From assembly GCF_011170085.1 (NCBI RefSeq), contig NZ_BLLI01000001.1, positions 1 through 64,000 on the forward strand: a stretch of DNA of 64,000 bases, in the 5' to 3' direction. The translations under genes were made by a program, and so were the position numbers. Under the pieces are notes generated by a model, which ran no database searches, was not told the origin of the DNA, and saw only the letters and a program-made list of their open reading frames with translations. Below are positions 1-64,000 of this stretch, in pieces (position 1 is the stretch's first letter; the number at the start of each line of letters is the position of its first letter). This DNA is from Pseudolactococcus hodotermopsidis. GTDB lineage: Bacteria; Bacillota; Bacilli; Lactobacillales; Streptococcaceae.

Positions 1-163
1 GCATATCTTCAACTGATAATTTACTGTGACGACCTCGACGGTTATGTTTTTCATGATAAGCGGTCTTAAGAAGACTGCTCATAGATTCAAAGGTTGGACG
101 TTTAACGCCAACTAGACGTTTAAAATGGCTATCGCTGAGTTTGCTGAGGGATTCATAGTTCAT
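1..163 (-). CDS. IS5-type transposase, N-terminal part (cut by window edge)
   Basis: The minus strand from an ATG at 163 reads about 54 residues before running off the window. It begins MNYESLSKLSDSHFKRLVGV and continues with a Lys/Arg-rich stretch ending in HSKLSVEDM. This matches, from memory, the start of the DDE transposases of IS5-type elements common in streptococci and lactococci (helix-turn-helix plus LSVEDM). A promoter-like TATACT lies just upstream of the start. The catalytic part is outside the window, so whether the element is intact cannot be judged. Confidence 0.7.
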   Translation of the reverse strand, partial: MNYESLSKLSDSHFKRLVGVKRPTFESMSSLLKTAYHEKHNRRGRHSKLSVEDM

Positions 164-218
164 GACTATAGTATAACAAATTTTTTTATTTTTGGGAGAA
201 GTCTAATGGATTCCCCTA
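164..218 (-). mobile_element. Probable end of the insertion sequence
   Basis: The short stretch between the transposase start and the ABC transporter stop codon (216-218) should hold the terminal inverted repeat of the insertion sequence. The run GGGGAATCCATTAGAC, read on the minus strand from about 216, is a candidate IS end. It abuts the TAG stop of the transporter gene. The other IS end is outside the window, so the boundary is inferred. Confidence 0.4.
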
Positions 219-1997
219 AACCTGCTGCAACAAATCAAACTGCGACTGATACAAGTGATAGTAATTGCCACGTAAAGCCATAAGCGCCTCATGACTACCC
301 GATTCTTGCACATCTCCTTTATCAATGTAGAAAATGCGGTCAGAATTTTTAATCGTTGATAAACGATGGGCGATGATAAATGATGTCCGTCCGACTAACA
401 ATTTGTCTAAACCGTCTTGGAGTAAACTCTCCGTTTTCGTATCAATACTTGACGTTGCCTCGTCTAATATCAAAATCTTCGGATCTGCTAAAAGCGCACG
501 AGCAAATGAAATCAGCTGCCGTTGTCCCGCTGACAGCGTACTGCCACGTTCCTTAACTTCTGTCTGATAACCGTCTTTCAGTTCAACAATAAAGTCATGG
601 GCACGCACAACTTTTGCAGCTCTTATAATTTCAGCCTCAGTCGCATCCAGTTTACCATAACGAATATTCTCCAGAATCGTCCCCGAAAAGATAAATGTGT
701 CTTGGAGCATAACCCCCATTTGCTTGCGCAGAGAATTGAGTGTTACCTTGCGAATATCCGTGCCGTCAATCAGAATCTCGCCGTCATTTATATCATAAAA
801 TCGGCTCAAAAGGTTAATAACAGTCGTTTTACCTGCACCAGTCGGTCCGACCAGCGCAATAGATTCACCAGAGCTGACGTGAAATGACATATCTTTCAAG
901 ATTTCCTTGCCCATTTCATAACCAAAAGTCACATGATTGAAAACAACATCGCCCTTAATCGTTGGCAACTCAAAAGCGTTTGGCGCATCTTGAATATCAG
1001 GCGCAACATCCAAGGTTTCAAATATCCGCTCCAGATAAGCCGTCGCCGTAATCAATGAATTATAGAAATTACCGATATTGATGACAGGATTCCAAAAGTT
1101 GTTGATATAGCCGATAAAAGCAATCAGCGTCCCCGTTGACACCTCAACACCAATGCCCTTAATTCCCATAAAATAAATCAAGCAAGTCGTCAAAACAGAA
1201 ATATTTTGCACACCAGGCCACATCAGAAACTGGATATAAATCGCCCGCATCCATGACGTGCGGTACTCGCCACTAACTTCTGAAAAAATCTTGAAATTTT
1301 CATCTTCGCGCGAGAAAGACTGCGTGACTTTTATCCCCGAGATACTTTCGTGAATGTAGGCATTCATATTAGATTGCTTGTTACTTAATCTTTGGTAAGC
1401 TTTTCTTTGCGCATTTTTGATAATCATGACAAAGATGAACAAAAACGGTAGTAACATCAAACTGTACAAAGTCAGCTTGAAATCAATCGCAAACATGAAA
1501 ATCAAAGTTACGATAACACTCAAAATATCAGAAATCAGATTAATCAAACCATTTGACAACAAATCACTCAAAGAGTTGATATAATTAACCACACGAATCA
1601 GAATTTTCCCATGCGGTCGACTATCAAAATACGAAAAGGGCAGTTTTTGCAAATGTTGAAAAATATCAAATCGCATATCTTTCAACACATCTTGCCCAAT
1701 TATCGTAATTGAGCGAATCCGATAACGCATACACCAAGCACCAACGATAATCGAGATAACAAAGGCAATCGCAAGCAACCAAAGCATCGGTAAATTTTTC
1801 TTAGGAATAACATCATCAATCACAAGTTTTGTGAAATAAGGCCCTAAAGTTGAGGCGATATTGGCTAAGAAAATGACCGCAAAAGTCTTTGAAATCGCTG
1901 TTTTATAAGGTAAAACGTAGTTAAGCAAACGCTTGAAATAAGCAGCATTGAACTGTTCTTCAAGTTCTTCATCAACATCAAATTTATTTCTAGCCAT
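216..1997 (-). CDS. ABC multidrug exporter half-transporter (catalytic partner)
   Basis: About 593 aa. An N-terminal six-helix exporter membrane domain (roughly residues 30-320) is followed by a nucleotide-binding domain. Walker A is GPTGAGKTT (near 384), the signature is the non-canonical LSAGQ (near 490), Walker B is ILILDEATSSID with an intact catalytic Glu (near 510), and the switch His is in IIAHRLSTI. The start at 1997 is preferred because GGAGGTGAG lies at the right spacing; upstream in-frame starts are inside the preceding gene. It overlaps the upstream half-transporter by 8 nt. The two are expected to form a heterodimeric drug exporter of the LmrCD/PatAB/BmrCD kind. The exact substrate is not deducible. 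Confidence 0.9.
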   Translation of the reverse strand: MARNKFDVDEELEEQFNAAYFKRLLNYVLPYKTAISKTFAVIFLANIASTLGPYFTKLVIDDVIPKKNLPMLWLLAIAFVISIIVGAWCMRYRIRSITIIGQDVLKDMRFDIFQHLQKLPFSYFDSRPHGKILIRVVNYINSLSDLLSNGLINLISDILSVIVTLIFMFAIDFKLTLYSLMLLPFLFIFVMIIKNAQRKAYQRLSNKQSNMNAYIHESISGIKVTQSFSREDENFKIFSEVSGEYRTSWMRAIYIQFLMWPGVQNISVLTTCLIYFMGIKGIGVEVSTGTLIAFIGYINNFWNPVINIGNFYNSLITATAYLERIFETLDVAPDIQDAPNAFELPTIKGDVVFNHVTFGYEMGKEILKDMSFHVSSGESIALVGPTGAGKTTVINLLSRFYDINDGEILIDGTDIRKVTLNSLRKQMGVMLQDTFIFSGTILENIRYGKLDATEAEIIRAAKVVRAHDFIVELKDGYQTEVKERGSTLSAGQRQLISFARALLADPKILILDEATSSIDTKTESLLQDGLDKLLVGRTSFIIAHRLSTIKNSDRIFYIDKGDVQESGSHEALMALRGNYYHLYQSQFDLLQQV

Positions 1998-3753
1998 TGA
2001 CCTCACCTCCATTTCCAATCTCAATATCAAAATTTCCTAATTGTTTATTATAAACTTCATAATAATAACCTTTTTTCGCAAGCAAAGTCTCATGATTACC
2101 ACGCTCAACAATCTTACCATGCGCCATGATAATGATTTCGTCCGCCTCCTTGACCGACGAAATGCGGTGCGCAATGATGAAAGTCGTCTTGTCATGCGTG
2201 ATTTGGTCAAGCTCCTCTTGAATTTTAGTCTCCGTTTCCATATCAACAGCCGAAGTCGTATCGTCCAAAATCAGAATCGACGGATCTTTCATCAGCGCTC
2301 GCGCCAAAGAAATCCGCTGTTTCTGCCCACCCGACAAGCCAACACCACGCTCGCCGACAATCGTTTCATAGCCCTCAGGCATTTGTGTAATAAAATGATC
2401 CGCATCAGCAATCCGCGCCATTTTCTGAACTTCCAGACTGTCCGCATCTGGCACACCAAAAGCAATATTTTCTTCAATGGTGTCAGAAAATAGGAAAATA
2501 TCCTGCATGACAAGTGCAATGTGATCACGCAACTCCCGCACATGCCATTTACGTGCATCCACACCGTCAATCTTGACAACACCCGACGTCGGATCATAAA
2601 AACGCGCAATCAAATTGACCAAGGTTGATTTGCCAGAACCTGTTTCGCCAAGAATCCCAATTGTTTGTCCTGGTACAGCTTTCAAGGAAATGTGTGACAA
2701 AACTTCCGTTTCAGGATCATCTGCAAAATGAAAGGACACATCGTCAAATTCAACATAACCTTTCAGATTTTCTGCTGATTTTTCTGAAATAACAGGAATT
2801 TGCGTTTCCGAATCCAACATATCTCGAATTTTAAAAGATGAGGCAATAAAACGTTGAACGTCATTTATCAACCAACCACTCATCCGCATTGGCATGTTTA
2901 ACATCCACAGCACACCATTGAATGTTACCAAATTACCAAGGGTCATCTGACCATTGATAACAAAATAACCGCCTAAAACAAGGGTAATAATCGTCAAACA
3001 ACTCGCTAGCGCATCAAGAATTGGCAGATATTTGCGTGAAACATTTGCCGAATCAATGTTGCGCTGCCTATAATCGTTGTTGTGGGCATTGAATTTCTCG
3101 ATTTCAAACGCTTCACGTGTGAAAGCTTTGACAACACGATTGCCACTAATGTTTTCCTCAACCATAGAATTTAGCCGAGAAAAACTTTCACGAATTTCAT
3201 AAAATAACGGACGCGCTTGACTTGACATGCGCATGGTCAGATAGGCAATTAATGGCGTGACCGCAATCAGCGCCAGCATAAGCCGCCAGTCAATCGTTGC
3301 CATAACTGACACCGCAGCGATAAATAGCAGCATATTTTCAAGCAAAGTGTAGACAACCCACGAAACAAAATGCCGAATCGCATCCGTATCGCCCGTCATC
3401 CGCGCCATAATATCACCAACTCGTGTTTGATTGAAAAAGCCAAAATCCATCTCTTGCAACTTGTCATACAACTCCTCGCGAATCTTATACAACGTATTCT
3501 GCCCAATCGTCTCAAATAAAATCTGATAAGTATAACGCATGATAATCCGCAGAACGACAATACCATACATACCTGCCAAAATCGGCAGCAACATCCCGAT
3601 TTTTCCTTTGTCAATGACCGTGTCAACTAACATACCACCCAACAATGGGAAAACGATAGACAAACCAGACGCAATAATAACAAGCAAGGTTGCAAAAATA
3701 ATGCGCCACTTGTAAACTTTCGCGTACTGCCAAACCCATTTGATACTAGCCAT
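1990..3753 (-). CDS. ABC multidrug exporter half-transporter (degenerate-site partner)
   Basis: 587 aa, type IV (ABCB-like) exporter fold with an N-terminal membrane domain and a C-terminal ATPase. Walker A is GETGSGKST (near 372), the signature is the canonical LSGGQ (near 474), and Walker B ends ILILDDTTSAVD, with Asp in place of the catalytic Glu. In known heterodimeric exporters one partner carries this change and the other a modified signature, exactly as in this pair, so one ATP site is expected to be degenerate and the other active. The gene overlaps its partner by 8 nt. A good ribosome site (GGAGG) precedes the start, and a transposable element ends only about 20 nt upstream of it. 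Confidence 0.9.
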   Translation of the reverse strand: MASIKWVWQYAKVYKWRIIFATLLVIIASGLSIVFPLLGGMLVDTVIDKGKIGMLLPILAGMYGIVVLRIIMRYTYQILFETIGQNTLYKIREELYDKLQEMDFGFFNQTRVGDIMARMTGDTDAIRHFVSWVVYTLLENMLLFIAAVSVMATIDWRLMLALIAVTPLIAYLTMRMSSQARPLFYEIRESFSRLNSMVEENISGNRVVKAFTREAFEIEKFNAHNNDYRQRNIDSANVSRKYLPILDALASCLTIITLVLGGYFVINGQMTLGNLVTFNGVLWMLNMPMRMSGWLINDVQRFIASSFKIRDMLDSETQIPVISEKSAENLKGYVEFDDVSFHFADDPETEVLSHISLKAVPGQTIGILGETGSGKSTLVNLIARFYDPTSGVVKIDGVDARKWHVRELRDHIALVMQDIFLFSDTIEENIAFGVPDADSLEVQKMARIADADHFITQMPEGYETIVGERGVGLSGGQKQRISLARALMKDPSILILDDTTSAVDMETETKIQEELDQITHDKTTFIIAHRISSVKEADEIIIMAHGKIVERGNHETLLAKKGYYYEVYNKQLGNFDIEIGNGGEVNG

Positions 3754-3774
3754 TTTTCCTCCTACTTTAACTGT

Positions 3775-3930
3775 AGGGCATCTCTAAAAACTCAGATTCG
3801 CCCATTTTTGCTAAAATTTCCTTAGTCGTCGTCAATCCTCCTTGACTTGCACCAGCAAGCCTTCGTCGAATTTCCTAGTCTAAGAAAATTTTATCTAAAA
3901 ATGAACAAAAGCAGTTTTTAGAGATGCCCT
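3775..3930. mobile_element. MITE-like inverted-repeat element, copy 1
   Basis: 156-bp element with 18-bp terminal inverted repeats AGGGCATCTCTAAAAACT at 3775 and the complement ending at 3930. GT flanks both ends, which fits a 2-bp target duplication. It carries no open reading frame. The inner part shares GTCAATCCTCCT and GTCGTCGAA-like segments with copies at 35080-35272 and 44774-45026 but is shorter, suggesting an internal deletion. It lies directly upstream of the ribosome site of the ABC exporter operon, between that gene and any more distant promoter. Confidence 0.8.
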
Positions 3931-4032
3931 GTACTAAAAAATAATTTCTTTAACCATTGTCTATCTTAATGCAAATTGCCACGAAATAGAATGGTCATTT
4001 TTCGCAAATCGGATAGACAAAGTTTGCAAAAT

Positions 4033-4068
4033 AAAAAGAATGATAATTGTTTTCTTATCACTCTTTTT
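4033..4068 (-). terminator. Terminator after frr
   Basis: Hairpin with arms AAAAAGAGTGATAA and TTATCATTCTTTTT on the minus strand, followed by T-rich sequence. It lies about 70 nt downstream of the frr stop and could work in both directions. Confidence 0.65.
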
Positions 4069-4137
4069 ATCATCTGACAATTGATTAAAAAAGCACCCCT
4101 CACAGATACAATTTCAATTTTCTACCAACACAAAAAC

Positions 4138-4695
4138 TTAAATTACCAAAAGCTCCTCTTCCTTACGCGCCGTATGTTGGTCAATTTCCTTAACTGCCTC
4201 ATCGGTCACTTTTTGGATGTCTTTTTCAAGCGATTTCAGCTCGTCTTCCGTGATTTCTTTGGCTTTTTCAGACTTTTTGGCATCAGTCATGGCATCTTTA
4301 CGGATATTGCGAATGGCAACCTTGCCGCCTTCTGCTGCTTTTTTCACTTCTTTTGCCAATTCTTTCCGACGTTCTTCAGTCAATGCAGGAATTACCAGAC
4401 GAATCACATTACCATCAGATTGTGGATTAATCCCCAAATCACTGGCGTTAATCGCCGATTCAATGTCCTTGATAATCGTCTTATCAAACGGTGTAATCAA
4501 AAGCACACGCGCCTCAGGTACAGAGATACCCGCAAGCTGATTCAAAGGCGTTGGCGCGCCGTAGTAGTCAACCGTGATACGGTCAAGCAGGCTCGCATTG
4601 GCACGACCCGCACGGATACTGCCAAACTCACGCTGCAAGCTCTCAATAGATTGTGTCATACGACTTTTCGCCGTTGTTACGATTTCATTTGCCAT
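4138..4695 (-). CDS. frr: Ribosome recycling factor
   Basis: 185 aa, the normal length of the family. RRF binds the post-termination ribosome and, with EF-G, splits it into subunits. The sequence shows the conserved [15 protein letters not shown] motif (about residues 24-38), the PLNQLA segment and [12 protein letters not shown], and it is full length with the usual two-domain layout (a three-helix bundle made of the N- and C-terminal parts, plus an inserted beta domain). It follows pyrH by about 23 nt in the same direction, the standard pyrH-frr operon of Firmicutes. Confidence 0.98.
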
Positions 4696-4718
4696 GATAT
4701 TAAACTACCTTTCTTATT

Positions 4719-5447
4719 TTATTTAGAGTCATTTGAAACGGTCGTACCGATATTTTCGCCAAGCACCACGCGCTTAATATTGCCAGTTTCATTGAGATTA
4801 AAGACAACGAGGTCAATATTATTATCCATAGACAAGCTCGCAGCCGTCGAATCCATGATTTTCAGCCCACGTTTAAGCACCTCAATATGTGTCAGCTCCT
4901 CGAACTTAATCGCAGCCTTATTGGTACGCGGATCATCATTGTAAACACCATCCACACCATTTTTCGCCATGAGAATGGCATCAGCATCAATTTCAGCGGC
5001 ACGCAAAGCAGCCGTCGTATCAGTTGAGAAATAAGGCGAGCCAGTACCAGCAGCAAAGATAATCACGCGATTTTTATCCAAATGGCGCAAAGCCCGACCA
5101 CGTACATAAGGTTCAGCAAGCTGCTGCATGTTAATCGCCGTTTGCACACGTGTAATCACACCCGCACGCTCAAGCGCATCCGCCATAACAAGCGCATTCA
5201 TAACCGTACCAAGCATACCCGTATAGTCAGCAGGCACCCGCTCCATACCCGCAGCAGCAGCAGCCTCGCCTCGCCAAAGATTACCACCACCGATAACAAG
5301 CGCAATCTCTACGCCCAAATCATGAACTTCCTTGATTTCTTTAGCGATTTCCTCCACCGTCGGAATATCAATCCCAACACCACGCACACCTGCAAGCGCC
5401 TCTCCAGAAAGTTTGATGAGAACACGTTTATATTTTACTTGAGACAT
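4719..5447 (-). CDS. pyrH: UMP kinase
   Basis: 242 aa. Converts UMP to UDP with ATP in pyrimidine nucleotide synthesis; the bacterial hexameric enzyme of the amino-acid kinase fold. Seen are KLSGEALAG near the start, [10 protein letters not shown] (about 52-61), the [18 protein letters not shown] segment, [20 protein letters not shown] (about 130-150) and [16 protein letters not shown]. The ribosome site GAAAGGTGA precedes the ATG. It is the first gene of the pyrH-frr pair; an extended -10 sequence (TATGGTAAAAT) about 50 nt upstream is a likely promoter. Confidence 0.98.
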
Positions 5448-5923
5448 AAGTCACCTTTCTAAAACATTTTTTCTTTTATCTATTTTACCATAAATTTCGA
5501 GGAATGAGGCGATTTAAAGCTAAATTAGAAACTTTTTATGACAATCCAAATTTAAGATGTATAAAAATGAAACATAAGATTCAGAAAAATGTGTCAACGG
5601 CTAAGTCGTAAACCACTTATCCACGTTGTATAACACTACTTTCCTAAACGTTTCATAGCTAAAGCTATCAATCGTTTATCTTTTTATTCCCGAAATCTCA
5701 ACAACAACACCTACAATTTCCCCTAGCAAAGTCATTTATAAACCAGAAAACACCAAATCTCATGACAATAGCCATGATCAACGTTAGACCTATTTTCCAT
5801 TTTTTTCACTACGTTTTCCTCCTAAAATTAAGTTTTCAACATGAACATCGTCATTTTACATGTGTAGACAACTCAGCCATTCCAAACAAAAAGCCGCCTC
5901 ACACAAAGGCAGCCATTTCAAAC
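5448..5923. other. Gene-poor intergenic stretch with a possible decayed small gene
   Basis: 476 bp between pyrH and ackA. On the minus strand from about 5826 a GGAGG site is followed by codons reading KKWKIGLTLIMAIVM and then FGVFWFINDFARG in one frame. A second frame then continues as GEIVGVVVEISGIKR before a stop near 5675. This looks like a small membrane or secreted protein whose start and frame have been lost. No intact gene is supported. The ackA terminator is at the right end. Confidence 0.35.
5888..5914 (-). terminator. Terminator after ackA
   Basis: Minus-strand hairpin GCTGCCTTTGTGTGAGGCGGC followed by TTTTTG, starting about 10 nt past the ackA stop codon. Confidence 0.8.
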
Positions 5924-7111
5924 TTATTTCTTCAATTTCTCAACATCACGCGCAATAACAAGCTCTTCATCCGTCGGAATGACGAGCACCTTAACTTTTG
6001 CGTTTTCAGAAGAGATGATACCATCAGCGCCTACAACATTGAGGTCATCTACAATATCAAGCCCAAACCAGCTTAACCCATCAATCACAGCCTTGCGGAC
6101 AAAAAATGAGTTTTCGCCGATACCTGCTGTGAAAACAAGCGCATCTGCACCATTTAAGACAGCAAAATACTGACCGATATATTTCTTGATACGGTCAACA
6201 AACATCTCAAACGCCAAAACACCACGTGCTTCGCCCGCTTCCCAACTCGCTGTAATCTCACGCATATCGCTCGAAATACCGCTGATACCTTGCAAACCTG
6301 ACGCTTTGTTGAGAATACTAATCATCTCAGTAATATCTGCAATGCCCTCTTTTTCCATGATAAATGGGATAATAGATGGATCAAGGTCACCCGAACGTGT
6401 CCCCATCATAACACCTGCAAGCGGCGTAAAGCCCATTGACGTATCAATTGATTTGCCACCATCAACCGCTGTGATACTTGCACCATTACCGATATGGGCA
6501 GTGATGATTTTCAACTCTTCAAGCGGTTTACCAAGCATTTCAGCTGCTTTTTGGCTCACGTACATGTGACTCGTACCATGCGCCCCATATTTACGGACAC
6601 CGTGTTCAGTATAATATTTATCAGGCACTGGATAACGATAAGCAACCGCTGGCATTGTTGAATGGAAAGCAGTGTCAAACACCGCAACATGTGTTGCATT
6701 CGGCAAAAGTGTCATGAAAGCACGGATTCCCGCAGCATTGGCAGGATTATGCAAAGGCGCATATTCAGCCAAATCAGCAATTTGCTTAGCCACTTCATCA
6801 TTAATTACAACAGAGTCGTTGAAAATTTCACCACCCGCAACAACACGATGTCCAGAACCTGTGATTTCAGCATAATCTGCGATAATGCCAAGATCAATCA
6901 AATCGTTCATCAAAATTTGGACAGCCTCAGTGTGATCCTTGATGTCCTTAATTGTTTCTTGCTTTTTAGAACCAAATTTAACCGTTGAGATACTATCAGG
7001 CAAGCCGATACGTTCAATTATCCCTTTACCAATGACTGTTTCTTCTGGCATTTGGTAAAGTTGCCATTTAAGACTTGAGCTACCTGCGTTAATTGCAATC
7101 GTTTTTGACAT
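5924..7111 (-). CDS. ackA: Acetate kinase
   Basis: 395 aa, full length. Makes acetate and ATP from acetyl phosphate and ADP in mixed-acid/overflow metabolism. Seen are the N-terminal [13 protein letters not shown] ([10 protein letters not shown] signature), [22 protein letters not shown] with the catalytic His region, [34 protein letters not shown] and FTAGIGENS near the C-terminus, all family signatures. GGAG lies about 8 nt before the ATG. It lies downstream of a DNA/RNA methyltransferase gene, an order known in lactococci and streptococci. A palindrome upstream (7141-7164) may affect its promoter. Confidence 0.97.
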
Positions 7112-7140
7112 TGTATGCTTCTCCTAAATTTCGATTTGAT

Positions 7141-7164
7141 ATATACTCGATTAAATCGAATATA
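7141..7164. promoter_or_regulatory. Palindrome in the ackA promoter region
   Basis: Near-perfect dyad ATACTCGATTAAATCGAATAT, centred about 40 nt upstream of the ackA start codon. It could be an operator. It also starts like the ends (TATACTCG) of the inverted-repeat elements at 54467 and 58587, so it may instead be a short relic of such an element. Confidence 0.4.
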
Positions 7165-7217
7165 GTTCGTTTGTTATTAAAACAAACAGAGGTGCTAAAA
7201 ACACTTTTTCCTTTAAA

Positions 7218-8153
7218 TTATACCATATTTTGCTGAAATTTTGTCATAAAACTTTGCACAATTTTCGCATTTGTTAGACTTCTCAGAGGAAAAACAAATG
7301 GTACTTTATTTTGTTGCGATTTTTGTAAGATAAAAATTGCTTTTTGATTATTTTCAGTGAACATGTTATCTGGTAATGTGACAACAGCAGCTACTCGCGC
7401 ATAGTTCTGCAACCATTTTTTCAATAAATCAGCCTGAGGACTTGACAAGAGATTGCTCGGCGCAAGGAAAATCGCATAACCGTCGTCTTTGAGGTACTTA
7501 AAACCTTGTGCCATGAGCAAATGATGGGCGTAAGTCTGCTCAGTGCTACTGCCAACACATGAACGTTTGGCTACGGCATTATCTGGATAATAACCAACTG
7601 GCAAATCTGAAATCAGCAAGTCAATTGGCGTAGTCACTTGCGGTCGAACTGCATCAAGCTGCAGAAATTCAACATTTGTCTGAATAACATCCGCAATGCT
7701 TGCCGATAAATCAATCATCAAATCATCTATTTCAAAGCCAGTATACTTGATATTTTTATCAGAAATCCCCGTCAAAATCGTCTCAGCAAGATTGCCTGTC
7801 CCAGAACCTAGCTCCAAAATTGCTAAATCGGGCGCACCAAATAAAGTTTCAATCATAAAATTGATAATATAACCAATCGCATCAGGTGTCAACTGATGAT
7901 TGGCTTGCAAGTGCATAGCCTTAGCGCCTTTGATAAGTACAAACTGATAAACTTTTTGCCATTCCGATTTGGTCAACTTGAGCGAGCGCAAGTTATCGTT
8001 ATTTTGCTGCACATCATCTGAGATCGCCTGTCCTAGATAACCAACATTTTGCTCAATCAAAGCCTCATAAAAGTGGGTTGCCAAACGTGTTTCGAGCAGA
8101 TGAACATTTGCTAAAAGTAAGCCAAACGCTGTTTCAATTTTTTCCATAGTCAT
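7218..8153 (-). CDS. YtxK-like class I SAM-dependent methyltransferase
   Basis: 311 aa. Rossmann methyltransferase with motif I LELGSGTGNLAETIL (about residues 112-126). The catalytic motif is DLLISDLPVGYYP, in the position of the NPPY/DPPY motif of N6-adenine methyltransferases but with an altered sequence. The N-terminal 100 residues are helical. Proteins of this type sit next to ackA in many Firmicutes; the substrate is not established. It lies about 100 nt upstream of ackA in the same direction and could be cotranscribed with it. Confidence 0.85.
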   Translation of the reverse strand: MTMEKIETAFGLLLANVHLLETRLATHFYEALIEQNVGYLGQAISDDVQQNNDNLRSLKLTKSEWQKVYQFVLIKGAKAMHLQANHQLTPDAIGYIINFMIETLFGAPDLAILELGSGTGNLAETILTGISDKNIKYTGFEIDDLMIDLSASIADVIQTNVEFLQLDAVRPQVTTPIDLLISDLPVGYYPDNAVAKRSCVGSSTEQTYAHHLLMAQGFKYLKDDGYAIFLAPSNLLSSPQADLLKKWLQNYARVAAVVTLPDNMFTENNQKAIFILQKSQQNKVPFVFPLRSLTNAKIVQSFMTKFQQNMV

Positions 8154-8201
8154 AAAACTAATTATACCATAATTTAGAGTTTCTCTAAAATCTCCCTTTA
8201 G

Positions 8202-8234
8202 TTTAAGGTTAATTTAAGGTTGCCACGTTATAAT
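8202..8234 (+). promoter_or_regulatory. CiaR-type promoter (TTTAAG-N5-TTTAAG plus -10)
   Basis: Perfect direct repeat TTTAAG (8202-8207), five bases, TTTAAG (8213-8218), then 10 bases and a consensus TATAAT (8229-8234). This is the architecture of promoters activated by the response regulator CiaR in streptococci. No ordinary -35 box is present, as expected for an activator-dependent promoter. Confidence 0.75.
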
Positions 8235-8240
8235 GTATTC

Positions 8241-8308
8241 ATTCCTAAAATATTTTTCATAAAAACTCCCTTTTACAACCGAGACTTCCTAACTCGGTTG
8301 TTTTTTTG
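8241..8308 (+). ncRNA. Candidate CiaR-dependent small RNA (csRNA-like)
   Basis: From the expected start about 7 nt after the -10 box, a transcript of roughly 65-70 nt would end at a strong terminator (8276-8308, arms ACAACCGAG and CTCGGTTGT plus T7). It has no start codon with a ribosome site. The single-stranded part contains TTTTTCATAAAAACTCCC, complementary to a ribosome site followed by AUG. The terminator loop contains ACTTCCTAA, another anti-ribosome-site segment. Streptococcal csRNAs have the same features (CiaR promoter, short length, paired anti-SD sites). The gene is intergenic, opposite to its neighbours. Confidence 0.65.
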
Positions 8309-8349
8309 TGTTATACGCGTCTAAACTAGAAGATAACACTTTTGTCTAT

Positions 8350-8841
8350 TTATAATTCTGAATTTTCCCAAACCATATCATACCAACTCGCACCACCATG
8401 AGTAGATTGAGATTTGCCCTCATTAATAAAACCATACTTTTCATAATAGGCAATCAGATAATCATGGCAGGTCAAATTGATACCATCACGTTTTTGCTCG
8501 CATGCAACGGCTTTTAGCGCTGAAATTAAGCGCGTACCAACAGCCTTTCCTTGAAATTTCAAGTCAACTGACAGACTTGTCACAGCAATAAAACCACCAG
8601 TTGCAGGATTTTTAACAACTGTTTCAAACAAATCATCAGTTAGATGACGTGCGCTAATCGCTGGTCCTTCGATATAACCCGCGATTTGACCCCCAATTTC
8701 AGCAATCAAAAAAGTATCTGAAATCTTGCTAATACGCCATTTCATTGCTTCATATGTCGCTGCCTCTTCAGGTGCAAAATTCTCCGATTCAATCCGATAA
8801 ATCTCGTTCAAATCTGCACTTGTTACATTTCTGATTAACAT
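8350..8841 (-). CDS. GNAT-family N-acetyltransferase
   Basis: 163 aa. Acetyl-CoA-dependent acetyltransferase fold: N-terminal IRNVTSADLNEIYRIE, central beta strand FIAVTSLSVDLKFQGKAVGTRLI with the pyrophosphate-binding Q-G-K-A-V-G-T segment (about 103-112) and the C-terminal YEKYGFINEG. The closest general type is the arylalkylamine/RimI-like group. The substrate cannot be deduced. It is a single gene between murC and the small-RNA locus, with a GAAGGAGAAG ribosome site. Confidence 0.85.
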   Translation of the reverse strand: MLIRNVTSADLNEIYRIESENFAPEEAATYEAMKWRISKISDTFLIAEIGGQIAGYIEGPAISARHLTDDLFETVVKNPATGGFIAVTSLSVDLKFQGKAVGTRLISALKAVACEQKRDGINLTCHDYLIAYYEKYGFINEGKSQSTHGGASWYDMVWENSEL

Positions 8842-8884
8842 GGCTTCTCCTTCTATTTTTCGATATACAATCTCATTATACTCT

Positions 8885-8899
8885 AGGGCATCTCTAAAA
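8885..8899. repeat. Solo end of the MITE-like family
   Basis: AGGGCATCTCTAAAA matches 15 bases of the 18-bp terminal repeat seen at 3775, 35080 and 44774, but no matching right end follows. It lies between the acetyltransferase and murC and runs into the murC terminator. Probably a remnant left by deletion or recombination. Confidence 0.6.
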
Positions 8900-8921
8900 T
8901 AAAAAAGCCAATGGCTTTTTT
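8897..8921. terminator. Bidirectional terminator at the murC end
   Basis: Symmetric hairpin TAAAAAAGCCAATGGCTTTTTTA with A and T runs on both sides, overlapping the murC stop codon. Confidence 0.7.
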
Positions 8922-10254
8922 ATTGCACATTATTTGTCAATTGTGACAAAAGTGTTTCAAAGGCTTGCTCATATTTTTGAATGTCACCTGCACCCATGAA
9001 AACATAGACGGCATTATCGTGGTCAAGAAGTGGTGATACATTATCAACCGTTATCACTTTAGCTGTTTTTTCAATTTTAGCTGCTAAATCTTCGACTTTA
9101 ACATCGCCATTATCAACTTCACGCGCTGACCCGTAAATCTGCGCTAGATAAACCGCATCTGCTTGATTCAAAGAAGTTGCAAAATCATCAATTAGCGCAA
9201 TCGTTCGTGTGAAAGTATGCGGTTGAAAGACCGCAACAATTTCCTTATCAAGGTATCTCTGCTTAGCCGCATCAATTGTTGCTTCAATTTCCGTTGGATG
9301 ATGTGCAAAATCATCAATAATGACTTGATCGCCTAAGAATTTTTCAGCAAAACGACGTTTGACACCTGCAAATGTCGCCATATATTTGGCAACATCAGCT
9401 GCCTTGAATCCACCTTGATGTGTGACGCCAACAACTGCCAAAGCATTGAGGATATTATGTTTCCCATAAGTTGGCACACTAAAATAGCCAATTTTCTCAT
9501 CATGGAAATAAGCTTCAAATTCTGAACCTTTTGGCGTGCGCATCACATTTTTCGCAATATAGTCATCATTTTCAGAAAAACCATAACGATAAATCGGGAC
9601 AGATGCTGTCAATTTTTGGAGATACTTGTCGCCGCCGTAGACGAAAATACCCTTTGTGATTTGAGAGGCATAAGTTTGGAAAGCATCAAAAACATCGGCA
9701 ATCCCAGTAAAATAATCTGGGTGGTCAAAATCAATATTGGTAATAATCGTGTACTCAGGATGATAAGGCAAAAAATGGCGCTCATACTCATCAGACTCAA
9801 AAACAAAGAATTTTGACTTAGCCAAACCACAACCCGTCCCGTCTCCAATCAGATAAGACGTATCTGTGATATGACTCATAACATGCGCCAAAAGCCCTGT
9901 CGTCGAGGTTTTGCCATGCGCACCCGCAACACCAATAGACGTGAACTGTCGCATCAATTCCCCAAGAAATTGATGATAGCGTAGGTAGTTATAGCCGTTT
10001 TTATCGGCATAAGCGACTTCAACATTATTATCATCGCGAAAAGCGTTCCCAGCAATGATGTCAACATCTGGTGTAATATTTTTAATATCAAACGGCAAAA
10101 GTTTAATGCCTGCCTGTTCAAGACCACGTTGCGTAAAATAATAATCAGTCGAATCAGACCCCTGTACCTTATGCCCCATTTGATGCAACATGAGCGCAAG
10201 TGCTGACATACCAGCACCTTTGATTCCTATGAAATGATATGTTTTTTCTGACAT
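8920..10254 (-). CDS. murC: UDP-N-acetylmuramate--L-alanine ligase
   Basis: 444 aa, the length typical of Gram-positive MurC. Adds L-Ala to UDP-MurNAc in the cytoplasm, the first peptide step of peptidoglycan synthesis. Seen are the N-terminal [14 protein letters not shown] (about 7-20), the ATP loop [13 protein letters not shown] (about 108-120), [17 protein letters not shown] (about 150-166), [10 protein letters not shown] and [14 protein letters not shown] (about 315-328). The start has only a weak ribosome site. It follows a conserved hypothetical gene and the snf2-like helicase gene, a gene order found in lactococci and streptococci. Confidence 0.97.
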
Positions 10255-10391
10255 CTAATCGTTTCTTTTCAAGCTATCTGACTAATGTTTGCCTTGAAAT
10301 ACAATAAAGAGATGAAAATTTTCATGAAATTTACATCTTTACATTTTCAAAACAAAATTCACTAATAAAGAAAGCATTCCTTCCTAAATTC

Positions 10392-11099
10392 TTATTGAGA
10401 TTCAACGGCATCAAAAGTACTGCGATTGCTTCGCTTGCTTGTGAAATAATCCTGTTGTGGTGTATCAAACGGCGATTTATTGACTTGTGGCTGTACTTGT
10501 TGCTGCGCCACTGCTTGAAGGTAGCTTGACGCTGATTTACCTAGTGAATGTTGCGTTTTCATCACTTTTTTATTGGCTAAGCTATTAATTCCTAACTCAT
10601 CCGTATCCGCCGTGTCAAGTGGATGTTTGTAGGGTTTAATTGGTTTTGGCGGAATCGCATTTTCACGCGCACGTTTTTTGGCGTCATCAATAGGCGACTG
10701 GCGCTTGGGCTTGTCCACCAATAAAGTCCGAGAATTTGCGCTTAATGGGCGTTTGCCAGCCGTTGTCGGCATTTGACGTAAGCGTTCAAAAACGTCAGAT
10801 GACGGTTCATATCTTGATTTCGTTTTCGGTTGCACCGTTGCTGTTGCTTGCTCTTGACGGCTTTGTGGCATCCTTGGTTCAATAGGCGACGTTTGATTTT
10901 GAATCGGTCCATAAGCCTGACTTGTTTGATTCGTCACCGTTTTCTCGTCAAAATTGTACTCAAAACGCTCAGTCGCCGCATCAGGATTCTTGATAATCAG
11001 CTGCTGATTCGTCATAATTACTCGATTATCTGCTACCAAAACAGCACCGTCTGGAATAATCGGAAAAGTTACATTATTTTTATGGTAAGTGTTTTCCAT
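10392..11099 (-). CDS. Conserved hypothetical protein between snf2-like and murC
   Basis: 235 aa, function unknown. The first 55 residues (FPIIPDGAVLVADNRVIMTN) could form a small beta-rich domain. The rest is low-complexity, rich in Pro, Gln, Lys and Ser, with no membrane helices or known catalytic motif, and is probably disordered. The position between an SNF2-family helicase and murC is shared, as I recall, with related genomes, so it is likely a real gene. The ATG is preceded by AGGTAGAG. Confidence 0.7.
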   Translation of the reverse strand: MENTYHKNNVTFPIIPDGAVLVADNRVIMTNQQLIIKNPDAATERFEYNFDEKTVTNQTSQAYGPIQNQTSPIEPRMPQSRQEQATATVQPKTKSRYEPSSDVFERLRQMPTTAGKRPLSANSRTLLVDKPKRQSPIDDAKKRARENAIPPKPIKPYKHPLDTADTDELGINSLANKKVMKTQHSLGKSASSYLQAVAQQQVQPQVNKSPFDTPQQDYFTSKRSNRSTFDAVESQ

Positions 11100-11193
11100 C
11101 TCTACCTTACTTTCACTTTATGCTTATCATCTATATTGTACCAAAATTTTCAGAAATAATCTCGGAAAGTCTAAATTTTCGGCAATTTTTGCC

Positions 11194-14100
11194 CTAGATC
11201 CCTAAAATCGTTTTCATTTCATCCTCAGAAATCGCCGTGTCATTAGCACCACCGTCTAGCACAGTGGTTACCATATCGCGTTTGGTATCCTGCAAGGACA
11301 TGATTTTTTCCTCGATTGTGCCACGCGTAATCAAGCGAATAACTTCGACTGTTTTGGTTTGCCCCATGCGGTGAGCTCGTGAAATTGCTTGCTCTTCAAC
11401 TGACGGATTCCACCACAAGTCAATCAAAATAACAACATCCGCAGAAGTTAGATTTAGCCCAGTTCCACCTGCTTTGAGTGAAATTAGAAAAGCATCACGC
11501 GATCCCGCATTGAAAGCCTTAACCATTTTCATTCGATCACGAGTTGGTGTTGAACCAGTCAATTGATAACTTGAAATACCTGCTTCTTCTAACTGTTTCT
11601 CAATAAATGGAAACATTTTGCGAAACTGTGAAAAAATCAAAGGTCTGTGACCAGAATCCTTGATTTGTTGCAAAAGTTCCGCCAAACTTTTGAGCTTACC
11701 TGATGTGCCTTTATAATCGCTCATAAAGAGAGCCGGTGTATCACAAATTTGCCGTAAACGTGTGATACCAGCTAAAATCTCAATTTTCGAGCGTGAAAAT
11801 TCATAATCATTCATACTTCTGACACGACTTTGAATGGCTTCTAACTGCGCCAAATAAATGATTTTTTGTGCTTCGTCAAGCTCGTTATATTGAATCATCT
11901 CAAGTTTATCAGGCAATTCAAGCAAAACTTCTTCCTTACGACGGCGCATGATAAAAGGCTGAATCATCCGCGCAATGGCATCATGTTTGAGCTTGCGAAA
12001 TGTCTTGCGATCGCCCAAAATACCTGGCATGATAATCTGAAAAATTGCCCAAATTTCATCAACGCGATTTTCAATTGGTGTCCCTGACAAAGCAAAAATA
12101 TGGTCAACCTTGAGCCGTGCCAAGGCTTTATTTGTCTTGGAATTGAAATTTTTAACGGTCTGCGCTTCATCCATAAAAAGATATTTCAAACCTAAATACT
12201 GGTAAGCATGTTCATCTTTCAAAAAACTGCCATAACTTGTGATGAAAATCTGCGCCTTTTTGTCTCGGCGCAACTTACCACGCTCATCGGCGCTACCATC
12301 AACAACGACAACCGACAAGTCTGGCGCAAATTTCTCAAACTCGCTCAACCAGTTATAAACCAAGCTCGACGGCGACACAATCAACGCTTTTTCGCCCACT
12401 TTGAGATTTCCCGCCAGATAAGTAATTGACTGCAAAGTCTTGCCAAGCCCCATATCATCAGCCAAAACGCCGCCCATGTAGTAAGAACTCAGCATGTTCA
12501 TCCAACGCACTCCGTCCTCTTGATAAGGGCGCAACTCAGCACTAATATTTTGCGGTTTTTCATAAGGAAAATCATGCGGATGTGTTAAATCTGTGTATAA
12601 TTTATCAAATTTATCAGAGAAAGAAACGGTATCCGTCTCATCAAAAATCTTGGATAATTGAAAAGTTTTGAAAGCTGGTACCGTAATTTTACCATCAGCA
12701 ACTTGAACCGTGTCTGCCATCTCATCCAAAACACGTTTAACAGGGTCAAATTGCTCATCTAGCATGATTAAACGACCATCACCTGTCACATAATATGCCG
12801 CATGTGATTGCAGGCGATTAACAAGTTTTGAAAATTCTTTTTCAGGAACATGCGGCAAATCAAAACTGATGTCCAAAAGACCACCATTTTGGTCAACATC
12901 AATATCAAAGTTTTCCGTAACTTGTAGACTTTGAACAACTTCAGACAAAGTCACATCGCCCAATTTAGCAAATTCAGGAATGACTTTTGTGAAAAACTCA
13001 TAAATCGCTTCGCCTTGTGGTCGGTCAATTTTGCTCTCAAAACCATTGGAAAAGCCAACACGTTTGAGCAAATCAAAAATTTGTTTTTCCAAACGCAAAT
13101 CACGGGAAAAACCAACTGTTTCCAAGTCTTGGAAAGTCGTAATCTGAAAATCGCCATAGTCAAAAGCAATCTTCAACGTCAAAAAACGTGCCATATCAAA
13201 TTTAAATGTTGGCTTAAATCGTCTAATTTTAAAGGATTCAGGTGCATCAACATAGCCAATTTTTTCAAAAATTTGCAAAGCCTGCGCCAATTTATCCTTA
13301 TCATCATAGTCAAAATGAACAACTTTTAAATCGTCAGAAACCGTTGGCAAATGTGAAATTTGCTTGGCAATATCAAGTTGCTCAGAATCTAGCGTGTAAA
13401 AAACATGATCGGCATAAATAATTTCGCCCTCAAAAAACGATAAATGCTTATCTCTCTTGACAGATAGCTCAATCACATCATCTAAAGGCTTGATGTAAAA
13501 GCGATACAGGTCACTTTCATCAGTTAAAGGTAAAACGCTAAAATATTTAATCGTTTTTTCAGAAAGTTTCATCGAAAACCGCAAAGGCATTATCAACGCC
13601 AAAAGTTCAGGTATCAAACCTGACTGCGGTATCAAGTATCTACCCGTTTTACGGAAAAGATTGGTCAATACTATCTCTTCACTATTTGGTGTAATTTTTA
13701 ATAAAAACTTCAGAAACGCTTGACTTGGTGCATCAAAACGAGACATCACAAGAGATACATAACGAGATGAACCAATCAGATAAGTCTCAGATTTTCGCAC
13801 AAGCTCAATAAATTGCGGAATATCTTTGATAATATAAGGTCGCAGCGTATTTGATAAACGAATTTTCAAAGTGAAAACAAGGAAATCGCCTTGACGATAG
13901 AATTGTGTCATTGACTCGCCGTCTATAACGTCCACTTCCAAACTCAGATTTTCTGTTGTATTCGCCCATTTTTCGTCGTTAATTTTAGCTAGAAATGCCG
14001 CCGATTCTTGTAGCTCATTGGACTTTTCGACCTCAGCTTCATAGGCTTTTTTTTCTTCCTCGACAGTATCACTATCAGCCTTTTTCAGATATTCCTCGAT

Positions 14101-14307
14101 TGCCGCAATATGCTTACAATATCGTTTGTTATGTTGAAAAACATCACAAAAACACAGGTCATTTTGACCATCAAGATCATAAACAACTTGCTCGCCGTCA
14201 ACATCCGCCATCAGCTTCATCTCGCTAAATGACACATTTGTCATTAGTCCTTTTTCAAAAATTTCTGCACCTTCAGCACGAATCCGCGCTGGCATCATAC
14301 GACTCAT
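11194..14307 (-). CDS. SNF2-family DEAD/H helicase with SWIM zinc finger
   Basis: 1037 aa. An N-terminal SWIM-type zinc site (CFCDVFQHNKRYCKHI, about residues 52-67) is followed by a long middle region and the two RecA-like lobes of an Swi2/Snf2 ATPase. Motif I is DDMGLGKTLQ (about 615-624), motif II DEAQ (about 713-716), motif III ALSGTPIENR, and the C-terminal lobe contains ISLKAGGTGLNLTSAD and ISRAHRMGQ. Such proteins are DNA-dependent translocases; the cellular role in Firmicutes is unclear. Transcribed toward murC. Confidence 0.93.
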   Translation of the reverse strand: MSRMMPARIRAEGAEIFEKGLMTNVSFSEMKLMADVDGEQVVYDLDGQNDLCFCDVFQHNKRYCKHIAAIEEYLKKADSDTVEEEKKAYEAEVEKSNELQESAAFLAKINDEKWANTTENLSLEVDVIDGESMTQFYRQGDFLVFTLKIRLSNTLRPYIIKDIPQFIELVRKSETYLIGSSRYVSLVMSRFDAPSQAFLKFLLKITPNSEEIVLTNLFRKTGRYLIPQSGLIPELLALIMPLRFSMKLSEKTIKYFSVLPLTDESDLYRFYIKPLDDVIELSVKRDKHLSFFEGEIIYADHVFYTLDSEQLDIAKQISHLPTVSDDLKVVHFDYDDKDKLAQALQIFEKIGYVDAPESFKIRRFKPTFKFDMARFLTLKIAFDYGDFQITTFQDLETVGFSRDLRLEKQIFDLLKRVGFSNGFESKIDRPQGEAIYEFFTKVIPEFAKLGDVTLSEVVQSLQVTENFDIDVDQNGGLLDISFDLPHVPEKEFSKLVNRLQSHAAYYVTGDGRLIMLDEQFDPVKRVLDEMADTVQVADGKITVPAFKTFQLSKIFDETDTVSFSDKFDKLYTDLTHPHDFPYEKPQNISAELRPYQEDGVRWMNMLSSYYMGGVLADDMGLGKTLQSITYLAGNLKVGEKALIVSPSSLVYNWLSEFEKFAPDLSVVVVDGSADERGKLRRDKKAQIFITSYGSFLKDEHAYQYLGLKYLFMDEAQTVKNFNSKTNKALARLKVDHIFALSGTPIENRVDEIWAIFQIIMPGILGDRKTFRKLKHDAIARMIQPFIMRRRKEEVLLELPDKLEMIQYNELDEAQKIIYLAQLEAIQSRVRSMNDYEFSRSKIEILAGITRLRQICDTPALFMSDYKGTSGKLKSLAELLQQIKDSGHRPLIFSQFRKMFPFIEKQLEEAGISSYQLTGSTPTRDRMKMVKAFNAGSRDAFLISLKAGGTGLNLTSADVVILIDLWWNPSVEEQAISRAHRMGQTKTVEVIRLITRGTIEEKIMSLQDTKRDMVTTVLDGGANDTAISEDEMKTILGI

Positions 14308-14367
14308 TTTTTTATTTATCCTGTCTTGAATTTTGCACTATTATATCATATTTCCAGTAAAATGTCA

Positions 14368-14414
14368 GCAATTTCAGACGATTTTCATCAAATTTACAAA
14401 TAATTTTATCAACA
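14368..14414. repeat. 47-bp direct repeat, left copy (island boundary)
   Basis: Identical over 47 bp to 19555-19601, where the same bases form the 3' end of the serine hydrolase gene. On the minus strand it encodes LIKLFVNLMKIV and a stop. Here it is fused in frame to a remnant of the LXG toxin (14415-14543). The two copies bound the toxin island, as if the gene end had been duplicated when the island inserted or recombined. Confidence 0.85.
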
Positions 14415-14543
14415 TCTTTGGAGTAAAAAACTTTCTTGATGTCTGCGTTTTATCTCTAACTGCATAAAACAACCCAGCAATCAGCACCAAATCAAGCAAG
14501 CCAATCTTAGAACTATACCAATAAATAGAGTATGCATAGCCTC
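14415..14543 (-). pseudogene. Remnant of a further LXG toxin cassette
   Basis: Minus-strand codons read GYAYSIYWYSSKIGLLDLVL and then IAGLFYAVRDKTQTS, clearly matching the SIYWYSSKSGLLDLALIAGL segment of the three toxin cassettes upstream. There is no start, no variable toxin tip and no immunity gene; the frame runs directly into the direct repeat and its stop. This is the last, decayed member of the tandem cassette series. Confidence 0.8.
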
Positions 14544-14554
14544 AAGTTTTATAT

Positions 14555-15376
14555 TTAGAACAAAACATTTTGAATATAACTTATCTTAATTTTAAATTGA
14601 ATATCAATTCCATTAAACTTTTTCCCCACAAAAATATCCGTCCGTTTACTACCTGTTCTATGTTTCATATTTTTAAAAGCATAATCAACTTCATCAATAA
14701 TTTTTTGATTAGACCAATTTTTTGGAAAAAATGAACTCTTACCATTTTTAAGCGTCTCATTAATTGTCACATTAGCTTTATAAACGCCAAATTCATCAGG
14801 TACAGTCACATTACTCAACTCAACATCTAAACCATCATGGATGTTATTTTCAGTATGATAACCTACTGCCTTACCTTTTTTATTAACCTCTCCGCCCAAA
14901 ACATGCTGAGGCGTATTCGTCTTGAAATTTTCGGTATTTTTCAAATCTGAATAATCTGGATTAGTAACTTTAATTTTCACATCATCCATAACATTCGCAA
15001 CATTAACACCAGTACCAGCCTTAGTCTGCGACTTACTAGCCGCATAAGAAAGTCCAGCAATCAGCGCCAAATCAAGCAAACCACTCTTTGAACTATACCA
15101 ATAAATAGAATCCGCAAAGCCTCCAGCTTGACCCCACTTTTCCCAACCGCTAGGCAGCTGACCGTCCGTGAGATAATTCTTACCGTCCCCTTTTCGCCTT
15201 GCCGCAAGGTCTAGCTCATAAGTCTTCTCCCAACCAACAATTTCATACATACCAACAAAGTTTTTGCCATATTTTTCAACGTAATCTTGTAGTTCCTCGT
15301 CAAAAATACGCACCCCGTCCTTGTCAATAAACCACATGATTTTAACTTCTTTGGTTTTCGGGTCTTCATAAGGCAT
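14555..15376 (-). CDS. Orphan LXG toxin cassette with EndoU nuclease tip
   Basis: 273 aa from MPYEDPKTK. Residues 1-120 repeat the pre-toxin region of the full LXG protein at 17213-18787 almost exactly. The tip differs: HVLGGEVNKKGKAVGYHTEN, then VYKANVTINE and FFPKNWSNQKIIDEV, which fit the bacterial EndoU ribonuclease domain of polymorphic toxins, with the two His residues of the active site present. No LXG secretion domain, no clear ribosome site and no immunity gene follow, so it is probably a silent donor cassette for recombination rather than an expressed toxin. The homology with the full gene begins about 50 nt upstream of the first ATG. Confidence 0.75.
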   Translation of the reverse strand: MPYEDPKTKEVKIMWFIDKDGVRIFDEELQDYVEKYGKNFVGMYEIVGWEKTYELDLAARRKGDGKNYLTDGQLPSGWEKWGQAGGFADSIYWYSSKSGLLDLALIAGLSYAASKSQTKAGTGVNVANVMDDVKIKVTNPDYSDLKNTENFKTNTPQHVLGGEVNKKGKAVGYHTENNIHDGLDVELSNVTVPDEFGVYKANVTINETLKNGKSSFFPKNWSNQKIIDEVDYAFKNMKHRTGSKRTDIFVGKKFNGIDIQFKIKISYIQNVLF

Positions 15377-15480
15377 GGCATAAATGTTATATTTCTCTAA
15401 CTCTTTTATTTTCGATTTGTGATAAATTTCTTCCTTACTTTCCGAAAGATTGGAACTTGAATTTATTTATAGAATTAGTT

Positions 15481-15867
15481 TTACAAACCTAAAGCTGTTT
15501 TCACTTCTGATAAAAGGTGTTCATATTCAGCTTTATCGCTAGGTGTTTCGGCAATTCTTTCATTAACGACTTCAACCAAGTAATCATAAAATTCATCAAA
15601 ATTGAGATATAAATTTTCTTCTACTGGCGCTGCTGGTGGATCAGCATTCAATAAAACTTGATTATCTTTAATTTCGGATAATTCCTGTTGAAATTCATAC
15701 GGGTCTTCTTCCAAATCTGCTTTGAAAAAAATTGCCATATAACCACCTCCACCGTCACCATAGCCAGATTTTTTAGAAAATTCTTTTAGACTATTTTTGT
15801 TTATATTACTTGCATAAGTTCTTAATAAAATATGTCTTTCTTCTTGATTAGTAACTATCAATGCCAT
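15481..15867 (-). CDS. Immunity protein for LXG toxin cassette 2
   Basis: 128 aa, cytoplasmic, acidic. A glycine-rich YGDGGGGYMAIFF segment (about 36-48) is followed by a C-terminal half nearly identical to the immunity protein at 16816-17211 (NLYLNFDEFY to KTALGL). The N-terminal third differs between the two. It resembles, from memory, CdiI-type immunity proteins of contact-dependent ribonuclease toxins. It directly follows the toxin cassette at 15878-16705 (10 nt gap), the usual toxin-immunity order, with a GGAG ribosome site. Confidence 0.75.
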   Translation of the reverse strand: MALIVTNQEERHILLRTYASNINKNSLKEFSKKSGYGDGGGGYMAIFFKADLEEDPYEFQQELSEIKDNQVLLNADPPAAPVEENLYLNFDEFYDYLVEVVNERIAETPSDKAEYEHLLSEVKTALGL

Positions 15868-15877
15868 TTCATTCTCC

Positions 15878-16705
15878 TTAATTTAACATTGGAAAAAAAT
15901 TAGTTATTTTTCCATCTTCAATAAATCCTTTAAATTTCAAACCATTATTTGCTGTTCCAATAATTTCACGTCCATTTATAACTCCATTCTTCATCGCCTC
16001 TTGTCCCCACTCATATATCTGCTTATCACTGATAACATTAGGGTCATATATTGTTTTAGGATCTTTAATGCCCCTATACTCATCTGGAAGTGCTTTTCCA
16101 TCAATTCCTTTTTTAGGGACTTCATACTTAACTTCTTTTATTCCTTGATATATTGGATTCGTTTTTTCTGAAACAACTTGCCCACCAATTTCATCTAAAC
16201 TCTCAAAAAAAGCATCTGAATTGTGACCACCACTAATACCTTTTTTTCCAACTCCCTCCACATTCTTCAAATGATTAGCCGCATTCGAGCCTATCGGAAT
16301 ACCATTCACATCATCCATAACATTCGCAACATTAACACCAGTACTAGCCTTAGTCTGCGACTTACTAGCCGCATAAGAAAGTCCAGCAATCAGCGCCAAA
16401 TCAAGCAAACCACTCTTTGAACTATACCAATAAATAGAGTCCACAAAGCCTCCAGCTTGACCCCACTTTTCCCAGCCACTAGGCAGCTGACCGTCCGTAA
16501 GATAATTCTTGCCGTCCCCTTTTCGCCTTGCCGCAAGGTCTAGCTCATAAATCTTCTCCCAACCAACAATTTCATACATGCCAACAAAGTTTTTACCATA
16601 TTTTTCGACGTAATCTTGTAGTTCCTCATCAAAAATACGCACACCGTCCTTGTCAATAAACCACATGATTTTAACTTCTTTGGTCGTTGGGTCTTCGTAG
16701 GGCAT
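15878..16705 (-). CDS. Orphan LXG toxin cassette 2 (tip like the full toxin)
   Basis: 275 aa from MPYEDPTTK. The first 120 residues repeat the pre-toxin region of the full LXG protein. The tip (NHLKNVEGVGKKGISGGHNSD onward to GFIEDGKITNFFPMLN) is homologous to but diverged from the tip of the full toxin, so this is an allelic variant of the same toxin class. The specific nuclease family was not recognised with certainty; the tip and its immunity partner resemble CDI-type ribonuclease modules. It lacks the LXG domain needed for secretion, so is likely a silent cassette kept with its own immunity gene. Confidence 0.75.
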   Translation of the reverse strand: MPYEDPTTKEVKIMWFIDKDGVRIFDEELQDYVEKYGKNFVGMYEIVGWEKIYELDLAARRKGDGKNYLTDGQLPSGWEKWGQAGGFVDSIYWYSSKSGLLDLALIAGLSYAASKSQTKASTGVNVANVMDDVNGIPIGSNAANHLKNVEGVGKKGISGGHNSDAFFESLDEIGGQVVSEKTNPIYQGIKEVKYEVPKKGIDGKALPDEYRGIKDPKTIYDPNVISDKQIYEWGQEAMKNGVINGREIIGTANNGLKFKGFIEDGKITNFFPMLN

Positions 16706-16815
16706 GGCATAAATGTTATATTTCTCTAACTCTTTTATTTTCGATTTGTGATAAATTTCCTCCTTATTTTCCGAAAGATTTGAACTAAATTTATTTGTTA
16801 TTTATAGAATTAGTT

Positions 16816-17211
16816 TTACAAACCTAAAGCTGTTTTCACTTCTGATAAAAGGTGTTCATATTCTGCTTTATCGCTAGGTGTCTCGGCAATTCTTTCATTA
16901 ACGACTTCTACCAAATAAGCATAAAATTCATCAAAATTGAGATACAGATTTTCTTCCACTGGTGCTGCTGGTGGGGCAGCGTTCAATAAAACTTGATTAT
17001 CAGGAAATTGATTAATATCAATTCCTAGCTCTACCGCCATATACGGGTCATCTTCAAATTCTTCCTTGAAACTAATTGCCATATAACCACCTCCACCATC
17101 ACCTGCTCCAGATTTTTTAGCAAATGCTTTCAGACTCCTTTTATTTATATTCCACTTATATCCTATCAATAAAGATTTTTTTTCTATTTCGTCTGTAACT
17201 GTTATTGCCAT
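16816..17211 (-). CDS. Immunity protein for the full LXG toxin
   Basis: 131 aa, acidic, no signal peptide. It contains SGAGDGGGGYMAISFKEEFE (about residues 35-54), DDPYMAVELG, and a C-terminal half that is nearly identical to the immunity protein of cassette 2. It starts 1 nt past the end of the toxin gene with a GAGGAGAAA ribosome site, so the two are translationally coupled. CdiI-like by appearance; the family is not proven. It protects the producer from its own C-terminal toxin domain by inference from position. Confidence 0.78.
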   Translation of the reverse strand: MAITVTDEIEKKSLLIGYKWNINKRSLKAFAKKSGAGDGGGGYMAISFKEEFEDDPYMAVELGIDINQFPDNQVLLNAAPPAAPVEENLYLNFDEFYAYLVEVVNERIAETPSDKAEYEHLLSEVKTALGL

Positions 17212-17212
17212 A

Positions 17213-18787
17213 TCATTTCTCCTCGATTTTTAATCTAAGTTCAGGATAAAAATTTGTAATTTTATCTTCTCTGATAAATCCTTTAAATTTTAGTCCATTA
17301 TTTGCATACCCCTCAATAATTTGGTCTCCGTTGGGTTTAACCGTGATTTTACCATTCTTCATAGCCTCTTGTCCCCATTGATATATCTGCTCATCGCTAA
17401 TAATGTTAGTGTCATAAACAGTCTTAGGTTCTCTAATACTTTTATACTCAGTTGGAACTCGTGGTTGTCCGTCAATTCCTTTTTTGGGAATTTCATACTG
17501 AATTTCTTTTACTCCAGAAATTGCTGGATTCGTTTTTTCTGAAACAACTCGCCCGCCAACTTCGTCTAACTTTTCATAAAAATTGGACGAATTATGCCCC
17601 CCAACAATCCCCTTCTGTTGCGTAAAGCCTTCCACATTCTTCAAATGATTTACAGCATTTTCCCCTATCGGAATATCATTCACATCATCCATAACATTCG
17701 CAACATTAGCACCAGTACTAGCCTTAGTCTGCGACTTACTAGCCGCATAAGAAAGTCCAGCAATCAGCGCCAAATCAAGCAAACCACTCTTTGAACTATA
17801 CCAATAAATAGAATCCGCAAAGCCTCCAGCTTGACCCCACTTTTCCCAGCCACTAGGCAGCTGACCGTCCGTAAGATAATTTTTGCCGTCCCCTCGCCGC
17901 CTTGCCGCAAGGTCTAGCTCATAAATCTTCTCCCAACCAACAATTTCATACATACCAACAAAGTTTTTACCATATTTTTCAACGTAATCTTGTAGTTCCT
18001 CATCAAAAATACGCACACCGTCCTTGTCAATAAACCACATGATTTTAACTTCTTTGGTTTTCGGATCTTCATAAGGCATGGCATAAATGTTATATTTCTC
18101 TAACTCTTTTATTTTCGATTTGTGATACTTTTCTTCCTTTTCTTTAATTTTATTAGTTACGACAGTTCGCCATGACAAGTCTTTCGGCATAATAAAAGTG
18201 CCACTAGACCGATTCCAAGACTCTTTAACTTGTGAAAGACCTTGACTTATTGACGATTCCAAAATCTCAATTTCTGAGAAAATACTTGGAGAAAAAGCGT
18301 TAAATTCTCGTAAACTGTCTAATTTTTCTAAAAAAGCGCTTTTCATTTCCTCATATAATTCAATTTGTTCCTCATTAATTGAGAGGAGGGAATATCTAGC
18401 AAACTCAGGCATTAAATAAAAGTCTATATTATCGCGAATGTCATATAACATTCGAATTTGATTATCCAAGCGATCAATCGTTTCCACAAGTTCCGATTCT
18501 TTCCAATCACAGGTATCAACTCTAGCTTTATATTCTTCGGGAAATTTATTGACCGCCTCTTTAACAGCCTCGGCAAGCAAAATACCGCCCTCTGACAAAG
18601 GATATAAAACGGTCATAAAATATTCTTTAGCAGAATCATAAGTTTTACCGCTCAAATCCGCACTGTTAAAGTAAAAATCGCTGATTGCTCTTTGTAATGA
18701 ATGATAGCCGTCAATTCGACTATCACAACGTCTAGCAACACTTTCGGCTTGCATTTCGGAATCTGATAAATACATATCAATACTCAT
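17213..18787 (-). CDS. LXG-domain polymorphic toxin secreted by the type VII system
   Basis: 524 aa. Residues 1 to about 200 form the helical LXG targeting domain (LSGKTYDSAKEYF contains the L-x-G motif). A coiled linker is followed by the pre-toxin region MPYEDPKTKEVKIMWF to SKSQTKASTG (about 238-360) and a C-terminal toxin tip of about 150 residues (HLKNVEGFTQQKGIVGGHNS to FYPELRLKIEEK). The tip looks like a CDI-type ribonuclease but was not assigned to a named family. It is preceded by its two helper genes and followed by its immunity gene. The secretion machinery (EssC etc.) is not in this window. The LXG half is distinct from the repeated 3' half, consistent with exchangeable tips. Confidence 0.88.
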   Translation of the reverse strand: MSIDMYLSDSEMQAESVARRCDSRIDGYHSLQRAISDFYFNSADLSGKTYDSAKEYFMTVLYPLSEGGILLAEAVKEAVNKFPEEYKARVDTCDWKESELVETIDRLDNQIRMLYDIRDNIDFYLMPEFARYSLLSINEEQIELYEEMKSAFLEKLDSLREFNAFSPSIFSEIEILESSISQGLSQVKESWNRSSGTFIMPKDLSWRTVVTNKIKEKEEKYHKSKIKELEKYNIYAMPYEDPKTKEVKIMWFIDKDGVRIFDEELQDYVEKYGKNFVGMYEIVGWEKIYELDLAARRRGDGKNYLTDGQLPSGWEKWGQAGGFADSIYWYSSKSGLLDLALIAGLSYAASKSQTKASTGANVANVMDDVNDIPIGENAVNHLKNVEGFTQQKGIVGGHNSSNFYEKLDEVGGRVVSEKTNPAISGVKEIQYEIPKKGIDGQPRVPTEYKSIREPKTVYDTNIISDEQIYQWGQEAMKNGKITVKPNGDQIIEGYANNGLKFKGFIREDKITNFYPELRLKIEEK

Positions 18788-18802
18788 GCTTTTTTCCTCG
18801 CT

Positions 18803-19144
18803 TTAGTCAAATGATAATTTTTGTCTTTCGTAGCTAAGTTCTTCAATATCATAGCTAATTTGTTGTCTTTTAGATTGAATTTCCTCATAAGTTTCTTCTA
18901 AATTACTTAAAAATCGATTTGTTTTATAAGAAACATCTGACAATTTGCCATTCATGAAATTTGATAACACACTATCATTATGATAAAATTTTTCGCTTAA
19001 TTCAGTGAAAAACTGCTGTTCTTGATAATGATAATCTTGAAAATCATCTGTTACAAATTCAATATGACGATTTTCATTGGCTAGATTTTCTTCTTGTTGC
19101 TGTAAATAGCGTTCCTTAACGTATAATTCTTCCCATTCATCCAT
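18803..19144 (-). CDS. LXG-associated helper protein (DUF3958-like)
   Basis: 113 aa, almost wholly alpha-helical and highly charged (YVKERYLQQQEENLANENRH to DIEELSYERQKLSF). It matches in size, composition and position the DUF3958 proteins that bind the LXG domain of type VII toxins in streptococci (Lap2-type). It overlaps the upstream helper gene by 1 nt and precedes the toxin by 15 nt, so the three genes form one operon. It probably acts as a targeting chaperone in the cytoplasm. Confidence 0.75.
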   Translation of the reverse strand: MDEWEELYVKERYLQQQEENLANENRHIEFVTDDFQDYHYQEQQFFTELSEKFYHNDSVLSNFMNGKLSDVSYKTNRFLSNLEETYEEIQSKRQQISYDIEELSYERQKLSFD

Positions 19145-19449
19145 TATTTCAAATCTCCTAATAAATCATAATTGGGTTTAAAAATATTACCAAGTTCTTT
19201 ATCCAACGCCTCAAATTCTATCGCCACAGAATGTATATTCTCTGAAGCTGATTTAACTGCTAAGCCAACTTGTTTACTGAGACTATCTTCTTTTTGGATC
19301 GCTTCGTAAGCAGTCATATTACCTGACACAGTTGTTTGACTATCTTGAGTGACAACACAAAATTCTAAGATGTCAGTAACAGCATTTTTCAAACTTGTCG
19401 CTTTTGCTTGAGCAGTCCCTACATTACTTTTTAATGGCGTATTTCCCAT
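19144..19449 (-). CDS. LXG-associated helper protein (DUF3130/TIGR04197-like)
   Basis: 101 aa, helical hairpin with the size of WXG100 proteins. The C-terminal part contains FEALDKELG, which fits the FxxxD motif needed for recognition in Lap1-type (DUF3130) partners of LXG toxins. First gene of the toxin operon, with AAGGAAAAAAC upstream as ribosome site and a TATAAT-like box nearby. Expected to form a complex with the DUF3958 partner and the LXG domain for export through the type VII system. Confidence 0.75.
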   Translation of the reverse strand: MGNTPLKSNVGTAQAKATSLKNAVTDILEFCVVTQDSQTTVSGNMTAYEAIQKEDSLSKQVGLAVKSASENIHSVAIEFEALDKELGNIFKPNYDLLGDLK

Positions 19450-19554
19450 TGTTTTTTCCTTCGTATAATATTATTTACTATTTTTTAAAATCGTCGTATT
19501 CAATAAGTATACCACATAAACCATCAATGGGCAACTAACGTTACATAACAAAAT

Positions 19555-19601
19555 GCAATTTCAGACGATTTTCATCAAATTTACAAATAATTTTATCAAC
19601 A
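19555..19601. repeat. 47-bp direct repeat, right copy
   Basis: Identical to 14368-14414. It contains the last codons (LIKLFVNLMKIV) and stop of the serine hydrolase gene plus 6 bases beyond. A short AAAATG also precedes both copies, with a 3-bp gap in one. Confidence 0.85.
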
Positions 19602-20526
19602 AGTTCCGATTTTTAAGCCATTGCAAGCGGTCATCGTGCAGATGAACACGGTTGGATAAGAAAATCACTGCTTGTTTGGTAACGAGATTTATCATCAAGA
19701 AAGTTCCCGTGTAGCCCGTATGTATCAACCACTGCACGCCATTTTCAGACGTTTCGTCAAGTATATCCCAAGCTAAACTTCGTGGCATGTCGTCAGCCTG
19801 TGCATAATTCTGCAATAACTTCAAATAACGAGTATCTGAAAAATAAGCCTGACAAAATCGCACCAAATCATCCAAATCTGAAAATAGTCCCGCTGAACCT
19901 GTATGAACACCTAAAACTTGCGCTTTCGGATCATGCACCACGCCTCTAGGTAGCTCCCAAGCTGTTCTAACTGTCTGTTTTGGTGCGGTAAAACTTGTTC
20001 GTGTCATACCAAAAGGTTGAAAAACTTGCGTTTGCAAAATCACATCCAAATCCTGTTGAAAAATTGTCTCCAGCATAAAACCAAGCAAGATAAAATTAAC
20101 ATCCGAGTAATGAAATGATTTATCGTCAGTTATCTTGACCTGATTAAGCGCCACACGAAGTTGGTCGTAAGCTAGACGATTACGATTTTTGATAAAAGGG
20201 TCAACACCCGATGTATGTGTCAAAAGCTGGCGAATCGTGACTTGACCGCCTTCAAAATCAGGATAATAGTCCGTCAACAAGGCATCAAGCGCTAACTTGC
20301 CTGAAAATATCAAGTTAATAACCACCGTCCCAGTCCCGACAACTTTGGAAACGCTCGCCAAATCATAAGCCATATCAGGCTGCAAAGGTCGAATTTCGGG
20401 TTTTAAACTGTCATTGCCTATCACATATTTCTCTATTTCTGAACCATTGACAATAGCAAAAGAAGCACCTGGAAAAATTCCAGATGCTATGTATGCTTTT
20501 ACCATTTCAAGAACGTCTTGTCTCAT
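19561..20526 (-). CDS. Serine beta-lactamase-like hydrolase
   Basis: About 321 aa. Penicillin-binding-protein-like fold (class C beta-lactamase family): SxxK active site SVSK in YDLASVSKVVGTGT, YSD in FHYSDVNFILLGF at the position of the usual YxN, and HTG (LIHTGYTGTFL) in place of KTG. No signal peptide, so probably cytoplasmic or unusual; the substrate is unknown. The start at 20526 gives an ATGA overlap with cppA and is preferred over an upstream start at 20538. Its last 12 residues are encoded by the 47-bp repeat, so the native C-terminus may have been replaced. Confidence 0.85.
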   Translation of the reverse strand: MRQDVLEMVKAYIASGIFPGASFAIVNGSEIEKYVIGNDSLKPEIRPLQPDMAYDLASVSKVVGTGTVVINLIFSGKLALDALLTDYYPDFEGGQVTIRQLLTHTSGVDPFIKNRNRLAYDQLRVALNQVKITDDKSFHYSDVNFILLGFMLETIFQQDLDVILQTQVFQPFGMTRTSFTAPKQTVRTAWELPRGVVHDPKAQVLGVHTGSAGLFSDLDDLVRFCQAYFSDTRYLKLLQNYAQADDMPRSLAWDILDETSENGVQWLIHTGYTGTFLMINLVTKQAVIFLSNRVHLHDDRLQWLKNRNLLIKLFVNLMKIV

Positions 20527-21185
20527 TTCACGAACCAAAGTTCGATATTTTGTGCATCTGTCAAGGTCAAAATTTTACCTTTTTTATCAACATAATAGGC
20601 AAGACCAAGCGCATCAAATTGCTCAGAAACTGTTGTCAAATCAACTTCTTTTGGTACCTTAAACTCAATAATTTCCAAATCCCAAACACCGTCAGGAGCA
20701 ACCAATAAATCTGCTCCCTCTGCCATAAAATAAGAGATTTTACCAAAAGGCAACTTGACCGAGTTATGTTTTTCAGACAAGCCAAAGCCTTCAACATAAA
20801 TACCAAGGCTATTTTTAATATTTGGTGTATTGAGCTGAATTTCGGTCAAAATCACGTTAGCACCTGTACTTGGTACGATTTCAAACAAGTCTCCCTCAGG
20901 CGATGTTGCCTCAAAACCTTCGGTAAAATCAGGACTTTCAAGCACGATTTTACGCAATTTTTTAGCACCATTGACCGCACGAGTTCGCATACTAGGAGAT
21001 TCTTCCAAAATTAGGCACGCCTCATCGCGTGTTTTTGCTGATTTTCCGCCCAAAATAGCCAAGGCATTTTCCTCAACAATCACTTTCAAACCTAACACTT
21101 CTTTGTAGAACGCCAGATTCAAATCACGATTGTTGACACGAATAACGGGAATCATCTTTGTTACATTTTCAAAAACTGTTTTCAT
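20523..21185 (-). CDS. cppA: CppA-family protein (VOC fold)
   Basis: 220 aa. Two vicinal-oxygen-chelate-type halves; the N-terminal half (IPVIRVNNRDLNLAFYKEVL, about residues 13-32) is characteristic of CppA of streptococci and lactococci. CppA was described as a putative C3-degrading proteinase in streptococci, but the fold suggests a glyoxalase-like protein, so the true activity is unclear. Translationally coupled to the downstream serine hydrolase (ATGA). Confidence 0.8.
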   Translation of the reverse strand: MKTVFENVTKMIPVIRVNNRDLNLAFYKEVLGLKVIVEENALAILGGKSAKTRDEACLILEESPSMRTRAVNGAKKLRKIVLESPDFTEGFEATSPEGDLFEIVPSTGANVILTEIQLNTPNIKNSLGIYVEGFGLSEKHNSVKLPFGKISYFMAEGADLLVAPDGVWDLEIIEFKVPKEVDLTTVSEQFDALGLAYYVDKKGKILTLTDAQNIELWFVK

Positions 21186-21370
21186 TGTTGTGAGTCTCTC
21201 ATTTTCTCTTGTTTTTGCGAACTATTTACACTTTTATAAACTGCGCTAATACTATTATAATCAACTATTTCAATTTTTACAAAAATTTTGTCATCTCTTG
21301 GTATTTACAATGTTAAGAATTTTCTGTAAAATATAGAGACATACTATTACAAAAAGGAACTCTATACAAA

Positions 21371-22270
21371 ATGACTGAAACAATAATGCTCCATCTCATA
21401 AAATTTTTACTCATCACCTCGATTCTGATTCTTGCGATTGAAATTTTTGTTCATACAAGACGCCAAAAAATTAACATCATTGGCACACCGAAAAAATTTC
21501 TAACTGCTTTCGGAATTGGTTTTATTACTGATTTGCTGGATACTTGGGGAATTGGGTCATTTGCTACAACAACAACTTTCTTCAAGCTGACACATTTTAT
21601 TGATGATAATGACGATAGTCAATTACCTGGTACGATGAATGTTGGGCATGCGATTGCCGTTTTGATTGAGGCGCTTTTTTTCATCACAGCGGTCAAAGTT
21701 GAGATGATGACACTAATTCCCATGACTTCAGCGGCGATTGCCGGCGCACTTACTGGCACGCGCATTACCAAAAATTGGCCTGCTAAGCTCGTACAACGCG
21801 TTCTTGGCGTTCTTTTGGTAATTGCGGCAATTATCATGGCGACTCGGCTTTTGTTCAATATTGGCGCTGATATGTCAACTAGCTCGCATGGTCTGCATGG
21901 TATTTTACTTATTGTCGGTGTCTCTTTTAACTTCGTTTTGGGCGTATTGATGACTATGGGGCTTGGCAATTATGCGCCTGAACTCGTTTTCTTCTCGCTA
22001 GCTGGTGTCAATCCCATGATTGCCTTACCCGTGATGATGTTGGATGCAGCAATGATTATGTTCTCATCTGCTCAAGAATTCATCAAAAAAGATCGCGTCT
22101 ATTGGAATGGCCTATTGGGCATGATGATTGGTGGCATTTTCGGCGTCATTGTTGCTGCCAAGGTGATTACAAATATTGATATTGAACTGCTAAAAAAAGC
22201 AATGGTTGTCATCGTTATCTATACAGGAATTATGCTAATTCGTTCGTCGTTTGGAAAAGAAAAAAACTAA
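21371..22270 (+). CDS. TauE/SafE (TSUP) family membrane exporter
   Basis: 299 aa with about eight hydrophobic segments, the pattern of the sulfite exporter TauE/SafE family (DUF81). Seen are GFITDLLDTWGIGSFATTTT in the first half and a second related half (GVSFNFVLGVLMTMGLGNYA), consistent with the inverted-repeat topology. Exports a small organic or sulfur anion; substrate unknown. AAAAAGGAAC precedes the ATG. Divergent from cppA; TAAAAT about 30 nt upstream is a likely -10 box. Confidence 0.85.
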   Translation: MTETIMLHLIKFLLITSILILAIEIFVHTRRQKINIIGTPKKFLTAFGIGFITDLLDTWGIGSFATTTTFFKLTHFIDDNDDSQLPGTMNVGHAIAVLIEALFFITAVKVEMMTLIPMTSAAIAGALTGTRITKNWPAKLVQRVLGVLLVIAAIIMATRLLFNIGADMSTSSHGLHGILLIVGVSFNFVLGVLMTMGLGNYAPELVFFSLAGVNPMIALPVMMLDAAMIMFSSAQEFIKKDRVYWNGLLGMMIGGIFGVIVAAKVITNIDIELLKKAMVVIVIYTGIMLIRSSFGKEKN

Positions 22271-22935
22271 TCACAAATTACCAATAAATTCGTTGTTTTA
22301 TCCAAACATGTTTCAAAAACAACTTGTTCACGTTTGCCAGGCTGAACAATTGTTGGCCAATAATCTTTTTTTGGTGCTTTAACTGAAAAAGCATTGTCAT
22401 CAATTTTGACTATTTTTGAAACCTTGTACTCGCGTTCTTGTCCTTTATAATCGTACACCGTTATTTTTTCGCCTAAAGTCATTGTCGGCAATATCGAAAA
22501 AAGACCTGGATTGTGTCCGATAAAGTGCGTTGAGCGCTTATCTGCCACATTATTGACGGTCACACCACCCCAAGTTGAGCAAATCGTGGCGGGATTGTCA
22601 TTAATCAATTCTTGACCTTTGGCTAGACCACCGTCTTTATAATCATAATATTTCCCCCTAATCATAATCTTGCGTTGCAATGTCGTTGCTGTCTCAGGTA
22701 AATAACTGTTGCTATCATCATGAGATTTGGTAAACTCATCACCTGTATAGTCCGCTAATGAGCGCCCGTAAAGCCCTTTAACAATATCTGCATTATATCT
22801 TCTCAGTTGTTTATCAGAAATATGAGCCGTCAGATTGTGCTGATAGATAAAATAACCACAAATCGGCACAGCAATAATCGCAAGTAGACCTAGAATTAAA
22901 AACCAAATACTATTTTCTTTCTTTGCGTTTGTCAC
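22267..22935 (-). CDS. Sortase-family membrane transpeptidase
   Basis: 222 aa from a GTG at 22935, chosen because AAAGGAGG lies 8 nt upstream; the in-frame TTG at 22956 lies inside or before this site. One N-terminal membrane helix (IWFLILGLLAIIAVPICGYF). The extracytoplasmic part shows HFIGHNPGLFSIL (catalytic His) and VVFETCLDKTTNLLVI (catalytic Cys), the sortase arrangement, though the usual TLxTC is VFETC. Whether it anchors LPxTG proteins is not certain, since no substrate is nearby. It overlaps the convergent TauE gene by 4 nt. Confidence 0.75.
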   Translation of the reverse strand: MTNAKKENSIWFLILGLLAIIAVPICGYFIYQHNLTAHISDKQLRRYNADIVKGLYGRSLADYTGDEFTKSHDDSNSYLPETATTLQRKIMIRGKYYDYKDGGLAKGQELINDNPATICSTWGGVTVNNVADKRSTHFIGHNPGLFSILPTMTLGEKITVYDYKGQEREYKVSKIVKIDDNAFSVKAPKKDYWPTIVQPGKREQVVFETCLDKTTNLLVICD

Positions 22936-22999
22936 TACCTTTGCCTCCTTTGGCAAGTTTAAAATCTCCTACTTTCATTTTAACAAATATTTTCATTCT

Positions 23000-23029
23000 T
23001 TGTGAACCATATACAAAATATGTTATAAT
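23000..23029 (+). promoter_or_regulatory. Promoter giving a probable leaderless mRNA
   Basis: TTGTGA (23000-23005), 18 bases, TATAAT (23024-23029). The ATG of the CPBP gene begins 7 nt after the -10 box, so transcription is expected to start at or within 2-3 nt of the AUG. There is no ribosome site upstream. Confidence 0.65.
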
Positions 23030-23035
23030 GTAACC

Positions 23036-23758
23036 ATGGATTATTTTGAAATTATTGAACAAGAAAAGAAATCATCACCTCAAATCGAGTTTCCAGACAA
23101 TCATGAGCCGAAAGTTCAGACTTGGAAATCTCGTTTAACTTTTATCTGGTTTCTGCTACTTTGGCAAATTCAAAGAGAAGCGATTGGGATTCCGATTAAC
23201 AAGCAGCAACATTTTTCATTTTGGCGAATCGCTTTATTTCTAGCCATTTTCCTTGTCTGTCTTTGTTTAAGCTATCGTTGGGCACGCAAACATAACTTGA
23301 TTCCCAAAATTCATTGGCGCCTCTTCCCATTTGGCAAAATCGGCATAGGGCTTGCCTTGATGTTTGCAGTGGGGATTATCTCAAGTCTCGTCATGCGCCT
23401 CACAGGTGTGACCAACACGGAAAATCAAGAAGCGCTCAATGAAATGTGTAAAAGTTTACCTGTTATCGTCTATTTTATCGCTACAACTGGTGCGGGATTT
23501 TTCGAGGAAATGCTCTTTCGTGTTGGCTTATTTGAACTCCTATTTAACAAGTGGCCAAAAATCGCTGCTATCATGTCTTGCTTGCTCTTTACGCTTGCAC
23601 ATGTGCCAACTAACTTTGCAAGCTTTGTTGCCTATGGCTCGATGAGCCTTGTCCTGACTGGTCTTTACTATAAATATCGTAACTTTTATCTCAATTCATC
23701 TGTTCACTTTTTATGGAACAGCCTTGCGGTCATCGTTTTTCTGATGTCATCGAAATAA
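23036..23758 (+). CDS. CPBP-family intramembrane metalloprotease
   Basis: 240 aa. About six membrane helices with the CPBP (Abi/CAAX-protease-like) motifs: FFEEMLFRVGLFELLF (EExxxR, about 158-173), FTLAHV (conserved His) and HFLWNSLAV (HxxxN) at the C-terminus. Relatives process prenylated or peptide substrates or give bacteriocin immunity; the role here is unknown. The only plausible start is the ATG at 23036, which has no ribosome site and lies just after a -10 box. Confidence 0.85.
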   Translation: MDYFEIIEQEKKSSPQIEFPDNHEPKVQTWKSRLTFIWFLLLWQIQREAIGIPINKQQHFSFWRIALFLAIFLVCLCLSYRWARKHNLIPKIHWRLFPFGKIGIGLALMFAVGIISSLVMRLTGVTNTENQEALNEMCKSLPVIVYFIATTGAGFFEEMLFRVGLFELLFNKWPKIAAIMSCLLFTLAHVPTNFASFVAYGSMSLVLTGLYYKYRNFYLNSSVHFLWNSLAVIVFLMSSK

Positions 23759-23760
23759 CT

Positions 23761-23799
23761 AAAAATACCTTTGACTTCATTTTATCAAAGGTATTTTTA
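23761..23799 (+). terminator. Terminator after the CPBP gene
   Basis: AAAAATACCTTTGAC pairs with CAAAGGTATTTTT, ending in a T-run. It may act in both directions. Confidence 0.8.
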
Positions 23800-23825
23800 G
23801 ATTAATTTTCACGCATGCTAAGTAA

Positions 23826-23860
23826 ACAAAAAATCTCCGAACAAAAAGTCAGAGATTTTC
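23826..23860 (-). terminator. Terminator after the aquaglyceroporin gene
   Basis: Minus-strand AAAATCTCTGAC, a short loop, then a pairing GGAGATTTTTTG; begins about 7 nt after the stop codon. Confidence 0.75.
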
Positions 23861-23866
23861 AATCGC

Positions 23867-24757
23867 TTATTTCAAGAAAAGAATCTTAAATGTCGCAACT
23901 GCGGCAATACCCGCCAAAACTGGTGCAATGACTGGAACCCAAGCATACCACCATTTACTGTCAGCTTTGCTGTCCCCAAGAATTGATTTCGGCAAAATCG
24001 CGTGTAAGAGACGCGGACCAAGGTCACGCGCTGGATTGAGCGCTGGACCTGTTGCACCACCAAGTGAGGCAACAAGTGTCATCACAAGGAAACCAAGCGC
24101 CAAATGCGCAACTGAGAGCGAACCCGCGGTATAGTTAAGCGTCCCTTGTTTCAGAGCAGTGATAAATTCTGTGGATGTTTCAGCAATATTTGCTTGTGCT
24201 GCTTGCTGTTTAAGACTTTCAGTAATGAAACCAACAAGTTCTGAACCAAAGAAATTTTTCGTCAAAGCAAGCGCCCCGAAAAACAGAACAAATGAGCCTA
24301 CAAATTCATTCAAGAAACCATTGAGCCATGCACCACCGCGTGTCGCTGCATTACCGTCGTCAACATTGTCAATCGTTGAAAATGTCCCCAAGATATGGTT
24401 TGAGTTAGTTGTTTGCAAATAATAAGGGCGATAAATCATGACCAAGATAGCTTGACCAACGATAGCGCCAAGAAATTGTGCTACGATATATTGCGCAACA
24501 TGCGCCCAAGGGAAAAGTTTTGCGACTGCAAGACCTAGCGTGAAAGCTGGGTTGATGTGGTTACCTGAAACATTGCCAAACATCAAAGCAGGTATCATCA
24601 CGCCACAGCCGTAGCCCCAAGCAATCGTCATCCAGCCCGAAGCAAAGCCTTTAGTTCCTTTAAGGTCAACGTTTGCGACCGCTCCGTTACCAAGAATTAC
24701 AAGAATCGCCGTTCCGATAAATTCGGCGATGTATTTAGTCATCCATGTTACTTCCAT
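23867..24757 (-). CDS. Aquaporin / glycerol facilitator (MIP family)
   Basis: 296 aa, six helices and two half-helices with the NPA motifs GNHINPAFTLGLAV (about 64-77) and GPALNPARDLGPRLLHA (about 236-252). The Asp after the second NPA (NPARD) is typical of glyceroporins, so glycerol or small-solute passage across the plasma membrane is likely. The central loop between the two halves is longer than usual. The ATG at 24757 is kept; a start at 24742 (MTKYIAEF) with GGAAG before it is also possible. Confidence 0.9.
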   Translation of the reverse strand: MEVTWMTKYIAEFIGTAILVILGNGAVANVDLKGTKGFASGWMTIAWGYGCGVMIPALMFGNVSGNHINPAFTLGLAVAKLFPWAHVAQYIVAQFLGAIVGQAILVMIYRPYYLQTTNSNHILGTFSTIDNVDDGNAATRGGAWLNGFLNEFVGSFVLFFGALALTKNFFGSELVGFITESLKQQAAQANIAETSTEFITALKQGTLNYTAGSLSVAHLALGFLVMTLVASLGGATGPALNPARDLGPRLLHAILPKSILGDSKADSKWWYAWVPVIAPVLAGIAAVATFKILFLK

Positions 24758-24906
24758 TTTTTGTTGTCGTCTCCTTTAAATTTATAAGTACTTTACAAGT
24801 TTATCAGAAAAAAACGCTTGTGTAAAGAATTTATAAACCTTTTCCTTGAAATTTCAGTTTTATTTAAGTTTATTTTTCTGTTATAATTTGTTTTAAAGGA
24901 GATTTT

Positions 24907-27213
24907 ATGCGCTTTAACCACTTTTCGATTATTGATAAACCTTTTGAAGAAAAACTCGCCGATTTGCATGCGCTTGGGTTCAAGTTTGAGACACAGTTCA
25001 GCGCCAAGCGCAATCTCAAAAACTGGCTTTTGCATGCACCGATTGACTTGACGACTTTGGCGGCCAATGGTAAACAGGACGTTTTAGCATTTCTAAATTC
25101 TGATAACGATTTAACTTGGCACATCTTTTATGCGATTAGTCTGCAATTACTTGATTTTGTGGCAAATTTTGAATTTCAGCTGACAGATTCCCTTGACTTT
25201 GCGCGTTCTGTTAATCTGCCATTAGTTGATACAACTTGCGACTTATCGTCTGAAAACGTTCTATCTGCTATCTATTTACTCATGAACACTCGCCGCAAAA
25301 ATGGCATGACTTTGGTTGAACATTGGGTCTCAGAAAATCTGTTGCCGCTTGACAACTGCTACCATTTTTTCAATGATAAAACACTTGCAACTTTTGATAC
25401 CACTCAACTGATTCGCGAAGTTGTTTACGTTGAAAGTGCGGTTGACACGCAGAACCGTGGCACATACGATTTGATAAAAGTTGACATTATTCGCCCGAAA
25501 TTTGACGGTAAATTACCCGCAATCATGACCGCAAGTCCTTATCATTTCGGCACAAATGGTGTGGCAAATGATAAAAAATTGCATGATATGACCCTTACTT
25601 TAGCCGAGAAACCGCTGGGAATTATCGAGATTTCTGACACAAAACTGGCACTGAAAACTTATCCAAAAACAGAGCTACCAAACTCTGAAACGACTGAGCA
25701 TTTCACGCATACTTGGACTTACTCACTCAACGATTATTTTCTAGCGCGCGGTTTCGCCTCTATTTATGTCGCAAGCGTTGGGACACGTGGTTCTGATGGT
25801 TTCCAAACATCAGGCGATTATCAGCAGATTGCAGGTGTTACAGCGGTCATTGACTGGCTCAATGGTCGCGCTCGCGCCTTTACGTCACGTCAAAAAACGG
25901 CGCTAGTAACGGCTGATTGGGCGACTGGTCACGTTGCAATGACCGGCAAATCTTATCTCGGCACGCTGGCATATGGCGCTGCAACGACTGGTATCAGTGG
26001 ACTTGACGTCATTCTCGCCGAGGCTGGCATTACCAACTGGTATGATTATTATCGCGAAAACGGGCTCATTCGCAGTCCTGGTGGCTTTTCAGGCGAAGAT
26101 TTAGACGTTCTCGCCGAGCTGACTTATACGCGAAACCTTGATGCAGCTGATTTTTTGGCAAATAATACTGCTTACCAAAAACAGCTCGCTGATATGAGCC
26201 AGTCGCTAACTCGAAACTCAGGCGATTATAACAGTTACTGGCATGCTAGAAATTACCTACCAAATGCTGATAAAGTCAAGGCTGACGTGCTAATCGTTCA
26301 CGGCTTGCAAGACTTCAACGTGACCACTTCGCACGCTTTCAAGTTTTGGCAAGCACTTCCCAAACATGTGGTTAAACACGCCTTTTTACACCAAGGCAGT
26401 CACATTTACATGAATAATTGGCAGTCAATCGACTTTTCAGAAACGATAAATGCCTATTTCACAGCAAAATTATTAGCACGTGAGTTGACACTTGACTTGC
26501 CACCTGTTATTTGGCAAAAAAATACAGTTGCCCAATCATTTGAAAGTTTAGCAACATTTGGCGCGCATGATATTGAGAGGTTGACACTTGGTGGTGCTTG
26601 TGAAATCGCCAGTTTTGACAATCATTATTCAGCTGATTGTTTCGACAGCTATTCTCAAAATTTCCAAACTTTCAAGGCTGATTTATTTGAAAACAAAGCA
26701 AATGCAATAGTCATTGATGTGCCAATTTCTAAAAATATGCGGATAAATGGTCAGATTGTACTTGATTTACGTGTCAAAATCAACGACACCAAAGGCTTAT
26801 TATCCGCTCAAATCTTAGATTTCGGAAAGAAAAAACGTTTAAATAATGTCAGCAGCATTTTAGATATCAAGACCATTGACCGAGGTCGAAACTTCATGCT
26901 TGACGACCTGAACGAGCTGACAATGGCTGATAAGCCCTATCAAGTCGTGACCAAAGGCTTTCTCAATCTGCAAAATCGCAAGCGGCTGACCGAGCGTGTC
27001 ACCGTGCCAAAAAATGAGTGGCTGAGCGCTGAAATGCGCCTACAACCCACGATTTACGAGCTTACGAGTGGCGATACACTGCGCCTTGTGATTTATAGCA
27101 CAGACTTTGAGCATACCGTGCGCGACAATCGTGAGGTGCGCTATGAGATTGATTTGGAGAAATCACGGATTTTTGTGCCTACCCCAACTGAAAAGGAGAA
27201 AAATGACAACTAA
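24907..27213 (+). CDS. pepX: X-prolyl dipeptidyl aminopeptidase
   Basis: 768 aa, close to the 763 aa known for L. lactis. Cytoplasmic serine peptidase that cuts X-Pro dipeptides from casein-type peptides. Seen are the N-terminal dimerisation domain (MRFNHFSIIDKPFEEKLADL), the active-site segment MTGKSYLGTLAYGAATTG with the catalytic Ser near residue 349, VHGLQDFNVTTSHAF (catalytic Asp region), HQGSHIYMNNW (catalytic His) and a C-terminal beta domain (YSTDFEHTVRDNREVRYEIDL). AAAGGAGATTTT is the ribosome site. It overlaps the traX-like gene by 11 nt. Confidence 0.97.
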   Translation: MRFNHFSIIDKPFEEKLADLHALGFKFETQFSAKRNLKNWLLHAPIDLTTLAANGKQDVLAFLNSDNDLTWHIFYAISLQLLDFVANFEFQLTDSLDFARSVNLPLVDTTCDLSSENVLSAIYLLMNTRRKNGMTLVEHWVSENLLPLDNCYHFFNDKTLATFDTTQLIREVVYVESAVDTQNRGTYDLIKVDIIRPKFDGKLPAIMTASPYHFGTNGVANDKKLHDMTLTLAEKPLGIIEISDTKLALKTYPKTELPNSETTEHFTHTWTYSLNDYFLARGFASIYVASVGTRGSDGFQTSGDYQQIAGVTAVIDWLNGRARAFTSRQKTALVTADWATGHVAMTGKSYLGTLAYGAATTGISGLDVILAEAGITNWYDYYRENGLIRSPGGFSGEDLDVLAELTYTRNLDAADFLANNTAYQKQLADMSQSLTRNSGDYNSYWHARNYLPNADKVKADVLIVHGLQDFNVTTSHAFKFWQALPKHVVKHAFLHQGSHIYMNNWQSIDFSETINAYFTAKLLARELTLDLPPVIWQKNTVAQSFESLATFGAHDIERLTLGGACEIASFDNHYSADCFDSYSQNFQTFKADLFENKANAIVIDVPISKNMRINGQIVLDLRVKINDTKGLLSAQILDFGKKKRLNNVSSILDIKTIDRGRNFMLDDLNELTMADKPYQVVTKGFLNLQNRKRLTERVTVPKNEWLSAEMRLQPTIYELTSGDTLRLVIYSTDFEHTVRDNREVRYEIDLEKSRIFVPTPTEKEKNDN

Positions 27214-27913
27214 ACCCACTTACAAACTTAACGCCTACACCCTAAAAATCATCGCGATTATCGCCATGACCTCCGACCATATCGGCAACGTTTTTGAAGA
27301 TCAGCTACCACTTATCGCACGCATGATTCTCTTTGCCCCAGGCGGTATGACCTTTCCAATCATGGCATTTCTACTAACCGAAGGCTATCGGCATACACAT
27401 GATGTCAAAAAATACGGTCAAAGATTACTAATTTTTGCCTTGGTGGCACTCATACCATTTATTTTAGTAGCCGAGCTACCTATGCTAAATGTTCTATTTA
27501 CCTTGCTATTTGGCTTGATTGTGATTTACTTGTATGACCACATGAACAACCGAGTGGGCTTTTGGTTCGCATTTATAGGTATCACATTACTAACATCATT
27601 TTGTGATTGGCCACTTATGGGCGTACCCATGATTTTATGCTATCACACTATCAAAACTCCCGTCAAACGTGTCGCCCTCCCACTCCTCTTTCCCTTAATC
27701 TTAACATCACTTGTCCTTTTAGTAGATATAAATTCAGGTCAAACGCTACTAACATTAATGCCTAACATTCTCTACACCCTTATCGGTTGTACAGCAACAA
27801 TTCCTTTACTACTCAATTACAATGGCGAGCGTGGCAAGTCCATGAAATACTTCTTCTACACTTATTATCCCGCACATTTGCTGATTTTAGTGGTCATTCG
27901 TACTTTACTCTAA
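27203..27913 (+). CDS. TraX-family membrane protein
   Basis: 236 aa from the ATG at 27203 (AAAAGGAGAAAA upstream), overlapping the pepX end by 11 nt. About seven hydrophobic helices. The N-terminal AYTLKIIAIIAMTSDHIGNV and PIMAFLLTEGYRHTHDVKKYG match the TraX family, whose plasmid founder acetylates F-pilin; chromosomal members in lactic acid bacteria have no known role. Probably cotranscribed with pepX. Confidence 0.85.
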   Translation: MTTKPTYKLNAYTLKIIAIIAMTSDHIGNVFEDQLPLIARMILFAPGGMTFPIMAFLLTEGYRHTHDVKKYGQRLLIFALVALIPFILVAELPMLNVLFTLLFGLIVIYLYDHMNNRVGFWFAFIGITLLTSFCDWPLMGVPMILCYHTIKTPVKRVALPLLFPLILTSLVLLVDINSGQTLLTLMPNILYTLIGCTATIPLLLNYNGERGKSMKYFFYTYYPAHLLILVVIRTLL

Positions 27914-27920
27914 CTGTTTG

Positions 27921-27962
27921 AAAACGCCTTAATCTATGTAGATTAGGGCGTTTTTACGTGGT
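27921..27962. terminator. Bidirectional terminator resembling a T-box terminator
   Basis: AACGCCTTAATCTA pairs with TAGATTAGGGCGTT, with T-runs on both sides; it serves both traX (plus) and the AbiLii-like gene (minus). The 42 bases are strikingly like the T-box terminator at 36207-36250: both contain GATTAGGGCG and then ACGTGGT with the same spacing. It may be a relic of a T-box leader. Confidence 0.7.
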
Positions 27963-28499
27963 GGTCTGTTCCAAAATTGCTTCAATGACAGCTACCAAAC
28001 TTGTACACTCACTCTTGAAATTTACCTGTCTTATATCCTTTGAGTTATCAATAGCTGTTTGATAATTTCTAGCCAAATCAGAAATTTTAAAATGTCCTTT
28101 CTTATATTCTGGAAAATGCTTTTTTAACTTATCATCAACAGAACCATTATTGGCATTTAAAGATTCATAGTGCGCTAAAAGCCACAATTCAAATTTGGGA
28201 TTAGAAAATCCTATCTGATAGGTATGATGTAGCCGATTAATTTTATTAAATTGCTCTAATGTCAAATCGTCCTTATCAAAAATAAAAGCAATTTTAGCAA
28301 ATTTTTCGAGTTCAACTTTCTTTTTCTTTGTCGGTTCTAACAATATTTTGAGCAGATTATCTAAACCCTTACAGTCTTCAATATCAAGTTTGTAAGCTGA
28401 ACTCCTAAATTCATCAAGTTGCTTTAAAGCACCAAAATAAAGCACTTCACTTTTTCCCTCAACATAAATCTTAAAAATCTTCTTTTTGGGTCTAGGCAT
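27954..28499 (-). CDS. RloB/AbiLii-like defence protein
   Basis: About 181 aa. RloB family: the N-terminal IFKIYVEGKSEVLYF with the acidic E-G-x-x-E motif (about 9-23) and IAFIFDKDD (about 85-93) make up a TOPRIM-like nuclease site; PKFELWLLAHYE is also conserved. The pair with the ATPase upstream corresponds to the lactococcal abortive-infection system AbiL (AbiLi plus AbiLii), also called RloAB. The start at 28499 overlaps the ATPase gene by 8 nt and has AGGTGA as ribosome site. The last codons (T-T-T-stop) lie in the T-box-like terminator. Confidence 0.85.
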   Translation of the reverse strand: MPRPKKKIFKIYVEGKSEVLYFGALKQLDEFRSSAYKLDIEDCKGLDNLLKILLEPTKKKKVELEKFAKIAFIFDKDDLTLEQFNKINRLHHTYQIGFSNPKFELWLLAHYESLNANNGSVDDKLKKHFPEYKKGHFKISDLARNYQTAIDNSKDIRQVNFKSECTSLVAVIEAILEQTTT

Positions 28500-29715
28500 T
28501 ATTTTCACCTAGCAAAGCAAGAAGCCCCGCCTCATTTACAACTTGACTAGCACCATATAGCTCATTCTCATATTTTTTAGAATAATTGGCATCTTTTCGA
28601 GTCTTATCCTCCTCAAAATCAGATAACTTGAAAATCTCACTCTCTCCAGCATTATTTTTTTCCACAAAATAGATTTGATGTTTTTTCAATAAATTCATCA
28701 TCTCACTATTATGTGTTATACCAATAAACTGGATATGATTATTGTCACTATTTAGTAGATTAACAATACTCTCTGCTAATTTTTTATGCAGCGACTGACC
28801 AAATTCATCACTTAAAATCAGATGTTCATGCTTATGTTGCGCATTAAAAACTGCCATAATAAAATTAAAATATTGAATTGTCCCAAGGCTTTCATTATTG
28901 AGATGAATCTTATACTTGTTGCCTTGATTTTCATGTACCAAAAACACCTGCAATATTTTTGGGAATTCGGTTACTGGTTCGACGCTTTGAATCTCTTCAT
29001 TAACTTGCTTGATATTTAATCCCCTTGATGGACGCAGTACTTCTTCAATTTCAATGTCAACAACGTTAAAATCAGCAAATTTCAGTGCATACAATATCTT
29101 TTCTTTAAAGTCATTATCTTCCTTAATTTTCAAAGCAAGATTCTCTTTATTGCCATAACGAACATCATAAAACCACGAAAATGCCTCTTTGCTAATAGCA
29201 TCATTATTACTTTGTGCAAAAAATAAAGCTGTGGTAGTTGGTCGAATTGTTTTAAGAAATCGCGTGTCAGATAATAAGTCTGGCATTGTTATAAAATCTT
29301 GACCTTTACGTTCGATAACCACAACATCATCTTTAGTCAATTTCTCAAACACAATTTCTGTTTTTTTATATTCTAATGTATAAATATAAACAGAATTATT
29401 TTTGATAAATTTAATTTCAAATCTCGTATTTTCTTGATTTCTCGCAAAAGTATCTACTGGTAAACCTTGCACATCACTCATAGTAGGCTGCAAAATCATA
29501 CCACTAAAAAACAAAAAGGCTTTAAAAATATTTGACTTACCACTAGCATTTCCGCCAAAAATAAAAGCATTTTTAAGCACACGAATATTTCCTTGTTTAG
29601 TATTAATTTCAAAACGTCGCGCCACATCTATCTTTGTATTTTCAGGCATTTGAAAAGAAATATTGACCATTTCTTTAAAAGAACGAAAATTTTTGATTTT
29701 CATTGATAATAACAT
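28492..29715 (-). CDS. AAA ATPase, AbiLi/RloA-like defence protein
   Basis: 407 aa. AAA_21/RecF-like ATPase: the N-terminal LLSMKIKNFRSFKEMVNISF, Walker A FGGNASGKSNIFKAFLFF (about 53-70), and the C-terminal HLILSDEFGQSLHKKLAES with Walker B (about 306-324), followed by IQFIGITHNSEMM. Partner of the RloB-like protein. Known AbiL systems abort phage development. The AT-rich composition differs from pepX and valS beside it, fitting a transferred defence module. Confidence 0.87.
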   Translation of the reverse strand: MLLSMKIKNFRSFKEMVNISFQMPENTKIDVARRFEINTKQGNIRVLKNAFIFGGNASGKSNIFKAFLFFSGMILQPTMSDVQGLPVDTFARNQENTRFEIKFIKNNSVYIYTLEYKKTEIVFEKLTKDDVVVIERKGQDFITMPDLLSDTRFLKTIRPTTTALFFAQSNNDAISKEAFSWFYDVRYGNKENLALKIKEDNDFKEKILYALKFADFNVVDIEIEEVLRPSRGLNIKQVNEEIQSVEPVTEFPKILQVFLVHENQGNKYKIHLNNESLGTIQYFNFIMAVFNAQHKHEHLILSDEFGQSLHKKLAESIVNLLNSDNNHIQFIGITHNSEMMNLLKKHQIYFVEKNNAGESEIFKLSDFEEDKTRKDANYSKKYENELYGASQVVNEAGLLALLGENNA

Positions 29716-29821
29716 ATCACACCAATATCCTTAAAAACATTTTTTTGTATATAAGCATATTGTAGCATACTTGAAAGTAAATGTCATCTCAAAAATTTTT
29801 TTCTTACCTGTCATATTTAAC

Positions 29822-29851
29822 AAAAAAAGCCGAAACAACTTCCGACTTTTT
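29822..29851 (-). terminator. Terminator after valS
   Basis: Minus-strand AAAAGTCGGAAGTTGTTTCGG then CTTTTTTTG, just after the valS stop. Confidence 0.7.
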
Positions 29852-29856
29852 CAAGC

Positions 29857-32523
29857 TCACAATTTCTCAAGCTCAGCAATTCGAGCTTGCGTAGTTTCAA
29901 ATTTTGCTTGATAATCAAGCTGTTTCGCCTTTTCTTTTGCGACAACCTCGGCTTTTGCGTTAGCCACAAACTTCTCATTTGACAGCTTGCGCGTTACCAT
30001 GTCTAGCTCTTTTTGCCATTTGGCGAGTTCTTTGGTCAGGCGCGCAATTTCGTCTGTGATGTTAATCAAACCAGCGAGTGGCAAGAAAATATCAACATTT
30101 GTTAAAACAGCCGTCATTGCTTGCGCTGGCGCAATGGTATCAGCACCAATTTCAAGCGTTTCTGGATTAGTAAAACGGGTCAAATAATTACGATTTTCCT
30201 TGAGAAAAGCCTCAATTTCAGCATTTTCCGTCTTGATAAGAATCGGCACAGCCTTACTCGGCGCAGTATTGACCTCAGCGCGAATATTACGGACTGATTT
30301 GATAATCTCTTTTAGCACCTCAACACCACGAACCGCCACGTCATCTGTCATTTCTTTTCTAACCACTGGATATTTGGCAACAACGAGACTACCAGCAAGC
30401 AAACCAAGATTTTCAGAAATTTCTTCTGTCACAAACGGCATAATTGGATGGAGTAGCCGCAAAATCTGGTCAAGCACATAAACAAGCACACTACGCGTCA
30501 CGTCTTTCTCCGCCTCATCTTCGCCATAAAGCACTTCTTTGGTCAGCTCAACATACCAGTTGGCAAAATCCTCCCAGATAAAGTTATAAAGACTACGCCC
30601 CGCCTCGCCAAATTCGAATTTATCAAAATTTTTGGTTACATTTTCAATCGTTTCGTTAAGTTTCGTGAGAATCCAACGGTCAGTCACATTGCCAACCGCC
30701 TTAGCCGCAACCTTGTCAATCGTTGCCAAAGTCGTCTCAGCTGTTAGATTTTCCTTGTTCATGATAATATAACGCGAAATGTTCCAAATTTTGTTAATGA
30801 AATTCCACGCAGCATCCATTTTCTCATAGGAGAAACGTACGTCTTGACCAGGTGCAGAACCATTTGATAAGAACCAACGCAACGCATCCGCACCATATTT
30901 TTCAATCACATCCATCGGATCAATCCCATTGCCGAGCGACTTAGACATCTTGCGCCCTTCTTCATCACGAATCAGCCCATGAATCAGCACATTTTTAAAG
31001 GGACGCTCGCCTGTAAACTCCAAACTTTGAAAAATCATGCGACTTACCCAGAAAAAGATGATGTCGTAGCCAGTGACAAGGGTTGACGTCGGAAAATAAC
31101 GTTTGAAATCAGCCGCATTTTCATCAGGCCAGCCCATCGTCGAAAAAGGCCATAAAGCCGATGAGAACCACGTATCCAGCACGTCAGAATCCTGTGTCCA
31201 ACCGTCCCCCTCGGGCGCTGTTTCACCCACATACATCTCGCCGTCTGCGTTGTACCATGCGGGAATCTGATGTCCCCACCAAAGTTGGCGCGAAATGACC
31301 CAGTCATGCACATTTTCCATCCACTGCGTAAAGGTCTCATTGAAACGCGGCGGGAAAAATTCAACTGCCTGTTCTGTTTTTTGATTGTCAATCGCATTTT
31401 TGGACAACTCGTCCATTTTCACGAACCATTGCGTTGACAGACGTGGCTCAACGACAGCACCCGAACGCTCAGAATGCCCAACACTGTGAACCATTTTCTC
31501 GATTTTGACAAGTTGCCCCAAGTCATCAAGCTGAGTCACAATCTGCTTGCGTGCCTCAAAACGATCCAGATTGGCAAAATCAGCCGCAAGGTCATTCATC
31601 GTCCCGTCATCATTCATGACGTTAATCATTGACAGATTGTGACCTTGCGCATTGAGCCGTTCAACCACGTCAAAGTCGTTTGGGTCATGCGCTGGCGTGA
31701 TTTTGACGACACCCGTCCCTTTTGTCATGTCAGCATGTTCATCAGTCAAGACTGGAATCTCACGATTGACAAAAGGCACAATGACCGTTTTCCCAACAAT
31801 CGACTTGTAACGTTCGTCTTTAGCATTGACAATAACCGCCACATCGCCAAGCAAAGTTTCTGGACGCGTTGTCGCAATTTCAACCGAACCCGAGCCGTCC
31901 GCAAGCGGATAAGTGATGTGATAAAAAGCACCCTCAACCTCTTTGTGAATAACCTCAATATCGCTCAAAGCCGTGCGAGCAACGGGATCCCAGTTGATGA
32001 TGAACTCCCCCCGATAGATAAAACCTTTCTCATAAAGTTTGACAAAAACTTTTTTGACCGCCTTCGACAGCCCCTCATCCAACGTGAAACGCTCGCGTGA
32101 ATAATCAAGCGACAGCCCCATTTTGCTCCACTGCTCCTTGATAGTGGCTGCATACTCGTCTTTCCATTCCCAAACTTTTTCTAGGAATTTCGCACGCCCA
32201 AGGTCATAGCGAGAAATGCCTTGTTCACGCAAACGTTCTTCGACTTTAGCTTGAGTTGCAATCCCCGCATGGTCCATGCCGGGCAGCCACAAAGTATCAT
32301 AGCCTTGCATGCGTTTAGCACGGATAATGATGTCTTGGAGCGTTGTATCCCAAGCATGTCCAAGGTGGAGTTTACCTGTCACATTTGGTGGTGGGATGAC
32401 AATACTGTACGGTTCAGCATCTGGATTGCCAGATGGCTTGAAAACATCCGCCGCTAACCACTTTTCGTAACGACCGTTTTCTACTTCTGTTGGGTTGAAT
32501 TTTGTTGATAGTTGGTTTGTCAT
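29857..32523 (-). CDS. valS: Valyl-tRNA synthetase
   Basis: 888 aa, class I synthetase of normal length. HIGH motif is [20 protein letters not shown] (HLGH, about 47-66); KMSKS is in [14 protein letters not shown] (about 524-537). The CP1 editing domain ([13 protein letters not shown], about 218-230) and a C-terminal coiled coil ([16 protein letters not shown]) are present. No T-box leader lies directly upstream, but one is found 3.7 kb further upstream on the same strand, beyond restriction and ATPase genes that look inserted. Confidence 0.98.
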
Positions 32524-32558
32524 GTTTTTTTCCTTTTGTCTTAAATATCAATTACTAG

Positions 32559-33083
32559 TTAAGATAATATATCCTTATCTAAAATTTCTTTTGTTGCTAC
32601 GACTTCTTTTTGAGTCCATTCGGCTAATTTTTTGATGACTTGTTTTTGTATGATTTTGATGTAACGTGCCATGAAATCATAGTCTGGTTTGTTATTTTTT
32701 GTTGAAAGTTTAATTATTGTATTCTTCAATACAATTTTTGTAGCCTTTGCATTATATGAAAAACGCTCTCTTATAGCTTTATCAATTGCAGAAATTACAT
32801 AAAATCCTGTTAATTTATTCAACCATTCTGCTTGCAAAACACTTGTTGCTCCATGACCATCCTTTAAATAGAATGGCGTATCTAAATATACAATATTTTG
32901 ATTATTTGAATGTATCAAAATCGTAGGTTTATTCTTCTTATTGTTTAAAAGATTTTTTTCTAAATCAAAATAGCCTATAATTCCTTTATTAATGGTTGCC
33001 TGACCATAAAATGGATATTTCTTTTTATCTGAAATAGACAGCTCATTTAATTTTAAAGGATTAATTTCCATCTTAGGTTGCAA
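32559..33083 (-). pseudogene. Restriction-modification specificity-domain fragment (C-terminal)
   Basis: 174 aa in frame. The sequence YLDTPFYLKDGHGATSVLQA, FYVISAIDKAIRERFSYNAK and KPDYDFMARYIKIIQKQVIK looks like the C-terminal part of a DNA-recognition (HsdS-like) domain as found in BcgI-like type IIB or type I systems. It has no convincing start or ribosome site, and just upstream (about 33104-33300) another reading frame encodes [20 protein letters not shown] and [13 protein letters not shown], the preceding part of the same domain. So the gene is broken into pieces. Confidence 0.6.
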
Positions 33084-33300
33084 CTTGTGTCGCTGAAATT
33101 ATCATCCTAGCAATTTTTTTATTAAAATTTTTAAATTTCGGTTTCGGATTTTGTATATGTGAATAACCTATGAAATTTTTCTTGATAGAACATCGTCTCA
33201 GCACCAATTGTTGTATCAGAAACAGTTAAAACGTTCCCTTTATTTAAAGCCTTTAACTTTGAATACCCCATAATTTCATTCTCAGTTGAAGAATTTGAAG

Positions 33301-33702
33301 TCAACGGAGTTTTTCCATATATATCCCAGATGAAATCATATTTCTAGCGTAATACAACGCACCATTGACAGCATTCCCAGCAATAAATACATCATCAAAT
33401 CTTATGCCATCTTTATTTTCCGCAATCAACTTAGCATGCTTAATCTTGTTTTCAATAATTACTGGTAAAATTATTTTTTGACGATCAGCTAGACGATATT
33501 TTTCTGTATGAAAATCAGGTTTTCCAAAATTCGTTTTTTTAGCTGTTTTCGCTGACCCCCTCAAACTTTCTCTCATTTTAAGACTCATATTTGATTCAGT
33601 GAAAAAATCACGATCACGCACCAAACCAAGTTTTTCTAACTGCGAATTAACCCAATTATTCACTGAATCTTCATTTTTCCATTGAGGAATTTTTTTAGTC
33701 AT
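33301..33702 (-). pseudogene. Restriction-modification enzyme, N-terminal fragment
   Basis: 133 aa with a GGAG ribosome site. The sequence NFGKPDFHTEKYRLADRQ then LPVIIENKIKHAKLI (PD...EN K, a PD-(D/E)XK-type nuclease site, about 72-105) and [17 protein letters not shown] is typical of the N-terminus of combined restriction-methylation proteins of the type I/IIB kind. The frame stops at 33301, and in the next frame [12 protein letters not shown] continues into a specificity domain, so the whole methylase core appears to be deleted. Not functional as a methyltransferase. Confidence 0.6.
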
Positions 33703-33753
33703 TGCTTAGCTCCTTAAGATAAATTCTTTTATAACACCATTCAATAACTCAAA

Positions 33754-34974
33754 TTACCAATCCTCACGCAACAAAAACTCCTCAACACGCAAATGTTCGA
33801 TTCCCTCACGTGGTTGCAGGACCAAGTCCATTGATAAGACAATTTTCCGATAATTATCTGCTAATTTTAATAGGGAACGAAATTCTCGTTCAATTGTTTT
33901 AGAAGCATTTAAAAGATAAGTAACTTGCAAATATATTTTTTGGCCTTCTTTTTCAATCACAAAATCAATCTCATAATCTCCCACATAACCAATTGTAACA
34001 GCATAACCACGACGGAACGCTTCAAGTGCCACAATATTTTCTAAAATCATCTGAATTTCAGTTTCATTATCATGTAAAAGCGTTTCGCGTAGACCGTGAT
34101 CGACAACGTAATATTTGGCATTTGTTTGAAAGATTTTCTTTCCTTTCAAATCATTTCTAGCCAGCGGATAAAACAGTAGCGCATCAACACAATACTTCAA
34201 ATAATTTAAAAGCGTATCCACTTTGACATTTCTACCTTGACTTTTCAAATATTTTGAAATGCTAGTTGCACTAAAAATTTGTCCTGTATTGGCTAAAGCA
34301 AATCGAATCACACGCTCTAAAAGTGCTACATCACGAATACTATTTCTTTCGATAATATCTTTCAAAACAACTGAATGGTAAATATCTTTTAAATAATTTT
34401 CTTTGATTTGAAGGGGCAGATTTTGCGTGACGACAAAAGGCATCCCACCCTCACGAATGTAGGCTAAAAAATAATCAGAAATCCCCTTACTTTCCCCCAA
34501 CTCTTCTTTTGCAGAAATATATTCCTTAAAACTAAAAGGATAGACAAAAAATTGAATATAGCGCCCAGCAAGATAAGTTGCTAGTTCACCTGAAAGTAAA
34601 TTTGAATTTGAACCTGTGATATAAATATCAACATTCTCCGATACACGTAAGGAATTGATGACTTGCTCAAACCCTGTCACTTCCTGTATTTCATCTAAAA
34701 ACAAGTAGGCTTTTCCATTGATAGCAGCGATTTTTTCCTTTAAAAAGTCATGTAATTGTTTCGGGTCACGATAATCATAATAAAAGAAATCTTCAAAATT
34801 TATCTTAATAAATTGCGATTCCGCTCGGCCATTTTCAAGCAAATAATCTTGAATTAACTTTAATAATATTGACTTTCCTGAACGCCTAAAGCCCACAATG
34901 ACTTTAATGATGTCTTTATCAATCACAGGGATAATCTGTTTTAAATATAGCGGTCGATTAATCATATCCTTCAC
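33754..34974 (-). CDS. DUF4143-type AAA ATPase
   Basis: 406 aa. Walker A VGFRRSGKSILLKLIQDYL (about 27-45), Walker B AYLFLDEIQEVTGFEQV (about 89-105), sensor YITGSNSNLL, then a winged-helix-like part and the C-terminal DUF4143 domain with IDFVIEKEGQKIYLQVTY, which resembles a PD-(D/E)XK nuclease site. Proteins of this class are common in variable and defence regions; function unknown. The start is GTG at 34974 with AAGGAG four bases upstream. TATAAT about 30 nt upstream is a possible promoter. Confidence 0.85.
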   Translation of the reverse strand: MKDMINRPLYLKQIIPVIDKDIIKVIVGFRRSGKSILLKLIQDYLLENGRAESQFIKINFEDFFYYDYRDPKQLHDFLKEKIAAINGKAYLFLDEIQEVTGFEQVINSLRVSENVDIYITGSNSNLLSGELATYLAGRYIQFFVYPFSFKEYISAKEELGESKGISDYFLAYIREGGMPFVVTQNLPLQIKENYLKDIYHSVVLKDIIERNSIRDVALLERVIRFALANTGQIFSATSISKYLKSQGRNVKVDTLLNYLKYCVDALLFYPLARNDLKGKKIFQTNAKYYVVDHGLRETLLHDNETEIQMILENIVALEAFRRGYAVTIGYVGDYEIDFVIEKEGQKIYLQVTYLLNASKTIEREFRSLLKLADNYRKIVLSMDLVLQPREGIEHLRVEEFLLREDW

Positions 34975-35079
34975 TAAACTCCTTATAAGGGAATTATATC
35001 ATTTTTTTGCATATTTTTCCATTATAAAGGAAATTTTCATCTTCACTCGTTAATTTTTAAGATTCTTCGATTTATGTTA

Positions 35080-35272
35080 AGGGCATCTCTAAAAACTCAG
35101 ATTGCCCAAATCCTGCGTCAATCCTCCTAGCCTTGTGGCTGCGATTACTCGCCACAGAAAGTGTATGTGCTTTACCTGTGACGAGCATTGCGCAGTCACA
35201 AGCCGTCGTCGAATTTTCTTGCGGTTAAAAAATCTATCTAAAATTTGGTCAAGCAGTTTTTAGAGTTGCCCT
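35080..35272. mobile_element. MITE-like inverted-repeat element, copy 2
   Basis: 193 bp. Starts AGGGCATCTCTAAAAACT and ends AGTTTTTAGAGTTGCCCT, with TA on both sides (2-bp target duplication). The interior is itself a long imperfect palindrome: CTTGTGGCTGCGATTACTCG pairs with the CGAGCATTGCGCAGTCACAAG arm, so the whole element can fold as one hairpin. No coding capacity. It lies between the hypothetical gene at 35324 and the ATPase gene at 33754; with its flanks it fills the roughly 350-bp gap. Confidence 0.8.
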
Positions 35273-35323
35273 TAATTTCATAAAATTAACAACATTACAA
35301 ACTATTTTTCATAGACTGAAATA

Positions 35324-36127
35324 TCATTCCCTAGGCGCACCAAACGATCCATACAAAGCAAGCATAAACTCCTCATGCCCCTCAATACTGACCATGCCTT
35401 GCTGACCAACCATAAATGCCGTATCTGAACCAATATTAATGGTATCTGGTACACGTTCAACAGCTTGAAAATCGGGATAATGGTCATAGATATACTGCCA
35501 ACGTTCGGTATCTGATAATTGTGAAAATTCATTGTCTTGACCACTCTCATAACCAACCGAATATTGCGTCAACAGCTGATTATTTTCAAGAGAATGTGTC
35601 TCCATAGCAAGTTCAAACGCACCATCAGCAGTTACATGAGTCGTCAACACAATGACCCGATAATCAGGAGTCAAAAACAAAACTCCTCTATTGTCCGTAT
35701 TTGAGGCCGTCGGCAAATACAAGCTATTTTCAGCAAGCAAATCAGCACCAAATTCTGCCATATAAGCAACCGTTTTGTGATAAGCAGCATAATTATAAGC
35801 ATACTCACCTTTTGCCTTTGTTTCCTCTGGATAATGTTTCCCTTGCCAAGCGCCCTCTTGAATGTAGTAATCCTCATCTTCTTCCTTCTCAGCACTTGAT
35901 GTTTCAGAAGTAGCCTCTGATTCACTTGTCTCGTCTGACTGATTTTCCGATGCCGTCCCTTTTGACTGGCTACTACTTTTTGGTGCTGTACCATTTTCGA
36001 TTTTGACGTACGATTTTTGCCCATTCCAAATGACGAGACAAACAATCGCCAGAATGACGACACCCGAGATAACAAAAATTGTTCTAAGTTTTGTATCGCC
36101 TTTTTTAGCTTGTTTTCTTTTTTCCAT
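35324..36127 (-). CDS. Hypothetical membrane-anchored protein downstream of a T-box
   Basis: 267 aa, not recognised. A basic N-terminus is followed by one membrane helix (IFVISGVVILAIVCLVIWN, about 18-36), then a Ser/Thr/Glu-rich linker (about 50-85) and a folded extracellular domain of about 180 residues (YYIQEGAWQGKHYPEETKAK onward). Probably a surface-exposed single-pass protein. AAAGGGGAAG is the ribosome site. It is the first gene after a T-box leader, although T-boxes normally control amino-acid-related genes, so its regulation is odd. Confidence 0.7.
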   Translation of the reverse strand: MEKRKQAKKGDTKLRTIFVISGVVILAIVCLVIWNGQKSYVKIENGTAPKSSSQSKGTASENQSDETSESEATSETSSAEKEEDEDYYIQEGAWQGKHYPEETKAKGEYAYNYAAYHKTVAYMAEFGADLLAENSLYLPTASNTDNRGVLFLTPDYRVIVLTTHVTADGAFELAMETHSLENNQLLTQYSVGYESGQDNEFSQLSDTERWQYIYDHYPDFQAVERVPDTINIGSDTAFMVGQQGMVSIEGHEEFMLALYGSFGAPRE

Positions 36128-36138
36128 CTTACTTCCCC

Positions 36139-36197
36139 TTTATTTAAACTTCAAGCTAACTTTCTATGAAAGTTAGCGCCTATGGCGCACCGCTTGT
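36139..36197. repeat. Palindromic 5'-UTR repeat, copy 1
   Basis: Contains AAACTTCAAGCTAACTTTCT, then GAAAGTTAGC (GCTAACTTTC/GAAAGTTAGC hairpin) and GCGCCTATGGCGC. Related copies occur at 55203-55319 and, partly, at 39462-39496. Each lies about 13 nt upstream of a minus-strand start codon and its edge supplies the AAAGG(A/G)G ribosome-site region. Confidence 0.7.
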
Positions 36198-36204
36198 TTT
36201 TTCT

Positions 36205-36432
36205 ACAAAAAAACGCCCAAAATCCATACAGATTAGGGCGCTTTCACGTGGTACCACCTAAATTCCTAGAAAATTTTCCTAGACACTCAATTGATTTATT
36301 CGGTTTGTCAAAAAGCAACAATTATAAGCGCATTTATAGGTCTTTCAGCGACTTCCTACTCTCTTTGAAAATGCGGGGTTACAAAACTCTTTTCGTTTTC
36401 TTAATTTTACCAAAATAAGCGCTTACCGTCAA
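36205..36432 (-). promoter_or_regulatory. T-box leader with promoter
   Basis: Minus strand: promoter TTGACG (36427-36432), 17 bases, TAAAAT (36404-36409); the -35 box overlaps the end of the MFS gene. About 190 nt of leader follow with AGAGAGTAGG and GTCGCTGAAAGAC (stem I features), then the T-box core AGGTGGTACCACG (about 36246-36260). The terminator CGCCCTAATC...GGATTTTGGGCG plus T7 ends at 36205. The core and competing terminator are clear; stem I is short and the specifier codon was not resolved, so the amino acid is unknown. Confidence 0.8.
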
Positions 36433-37703
36433 ATTTCTTTAGCCACCCCATTTTCATCAACTTCAGCCAATTTAAAGTCAAGTTTTAGAAACCAACTCAC
36501 GCCTATCGTCCAAAAAATAACAAGCGCCGAACAAGTCACTGCTGTTATAAAATTTAACGAGATTTTAGCCACTTTCAAATCATAAATCATGCCGAAAACA
36601 AGCACACCCAGCGGCATTAACAGCTGAGAAATCGTCCCCATTAGCGTGAAAACGCGCCCTTGCAGATGACTAGGCACGACCTTTTGAATCCAGCCAAACA
36701 GTGGGGTATTCGTGTAGACGAGCGCCACGCCAAGCACCAGCATGAGTATCACGTACAGGCTCAGCGCAAGGTATAGCGTTTTTGTGACAATGGGAATCAA
36801 CCCCGCCAAAAAGAGACAAACAACTAGCAAAGTCAGGCTTTTCATGCTCTTCAACACAGGATAGCGCAGTTGTTTTGATTTGCCGAGTCTGATACCAGCG
36901 ATGAAAAAACCGAGCGTCATCGCAATTTCAACTGTGGCATACATGAGATTTGAGAATCCGAGAACGTGAATCTGCATATAAGGCATACCAATAGTTATCG
37001 CACCGAAGAAGAAATTGACAGGTGCGCTGATTAATATCATTCCCCAAAGTAATTTTTTCGACATGAAATAGACAAGACCATCTTTAAAAGAATAAGACAT
37101 TTCTTCACTTTTTTCAGCCTTTTCTTGCTGATTAAAGTCAAAATCCAAGCTAAAAGTCAAGATTAATGTGACGATTTCTGTCGCTATCTCAACTATCACA
37201 AATAATTCAAAAGGTAAAATTGTAAACAAAATCGCACTTAAAATAGGCGATATAAGTCCCGAAAAACTCTGCGCTGACTGCGTATAGCCCAGAAATTTTT
37301 GCAAATCCTTAGCCAAAACAAGATGAACACGCGCAGCCTGATAAGCATTTCCCGTGAACAAATCACTGATTTTAAGCATGGTAATGATAAATATCACGCT
37401 AAGCATAGGCGTGTCAACTAGACGATAAAGTACGATAAAAATAGCAAGACTAAGAATCGTGAATATTTGACTTGCGATAATTATTTTTTTATGACTATGT
37501 TTGTCAATCAGCGTTCCCACAATCGGCAGCAATATCAAACTGACAATCGGTCCAATAATTTGTGTCATACCAAAATTCATAGCGCTTGAAGTCTCACGCA
37601 AAATAAGCAAGCCCAAGCCAAATGAGAAAATTGAGCTACCAAAAACCCCAACAGTCGTTGAAATCAGTGAAATTCTCAACTGTTTAAGTGACCTTTTTTC
37701 CAT
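36429..37703 (-). CDS. MFS-family transporter
   Basis: About 424 aa from the ATG at 37703, chosen because TAAAGGAGAGG precedes it and it overlaps the end of a small upstream ORF. Twelve hydrophobic segments; DKHSHKKIIIASQ matches the loop 2-3 motif of major facilitator exporters, and the general layout is that of MFS_3/MdfA-like drug exporters such as enterobactin/tetracycline-type pumps. It is probably repressed by the TetR regulator encoded upstream, whose operator lies at 37798-37814. Confidence 0.87.
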   Translation of the reverse strand: MEKRSLKQLRISLISTTVGVFGSSIFSFGLGLLILRETSSAMNFGMTQIIGPIVSLILLPIVGTLIDKHSHKKIIIASQIFTILSLAIFIVLYRLVDTPMLSVIFIITMLKISDLFTGNAYQAARVHLVLAKDLQKFLGYTQSAQSFSGLISPILSAILFTILPFELFVIVEIATEIVTLILTFSLDFDFNQQEKAEKSEEMSYSFKDGLVYFMSKKLLWGMILISAPVNFFFGAITIGMPYMQIHVLGFSNLMYATVEIAMTLGFFIAGIRLGKSKQLRYPVLKSMKSLTLLVVCLFLAGLIPIVTKTLYLALSLYVILMLVLGVALVYTNTPLFGWIQKVVPSHLQGRVFTLMGTISQLLMPLGVLVFGMIYDLKVAKISLNFITAVTCSALVIFWTIGVSWFLKLDFKLAEVDENGVAKEI

Positions 37704-37704
37704 T

Positions 37705-37779
37705 TTAATAATCCTCTCCTTTAAATTTAAGTTTACGTTTTGAAAGTTTATCGCTTTCAATTTTGATTAGTGAATACAT
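37705..37779 (-). CDS. Small upstream ORF (24 aa) coupled to the MFS gene
   Basis: ATG at 37779 with the strong ribosome site AGAGGAGGAATTC. It encodes the basic peptide MYSLIKIESDKLSKRKLKFK then GEDY and stops with TAA one base before the MFS ATG (TAAAATG). The ribosome site of the MFS gene lies inside the end of this ORF, so translation of one should influence the other. It starts just downstream of the TetR operator. No known family; candidate leader peptide. Confidence 0.6.
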   Translation of the reverse strand: MYSLIKIESDKLSKRKLKFKGEDY

Positions 37780-37797
37780 GAATTCCTCCTCTTTTTG

Positions 37798-37814
37798 AGA
37801 CCGATAGTCTGTTT
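37798..37814. promoter_or_regulatory. TetR operator upstream of the MFS operon
   Basis: AGACCGATAGTCTGTTT, matching 15 of 17 bases of the operator at 38588-38604. Lies between the regulator's stop codon and the small ORF start. Confidence 0.75.
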
Positions 37815-37834
37815 GACATAAAAATTAAAGCTGA

Positions 37835-38473
37835 TTAGTCAGCATTAATTTTGCGATAATATTGCTTGATATTTTCTAATAGCTTGGGAGTTAGCAACTT
37901 CACTCCTTGATTTCTAAAGATTTTATGATAGAAAGCCAACTTCCCGTAAAAACGTTCAGTAGTGATAAAGTAAACTCTCATCCCTAACCAAATACTGAAA
38001 AATTCAACAATCAGCTCAGCAAGTTCATCTGGAAAATCAGTCATGATTGACGAATCTTCAATGCCTATTCGCACTAATTCTGCAATTTTAGGCGCTTGAT
38101 CGCGCATATTTGTTAGATAAATTTCACCGAAAACCTTAGGCTCATTGAACAGCGATTTAGCTGAACGCATGAGATTGATTTTCGTGTCATTTTTCAAAGT
38201 CAACTCAAATAACTGTTGAATTTTTTCAAGTCCAGTCAGACTAGCATCATTTTTCAAACGCACCAAATCATCCGCCGTCGTATCAATCTGCGACATGATT
38301 CGATTAAAAATCTCCTTTTTCGACTTAAAATGATAATAAATCGCCCCCTTGCTAAAGCCACTATTGACAATATCTTGCATGGTTGTATTATCGTAACCCT
38401 TTTCAAAAAATAACTTTTGTGCAACTTGTAACATGCTATCAACCGTTTTTTCTGGATATTTATTTCTGACCAT
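37835..38473 (-). CDS. TetR-family transcriptional regulator
   Basis: 212 aa. An N-terminal helix-turn-helix (TMQDIVNSGFSKGAIYYHFK, about 31-50, and SKKEIFNRIM) is typical of TetR/AcrR repressors; the C-terminal ligand domain is specific. Two matching palindromes, one in its own promoter and one before the MFS exporter, indicate that it represses itself and the exporter and is released by a drug-like ligand. The AAGGGAG ribosome site precedes the ATG. Confidence 0.9.
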   Translation of the reverse strand: MVRNKYPEKTVDSMLQVAQKLFFEKGYDNTTMQDIVNSGFSKGAIYYHFKSKKEIFNRIMSQIDTTADDLVRLKNDASLTGLEKIQQLFELTLKNDTKINLMRSAKSLFNEPKVFGEIYLTNMRDQAPKIAELVRIGIEDSSIMTDFPDELAELIVEFFSIWLGMRVYFITTERFYGKLAFYHKIFRNQGVKLLTPKLLENIKQYYRKINAD

Positions 38474-38587
38474 AGCTACTCCCTTAATGATTGAGGAACA
38501 AAGTGACGAAGAATTTAGGGTCTTGCCATCTACAACGTTCTTTTGCGATTTTACCGCTTAGGCGTTGGAGTAGCTACTCCCTAAAAC

Positions 38588-38604
38588 AAACCGACAGTCT
38601 GTTT
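38588..38604. promoter_or_regulatory. TetR operator in the regulator's own promoter
   Basis: Palindrome AAACCGACAGTCTGTTT directly after the minus-strand promoter TTGACA (about 38634-38639), 17 bases, TATTCT. It covers the expected transcription start, so binding would block initiation. Confidence 0.8.
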
Positions 38605-38685
38605 ATAATAAGAATACACCTTTATGCCACTTTTGTCAAGCACAAATAAAAAAAACTTGCGATTCCTCACAAATTTCCCTCACGC

Positions 38686-38985
38686 TCAAAACGGCAAACC
38701 TTTAGTAAATTTCCCCATCTTCTGCTCAGTCGTCTTATCAATCTCAACCAAAGCATTATTGACAGCTTGGGCAATCATATCTGACAGCGTTTCAGCATCT
38801 TCTGGGTCAATCAACTCAGCCGAAATGTCAAGATTAGTCAGCTTGCGATCGCCAGTGAAAGCAACTTTTACCAAATCTTGCGCTGATGTGCCGTAAAATG
38901 TCGTCTCTTCGATTTCAGCTTGCGCCTTTTTCATGTTTTTCTGCAAATCTTGCGCTTGTTGCATCATTTTCTTCATATTCATCAT
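38686..38985 (-). CDS. ybaB: YbaB/EbfC-family nucleoid-associated protein
   Basis: 99 aa from MMNMKKMMQQAQ, with GGAG 11 nt upstream; longer starts lack a ribosome site. A small DNA-binding dimer: the helical N-terminus with MMQQAQDLQKNMKKAQAEIE, the central strands VKVAFTGDRKLTNLDIS and the C-terminal helix DMIAQAVNNALVEIDKTTEQ are the family pattern. A single gene near a tRNA. It usually neighbours dnaX/recR; here it does not. Confidence 0.93.
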   Translation of the reverse strand: MMNMKKMMQQAQDLQKNMKKAQAEIEETTFYGTSAQDLVKVAFTGDRKLTNLDISAELIDPEDAETLSDMIAQAVNNALVEIDKTTEQKMGKFTKGLPF

Positions 38986-39010
38986 GATAAATAAATCTCC
39001 TTTTTCTAAT

Positions 39011-39036
39011 AAAAAAGCCGAGCGCATGGCTCAGCA
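39011..39036 (-). terminator. Hairpin after the tRNA gene
   Basis: Minus-strand GAGCCATGCGCTCGGC followed by TTTTTTATT, directly after the tRNA end; moderate stem. Confidence 0.55.
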
Positions 39037-39040
39037 ATAA

Positions 39041-39126
39041 TGCGGAGAAAGGGACTTGAACCCTCACGACCAAAATAGGTCACAGGATCCTTAATCCTGC
39101 GCGTCTGCCAATTCCGCCATCTCCGC
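39041..39126 (-). tRNA. tRNA-Leu(TAA)
   Basis: 86 nt. The acceptor arms GCGGAGA and TCTCCGC pair, the D-arm contains GGCGGAATTGGCAGACGCGC, the anticodon loop of the stem GGATT/GGATCC region carries TAA, a class II long variable arm is present, and the T-arm contains GGGTTCAAGTCCC. The terminal CCA is not encoded. Confidence 0.95.
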
Positions 39127-39196
39127 GAAACTACTTTATTAGTATATCAAAGTATGCGTAAATCGTCAAGAGGTTTTGCAAGTTTTTTTCAAAAAA

Positions 39197-39448
39197 TCAG
39201 TAGTTGACTTGTTCAAACAAGCCATCTGGCAAGTCATGAAAACCTTTACCAGCTTGATAATTCTCAAACTTCCCCGCTAAAAATTGATAGGCGGAAAGCC
39301 GACTTTCATAGCGAATCACTGCATCTTTTGCGCGCTCATCGCCGTTAGCCATCTCTTCTTGCGCCGCCACCATTGCCATCTGATGAACAGCAACTTGTGT
39401 CGCCACCCAATCACCAAAATCTTTTAAAAATTCCTGTTCGTATGTCAT
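39197..39448 (-). CDS. DUF1912-like small protein
   Basis: 83 aa, helical, MTYEQEFLKDFGDWVATQVA and then AMVAAQEEMANGDERAKDA. It matches, from memory, the DUF1912 family of streptococci and lactococci; function unknown. Upstream (39462-39496) is a partial copy of the palindromic 5'-UTR repeat that includes the ribosome-site region AAAGAGAAAA. Confidence 0.75.
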   Translation of the reverse strand: MTYEQEFLKDFGDWVATQVAVHQMAMVAAQEEMANGDERAKDAVIRYESRLSAYQFLAGKFENYQAGKGFHDLPDGLFEQVNY

Positions 39449-39461
39449 GTTTTCTCTTTTC

Positions 39462-39496
39462 TTTGAACTTCAAATTAATTTTCTAGGAAAATAGAT
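39462..39496. repeat. Palindromic 5'-UTR repeat, partial copy
   Basis: TTTGAACTTCAAATTAATTT then TCTAGGAAAATAGA matches the left half of the copy at 55203 (TTTGAACTTCAAGCTAACTT, TCTAGCAAAATAGA). Same position relative to the next start codon as the other copies. Confidence 0.6.
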
Positions 39497-39505
39497 GATT
39501 TCTCA

Positions 39506-40003
39506 TCATTTCCCAACGCTCTGAAATGCAAGCCGTGCGCCTTCAAATAGAACTATCCCACATTTTTCAAAGCCGAGTTTCGTTAAAATATGTTGCATAA
39601 TCTGATTTTCCGTGTGCGTGTCGCAACGAAAATCGTGATAAGAGCTGAACTCAGCAAAAATAGCACGGAAAAATTGCTGAGCAAGTGCGCGCCCGCGAAA
39701 CTGGTCAGACAAAGCTAATCTGTGAATTGTCACATAGTCTCGATTGTCATTTAACCAAGCTCCGTCTTGAATCTTGTCATAGGCGGGGTCAAAGCCAGTG
39801 ATAACAGCTGCGTAACCCGCAATCTCGCCGTCAATTTCTAACACATAGCCGACACCCGTTTCAATATCAGCGCTCACGTCAGAAACATTCGGGTAGCTAC
39901 TCGTCTGCCACTGGTCAATGCCCTGACGTTTCAGAAAAGCACGCGCATTTTCAATCACTGCCACAATTGCCCGCAAATCAGCCAAAGTCGCCTGTCTCAT
40001 CAT
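39506..40003 (-). CDS. GNAT-family N-acetyltransferase
   Basis: 165 aa. N-terminal [20 protein letters not shown], a central strand [21 protein letters not shown] with the acetyl-CoA loop (Q-F-R-G-R-A-L-A), and the C-terminal [19 protein letters not shown]. Substrate unknown. It overlaps the end of the RlmD-type methyltransferase gene by 4 nt (ATGA), so both are in one operon. Confidence 0.88.
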
Positions 40004-41337
40004 CTGCGCACCAACTTCACGACCGCCTCCGTCCGCGCTGTGTGCGGGAACATATCGACCGACTGGATGTAGCTGACCTCGTAGACTTGCGCCAGTTTGA
40101 CCAAGTCGCGCGCCAAAGTCGAGACGTTGCAGGAGACGTAGACCATTTTTTTAGGTTTTGTGGCAACAATGGTGTCAAGCAGTTTGTCGTCGAGCCCTGT
40201 TCGTGGCGGATCGACAATCAGCGCTGTGGCTTTGAAACCGTCTGCGACCCATTGCGGTATCAGTTTTTCAGCCGTTCCGACCTCGTAAACACCGTCTGGC
40301 ACGTTAAGTCGCGCATCAGCAATCGACTCGGCAATCACATCCATGCCACGAATGCTGCGCACCTTGCCCAAAAAAGCCCGACCAATCGTCCCAGTCCCCG
40401 AATACGCATCAATCAAATCATCGTCTGCCCTCGCTCCCATTGCCTTGAGTGCCTCACGATAAAGAACGTTGGTCTGTTTGGGATTGAGCTGGTAAAAGGC
40501 ACGCGGACTCAGCTCAAAAGTATAGTCCAAAACGCCCTCCAAAATCGCACGCTCGCCCCAAAGAATTTCGGTATGCTCGCCATAAATCTCAGAAGACTGT
40601 TTGCGGTTAATGTTGAGCGCAATCGTCTTGATTTCAGGGAATTTTTCGGTCAGACTGGCAATCGTAAGTTTGAGTTCAATCGGCGCAGACGAGATAAAAA
40701 TCAGCTGCACTTGCCCCGTTTTGTGCGCACGACGTACCATAACTGTGCGCACGCCGTCGAATTTTCGTTCATTGTAGATGGGAATCCGATGAAAAGTCAG
40801 CAATTCTGTGACTTCATTGATAATCTTCTGTGTCGTCTCATCTTGGACGAGACAATTTTTGATTTCGACTAATTTGTGAGAATTTTCCGCAAAAAGACCC
40901 GCACGAACTTTTTCGCCTAAAAAACGTGTCTGAAACTGCAATTTTGCCCGATAATGTTGCAGCTGTTTCATGCCAATCGTTTTGCGCACCTCATAATTTT
41001 CATAGCCTTGCGGTTTAAATTTTTGAAGCGCTTGGCGGAGCAAATCTTGCTTAAACAGCAACTGCTGCGGATAAGCTAGGTGCATGATTTGACAACCACC
41101 ACATTGCTTATAACTCTCACACATCGGCACAACCCGATGAGGCGATTTTTTATTGAGTTTGAGCATTTTCGCCGTCGCATAATTGCGCTCGCTTGTCACA
41201 ATTTCGGCGTAAACCTCCTCGCCCTTGAGCGCACCCGCAACAAAAACCGTCGTCCCCTTAAAATTGCCAACGCCTTCGCCATTAATACCGATTTTTTTTA
41301 TTTTCAGCGGAATTTTCTGCTTGATTTTTAAAGTCAT
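40000..41337 (-). CDS. 23S rRNA (uracil-5-)-methyltransferase, RlmD/RumA type
   Basis: 445 aa. N-terminal TRAM domain ([20 protein letters not shown]), then the iron-sulfur cysteines [14 protein letters not shown] (about 74-87) with NCLVQ later, the SAM motif [16 protein letters not shown] (about 308-323) and the nucleophile [17 protein letters not shown] near 401. This is the RlmD/RlmCD family, which methylates uridines U747 and/or U1939 of 23S rRNA using SAM. Which site is modified cannot be told from sequence. Confidence 0.93.
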
Positions 41338-41385
41338 ACTTCATTTTACCATTTTTTGTCAATAAAAAACACGACTTCTGTCGGT

Positions 41386-41702
41386 TTTATCGTCCCCTTT
41401 TAACGAGGAATGGGGCTATTTAAGCCCTGATAACTTTTCAGACCGCAAGTTCAACAAGTTCTCGTCCCCTTTTGACGAGGAATGGGGCTATTTGAAGCGC
41501 TCAAAACATTGTATCACTTTATGACGTTCTCGTCCCCTTTTAACGAGGAATGGGGCTATTTAGACTTATCATCCAATAAAGCCGTAGTATTTGAGTTCTC
41601 GTCCCCTTTTAACGAGGAATGGGGCTATTTTTTAGTGAATGTAACTCATATTCGCTACTACTAAAAGTTCTCGTCCCCTTTTAACGAGGAATGGGGCTAT
41701 TT
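41386..41702 (-). CRISPR. CRISPR array, distal part (five repeats, four spacers)
   Basis: 36-bp repeats at 41386-41421, 41458-41493, 41526-41561, 41595-41630 and 41667-41702. Plus-strand form starts GTTCTCGTCCCC and ends ATGGGGCTATTT. Spacers are 36, 32, 33 and 36 bp. On the minus strand the repeat ends GGGGACGAGAAC, the 8-nt ACGAGAAC handle typical of type III-A crRNAs, so the array is transcribed on the minus strand, in line with the cas genes. The repeat at 41386 is degenerate at that end (ACGATAAA), marking the leader-distal terminus. One repeat has G for A at the loop. Confidence 0.97.
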
Positions 41703-41744
41703 CATAGTAAGCAATTGATTTCCCCACCATATTTCTCTAATCAC

Positions 41745-42044
41745 TCAGTCCAATTCATTTATCCAATCTTCTTTTTCATGAAAAACTCTAGCGACACGAA
41801 CAAATTCATCATATATTACATATAAAGTAATATACTTAAATCTAATTTTCTTCCTAAACGGCGTATCTTCAATTTTAGGATTTCCATATGGACTTTCCTC
41901 AATAGAATCTAAAGCCTGTTTAATCTCACTTTCGACTTTTGCGATATACTTTTGCGTCGCATTATTCTCAATTAAAAATTTGATAATACCATTGTAATCT
42001 TCATAGAAAGAATCAGTAACCAGCATTCTCATTAACTTTGCCAC
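41745..42044 (-). CDS. RelE/ParE-family toxin
   Basis: 99 aa. MLVTDSFYEDYNGIIKFLIE at the start, FRKKIRFKYITLYVIYDEFV and ARVFHEKEDW at the end fit the RelE/ParE toxin fold (ribosome-dependent mRNA cleavage for RelE, gyrase for ParE; which applies is not deducible). It overlaps the antitoxin by 13 nt. Encoded between two parts of the CRISPR array, same strand as the cas operon; the stop codon is only 43 nt from the next repeat. Confidence 0.87.
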   Translation of the reverse strand: MAKLMRMLVTDSFYEDYNGIIKFLIENNATQKYIAKVESEIKQALDSIEESPYGNPKIEDTPFRKKIRFKYITLYVIYDEFVRVARVFHEKEDWINELD

Positions 42045-42238
42045 CCTACTTTTTGTTTAAAAGTATCATAAGACATGTCTGAGCCTCCATTGAAAACTTT
42101 TGACGTTGATGCTTCCATAACAGAAAACAACTTAACTTTAGCTTGCAATCTTGCAAGCTCTTTTTGTAGTTCATCATATTCACTTTTAGCTAAAATGACA
42201 ACATCTTCATCATGCTCAATAAATTTTGAATTCATCAT
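42032..42238 (-). CDS. RelB/Phd-type antitoxin
   Basis: 68 aa. VVILAKSEYDELQKELARLQ (about 13-32) and a C-terminal tail for toxin binding fit small Phd/RelB antitoxins. AGGAGGTACGAAAGC gives a strong ribosome site, and its own promoter is seen just upstream. Antitoxins of this kind usually repress their own promoter together with the toxin. Confidence 0.83.
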   Translation of the reverse strand: MMNSKFIEHDEDVVILAKSEYDELQKELARLQAKVKLFSVMEASTSKVFNGGSDMSYDTFKQKVGWQS

Positions 42239-42262
42239 GCTTTCGTACCTCCTGTTTATCTT

Positions 42263-42313
42263 ATTATACTACCTTTAATACTTTTCGGCAACCAACAGGA
42301 GTCACACCTGTTT
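42263..42313 (-). promoter_or_regulatory. Promoter and dyad of the toxin-antitoxin operon
   Basis: Minus strand TTGCCG (42286-42291), 17 bases, TATAAT (42263-42268), 25 nt before the antitoxin start. A dyad AACAGG...CCTGTT (42294-42313) adjoins the -35 box and is a plausible autoregulatory operator. Confidence 0.7.
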
Positions 42314-42431
42314 TACGACACTTTCAGTTACATAAAGAGAAAAAATCAAGCAAACAAATGATGAAGGTTTTAGTCACTTTAAATCATTTAGGTTAAGGAA
42401 GATATAGCCAAAAACTATATCAATCTCTTGG

Positions 42432-42539
42432 GTTCTCGTCCCCTTTTGACGAGGAATGGGTCTATTTAATCACCATTATATGATGAAAGATGATCCATGG
42501 TATGTTCTCGTCCCCTTTTGACGAGGAATGGGGCTATTT
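42432..42539 (-). CRISPR. CRISPR array, leader-proximal part (two repeats, one spacer)
   Basis: Repeats at 42432-42467 and 42504-42539 with a 36-bp spacer between. Both carry TTTTGACG in the loop and the first has one mismatch (GGGTCTATTT). Same 36-bp repeat and orientation as the array at 41386-41702; the toxin-antitoxin pair separates the two. The sequence between here and cas6 (42540-42743) is the likely leader; it contains a partial repeat-like end, TGGGTCTATTT, at about 42631-42641. Confidence 0.93.
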
Positions 42540-42743
42540 AGAGAACTTTGCAAACGCATTAGACATCGCTTTCTTACCACTAATATCTTGGTCAAACAAC
42601 GACCAAAACAATTTACTTCGTGACTATTTTGGGTCTATTTGAAAGCAAGGCTAGTCAGTTATGACTACTCCTCAATTATATCAAAATTTTACCTAAAAAT
42701 CTATCTCAAATACCGTAGATAGTCAGTTTTTACATTCAAATTT

Positions 42744-43490
42744 TCAACGTAAACGATGTCCCTCATTGATAGAAACGCCTCCCATACCAAGACTGGTTTT
42801 CGTGCCAACGCCTGCGAAAGTCGCGTATTTTATCATAAGCAGTACTAATTTTACAAACTGGTTCGCACCAGTTATTTTAAGTGTTATCTGACCTTGAAAA
42901 CCTTTAACTTTTATTTTTTCAAGATGAAAATTTTTCGTCATCAACTTGTAACTGATGATATGAACCTTTTCTTCAATGTAATCCAGAACTTCATAATCGT
43001 AAACTTTGATTGTCTCACTAAAAAAATCAAAATTCATCATCAGGGAACGGAAAATTTTCCGAATATCTGGAAAAATATCGTAATAGCCATTTGACTTAAA
43101 GGAGGTCGGACTTGTAAAATCAAGTGAGATGATTCGACTACCATTCTCATGAGTCATTTCTTGACTGACAAAATCATCAAGTTTGATGACCTCTTTTGTA
43201 AATAAGGCTAAAGAAACAGTTGTTTTTGCCTGTTTAATCGTTATTTCTGTTAAGTTATCAAGCTTGATTAGCGCCTCAGAAATGATTTTATGCAGACCAA
43301 CGATTTCCCAAATCACTTCCTCTTTTTCAAAAAGTAATCTCTGACGAAGTGGATTGTAGGTTAAAGTATGAAGTCGTTCAACAAGCTCACTAGGTAGCAG
43401 TTCCATTAAAACGCCATGGAGACTGCTCCCAATATTTTGTGTGCGGAGTGATTTTGGTAGATTGATTTTGTATTTGAGTTTTGTTATCAT
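42744..43490 (-). CDS. cas6: Cas6 pre-crRNA endoribonuclease
   Basis: 248 aa. Cuts the CRISPR transcript within each repeat to release crRNAs with the 8-nt handle. N-terminal RAMP-type KLKYKINLPKSLRTQNIG, the conserved HGVLMELL region, and a C-terminal glycine-rich loop YATFAGVGTKTSLGMGGV (about 226-243), the Cas6 signature. Its start overlaps the csm6 stop (ATGA). It is the last cas gene, nearest the array. Confidence 0.93.
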   Translation of the reverse strand: MITKLKYKINLPKSLRTQNIGSSLHGVLMELLPSELVERLHTLTYNPLRQRLLFEKEEVIWEIVGLHKIISEALIKLDNLTEITIKQAKTTVSLALFTKEVIKLDDFVSQEMTHENGSRIISLDFTSPTSFKSNGYYDIFPDIRKIFRSLMMNFDFFSETIKVYDYEVLDYIEEKVHIISYKLMTKNFHLEKIKVKGFQGQITLKITGANQFVKLVLLMIKYATFAGVGTKTSLGMGGVSINEGHRLR

Positions 43491-44716
43491 AGTAGTTTTT
43501 TTATTTCTTGATTGAGGTCATCGTAAAACGAGAACCAATGATTATCAATATTAAAAGAGGCTAATAAAATTTGCTTGCTGGCATAAACTGCACTAGAAAC
43601 ATTTTTCAAATTTTTCCTGTCAAAAGCCTGCAAACTGTGTGCGACTTGATTTCTGACGTTATTAATTTCTTTAATCTTACCAGTGTAGTTTAATAGGTCG
43701 TGCTTAGGCTCCAAAAATTCGAGAATATTAATATAATAAAGCAAATTCAGAATATTATCATGATACTCTTGACCTTTGTTTTTGGCATTTTCTTGAAATT
43801 TCGCTAAAATATCAGGATATTTCTCAGCGTTCAAGTGAGGTTTGTTGTCAGTGTAAACAATAATATTAAACTGCTCATTCAGATAATTTTCTAAAATATA
43901 CTCAACAAGAGATTTTAACCGAATTAACACTTCTGCGATATTGCCTTGTTTATAATTGCGTTCGATATTCAGATAGGAATTTAAGGCATTTTGTGCTTGA
44001 CTTGACAATTTAGAGTTGGCAATTTTTTCTGGGATTCCTTGTATTTTAATTGTTTCAGAAATATTTTCTAAAGTTTTTTTAAGTTTTTTTATATTTGGAA
44101 ATCCTTTCTGACTATCAAGCAACTTAAAAACTGCTTCATAATCATAGTTAGCAAGCAAAATATTCAAATTCCGTTTAGTCAAATCTTGAGAAAAATTGAT
44201 ACCTTTATCTTCATGTGTCCTATCTTCAAAATCAGACTGATTATCCAAATTTGTCTCAATCAAGACATCAATATCTTTTTCGTTATCATATCCAATCCCC
44301 TCATTTGATGACTTCTGTGGCGTTGCAACTTGAACAGCTCTCACATTAAAATCAGAGATTCGATTAATCGCAAACATAGCACTGATAATTTGTGGTGTCG
44401 CACTCGTCAGACTTAAAATAACGTCATTCTCATCAGACATATAGTTACCAACGATATTTGATAAAGTCGCATACATGGTATCAAAAATAGAAACTTCATC
44501 ATTTTTCAAAATGAGGTCATCTTGAACGATTTCTGGTGCGTAATCTTTGATACTTTGTAAAGCCTTAACAACCTTTTCGTGTTTATCAAGACTTCTTTCG
44601 CTATGAATTAACACAATTTTTTCAGGTCGGTAAACTCTTGCAATGTGTAGCAATGGTCCATCGTGGAAATTACGTATTGGATCTGTGTCCCCTACGGCTG
44701 AGATTAGTATTTGCAT
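43487..44716 (-). CDS. csm6: Csm6 CARF-HEPN ribonuclease
   Basis: 409 aa. The N-terminal CARF domain (MQILISAVGDTDPIRNFHDG, GPLLHIARVYRPEKIVLIHS, about 1-150) senses cyclic oligoadenylate; the C-terminal HEPN domain has the R-X4-H catalytic motif RNQVAH (Arg355 and His360). Acts as the accessory RNase activated by Cas10-made second messenger. It starts 320 bp downstream of csm5, with a transposable element in the gap, instead of the tight spacing of the other csm genes. Confidence 0.93.
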   Translation of the reverse strand: MQILISAVGDTDPIRNFHDGPLLHIARVYRPEKIVLIHSERSLDKHEKVVKALQSIKDYAPEIVQDDLILKNDEVSIFDTMYATLSNIVGNYMSDENDVILSLTSATPQIISAMFAINRISDFNVRAVQVATPQKSSNEGIGYDNEKDIDVLIETNLDNQSDFEDRTHEDKGINFSQDLTKRNLNILLANYDYEAVFKLLDSQKGFPNIKKLKKTLENISETIKIQGIPEKIANSKLSSQAQNALNSYLNIERNYKQGNIAEVLIRLKSLVEYILENYLNEQFNIIVYTDNKPHLNAEKYPDILAKFQENAKNKGQEYHDNILNLLYYINILEFLEPKHDLLNYTGKIKEINNVRNQVAHSLQAFDRKNLKNVSSAVYASKQILLASFNIDNHWFSFYDDLNQEIKKLL

Positions 44717-44773
44717 TTTAACTCCTTGTCAGAATATTCAAGATATGACTATCATGGAAAGCGTTGGTTTTAT

Positions 44774-45026
44774 AGGGCATCTCTAAAAACTCAGATTTCC
44801 CAAATTTTGTTAGCTCATAAAATCGCTAACAGGAAAAGATGTGCTAGATTTTCCAAATTCTACGTCAATCCTCCTAGCCTTGTGGCTGCGATTACTCGCC
44901 ACAGAAAGTACATGTGCACCAGCACTTATTTGTGACGAGTAACCGCAGTCACAAGCCGTCGTCGGTTTTCCTTGCGGTTAAAAAATCTATCTAAAATTTT
45001 GGAAAAGCAGTTTTTAGAGATGCCCT
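44774..45026. mobile_element. MITE-like element, copy 3, within the csm operon
   Basis: 253 bp. Ends AGGGCATCTCTAAAAACT and its perfect complement, with AT on both sides (2-bp target duplication). Interior arms CTTGTGGCTGCGATTACTCG and CGAGTAACCGCAGTCACAAG pair almost perfectly, so the RNA would form one very long hairpin. Longest of the three copies. It separates csm5 from csm6 and cas6. Confidence 0.85.
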
Positions 45027-45036
45027 ATACTTTGTA

Positions 45037-46317
45037 TCATGAGCATATTTCTTCAATTTTTATTTCAGTTTTTCCGATTTCTTTATTATCATCAGAAATT
45101 TTAAGTGTTCTTGGACTAGCACCATGATGAGATTCATCATTTACATAATAAGCTTTATTTCCATTTCGGTTTGTTATGTATTTTTCACCTTCAAACTCTA
45201 TCACTTCCCTATGGTTATCCCTATATACTTTAGTATTTCTGTCACCAAATTGTGAATTTAAAACTTCATTTACTTTTCTATATCGTTCTTTTTTTTCCAA
45301 AAGCGCTATCCATACTGTCTTGGACAAGAATCCTATACCACCACCTAAATAAATTTTAATACCGTTTGTTTTTTCTTCTATTCCAAATTTATTTAAATAT
45401 TCTGTTTTATACTTTTGATAGCTTTTTCTCAGATATACTTCTAGTCTTGAAGATTTTACTTCTTCTCCAGACTTTGTTTTATATTTACGCTTTTTGAAAA
45501 ATTCATACAAATTAAATACGTCATCTGGCTGTTTTTCAAAAATACTCGTATCAATAACGACATCAAATTCTATTTTAGTACCCGGTTTCAGACATTCTCT
45601 GTAAGTAGATATTTGATGCCCCTTATCTCCTTTTCGTGTCCCTTCCCCTAATTTATCTTTCTTCTGTATAAAAATAAAGTCAGATGTTTTCAAAGGTAAG
45701 CTATCACTAATTCTCAAGGCACGTAAAATATCATTCTTGGCATCTTTTTCATTTTTATCATCTAAAATTAAAGTTGCCAATAAGTCATCTATTAAAAATT
45801 TATCAACAGTTTTAGCCTTATTTTTCATAGCATCTTCTATTTTAGATAAACATTTTTGCCTAAAATCAGCTTCTTCATTTATTTTATCTTCAATCAGCTT
45901 TGATAGAATAACAGTTCTTAACGCACCTTTAAGTGAATTTCCGGGAATATATGGATTACCAAAAGCATCCTTAATAAACTCATGAACCTCATTTAACTGA
46001 CTTCTGATAGTTCCATCATATCGAAGTTGTACCGAATACGGAAGTTGATACTTACTATTAGTTTTAGCAAAATTTTCCAGTCTTTTAGTTTTAATCCAAG
46101 TCGAAAGTTGCTCTTTGGGATTCCCAGATACAAATTCTTCAAAAGCCACTTGTAGTTTTGGATTTAACCCCAAGTAAAATTTTTTCATATCTAGCACATA
46201 AACACTTTTTCCATCAAAATAAAGCTCTTTCTTGGTATAGGTATTCCCATTTCCGATGTGAAGAGGCCCTTCAGTCATTAAAGTTATTTTAAATCGTTTT
46301 AAAAATTCACTTTTCAT
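45037..46317 (-). CDS. csm5: Csm5 subunit of the type III-A effector
   Basis: 426 aa. RAMP protein that caps the 3' end of the crRNA in the Csm complex: TEGPLHIGNGNTYTKKELYF (about 14-33), NPYIPGNSLKGALRTVIL (about 116-133) and the glycine-rich IYLGGGIGFLSKTV (about 327-340). It overlaps csm4 by 4 nt. Confidence 0.93.
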   Translation of the reverse strand: MKSEFLKRFKITLMTEGPLHIGNGNTYTKKELYFDGKSVYVLDMKKFYLGLNPKLQVAFEEFVSGNPKEQLSTWIKTKRLENFAKTNSKYQLPYSVQLRYDGTIRSQLNEVHEFIKDAFGNPYIPGNSLKGALRTVILSKLIEDKINEEADFRQKCLSKIEDAMKNKAKTVDKFLIDDLLATLILDDKNEKDAKNDILRALRISDSLPLKTSDFIFIQKKDKLGEGTRKGDKGHQISTYRECLKPGTKIEFDVVIDTSIFEKQPDDVFNLYEFFKKRKYKTKSGEEVKSSRLEVYLRKSYQKYKTEYLNKFGIEEKTNGIKIYLGGGIGFLSKTVWIALLEKKERYRKVNEVLNSQFGDRNTKVYRDNHREVIEFEGEKYITNRNGNKAYYVNDESHHGASPRTLKISDDNKEIGKTEIKIEEICS

Positions 46318-47207
46318 ACAGTCACCTCCAAGAAAAACGACTTCGCATATTTATAAACTGGATGATTCCCTTTTTTCCCGACTTGATAAATGCTACCCTC
46401 AAAACCATTTTCAAAAGTTGAACCACTTTTAAAAACGTATAAATCTTGTTTTTTGACCAGATATGTTTCATAATTGTCTGACTGAATAAAACCACCACGG
46501 CGCTCTAAAAGATACGAGGCATTTTTTGTTGCCTGCTCAAGCTCATCATCTTTTGGTAAAGCACCCGAAAGCAAAATTTTTCGATTCCCTTTTGCCGAAA
46601 ATAGCGCATTGAGTTCATTATCTTCCAGAATTTCAAAGTTAAATTTGCCATAACCCGAATACCGCTTACCACCAATTCCAGAATATTGGAGAGTTTCTAA
46701 TAACTCCTCTAACAGGGGATGAACTTGCTTTACAAAGAAATATAGACCTGTATTTTCTTTAAAAGTAAACGTCCCAACATTGTAAGGTTCAGAATCTTTA
46801 AAATCATGCTGACGAACTTTTTCAGACAAACTAGATTTGCCTAAATCAAAATTTTCACGTTCAAAAAATGCGTCTAATTGACCAGATAAATAGTTACCTA
46901 AAACGTCTGTCGAAATATAAGTCAATTTCTTGAAAGACTTACGCAAACGCTCATCTTCATTTTCTAGGTCAATTTTGATATTTGGTTTAGGTATATAATA
47001 AGACTGTTCAATAAAGGGAAAAGCATCAGAAAACTTGATGACATCACTTGAAACTAGCTGATAAAATTCATCTTCTTTCCCAAGTCCAACTGCCTCAATC
47101 ATCAAGGCTGAAAATAAAGTGTCTGCTGAAAAAGTCATCTTACTCTCAGATAGACGTTTTTCACCGAAATGAACTGGACTCTCAAAATGTAATTTTACAA
47201 TTTTCAT
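46314..47207 (-). CDS. csm4: Csm4 subunit of the type III-A effector
   Basis: 297 aa. RAMP protein that holds the 5' handle of the crRNA and contacts Cas10: KLHFESPVHFGEKRLSESKM at the start, and the glycine-rich loop YSGIGGKRYSGYGKFNFEIL (about 175-194). Two ferredoxin-like halves as in the family. It starts 2 nt after the csm3 stop, with GGAG before it. Confidence 0.93.
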   Translation of the reverse strand: MKIVKLHFESPVHFGEKRLSESKMTFSADTLFSALMIEAVGLGKEDEFYQLVSSDVIKFSDAFPFIEQSYYIPKPNIKIDLENEDERLRKSFKKLTYISTDVLGNYLSGQLDAFFERENFDLGKSSLSEKVRQHDFKDSEPYNVGTFTFKENTGLYFFVKQVHPLLEELLETLQYSGIGGKRYSGYGKFNFEILEDNELNALFSAKGNRKILLSGALPKDDELEQATKNASYLLERRGGFIQSDNYETYLVKKQDLYVFKSGSTFENGFEGSIYQVGKKGNHPVYKYAKSFFLEVTV

Positions 47208-47208
47208 A

Positions 47209-47868
47209 TCAAGCTCCTAAGATTTCGTTAAGAGGTTCTATACCAAATTCTCCAAATTTCACCTCAACTTTTAAATCTTTAAATTTAACTCTGCCACTAC
47301 CACGTGTCCCATTACCACCGAGATAATCGTATTCCAATAAATCAAAAGCTTGCTTAATGTTCTCAAAATCCTTTGCAACTTCATCATTTTTTCTGTCATT
47401 ATCAAGGTCATAAAAAATTTCAAAAGCAAATTCACTTCCAGCAATTACCCTCTCAATTTGACGTGGATTAGCTTCTGCTGTAAGCCTATCAATGGTATTT
47501 TCAGATTTTATTTCAGTAGAAACAACATTCCTACTATCAAGATAGTCTTTATTTGACAGCCTAATATCATTAAATTTAAGCCTCGCACGGACAATTTTAT
47601 CATTTTCTTCCTCTTTTGAGGAACCAAAAAGTCGTAGAACTTCTTCTTTATCTTCGTTTGGTTTATTAAGTAGAACACCATTATTTAATTCTTTTGCAAG
47701 CAAATACCGCATTTTTCCTTTAAGTGTACTCCCAGGAATAATCGGTAAACGTGTCAAAGTATCACGAACAACTGGGCTATCAACTGCTCCAATTGCTGAA
47801 AAATCGCTAGAACCACCAATGTGCATACCTGTTTTGATAACGATTGTTCCTTTTATGACTAATTTCAT
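47209..47868 (-). CDS. csm3: Csm3 backbone subunit and target-RNA nuclease
   Basis: 219 aa. RAMP backbone protein that cuts bound target RNA every 6 nt. The sequence KTGMHIGGSSDFSAIGAVDS places the catalytic Asp at residue 30, the position known for the lactococcal Csm3 active site; LPIIPGSTLKGKMRYLL and GGNGTRGSGRVKF (glycine-rich loop, near 193) follow. Active site intact. It overlaps csm2 by 1 nt. Confidence 0.95.
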   Translation of the reverse strand: MKLVIKGTIVIKTGMHIGGSSDFSAIGAVDSPVVRDTLTRLPIIPGSTLKGKMRYLLAKELNNGVLLNKPNEDKEEVLRLFGSSKEEENDKIVRARLKFNDIRLSNKDYLDSRNVVSTEIKSENTIDRLTAEANPRQIERVIAGSEFAFEIFYDLDNDRKNDEVAKDFENIKQAFDLLEYDYLGGNGTRGSGRVKFKDLKVEVKFGEFGIEPLNEILGA

Positions 47869-48260
47869 TAATTTTTTCCTCCGTAAAATTTAAAATAGGC
47901 AACCAAGCTCTCTACGTACCGTGCAAATAGTAAGAAATTTGTTTTAGACTCACTTTTCAAAACATCAGACAAATTCTCTGTAAAGTTAGTATGAGTAATG
48001 AAATTTTTAACAACTGACGAACGACCTGATGAATAAGCAATCTTAACCTTAATATAAGCCAAGTCTGACAAAACATCTGATGACAATTTTTCTTCTGAGT
48101 CAGTTGCCACTCGGTTATAAACCTTATTGACAAGATCCAAGATACCACGAATTTGAGATGTCGTCAGTTCTTTCCTTTCAAACTTGAAATTTTTTGCGTG
48201 TAGTTCTTCTATTCTTTCTTTAGCTAAATCTCCGAAATTTGTTTTTGTAATTTCCATCAT
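47868..48260 (-). CDS. csm2: Csm2 small subunit
   Basis: 130 aa, all helical. Forms the minor filament of the Csm complex. TSQIRGILDLVNKVYNRVAT (about 39-58) and KNFLLFARYVESLVAYFKFY-like C-terminus (LLFARYVESLVAYFK) fit the family. Its ATG overlaps the cas10 stop (ATGA). Confidence 0.92.
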   Translation of the reverse strand: MMEITKTNFGDLAKERIEELHAKNFKFERKELTTSQIRGILDLVNKVYNRVATDSEEKLSSDVLSDLAYIKVKIAYSSGRSSVVKNFITHTNFTENLSDVLKSESKTNFLLFARYVESLVAYFKFYGGKN

Positions 48261-50539
48261 CTCTCCCTCGTCTTCAGCACATAAATTTCAAGTGCCATTA
48301 TCAAAGTCTTTCTATCAGAATTTGCCCAGTCATAAAGCTTTTGTGCAAATTCTGAACCAATTTTTTCTTCCATTCTCGAAAGTGTATAAGCAAGTCTGGC
48401 AATATTGATTTGTTGATCGTCTTTTACACCACGTAATAAGGCAATCAAGCGGTAAATAAAAGTATTGCCCGTTTCATCAAATGTTGCAAATTTTTCAGTT
48501 AGTAACTCAATTTTGACAAAAATATCAGTTTCAAGTGTCTCCCATGAAAAGACATTTTCAGAATCAAATAAAGTCACAGCATTTTTAGTCGCCTTGTCAT
48601 CATTTTCATGAACCTTATAGTCTTTTGCCGCATCTTCCAAATCTCCAGTAAGTGCCGCCATTCTAGCCACTGGATACTTCTCTCGAAACATGCCAATTCC
48701 TGCTGAAAGTGTCAATTTTCCTTGTGTAAATTCAGCAAATTTTGCTTTAAGTTCGAGTGAAAAATCTAAAATATCTTGCCATGCCCCAATCATAAACAAA
48801 TCGTCACCGCCAGCATAAATAACATTGATTTTATAATGTTTTTCTTCCAAAAGTTGATTCAGATAATTTTTGAAAAATCGACTCATCGCACGAGAAAATG
48901 TTGCTGTTCGAGAAATCGACAAATAATCATCGGGTATCCCATTTATAAATGCTTGACCCAAATTATCAACATCAGCCCGCAGAACACCAAGCCGATTGAT
49001 TCCTTTTTCAACTTCTTGTAACATTTTCTGGAAATCCGAAGAATAAGTATAATCTCCCATATCAATCTTCGTTACTAAATCTCGACCAGTCTCTGAAATA
49101 TTCTTCGTGTAAAGCTTAGCATCAGATTCTTTCTGCTTAATTTTTTCAGCTTTTGTATAAGAAAGCGCTGACATTTTCTTACCAAACGGCAAATCAAGCA
49201 CACCCTCATTTGCGACCACAAAAATATCTTCTTCTATCAAATGTGACGAAATTTTTTGTAAATCATGACAAAGCCCGCAAATATATTTATTATCATCTTC
49301 TTTGATTAATAAATCACTACGTTTACATTCTCGACATTCTCGTTCATTTTCTGAACCACCGCCATTCAACGCCAAAATTTCTTTGACAGTGTAACGATTA
49401 GCTTTTTTAGCTGATATTTCTTTCGATAAACGACGATATATATCCCGATAGTGTCCATTTTTATTCATTAAATCATTGCCAGAAACTTCGGTATAAGCCA
49501 TTGCCAAAAATAAATCTATTTTGAATTTATCAAGAAACCAAGCTTTTAATTCTTGTTCAAAATCAGACAAAATCTTTTTTGTTGCCTCTGTATTAGAAAG
49601 TAAAAGATAGGCATGACCACCACCAGAATAGATTAGATTGGCACGAGAAAGTTCAAGTTTATCAAGTAAATTATCAGAGAGGTATTCAAGCAACATATCC
49701 AGATAAAAACTGCGCGCCCGCAAAGACTTTAGGGCTTTACTACCAGAAATATTATAGATAAAACTCTGCACGCCACTCATATCAAAACTCATCATCAAGA
49801 AAACTTTTTTCTCATAAAATTCTGTTGCATTGTCATCAAAGAGTTCTTTTTGATAATCCGTGATATTTTCTGCTTGAAAATAATCGTAAATCGCGCTTGC
49901 AATCGCAGCTGTCGTCCTTGAATGATCATAAAGCGAAATATCGACTAACTGAGTTTTATCAGTCGAACTCGGCACATAAGACCACAGACTCTCCATCATT
50001 TGCAACAAAGAATTAATGTGTTGCTTATCAGGTATCAGTTTTGCTAAAACAGGTTTCATATCACTAATCAGACCATCATAATAACCCTTAGTGTATTGAT
50101 TCTGAGCATCATTTGGAAAATTTAATGGCTCTTTTTGCTCATGCGTTCTAGCGACAAAAGGATAGGAATAAGTTTGACGACCTTTCTCTTTTTCATGCAA
50201 AACATTGAAAACACTGCTAAGCGCGACCTTTTTATCCCAAGAAAACCCGTCTTCACCTTCTTCCAAATCTGGACGTCTATCCATCCCAGATGAAATATTA
50301 TCAGCCATATAAGTCAAATAAAACAAGGCATTTTCTTTTTTAGATGACTTAACTGATGTCATCTCCTGTGCATGATGATAACGAATACAATCCGTTAGAT
50401 CCGTTATTTTAAACTGCTCAAACGATTTGATAAAATCACCACCGAGTTTAGAGTGCTTGGCACGCTCACTTGTGCCACGATAATTTATTTTACCAATATC
50501 GTGCAAAAGTGAACCATATATTAAATTAATTTTATTCAT
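48257..50539 (-). CDS. cas10: Cas10/Csm1 large subunit (HD nuclease and cyclase)
   Basis: 760 aa from the ATG at 50539; an in-frame TTG at 50566 has no better ribosome site. The HD motif is in YGSLLHDIGKI (His13-Asp14), a four-cysteine zinc site is in ECRECKRSDLL and CGLCHDLQK, and the palm-domain cyclase motif is VIYAGGDDLFMIG (GGDD, near 578). Both ssDNA-cleavage and cyclic-oligoadenylate functions look intact. First gene of the csm operon. A consensus cre site overlaps the start codon. Confidence 0.95.
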   Translation of the reverse strand: MNKINLIYGSLLHDIGKINYRGTSERAKHSKLGGDFIKSFEQFKITDLTDCIRYHHAQEMTSVKSSKKENALFYLTYMADNISSGMDRRPDLEEGEDGFSWDKKVALSSVFNVLHEKEKGRQTYSYPFVARTHEQKEPLNFPNDAQNQYTKGYYDGLISDMKPVLAKLIPDKQHINSLLQMMESLWSYVPSSTDKTQLVDISLYDHSRTTAAIASAIYDYFQAENITDYQKELFDDNATEFYEKKVFLMMSFDMSGVQSFIYNISGSKALKSLRARSFYLDMLLEYLSDNLLDKLELSRANLIYSGGGHAYLLLSNTEATKKILSDFEQELKAWFLDKFKIDLFLAMAYTEVSGNDLMNKNGHYRDIYRRLSKEISAKKANRYTVKEILALNGGGSENERECRECKRSDLLIKEDDNKYICGLCHDLQKISSHLIEEDIFVVANEGVLDLPFGKKMSALSYTKAEKIKQKESDAKLYTKNISETGRDLVTKIDMGDYTYSSDFQKMLQEVEKGINRLGVLRADVDNLGQAFINGIPDDYLSISRTATFSRAMSRFFKNYLNQLLEEKHYKINVIYAGGDDLFMIGAWQDILDFSLELKAKFAEFTQGKLTLSAGIGMFREKYPVARMAALTGDLEDAAKDYKVHENDDKATKNAVTLFDSENVFSWETLETDIFVKIELLTEKFATFDETGNTFIYRLIALLRGVKDDQQINIARLAYTLSRMEEKIGSEFAQKLYDWANSDRKTLIMALEIYVLKTRER

Positions 50540-50552
50540 GAAAGCGCTTTCT
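50538..50552. promoter_or_regulatory. Consensus CcpA (cre) site over the cas10 start codon
   Basis: ATGAAAGCGCTTTCT on the plus strand fits every position of the cre consensus WTGNAANCGNWNNCW and contains the perfect palindrome GAAAGCGCTTTC. It covers the cas10 start codon and the 13 nt before it, downstream of any promoter, where CcpA would act as a roadblock. Confidence 0.65.
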
Positions 50553-50576
50553 ACCTTTTTTAGCAAAGGATACTAT

Positions 50577-50591
50577 TTGACACCTTGTCAA
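50577..50591. promoter_or_regulatory. Dyad upstream of the csm operon
   Basis: TTGACACCTTGTCAA, a perfect inverted repeat (TTGACA/TGTCAA with a 3-bp centre) about 40 nt before the cas10 start. It could be an operator or part of the promoter region; the exact cas10 promoter was not resolved. Confidence 0.45.
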
Positions 50592-50697
50592 TATAAAATT
50601 GTCATAATTCATTATATAATAATTTAACCAAATAGTGTGGTTTAAACTCCAGTCGCCCTGATTAACTTTTCATTCAGCAAAATCCTCATTTTTCACG

Positions 50698-50703
50698 TAT
50701 AAT
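50698..50703 (+). promoter_or_regulatory. recX -10 box, probable leaderless start
   Basis: TATAAT ends 5 nt before the recX ATG (50709), so the transcript should begin at about the AUG. No ribosome site is present before the ATG. Confidence 0.6.
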
Positions 50704-50708
50704 AAAGT

Positions 50709-51503
50709 ATGGCTAAAATTATTTCACTTGAAAAAAAGAAACGACTTTACAAGGTCGTTTTTGATGATGGGCGCACGATTTATGTGACTGAGGATACGAT
50801 TGTTCGGTTCTTTTTGTCAAAAGGGGCATATTTTGATGACTCACAGATTGTTGCGATAACTGAGTTTGCTGATTTTTCCAGAGGAAAAAATCTGGGGCTT
50901 TACTATCTGTCTTTCAAGCAACGGACAAAAAAAGAAGTCTGCCGTTATTTGTCGGAACATGAGATTCCAAATGCTCAGATTAGCCAAATCATCGCCGATT
51001 TGACAAAAATGGGCTACATTAACGACCAAAACTATACTGAATCATTCGTTCGTGGCAAGATATCTAGCAAATCGACTGGTCCTTACAACATTCAGCAGAA
51101 ATTGAGTGAAAAGGGTGTCGACAAGGCGCTGATTATAAGCGTTTTGGCAGAATTTTACGACCATGACGCGCAAGTTGAGGTGGCAAGTCATATCGCCGAA
51201 AAGCTGGTCATGAGCAAATATAGTCGGCTGCCACTCAAGGCGCTCAAGATGAAAATCACGACCAGTCTAACGAGCAAGGGTTTTTCCTACGACATCAGTA
51301 AAATCGCTATTGAGAGGCTCGAACTTGATGCTGACCTTGACAATGAGTCTGAACTTTTTCAGAAAGAGTTAGACAAAATCATGCGCAAATACAGCCGAAA
51401 ATATGACGGCTACGACCTCAAGCAACGTGTGACCAATGCGCTTGCTCGAAAAGGGTTTGATTTTGACGTCATCAATCGGGAATTGCGAGAAATTGATTTT
51501 TAA
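50709..51503 (+). CDS. recX: RecX, regulator of RecA
   Basis: 264 aa, the usual size in lactic acid bacteria. Modulates RecA filaments. Three-helix RecX repeats are seen: SFKQRTKKEVCRYLSEHEIP, YNIQQKLSEKGVDKALIISV and YDLKQRVTNALARKGFDFDV. Divergent from the csm operon. Convergent with, and overlapping by 4 nt, the pseudouridine synthase gene. ATG lies right after a -10 box with no leader. Confidence 0.93.
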   Translation: MAKIISLEKKKRLYKVVFDDGRTIYVTEDTIVRFFLSKGAYFDDSQIVAITEFADFSRGKNLGLYYLSFKQRTKKEVCRYLSEHEIPNAQISQIIADLTKMGYINDQNYTESFVRGKISSKSTGPYNIQQKLSEKGVDKALIISVLAEFYDHDAQVEVASHIAEKLVMSKYSRLPLKALKMKITTSLTSKGFSYDISKIAIERLELDADLDNESELFQKELDKIMRKYSRKYDGYDLKQRVTNALARKGFDFDVINRELREIDF

Positions 51504-52207
51504 TTAAAATAGCTTGAAAGTTTTTGAATTTCTGCTCTTGTCAATGCACGAAATTCGCCAGATGTCAAGTTTTCATCTAGCACAATCGGGCCAATTTGCT
51601 TGCGTGTCAGTCTAGTCACAAGTTTCCCAAGACTCAAAAACATTTTGCGAATTTGGCGATTTTTTCCCTCGCTGATTGTGACCGTGGCGGTGTGTGGTGC
51701 TGTGATGATGAGTTTGGCTGGGGCTAGTTGGACAGTGCCGTCAATCAGAAGACCGTGGCGGAATTTTTGGCTGTCGTCTGGGTGGAGAGGCTCCTTGGTC
51801 TCAACCTCGTAAACTTTTGCAACGTGCGCCTCTGGTTTGAGCATATTGCGCCCCAACTTACCATTATCGGTAATGAGCAATAAGCCGTCCGAGAGGAAGT
51901 CCAGCCGACCAATGATATAAAGGCTCGTGCGGTCAAAATCAGCAGAAAAGAGGTCGAAAACGACCTTTTTTTCGCTATCAAAATTAGCCGACAGCGTTCT
52001 AATCGGCTTGTTGAGCATATAGTATCTGTGAGCTGGAAAACTCACTTTTTTCTCATCAATTTTGACCTCATTGACCGCCGAATCAACTTGAAAATTCATA
52101 GCTCTAATATTTTTATCATCTACCGTCACGCGATTTTCGCGTAGCATTTTCTTGACTTGCGACTTTGGCACGTTGCCAAAATTGACTAAAACATCATCTA
52201 TTCTCAT
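51500..52207 (-). CDS. RsuA-family 16S rRNA pseudouridine synthase
   Basis: 235 aa. N-terminal S4 RNA-binding domain (RIDDVLVNFGNVPKSQVKKM), then the catalytic domain with YIIGRLDFLSDGLLLITDNG, where the catalytic Asp follows GRL (about 103-111), and ISEGKNRQIRKMFLSLG (about 177-193). Family members isomerise U516 of 16S rRNA; RsuA or a close paralogue. Normal length. Confidence 0.92.
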   Translation of the reverse strand: MRIDDVLVNFGNVPKSQVKKMLRENRVTVDDKNIRAMNFQVDSAVNEVKIDEKKVSFPAHRYYMLNKPIRTLSANFDSEKKVVFDLFSADFDRTSLYIIGRLDFLSDGLLLITDNGKLGRNMLKPEAHVAKVYEVETKEPLHPDDSQKFRHGLLIDGTVQLAPAKLIITAPHTATVTISEGKNRQIRKMFLSLGKLVTRLTRKQIGPIVLDENLTSGEFRALTRAEIQKLSSYFN

Positions 52208-52264
52208 CTTAATTAGCCATTTTTAAGCTTTCTAATTTTTAACATATGATAAGATAATTTTACC

Positions 52265-52303
52265 AAAAAACACGTCCCAAATGTTAAATTTGGGACGTGT
52301 TTT
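52265..52303. terminator. Strong bidirectional terminator overlapping the tetR end
   Basis: AAAACACGTCCCAAAT pairs perfectly with ATTTGGGACGTGTTTT. The stop codon of the TetR gene lies in the loop, so the last codons form one arm. Confidence 0.85.
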
Positions 52304-52856
52304 CTTGCCATATCTGTTCAAGTACACCTAGCACTCTTTCAAAAAAATCGATAATTTCGTTCAAACTAAGCTGAAGGTCATCATTTGCGACAATTTGAGA
52401 AATTCCCATAGAGATAACACTAAACCATTTGGACAACGATTCTCTTTTTTCATGAGATAACTCTCTGTATTTTTCGTCTTTATTTATTGCACCTTGAAAA
52501 ATTTTTTGAGAAAAATCATTAACTAAGTCAGGATGCCAAAAATTCTTTGAATAAACCGCAGTAAAAAGCTCTGGGCTATGTTTAGAAAACTTTATATAAT
52601 TTATCACTAAATTTATCAAAGAATCTGAATGATGTTTTTTATTAAAAATATCATCTTGTACCTTGCCCAAAACTCTATGCAAAACAGCCTCTTTTAATTC
52701 ATCCATACTACTAAATTCTTGATAGAGAGGTTGCGTTGAAATTTCCATATGTTCTGCTAAAGCTCTAGCTGTAAACTTCTCAGCAGTCTCTTTTATAACA
52801 AATTCTTCTGCACCAGCAAGAATATCCTCTTTAAAAATTTTTTTAGTCCGAACCAC
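52284..52856 (-). CDS. TetR/AcrR-family regulator
   Basis: 190 aa. The N-terminal helix-turn-helix (EFVIKETAEKFTARALAEHM then EISTQPLYQEFSSMDELKEA, about 17-56) fits TetR regulators, although the recognition helix is unusual (TQPLYQEF rather than YYHF). It lies about 90 nt downstream of the secreted lipase gene in the same direction; it may control that gene or itself. The ligand is unknown. Confidence 0.8.
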   Translation of the reverse strand: MVRTKKIFKEDILAGAEEFVIKETAEKFTARALAEHMEISTQPLYQEFSSMDELKEAVLHRVLGKVQDDIFNKKHHSDSLINLVINYIKFSKHSPELFTAVYSKNFWHPDLVNDFSQKIFQGAINKDEKYRELSHEKRESLSKWFSVISMGISQIVANDDLQLSLNEIIDFFERVLGVLEQIWQENTSQI

Positions 52857-52946
52857 TTTATTCCTTTAATCTCCTTATCACATTTCTCTACTTGATTAAA
52901 GTATACTTAAAATATCAAATATGTTTTAAAAGGATGTTTCAAAACT

Positions 52947-54182
52947 TTACAAACCTTGATTCCTAATCGCAATATTTTGATAAAATGCTTTAACTTTATT
53001 TTTAAGTAATGGTGCTTGTACATAATCTTGTCCAACAAAGTCCATGTGTTCCCAACCTTCAATTGTTGGTTCGACATACCAGACACCTTTTGTTGGGTTG
53101 CCATCAGCATTTTTAAAGGCTTGACCTTGCGGATAAAGTGCTGAAATAACTGGCACTAGACCATCATTACTACGCCATTCTTTTCCGCCAGTTGCACCGA
53201 TATAAGCGGCGGAAATAGAGTAAAGCGGGAACATTGTGAGAGAAGGATAATAATTTGATGATAATACCCCTTTATAAGTTGCATTTCCTGAATAAGAAAA
53301 GTAATAAACATCATCACTCAAACTTGTTTTCTCATTCAATTTCTGAGCGCCTTCAGTTGTCAAATCATACAAAACAATATCTTCGTTAGCATTCCAAATA
53401 CTACTACTAAAGACACGTTTCAAATAAGCCAAACTGCTTTCATTCGGCAATTGGCGTAAGCCCCATTGATCTAGTTTAAAATCATAAGACAAATTGACAA
53501 GACTACCATTCGCAATAAAAGCTGAACCATAAATAACTTCATGAAGTAAGTCTTTAGCAAGCGAAGCAACTTGCGTGCCATTGTGAGGTGTTGCGATAGT
53601 TGTTATACTACGCACCCACTCTTTATTACCAGAAAAAATTTCTGGCAACTCAATCCCATGTGCTTGTGCATACTCTTTTTCTTCTTGACTTCCCTCGCGG
53701 AGCAATGTTTCAAGCATCCTACTTGTCTGACCACCTTGGCTATGACCAATCAAATGAATTTTGTTTTCTGCATTCCAAGTCGGATAAATTCCTGGGAAAG
53801 TTCTGCCATATCGTGCGTGACCGTGTTCCTCAGCATGAGCAGCACCATAGTCAACAGTGCCACCTTTGATGTAGTAATACAACTCGATTGAACGATCCCA
53901 ATTACTACCAAAGGGACTGACAACAGCCTCCAAACTTTGATAGCCATTATCAGACAAATCGCCAATAATATTTTGAGTCGTTCCTCCCCAATAATACAAG
54001 TCCTCTCCGAGTTCACCATGTCCGAAACCTGTCAGACCATGGACAAATATATTAGGATCAGAATTGTCTGCTTGAACTTTATCTTCATTCAAAAAGCCAA
54101 ATGAAAATAAAGTTGCAACCAATAAACATTTCAATGAGAAAATTTTTGATTTTTGCTTCGTTACATTAGAGAATAATGCCAT
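52947..54182 (-). CDS. Secreted triacylglycerol lipase
   Basis: 411 aa. A signal peptide (basic N-terminus, then FSLKCLLVATLFSFGFLNED and cleavage near KVQA) is followed by a mature alpha/beta hydrolase of about 375 aa. The oxyanion region is NIFVHGLTGFGHGELGEDLY, the nucleophile elbow is HLIGHSQGGQTSRML (Ser near 150), and the C-terminal His is in EGWEHMDFVG. It fits the family I.5 lipases of Bacillus/Staphylococcus (SGNH-unrelated). Such lipases are unusual in lactococci, so it may have been acquired. AGGAAAGATT precedes the ATG. Confidence 0.87.
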   Translation of the reverse strand: MALFSNVTKQKSKIFSLKCLLVATLFSFGFLNEDKVQADNSDPNIFVHGLTGFGHGELGEDLYYWGGTTQNIIGDLSDNGYQSLEAVVSPFGSNWDRSIELYYYIKGGTVDYGAAHAEEHGHARYGRTFPGIYPTWNAENKIHLIGHSQGGQTSRMLETLLREGSQEEKEYAQAHGIELPEIFSGNKEWVRSITTIATPHNGTQVASLAKDLLHEVIYGSAFIANGSLVNLSYDFKLDQWGLRQLPNESSLAYLKRVFSSSIWNANEDIVLYDLTTEGAQKLNEKTSLSDDVYYFSYSGNATYKGVLSSNYYPSLTMFPLYSISAAYIGATGGKEWRSNDGLVPVISALYPQGQAFKNADGNPTKGVWYVEPTIEGWEHMDFVGQDYVQAPLLKNKVKAFYQNIAIRNQGL

Positions 54183-54466
54183 CGTTTTATAATCTTTCCT
54201 TTCTATTAGTTATTTTATTTAAAATAACACTTTTGTAATCCGAATTACGTTTATTTATTAACTAGTTATACCTATTATATCAAAAAAATATCATTTTTCA
54301 AATCATTTGTTATTAAATAACTTTTTTTCTTTACGTTATTTTATTGAATCTCTTTTGTTTTCGATTTTCTTATATTTTTATTATATTTTTAGAATTTATA
54401 AGAATCAAACTGTCCTAGTAATCTTATCCCTTGACCTTTTCTGACTTTTAAAATATAATCTAAATA
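54183..54466. other. AT-rich intergenic stretch
   Basis: About 280 bp between the lipase and the DUF960 gene. It carries the lipase leader and probable promoters and is very AT-rich. No gene, RNA or clear repeat is seen until the inverted-repeat element at 54467. Confidence 0.5.
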
Positions 54467-54541
54467 TATACTCGTTCAAGCATAAAAATAAAACAGATAA
54501 GGCTGTCCTATCTCAAAATCTTGCATTTTTGAACGAGTATA
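54467..54541. mobile_element. Small inverted-repeat element (TATACTCGTT family), copy 1
   Basis: 75 bp bounded by perfect 13-bp inverted repeats TATACTCGTTCAA and TTGAACGAGTATA. Same ends as the element at 58587-58678. The TA at each edge fits insertion at TA. It lies 22 nt upstream of the DUF960 start codon and may supply its promoter (its right end contains GAGTATAAAAAT). Confidence 0.6.
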
Positions 54542-54563
54542 AAAATGCAAAGCGAGGCAAACT

Positions 54564-54875
54564 ATGGCTTTTACAAATACAACTGCGCGTTATGCGAGTT
54601 TTGGCACAATTGAGTCCATCCCTAGTGAAATTATTGACACTTTTTGGCGCATCATTGACAACAATCTCAAGGGTGTTTTTGCGCTAGAACCTGTGCTGAA
54701 TTTTGAATTACTCAATCATCAAGGCTTGCTTACTGTTCGTTTCTCACAAGATGACGATCCAAACACAGCGATTATCTTTGATTTCAACTATAAATTTGAT
54801 AGTGCTTGGCCACGACTTTTTCATGCTGTTGACAATATGGGGCGTGAAACAATTATGACACCTATGGAAGTCTGA
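54564..54875 (+). CDS. DUF960-family protein
   Basis: 103 aa. FTNTTARYASFGTIESIPSE, IIDTFWRIIDNNLKGVFALE and DNMGRETIMTPMEV match the DUF960 family of Firmicutes; function unknown, no membrane segment. AAGCGAGG lies at ribosome-site distance. A hairpin terminator begins within its last codons (54872). Confidence 0.83.
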   Translation: MAFTNTTARYASFGTIESIPSEIIDTFWRIIDNNLKGVFALEPVLNFELLNHQGLLTVRFSQDDDPNTAIIFDFNYKFDSAWPRLFHAVDNMGRETIMTPMEV

Positions 54876-54899
54876 TGACCTGTCATCAGCTTTTTTTAT
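54872..54899 (+). terminator. Terminator after the DUF960 gene
   Basis: CTGATGACCTGTCATCAG with T7; the gene stop codon (54873-54875) is in the first arm. Confidence 0.85.
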
Positions 54900-54906
54900 A
54901 TCAAAA

Positions 54907-54936
54907 AAAGCAAGTTCCCTAAAGAACCCACTTTCA
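54907..54936 (-). terminator. Terminator after rpsR
   Basis: Minus-strand AAGTGGGTTC, a short loop, GGGAACTTGCTTTTTTT, just past the rpsR stop. Confidence 0.7.
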
Positions 54937-54943
54937 ATCATTC

Positions 54944-55189
54944 TTATTCAGAATCATTCGCTACGAAAGGCAGCAAAGCCATGATACGTGCGCGTTTGAT
55001 AGCTGTTACCACTTTACGTTGGTTTTTAGCTGACGTCCCCGTCACGCGACGCGGCAAAATTTTACCACGTTCAGAGATGAAACGTTTCAAAAGCTCAGTG
55101 TCCTTGTAGTCAACGTTTTCGATTTTATTAGCTGCGATAAAGTCAACTTTTTTGCGGCGTTTAAAGCCACCACGACGTTGTTGTGCCAT
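54944..55189 (-). CDS. rpsR: 30S ribosomal protein S18
   Basis: 81 aa. [20 protein letters not shown], then [20 protein letters not shown] and [20 protein letters not shown], the S18 pattern. Zinc-binding cysteines are absent, as in many Gram-positive S18 forms. Third gene of rpsF-ssb-rpsR. AAAGGAGAAAACAC is the ribosome site, which lies at the edge of a palindromic repeat. Confidence 0.98.
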
Positions 55190-55202
55190 GTGTTTTCTCC
55201 TT

Positions 55203-55319
55203 TATTTGAACTTCAAGCTAACTTTCTAGCAAAATAGACGTTTTGTCCGCACGAGCTACGCTCCCTTACGGCAAAACACTAATTTTCTACGAAAGTTTGC
55301 GCCTTGGGCGCACCGCTTT
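55203..55319. repeat. Palindromic 5'-UTR repeat, longest copy
   Basis: Fills the ssb-rpsR gap. It has TTTGAACTTCAAGCTAACTT at one end and GAAAGTTTGCGCCTTGGGCG then CACCGCTT at the other, like the copy at 36139-36197, plus a middle hairpin GTTTTGTCCG/CGGCAAAAC. Confidence 0.65.
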
Positions 55320-55378
55320 TCAGTATCATGTTTTTATTATTCTTGGAAAGCCTGTTTTTTCAGCTTTCCAACCTGTGA

Positions 55379-55888
55379 TTAAAACGGCAAATCATCATCA
55401 CTCAAGTTCATGGGTGTGCCACCAGAAAACGGATCGCTGTCGCGACCGAAATCGGGCGTTGCAGGTGAACTTTGAGTTTGTGATGGCTGATTGCCACCGA
55501 AGTTTGATGTATTAGGTTGAGGCGGTGTTGGCGCATAGCCACCACCCGTCCCGCCGCCTTCGCGTTGCACACGACTTTCAAGCATTTGGAAATTATCAGC
55601 GACAACCTCAGTCACGTAAACACGCTGACCTTGCTGATTTTCATAATTTCTCGTTTGAATGCGACCCGTTATCCCAATTTGCGCACCTTTTTTACCCCAA
55701 TTTGCCAACAGTTCTGCTGATTGACGCCAGATGACAACATTGATAAAATCGGCTTCCCGCTCACCTTGCGCATTCTTATACGTGCGATTTACCGCCAAGG
55801 TAAATGTCGCAACCGCTTGGTTTTGCGGGGTATAACGAAGCTCAACGTCCTTGGTCAAACGACCCACTAAAACAACATTATTAATCAT
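55379..55888 (-). CDS. ssb: Single-stranded DNA-binding protein
   Basis: 169 aa. OB-fold (about 1-105) beginning [20 protein letters not shown] with [20 protein letters not shown], then a Gly/Pro/Gln-rich flexible tail and the acidic tip NLSDDDLPF that binds partner proteins. In the rpsF-ssb-rpsR operon of Firmicutes. Confidence 0.98.
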
Positions 55889-55984
55889 GTTTTGTCCTTC
55901 CTGATTTCCTAGAGGAAGCTAATCAGTGCGATAAAGCCTTGACTTCTAACAAACAAGCCAAAACAGGCTTTTTTCGCTTCCTAA

Positions 55985-56278
55985 TTAAGCTTCTACTTTA
56001 GTAATCATGTGACGCAAGATGTCGCCATTGATTTTCGCAAGACGGTCGAACTCGCTTGTTGCAGCAGAAGTTGATTCAGCTTCCAATGTCACAATGCGGT
56101 AAAAACCTTCGCGAAAATCATTGATTTCATACGCAAGACGACGTTTTTCCCAATCTTTTGATTCAGAAATAGTGGCACCATTTTCTGTCAAAATACCGTC
56201 AAAACGCTCAACAAGCGCTGCTTTCGCATCTTCGTCAATGTTGGGACGAATAATGTAGAGAATTTCGTACTTAGTCAT
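55985..56278 (-). CDS. rpsF: 30S ribosomal protein S6
   Basis: 97 aa. [40 protein letters not shown] and the C-terminal [12 protein letters not shown] are the family pattern. First gene of the operon, with AAAAGGAGGAAACATCA as a strong ribosome site. A leader hairpin precedes it. Confidence 0.98.
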
Positions 56279-56297
56279 TGATGTTTCCTCCTTTTGG

Positions 56298-56335
56298 TCT
56301 AATGACTCGAGGCATTTCCCCGAGTAAGTGAGGGA
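56298..56335 (-). promoter_or_regulatory. Leader hairpin before rpsF
   Basis: Minus-strand ACTCGGGGAAATGCCTCGAG with T closes a short stem directly before the ribosome site. In Firmicutes the S6-S18 complex represses its own operon through a hairpin at this place. The typical CCG loop was not clearly seen, so the assignment is tentative. Confidence 0.4.
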
Positions 56336-56493
56336 TACTCACAATTATTAATTATATCATACTTTCTAGGATTTTGGCAAATTTTTTTATTAAATGGACT
56401 ATATCGTCACACTCACACCTAAAACAAATTCAATGACAAGCAATTGGAATAGCACTTTTCTAATATTTCCTATTTTATTTAATCAAAACCATG

Positions 56494-58167
56494 CTATTTC
56501 AAGACTTGCCATTTTCGATTCTCATCAAAAAACTTTGCCATGACTTTTGCCTCAAGTACAATCTCCTTTGGATATTGCAAAACTTGTAAAAGTTCAATCG
56601 CATTACGTGTTGTCGCAGGACCTTGACGTAAAGAATAGTCAAAAGTCACGCCATTTTCCTTGGTCACTTGCTCCTCAAAATGAACGTTTTCACAATTTTC
56701 AGATAAAATTTCTGTTAATTCAATATCGTGCGTTGCGACAAATGCCAGAGTTTGCTTGTGTTTCGACAACCACTCAATGATACCGCTTGAAGCCGAAATT
56801 CGCTCAATCGTGTTCGTGCCTTTGAGAATCTCGTCAACAAAGCACAAGCACGGCTGAGCGCTCGCCACTAAATCAAGCACGCGCTTAACAGACTTGATTT
56901 CCGCCACAAAATAGCTATCTCCCGCAAAAATATCGTCCTCTATTGCCATAGAAGTCAGCACAGTGGCTCTCGGCAAACTGATATGGCTGGCAAATGCTAA
57001 GTTAATCGTATTTGCCAAAATACAGTTAATCGCAATCGCCTTAACATAAGTTGATTTGCCAGAAGCATTCGAGCCTGTAATCAGCGTATTCTTCCGCCAG
57101 TTGACGGGATTAGCAACAGGATTCGTCAAAAGTGGATGGGCGACATTTTCAGCAAGTACCTGAAAGTTTTCTGTAAAGGTCGGCTGACAGATAGCAACGT
57201 TGCTTGACAGTCGCAAGTTCAAAACGGCAAGCGCGACCTCAAGCTCGCCAAGCAAATGCCAAACAGCCTGCGCCTCTTTATCGTGATGAATGATTTTCGA
57301 CAAAACGAGATGATAGGAAATAAACGGCAACATAATAATCGCATTCAGATAATCAACAAGAATTTCCATTTCCGACTCTGATTTTACACGGAAAGAAAAG
57401 CCAAACTTTGAAATTGAGCGAATTGTTGTCAGATTTTGCTGTAATTCTGTTTGAAATGGTGTCTGAATTTTGCTGATTTTCCTAGCAATTGAGACCGTTT
57501 GCACCAAGTATGCCATACTATTAAGTTCAACTTCCAAAGCAACTTTTTTGAATTGATAATAACAGATATTGAAAACCAATGAAGCAAGTATAAGTAGCAC
57601 AGCAAATTCTAGTGGCAAAACAACCCTTGATAGCATCGCTACAAAAGGCAAACAAGCACAAAAGATGTAAAGACCCAAATGCGGGAGTTTCTGCGATTTA
57701 GTCTCCGATAAATAACTCTCGACAAAATTGTGATCTTTCTTACCCAAACGCGCAAACTGGTACTGAATCGCCTCGCGCGCCACAGAATTTTCAGCAAAAA
57801 ACTGAATTAACTTTTCTTGACGCTTGTGTTCACGCTCCGAAAAATTAAAGTTCCGCAAGCGTTGATATAGCGCTTCTGATCCGATACTTGATTTGGTGTT
57901 GTTGATTTTCTGAAAAAATTCAAAAAAATCAAGGTCATACCAAGTCAAATCATCAACTTCACTATCATATTTACGATAACTTTTCGCCTTTTCCCACGCT
58001 TCTTTTAGCGTTTTTTCACCGTCCTTGCGCGTTCGACGAGCAGGTTTTCCCCAATTTTTGCGAACATCTTTTTTCAGCTTAATTCTATCAAAAATATCAA
58101 TCACACATACAATAAAGACAATTGTGGCAATCACGCCAAGTACTGTTAATAATGCTGTCATTTTCAT
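56494..58167 (-). CDS. MutS-like ATPase with membrane segments
   Basis: 557 aa. N-terminal membrane helix (LLTVLGVIATIVFIVCVIDI) and a further hydrophobic pair near residues 170-210, then a MutS-type clamp/lever region and the C-terminal MutS ATPase: Walker A LITGSNASGKSTYVKA (about 362-377), Walker B CLCFVDEILKGTNTIERISA (about 442-461), and VATHDIELTEILSEN. It lacks the mismatch-recognition domain of MutS, so is not a mismatch repair protein in the usual sense; function unknown. A single gene with AAAGGACAG before the ATG. Confidence 0.85.
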   Translation of the reverse strand: MKMTALLTVLGVIATIVFIVCVIDIFDRIKLKKDVRKNWGKPARRTRKDGEKTLKEAWEKAKSYRKYDSEVDDLTWYDLDFFEFFQKINNTKSSIGSEALYQRLRNFNFSEREHKRQEKLIQFFAENSVAREAIQYQFARLGKKDHNFVESYLSETKSQKLPHLGLYIFCACLPFVAMLSRVVLPLEFAVLLILASLVFNICYYQFKKVALEVELNSMAYLVQTVSIARKISKIQTPFQTELQQNLTTIRSISKFGFSFRVKSESEMEILVDYLNAIIMLPFISYHLVLSKIIHHDKEAQAVWHLLGELEVALAVLNLRLSSNVAICQPTFTENFQVLAENVAHPLLTNPVANPVNWRKNTLITGSNASGKSTYVKAIAINCILANTINLAFASHISLPRATVLTSMAIEDDIFAGDSYFVAEIKSVKRVLDLVASAQPCLCFVDEILKGTNTIERISASSGIIEWLSKHKQTLAFVATHDIELTEILSENCENVHFEEQVTKENGVTFDYSLRQGPATTRNAIELLQVLQYPKEIVLEAKVMAKFFDENRKWQVLK

Positions 58168-58294
58168 CTGTCCTTTCGCAAATCAGCCACACTTTTCTAT
58201 TTATTATATCAGAAAACTGCCGACAAAGTGACAAACAAAAAAACTAGCACAATTACCAGTTTTTTAACTTGTTATTAAAATTCATCAAGATTTC

Positions 58295-58795
58295 TTAATT
58301 TCCAAACCGCTTCCGTCGCTGTTTCAATCCAAGCCAATAAAATAACGTATAAAAGACCACCAACAACAGAAAATAAAAGCCAAGATAAGCCACAATTAGC
58401 GAAAACCACCCCCAAGTATGAAACATCAGGTAATGCTCATCACGAACGGTAGCCAATGATTCCCATGACCCAAGCCAAAGCAAGATAATCGGCGCAAAAT
58501 TAAAAACCAAGGCTTTATAAAATTTCATACCACGCCGACCCTGAATGTAGCCTTCGCAAATAAAGAAAAATGGTGGAATGAATTAGTATACTCTTTTAAC
58601 TATAAAAAGATTACGCCTTCACCTTGTCGCCTAGAATTGACGAATTTAGTTCAACCTTTTTATAGTTAAACGAGTATAAAAATGGCACATTATATGGACT
58701 CAAGAGGTGGTCCTACCTGTCAGATAAAGAAAAATAAGTCCCAAAATCTGCATAATAAGTGGCACAAAACTCGTCCAAGAAAAATGTCTCTTCAT
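58295..58795 (-). pseudogene. Membrane protein gene interrupted by an inverted-repeat element
   Basis: The gene starts at 58795 (GGAG ribosome site after uppP) as MKRHFSWTSFVPLIMQILGL then IFLYLTG and stops at a TGA. Then comes the element at 58587-58678, after which FIPPFFFICEGYIQGRRGMK, YKALVFNFAPIILLWLGSWE and two more hydrophobic segments run to the stop at 58295. The two parts look like one small membrane protein of about 130-140 aa, of no known family. It is likely non-functional unless the part from the internal ATG at 58528 (77 aa) is made. Confidence 0.7.
58587..58678. mobile_element. Small inverted-repeat element (TATACTCGTT family), copy 2
   Basis: 92 bp; 23-bp ends TATACTCTTTTAACTATAAA and complement TTTATAGTTAAACGAGTATA, with one mismatch. 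No coding capacity. Inserted in a membrane protein gene; TA at both edges. Confidence 0.75.
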
Positions 58796-58810
58796 TAAAT
58801 CTAATCTCCA

Positions 58811-59647
58811 TTAGCCGCCAAATACTGCACTAATCGCTGCATAGACAAGCAAAATAGCACCAAGAACAATCCGATATTTGCCAAAAAACGTAAAATCATG
58901 ATTTTTGATATAACCCATTAAAAAGCGAATGACGATAAGTGACACGAGAAATGCTGTCAGGCAAGCAGTAAACAGAATTCCAAATTGATAGAAAGAAAAA
59001 CTTTCGCCACTCAAAATAAATTTAAAGATTTTAAGACCGCTTGCACCAAACATAATCGGAATGCCGAGAAAAAAAGTGAACTCTGTTGCCACAAAACGTG
59101 AGGCACCTAGAATTATCGCCCCCAAAATCGTCACACCAGAACGTGATGTCCCTGGCATGAGCGATAGTAGCTGAATCAAGCCAATATAAAAGGCAAATTG
59201 ATAAGGCATGCGATTAAAATTGGTCAGGGTATCGGGACGAGTTTTTGCCCACTTTTCAACATAGATAAAGCCAATACCATAAATAATCAGCATGATTGCC
59301 ACGCTCACAAAGTTATAAAAATGCGCTTCAAGCCAGTCGTCAAACAACAAACCTGCAATCGCAGCAGGTAAACAAGCAATAATCACTTTCGCCCAAAGTT
59401 GCCATGTCAACTGCTTATCACGTGGCGTTTTTTCTTTGTCAAAAGGATTGAGTTTTTTAAAATAAATCACAACAACTGCCAAAATTGCGCCAAGTTGAAT
59501 GACAACATCAAACATCTTCATGAACTCAGCAGATTGTTTGAGGTTGATAAACTCATCGGCGAGAATCAGATGCCCAGTCGAGCTAATCGGTAGCCACTCC
59601 GTAATCCCTTCAATAACGCCGAGAATAATTGCTTTTATAAATTCCAT
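58811..59647 (-). CDS. uppP: Undecaprenyl-diphosphatase (UppP/BacA)
   Basis: 278 aa, about eight membrane helices. Recycles undecaprenyl pyrophosphate for cell-wall synthesis; confers bacitracin tolerance. Signatures [20 protein letters not shown] (about 11-30) and [20 protein letters not shown] (about 160-179) with the catalytic Glu, Ser and Arg residues. Confidence 0.97.
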
Positions 59648-59856
59648 AGTCTAAATTTCCTTATTTTTTTTATCTTTGTTCCTGTTTTCATTATACCAAA
59701 AACCGAAGCGTTTCGCTCATATATCTCGTTTTTTTACTATTTTTGTATAATTATGCAAATTTTAGTAAAAAATTGCCTTATTTTCGTCAGTTATATTGAA
59801 AATTCAGTCATTTTTTAGTAGAATTGAGAGGAGTACATTTATATAGAAAGAGACTT

Positions 59857-61449
59857 ATGAAAAAATTATTATCACTATTTGCCGTAATTTTTGTCGTTTT
59901 TAGTCTGACTGCACCACTTTTTGCAGTCAAAGCTGATAGTTCTGACGAAGAATTTCGCGTAGGTATGGAAGCGGGTTATCCGCCATTTAACTGGACGCAA
60001 AAAACAGCCGCTAATGGTGCAGTCAAAATTGATGGCAGCAACCAATACGCCAATGGCTACGATGTGCAAATTTCTAAGAAAATTGCTGACAAACTTGGCA
60101 AGAAACTGGTTATTGTCAAGACAAAATGGGATGGTTTGTTGCCCGCACTAACTTCTGGCAAAATTGATGCCATTATTGCTGGTATGAGTCCAACAGCTGA
60201 GCGTCGCAAGGAAATCGACTTTTCACAGAATTACTATACCAGTCAGCTAGTCGTCGTGGTCAAAAAAGACAGCAAATATGCTGATGCAACCAGTCTTGCT
60301 AATCTAAGTGGTGCAAAAATCACAGGACAGCAAGGGACTTTCCACTACAATCTGATTTCGCAAATTCCTGATGTTAAGCAAGAACCTGCTATGGGTGACT
60401 TTTCGGCGATGCGAGTAGCACTTGAGGCTGGCACAATTGATGGCTATGTCGGCGAACGCCCCGAAGGATTGACGGCTGAGATGAAAAATTCTAAGTTTAA
60501 AATGCTGAGTTTTGCGGACGGTAGCGGTTTTGTAACCAATCCTGAGGATACACAAACGGCTGTCGGCATGCGCAAGGGCGATAAATCGTTGACTATTGTC
60601 AATGAGGTTTTGGCAAGTATCAGCCAAGCTGAACAGATCAGTATCATGGATGAGATGGTCGCACTCCAGGAACAGCCCGATGAAAAGGTCGGTTTTTGGG
60701 GACAAGTGACCAATATCCTTAAAGATAATGGTAGCGATTTTGTACAAGCAGCTGGCATGACGTTGTTTATCTCGATTCTTGGCACATTTATCGGGACATT
60801 TATCGGGCTTTTGATTGGTGTTTTCCGCACGACTAAAAAATCTGCCAATCGTGTGGCGGCGATAATTCAAACGATTGTTGGTTGGATTATCAATGTTTAT
60901 GTTGAAGTTTTCCGTGGCACGCCAATGATTGTACAAGCCATGGTCATCTATTATGGTTCGGCGCAATTCCTTGGCATTTCTATGGATAAGACCCTTGCAG
61001 CGCTGATTATCGTCTCTATTAACACGGGGGCTTATATGAGCGAGATTGTTCGCGGTGGGATTTTCGCCGTTGACAAGGGACAATTTGAGGCGGCGAGCGC
61101 GCTTGGCATGAATCACAGTCAGACCATGGTCAAAATTGTCTTGCCACAGGTTATCCGCAACATTCTCCCAGCGACTGGTAATGAATTTGTCATCAATATC
61201 AAGGATACGTCTGTTTTGAACGTGATTTCGATTACCGAGCTCTTTTTCCAAGGCAATACCGTGGCGCAACAGAATTATCAGTATTTCCAAACGTTTACGA
61301 TTATCGCAACAATTTATTTCATCTTGACCTTTACGATCACAAGGATTTTGCGTTTTGTTGAGAAGAAACTTGACTCTGACGACTTTACGACTGGCGCCAA
61401 TCAGATGCAGCTCAAAGATGCTGCTGACGCATTAGGAGGTGAAAAATGA
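59857..61449 (+). CDS. Amino-acid ABC transporter, fused binding protein and permease
   Basis: About 530 aa from the ATG at 59857; an upstream in-frame TTG at 59824 would hide the ribosome site. Signal peptide [20 protein letters not shown], one periplasmic-type solute-binding domain (about 30-270, [33 protein letters not shown]), then the HisM/GlnP-type permease (about 300-510, [38 protein letters not shown]). The fused form with one binding domain transports polar amino acids such as Gln/Glu/His; the exact substrate is unknown. It overlaps the ATPase gene by 4 nt. Confidence 0.92.
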
Positions 61450-62186
61450 GCGACATCATTCTTGAAATCAAAAATCTAAAAAAATCTTTTGGGCAAAATG
61501 AAGTGCTGAAAAATATTCATATGACAGTCGCTTCTGGCGAGGTCATCTCCATTATCGGCAGTTCTGGGAGCGGGAAATCAACCCTTTTGCGCTCGATTAA
61601 CTTGCTTGAGGACCCGACTTCTGGTGAAATTCTCTACAAGGGCGAAAATGTTCTTGAAAAAGGCTACGATCTTAACAAATATCGCACGCATTTGGGCATG
61701 GTTTTTCAATCTTTTAACCTGTTCAACAATCTTAACGTTTTAGAAAATGTTATTGTAGCGCAGACAACGGTACTCAAACGCAATCGTGCTGAGGCGCGAG
61801 AGATTGCACTGAAAAACCTCAAATCTGTGGGTATGGATAGCTTTGCAAATGCCAAACCCGCCCAATTATCTGGCGGTCAAAAGCAACGTGTCGCAATCGC
61901 CCGCGCCCTCTCAATGAACCCAGATGTTTTATTGTTTGACGAACCAACTAGCGCCCTTGATCCCGAAATGGTCGGCGAAGTCTTGAAAACGATGAAAGAA
62001 CTGGCTGAAAGTGGCTTAACCATGGTTATCGTCACGCATGAAATGGAATTTGCGCGTGATGTCTCTGACCGCGTGATTTTCATGGATAAAGGCGTCGTCG
62101 CCGAAAGTGGCTCGCCTGAGGAAATCTTTGTCAATCCTAAAGAAGAGCGAACGAAAGAATTTTTGACACGTTTTTTGAAGGAATAG
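61446..62186 (+). CDS. Amino-acid ABC transporter ATP-binding protein
   Basis: 246 aa. Walker [17 protein letters not shown] (about 36-51), signature [18 protein letters not shown] (about 138-155), Walker [19 protein letters not shown], and the switch His in [11 protein letters not shown]. Closest to GlnQ-type polar amino acid importers. ATGA overlap with the permease gene; ribosome site AGGAGGTGAAAA. Confidence 0.95.
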
Positions 62187-62197
62187 AAAGGAATATT

Positions 62198-62862
62198 ATG
62201 ATTAACAAAATGTCACAAACATTGGATTGGGCATATGACAAAACATTGTCAGGTTACCTTGGACAAAAAAATATTTATGAATTCGTTGAAGATTATCGCT
62301 CCAAATATGATAGCGAAACAGCGATTGAAAAGTTAATACAGACGCAAACAAAAAAGCAGCAACATCTGGTTTTGTGACAGGATTCGGCGGAGTTATAACA
62401 ATGCCAGTAGCAATCCCAGCAAATATCACAACAGTCATTTTGTTTCAAATGAGAATGATCGCTGCGATTGCTTTGATACGTGGTTACGATTTGCATGATG
62501 ACCAAGTTCGTACTTTTGTTTATGCAACATTGGCTGGAACTACTGTTTCAGATTTAGTCAAAAAAACAGGTATTGTTTTTGGTAACAAATTAGGAGTTTC
62601 TTTGGTTAAAAAAATCCCTGGAAAAGTATTAACAAAAATTAATCAAGCTGTTGGTTTTCGTTTAGCGACAAAATTTGGTTCTAAAGGATTGATTAATTTA
62701 GGAAAAATGGTGCCTGTTATTGGTGCGGGTATTGGTGGTGCGTTTGATACAGCAACAACATTACAAATTGCTAAATTAGCTAAAAAATCTTTTTCTGAGC
62801 TTGGACTTAATGTTGGTAACGGTACAATTCTCGCAAAAGATGTCACTGATAGCGTGAAATAA
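62198..62862 (+). pseudogene. EcsC-family protein with a frame break at a slippery A6G
   Basis: The ATG at 62198 (AGAAAGGAATATT before it) opens a 59-residue frame, MINKMSQTLDWAYDKTLSGY to EKLIQTQTKKQQHLVL, ending at a TGA. The homologous remainder continues in the -1 frame as AATSGFVTGFGGVITMPVAI, TTVILFQMRMIAAIALIRGY and so on to TDSVK at 62862. The two frames join at ACA AAA AAG C (about 62350-62358), the A-AAA-AAG heptamer used for -1 frameshifting in dnaX. So the product could be made by programmed frameshifting, or the gene is mutated. EcsC proteins are of unknown function. Same direction as the transporter genes. Confidence 0.75.
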
Positions 62863-62874
62863 TTTCGTAAACAA

Positions 62875-63010
62875 AAAGAGGCTGGAACAAAAGTCTCAAA
62901 AATAGAAAGACCGCATGAAACTCGTTTTTGAAAACGTTGATTTCATGCGGTTCTTCTAGTTTATAATTAGCTAAATTATGCTAATTTTCGACTTTTATCC
63001 CAGCCTCTTT
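62875..63010. repeat. Large palindromic element between convergent genes
   Basis: 136 bp with ends AAAGAGGCTGGAACAAAAGT and GACTTTTATCCCAGCCTCTT plus T (imperfect complement) and an inner hairpin ACCGCATGAAA/TTTCATGCGGT. The AGAGGCTGG(G/A)ACAAAA motif is a well-known small repeat of lactic acid bacteria. It also gives a bidirectional terminator between ecsC and the alcohol dehydrogenase. Confidence 0.75.
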
Positions 63011-63025
63011 CCTTTCTCAAAAAAC

Positions 63026-64000
63026 TTACAGTAAACTTCTATATAACTCTGCAATTTCCTCAACCGTTGCATCACGTGGATTACCTGGGGTACAAACGTC
63101 TTTGAAAGCATCTTTGGCAATGTCTGCAATGTCTTTAGCTTTTACGCCCAATTCTGAAATCGTGCGTGGAATGCCAACGTCTTCGCCGAGTTTATCAACG
63201 GTGTTACAAGCTATATCTCTGATTTCTTCAATTGATATGCCGTCAACAGCCACACCCATTGCTTTAGCAATATCACGATATTTTTCACCTGAAAATGCTT
63301 TGTTAAAGCGCATCACGGTTGGCAATAATGAGGCGCATGCGACACCGTGCGGAATGTTGTACCAAGCCGAAAGTGGGTGCGCCATACCATGAACTAGCCC
63401 CAGACCAACATTTGAAAAGCCCATACCTGCGATATATTGACCAAGCGCCATGTCCTCGCGGGCTTTTTGATCCTCGTCCAAAACAGAGGCACGCAAGGCG
63501 TTTCCGATAATTTCAATCGCTTTGATATGAAGCATATCTGTCATTTCCCAAGCACCCTTGGTAATATAGCCCTCAATCGCATGTGTCAGCGCATCCATAC
63601 CAGTCGCCGCAGCAAGAGATTTCGGCATGCCCATCATCATATCGCTATCAACAAAAGCAACAATCGGAATATCGTGCGGATCAACACAAACAAATTTGCG
63701 ATGATGATTTTCGTCGGTAATAACGTAGTTAATCGTCACTTCAGCAGCTGTCCCAGAAGTCGTCGGCACTGCCAAAATCGGCAAACAAGGTCTTCTCGTC
63801 TCAGCCACACCTTCAAGGCTGATAACATCTTCAAATTCAGGATTTGTCGTGATAACGCCAATCGCTTTTGCTGTATCAATCGGCGAACCACCGCCAATAG
63901 CGATAATCACATCCGCCTCAGCTGCTTTAACTGCAGCCACACCGTCCTTGACATTTTGAATCGTCGGATTGGGCACAACACCGTCAAAAATAGTGTAAGT
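63026..64000 (-). CDS. Iron-containing alcohol dehydrogenase (N-terminus outside window)
   Basis: 325 codons are visible, reading in frame to the window edge (TYTIFDGVVPNPTIQNVKDG). NAD-binding GGGSPIDTAKAIGV, TSGTAAEVTINYVIT, and the metal-ligand segments ATGMDALTHAIEGY and GLVHGMAHPLSAWYNIPHGV (iron-binding His residues) show a group III iron-dependent dehydrogenase of the FucO/1,3-propanediol/lactaldehyde type. The usual length is about 380 aa, so about 55 residues are missing. Substrate not deducible. Confidence 0.92.
   Translation of the reverse strand, partial: TYTIFDGVVPNPTIQNVKDGVAAVKAAEADVIIAIGGGSPIDTAKAIGVITTNPEFEDVISLEGVAETRRPCLPILAVPTTSGTAAEVTINYVITDENHHRKFVCVDPHDIPIVAFVDSDMMMGMPKSLAAATGMDALTHAIEGYITKGAWEMTDMLHIKAIEIIGNALRASVLDEDQKAREDMALGQYIAGMGFSNVGLGLVHGMAHPLSAWYNIPHGVACASLLPTVMRFNKAFSGEKYRDIAKAMGVAVDGISIEEIRDIACNTVDKLGEDVGIPRTISELGVKAKDIADIAKDAFKDVCTPGNPRDATVEEIAELYRSLL

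Follow-up and report, generated by a model that had tools for sequence, protein, structure and literature searches.

A predicted CiaR-activated small RNA (csRNA) gene and its regulatory setting in the Lactococcus raffinolactis group

Do CiaR-activated small RNAs (csRNAs) occur outside Streptococcus? CiaRH, and hence the csRNAs, has been regarded as confined to that genus (PMC3091779, 2010; PMC8186281, 2021), and the question is raised by a short region near the start of a Pseudolactococcus hodotermopsidis contig (NZ_BLLI01000001.1), the first 64,000 nucleotides of which form the window analysed here. Our comparisons support the csRNA interpretation given in the initial annotation of this DNA. 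The locus is very probably a CiaR-activated small RNA (csRNA) gene, one of three in the genome, and by nearly every sequence criterion the candidate is a csRNA outside the reported range. The argument is built on the promoter, sibling copies, conservation, synteny, orthologues of CiaR and CiaH, and the CiaR boxes that precede ciaR and htrA, all of which can be read directly from the DNA. No description of csRNAs in Lactococcus was found in the open-licence literature, and an earlier report elsewhere is possible.

The promoter is made up of two CiaR half-sites TTTAAG (8202-8207 and 8213-8218, plus strand) separated by the N5 spacer GTTAA, and a -10 box TATAAT (8229-8234, plus strand) 10 nt past the second half-site, so that positions 8202-8234 read TTTAAG GTTAA TTTAAG GTTGCCACGT TATAAT. 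This is exactly the csRNA arrangement of NTTAAG-N5-TTTAAG, 10 nt and then a -10 box, and the layout that the initial annotation had claimed (TTTAAG-N5-TTTAAG, 10 bp, TATAAT) is present without deviation. Within the window the pattern TTTAAG-N5-TTTAAG-N10-TATAAT has this sole match even with up to two mismatches permitted, against an average of 0.01 in shuffled sequences (n = 100); under a Markov model the full pattern would be expected 1.4e-5 times per window. The exact pattern occurs three times in the genome and its reversed control not at all, the Markov estimate with the first T left free being 0.0013 for the entire genome. The promoter sequence at 8202-8234 is confirmed and stands far above chance. 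In an alignment of 39 copies out of 12 genomes, T3 and A4 of the first half-site, TTA.G of the second and TATA.T of the -10 box are invariant.

Downstream of this promoter a csRNA-like small RNA of ~67 nt is predicted (8241-8307, plus strand), its putative start at A8241 being placed by the 7-nt spacing from the -10 box and by the C directly before it; the RNA contains no ATG. In the predicted fold (MFE -12.3 kcal/mol, z -3.9) it is single-stranded until a terminator hairpin at 8275-8301, in good agreement with the transcript of about 68 nt ending in a terminator that had been proposed earlier. The intrinsic terminator (8275-8307, plus strand), which falls within the 250 nt from the -10 box allowed for csRNAs, has a 9-bp stem (8275-8283/8293-8301) followed by a T run, and was overlooked by a simple terminator scan because its loop is 9 nt long. 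Near the 5' end lies UUCCUAAAA (8242-8250, plus strand), a second conserved element that was absent from the initial annotation; it is near-invariant in the genus and agrees in eight of nine positions with the nonamer [A/C]UCCUAAA[A/C], a csRNA signature (Marx 2010, PMC3091779). It is followed by UUUUUCAUAAAAACUCCC (8253-8270, plus strand), in which an anti-AUG (CAU) and an anti-Shine-Dalgarno (CUCC) are both unpaired in the predicted fold, and the core of TTTTTCATAAAAACTCCC at 8253-8270 is near-invariant across the genus. The proposed complement of a ribosome site and AUG is therefore present with a conserved core, whereas the further anti-Shine-Dalgarno stretch ascribed to the loop of the terminator can be seen here (CUUCC, 8285-8289) but lacks conservation, as copies at the same chromosomal place bear different loops.

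Three csRNA genes were found in the genome, and all 12 genomes of the genus (the L. raffinolactis/piscium/plantarum group) carry between 2 and 8. The sample includes L. raffinolactis (G009), L. insecticola (G011), L. chungangensis (G008), L. piscium (G007), L. laudensis (G005) and L. plantarum (G001/G004), and BLASTN with a 112-nt stretch recovered several relatives in each of the 11 other genomes (best E values 2e-10 to 1e-24). The 39 copies show little or no variation in the half-sites, the -10 box, AUUCCUAAAA and UUUUCAUAA. Downstream of UUCCUAAAA the copies share UUUUUCAUAA-ACUCC, the complement of a ribosome site plus AUG; past UUUUCAUAA most have CUCC or a similar pyrimidine stretch and then a hairpin that varies from copy to copy, the terminator being retained with changed sequence. 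Promoter and anti-SD/anti-AUG segment are thus both retained in 12/12 genomes, which is the conservation that the initial annotation had asked for. The position is also stable: in at least 11 of the 12 genomes the window copy has the same neighbours, a divergent adenine-DNA-methyltransferase-like gene (7218-8153, minus strand) and a convergent GNAT acetyltransferase gene (8350-8841, minus strand), the comparison of wider surroundings covering all genomes but G004.

A scan of Rfam at gathering threshold gave no match at the locus. In a relaxed scan of 201 bases the csRNA family (RF02379) was the best of 4227 families with 27.8 bits, aligning over UCCUAAA-U-UUUUUCAUAA, and 6 of 16 sibling loci matched it with 29.6-37.1 bits. 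The gathering score of 57 bits is a curated search threshold and not a biological trait; a score of 27.8 bits lies below it, yet the family ranks top, which argues for a divergent csRNA member whose filing as csRNA rests on other features. The covariance search that had been recommended therefore pointed to the expected family at a score under its cut-off. RF02379 also weakly matches unrelated species among the control genomes, so that it is uninformative on L. lactis.

A csRNA would need its activator, and the absence of a CiaR homologue had been named as an observation that would count against the proposal. The genome encodes seven OmpR-type regulators, one of which (G000 C33:5872-6537) carries the helix VVEVYMSKLRKKL, compared with the recognition helix VVEVYVSKVRKKL in Streptococcus. 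This protein shares 72% identity with its orthologue in S. entericus and 78% with that of Streptococcus sp. HF-1907 (other regulators at most 40%), as well as 93% with CiaR of L. insecticola. In Streptococcus sp. HF-1907 the gene follows a pepN-like aminopeptidase gene, the order known from pneumococcus. In the tree this CiaR groups with streptococcal CiaR, the support of 100/99 belonging to a wider clade that includes regulators of another Lactobacillales family (f3, by inference Enterococcaceae). The adjoining kinase (454 aa) has 44-46% full-length identity to streptococcal CiaH, and CiaH identity among Streptococcus is 47-86% (Marx 2010, PMC3091779). Both CiaR, as an orthologue with conserved recognition helix, and CiaH are thus encoded. 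Of 147 Streptococcaceae genomes sampled, 142 have a CiaR relative and 141 a match to the RNA model; the RNA is missing in 3/5 CiaR-less genomes vs 3/142 CiaR-bearing ones (Fisher p 4e-4, with related genomes counted as independent). NCBIfam gave no CiaR family among the matches listed, and none of the 60 best PDB entries was a CiaR. LlrA was considered as the lactococcal CiaR and rejected, as LlrA is CovR (PMC11244767).

The initial annotation had suggested a search for further promoter sites. A blind scan of the genome for the layout TTNAG-N6-TTAAG-N10-TANNNT returned five sites (reversed control: one): one at each of the three csRNA genes, one at ciaR and one at htrA. Upstream of ciaR the site reads CTTCAG-GTTAA-TTTAAG-N10-TAAAAT, and the htrA box is located at G000 C32:18604-18635; the box together with the HtrA protein was confirmed in seven genomes, and a near-identical box in four more, implying that CiaRH would control HtrA in lactococci. 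In S. pneumoniae htrA is a direct CiaR target (PMC12826053) and the expression of CiaRH is under feedback from the system itself (PMC8317062). Taken as predicted CiaR sites, the five are the core streptococcal CiaR regulon.

For the locus we infer transcription, CiaR dependence, translational repression and target identity along the following lines. Phosphorylated CiaR would bind both TTTAAG repeats, which take the place of a -35 box, and recruit RNA polymerase to TATAAT. The resulting RNA would present two unpaired stretches, UUCCUAAAA and UUUUUCAUAA-ACUCCC, and pair with target mRNAs at the Shine-Dalgarno sequence and start codon, with additive effects of the sibling RNAs. By analogy with pneumococcus the RNA may block ribosome access, and translation of the targets would be blocked at the same time as CiaRH, HtrA and the sibling RNAs are jointly induced. 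Pairing predicted against 624 start regions (about 37% of the genome) gave a top-20 mean of -18.1 kcal/mol compared with -16.4 kcal/mol for 30 shuffled RNAs, none of which reached the value of the RNA; the median was less distinct (2/30 shuffles reached it), and some of the signal is due to a complementarity that start regions show in general. The best predicted site (-22.8 kcal/mol) precedes a gene (G000 C10:18389) whose product was recognised by eye as an amino-acid-binding lipoprotein of an ABC transporter; the start region of a DeoR-like regulator (G000 C24:1518) is also among the best predicted. Exact complements of the anti-TIR stretch were no commoner at start regions of the organism's own genome than those of a reversed control. 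A perfect 17-nt complement of the anti-TIR stretch was observed at the start of a flotillin-like gene in L. raffinolactis (G009 C1:68915) and in G006 (C5:61242), and this 17/17 match was not found in the window's own genome. The start region of ciaH is likewise predicted to pair with the RNA (-15.6 kcal/mol), which may form a feedback loop.

The same data can be read in other ways. The CiaR-controlled promoter may be real and the RNA may act mainly by binding a protein via UUCCUAAAA rather than mRNA, a role for the nonamer that was raised by Marx 2010 (PMC3091779) and that would account for its conservation across genera in which targets should differ. We regard this as unlikely, as the anti-AUG/anti-SD stretch is about equally conserved, and as regulation in S. 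pneumoniae is restored when csRNAs and comC carry compensatory mutations, which shows pairing with comC (PMC4507080). It is far less probable still that the minus strand encodes a leader peptide or other short open reading frame in the conserved stretch, in place of a plus-strand RNA gene: GGGAG-ATG-AAA does resemble a Shine-Dalgarno sequence and start, followed by a 10-codon frame (MKNILGMNTL), but the T run varies from 4 to 7 bases among the copies and so shifts the frame, many copies have early stops, and the conserved CiaR promoter, -10 box and terminator all lie on the plus strand. We give equally little credence to a chance promoter combined with either a mobile element present in repeats or a terminator serving both flanking genes. 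Several copies per genome and the hairpin where the GNAT gene ends would fit such an origin; however, only the promoter and the 5' part of the RNA are common to the copies, the hairpins differ in sequence, the location between these neighbours is kept throughout the genus, and a chance promoter is excluded.

As a predicted csRNA, the lactococcal RNA shares with ccnA-E of S. pneumoniae (RF02379) the CiaR repeat, the 10-nt gap to the -10 box and the C before the start, together with the nonamer type, the unpaired anti-SD and CAU anti-AUG, a terminator, several siblings and, in the genome, CiaRH and CiaR boxes at htrA and ciaR. It differs in its length (~67 nt vs 87-151 nt), in a nonamer that starts with U and sits at the very 5' end of the RNA, and in missing the 5' stem-loop that csRNAs of pneumococcus have; a csRNA of G015 (genus g5, by inference Streptococcus) likewise has an extra 5' stem-loop that is absent from the lactococcal RNAs. 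LhrC1-5 of Listeria, under LisRK, are also multicopy, controlled by a two-component system of envelope stress and equipped with C-rich anti-SD motifs (PMC4132741), but they have three UCCC sites and a different structure, and RF00616 scores 19.2 bits at the locus, against a cut-off of 110. Catalogues of lactococcal sRNAs, for L. cremoris MG1363 (PMC13109727) and for the LLMGnc RNAs (PMC5603721), likewise hold small, intergenic, stress-linked RNAs of Lactococcus, among them sLLM1042+, with predicted pairing to SD/start regions. PMC13109727 mentions neither CiaR nor csRNA, and the main text of PMC5603721 does not mention csRNA.

The carrier genus of the predicted RNAs is the L. raffinolactis group, and Lactococcus sensu stricto has a close version: L. 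garvieae, L. petauri, L. termiticola, L. hircilactis and L. fujiensis bear CUUCCUAAAAAUCUUUUCAUAAAACUCC versions behind the same promoter. In f3, multicopy RNAs (up to seven per genome) follow the same promoter layout and have a CAU(A)CCCAAA 5' end, a UUUUUUCAUUUCUUUCUCCC stretch that includes CUCC, and a terminator; these genomes encode a response regulator that shares 56-60% identity with CiaR and has the helix VVEVYMS[NH]LRKHL. We lean slightly towards the csRNAs being an ancient Lactobacillales regulon and not a streptococcal invention. The Lactococcus group would gain a whole CiaR regulon of sensor, htrA and sibling RNAs, and some of the many sRNAs that await characterisation in lactococci would be offered a name and a regulator. 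Lactococci would also provide a harmless, food-grade system for studies of csRNA function, and it can now be asked which parts of the RNA are old (the nonamer and the anti-TIR stretch) and which are streptococcal additions (the 5' stem-loop). Among the genomes surveyed, G117 has 14 csRNA model matches and contains a tandem array of six csRNA genes (C14:9800-10800) with a period of 114-116 bp, each with its own CiaR-type promoter, and G016 and G041 (genus g6, same family) have 14 model matches apiece.
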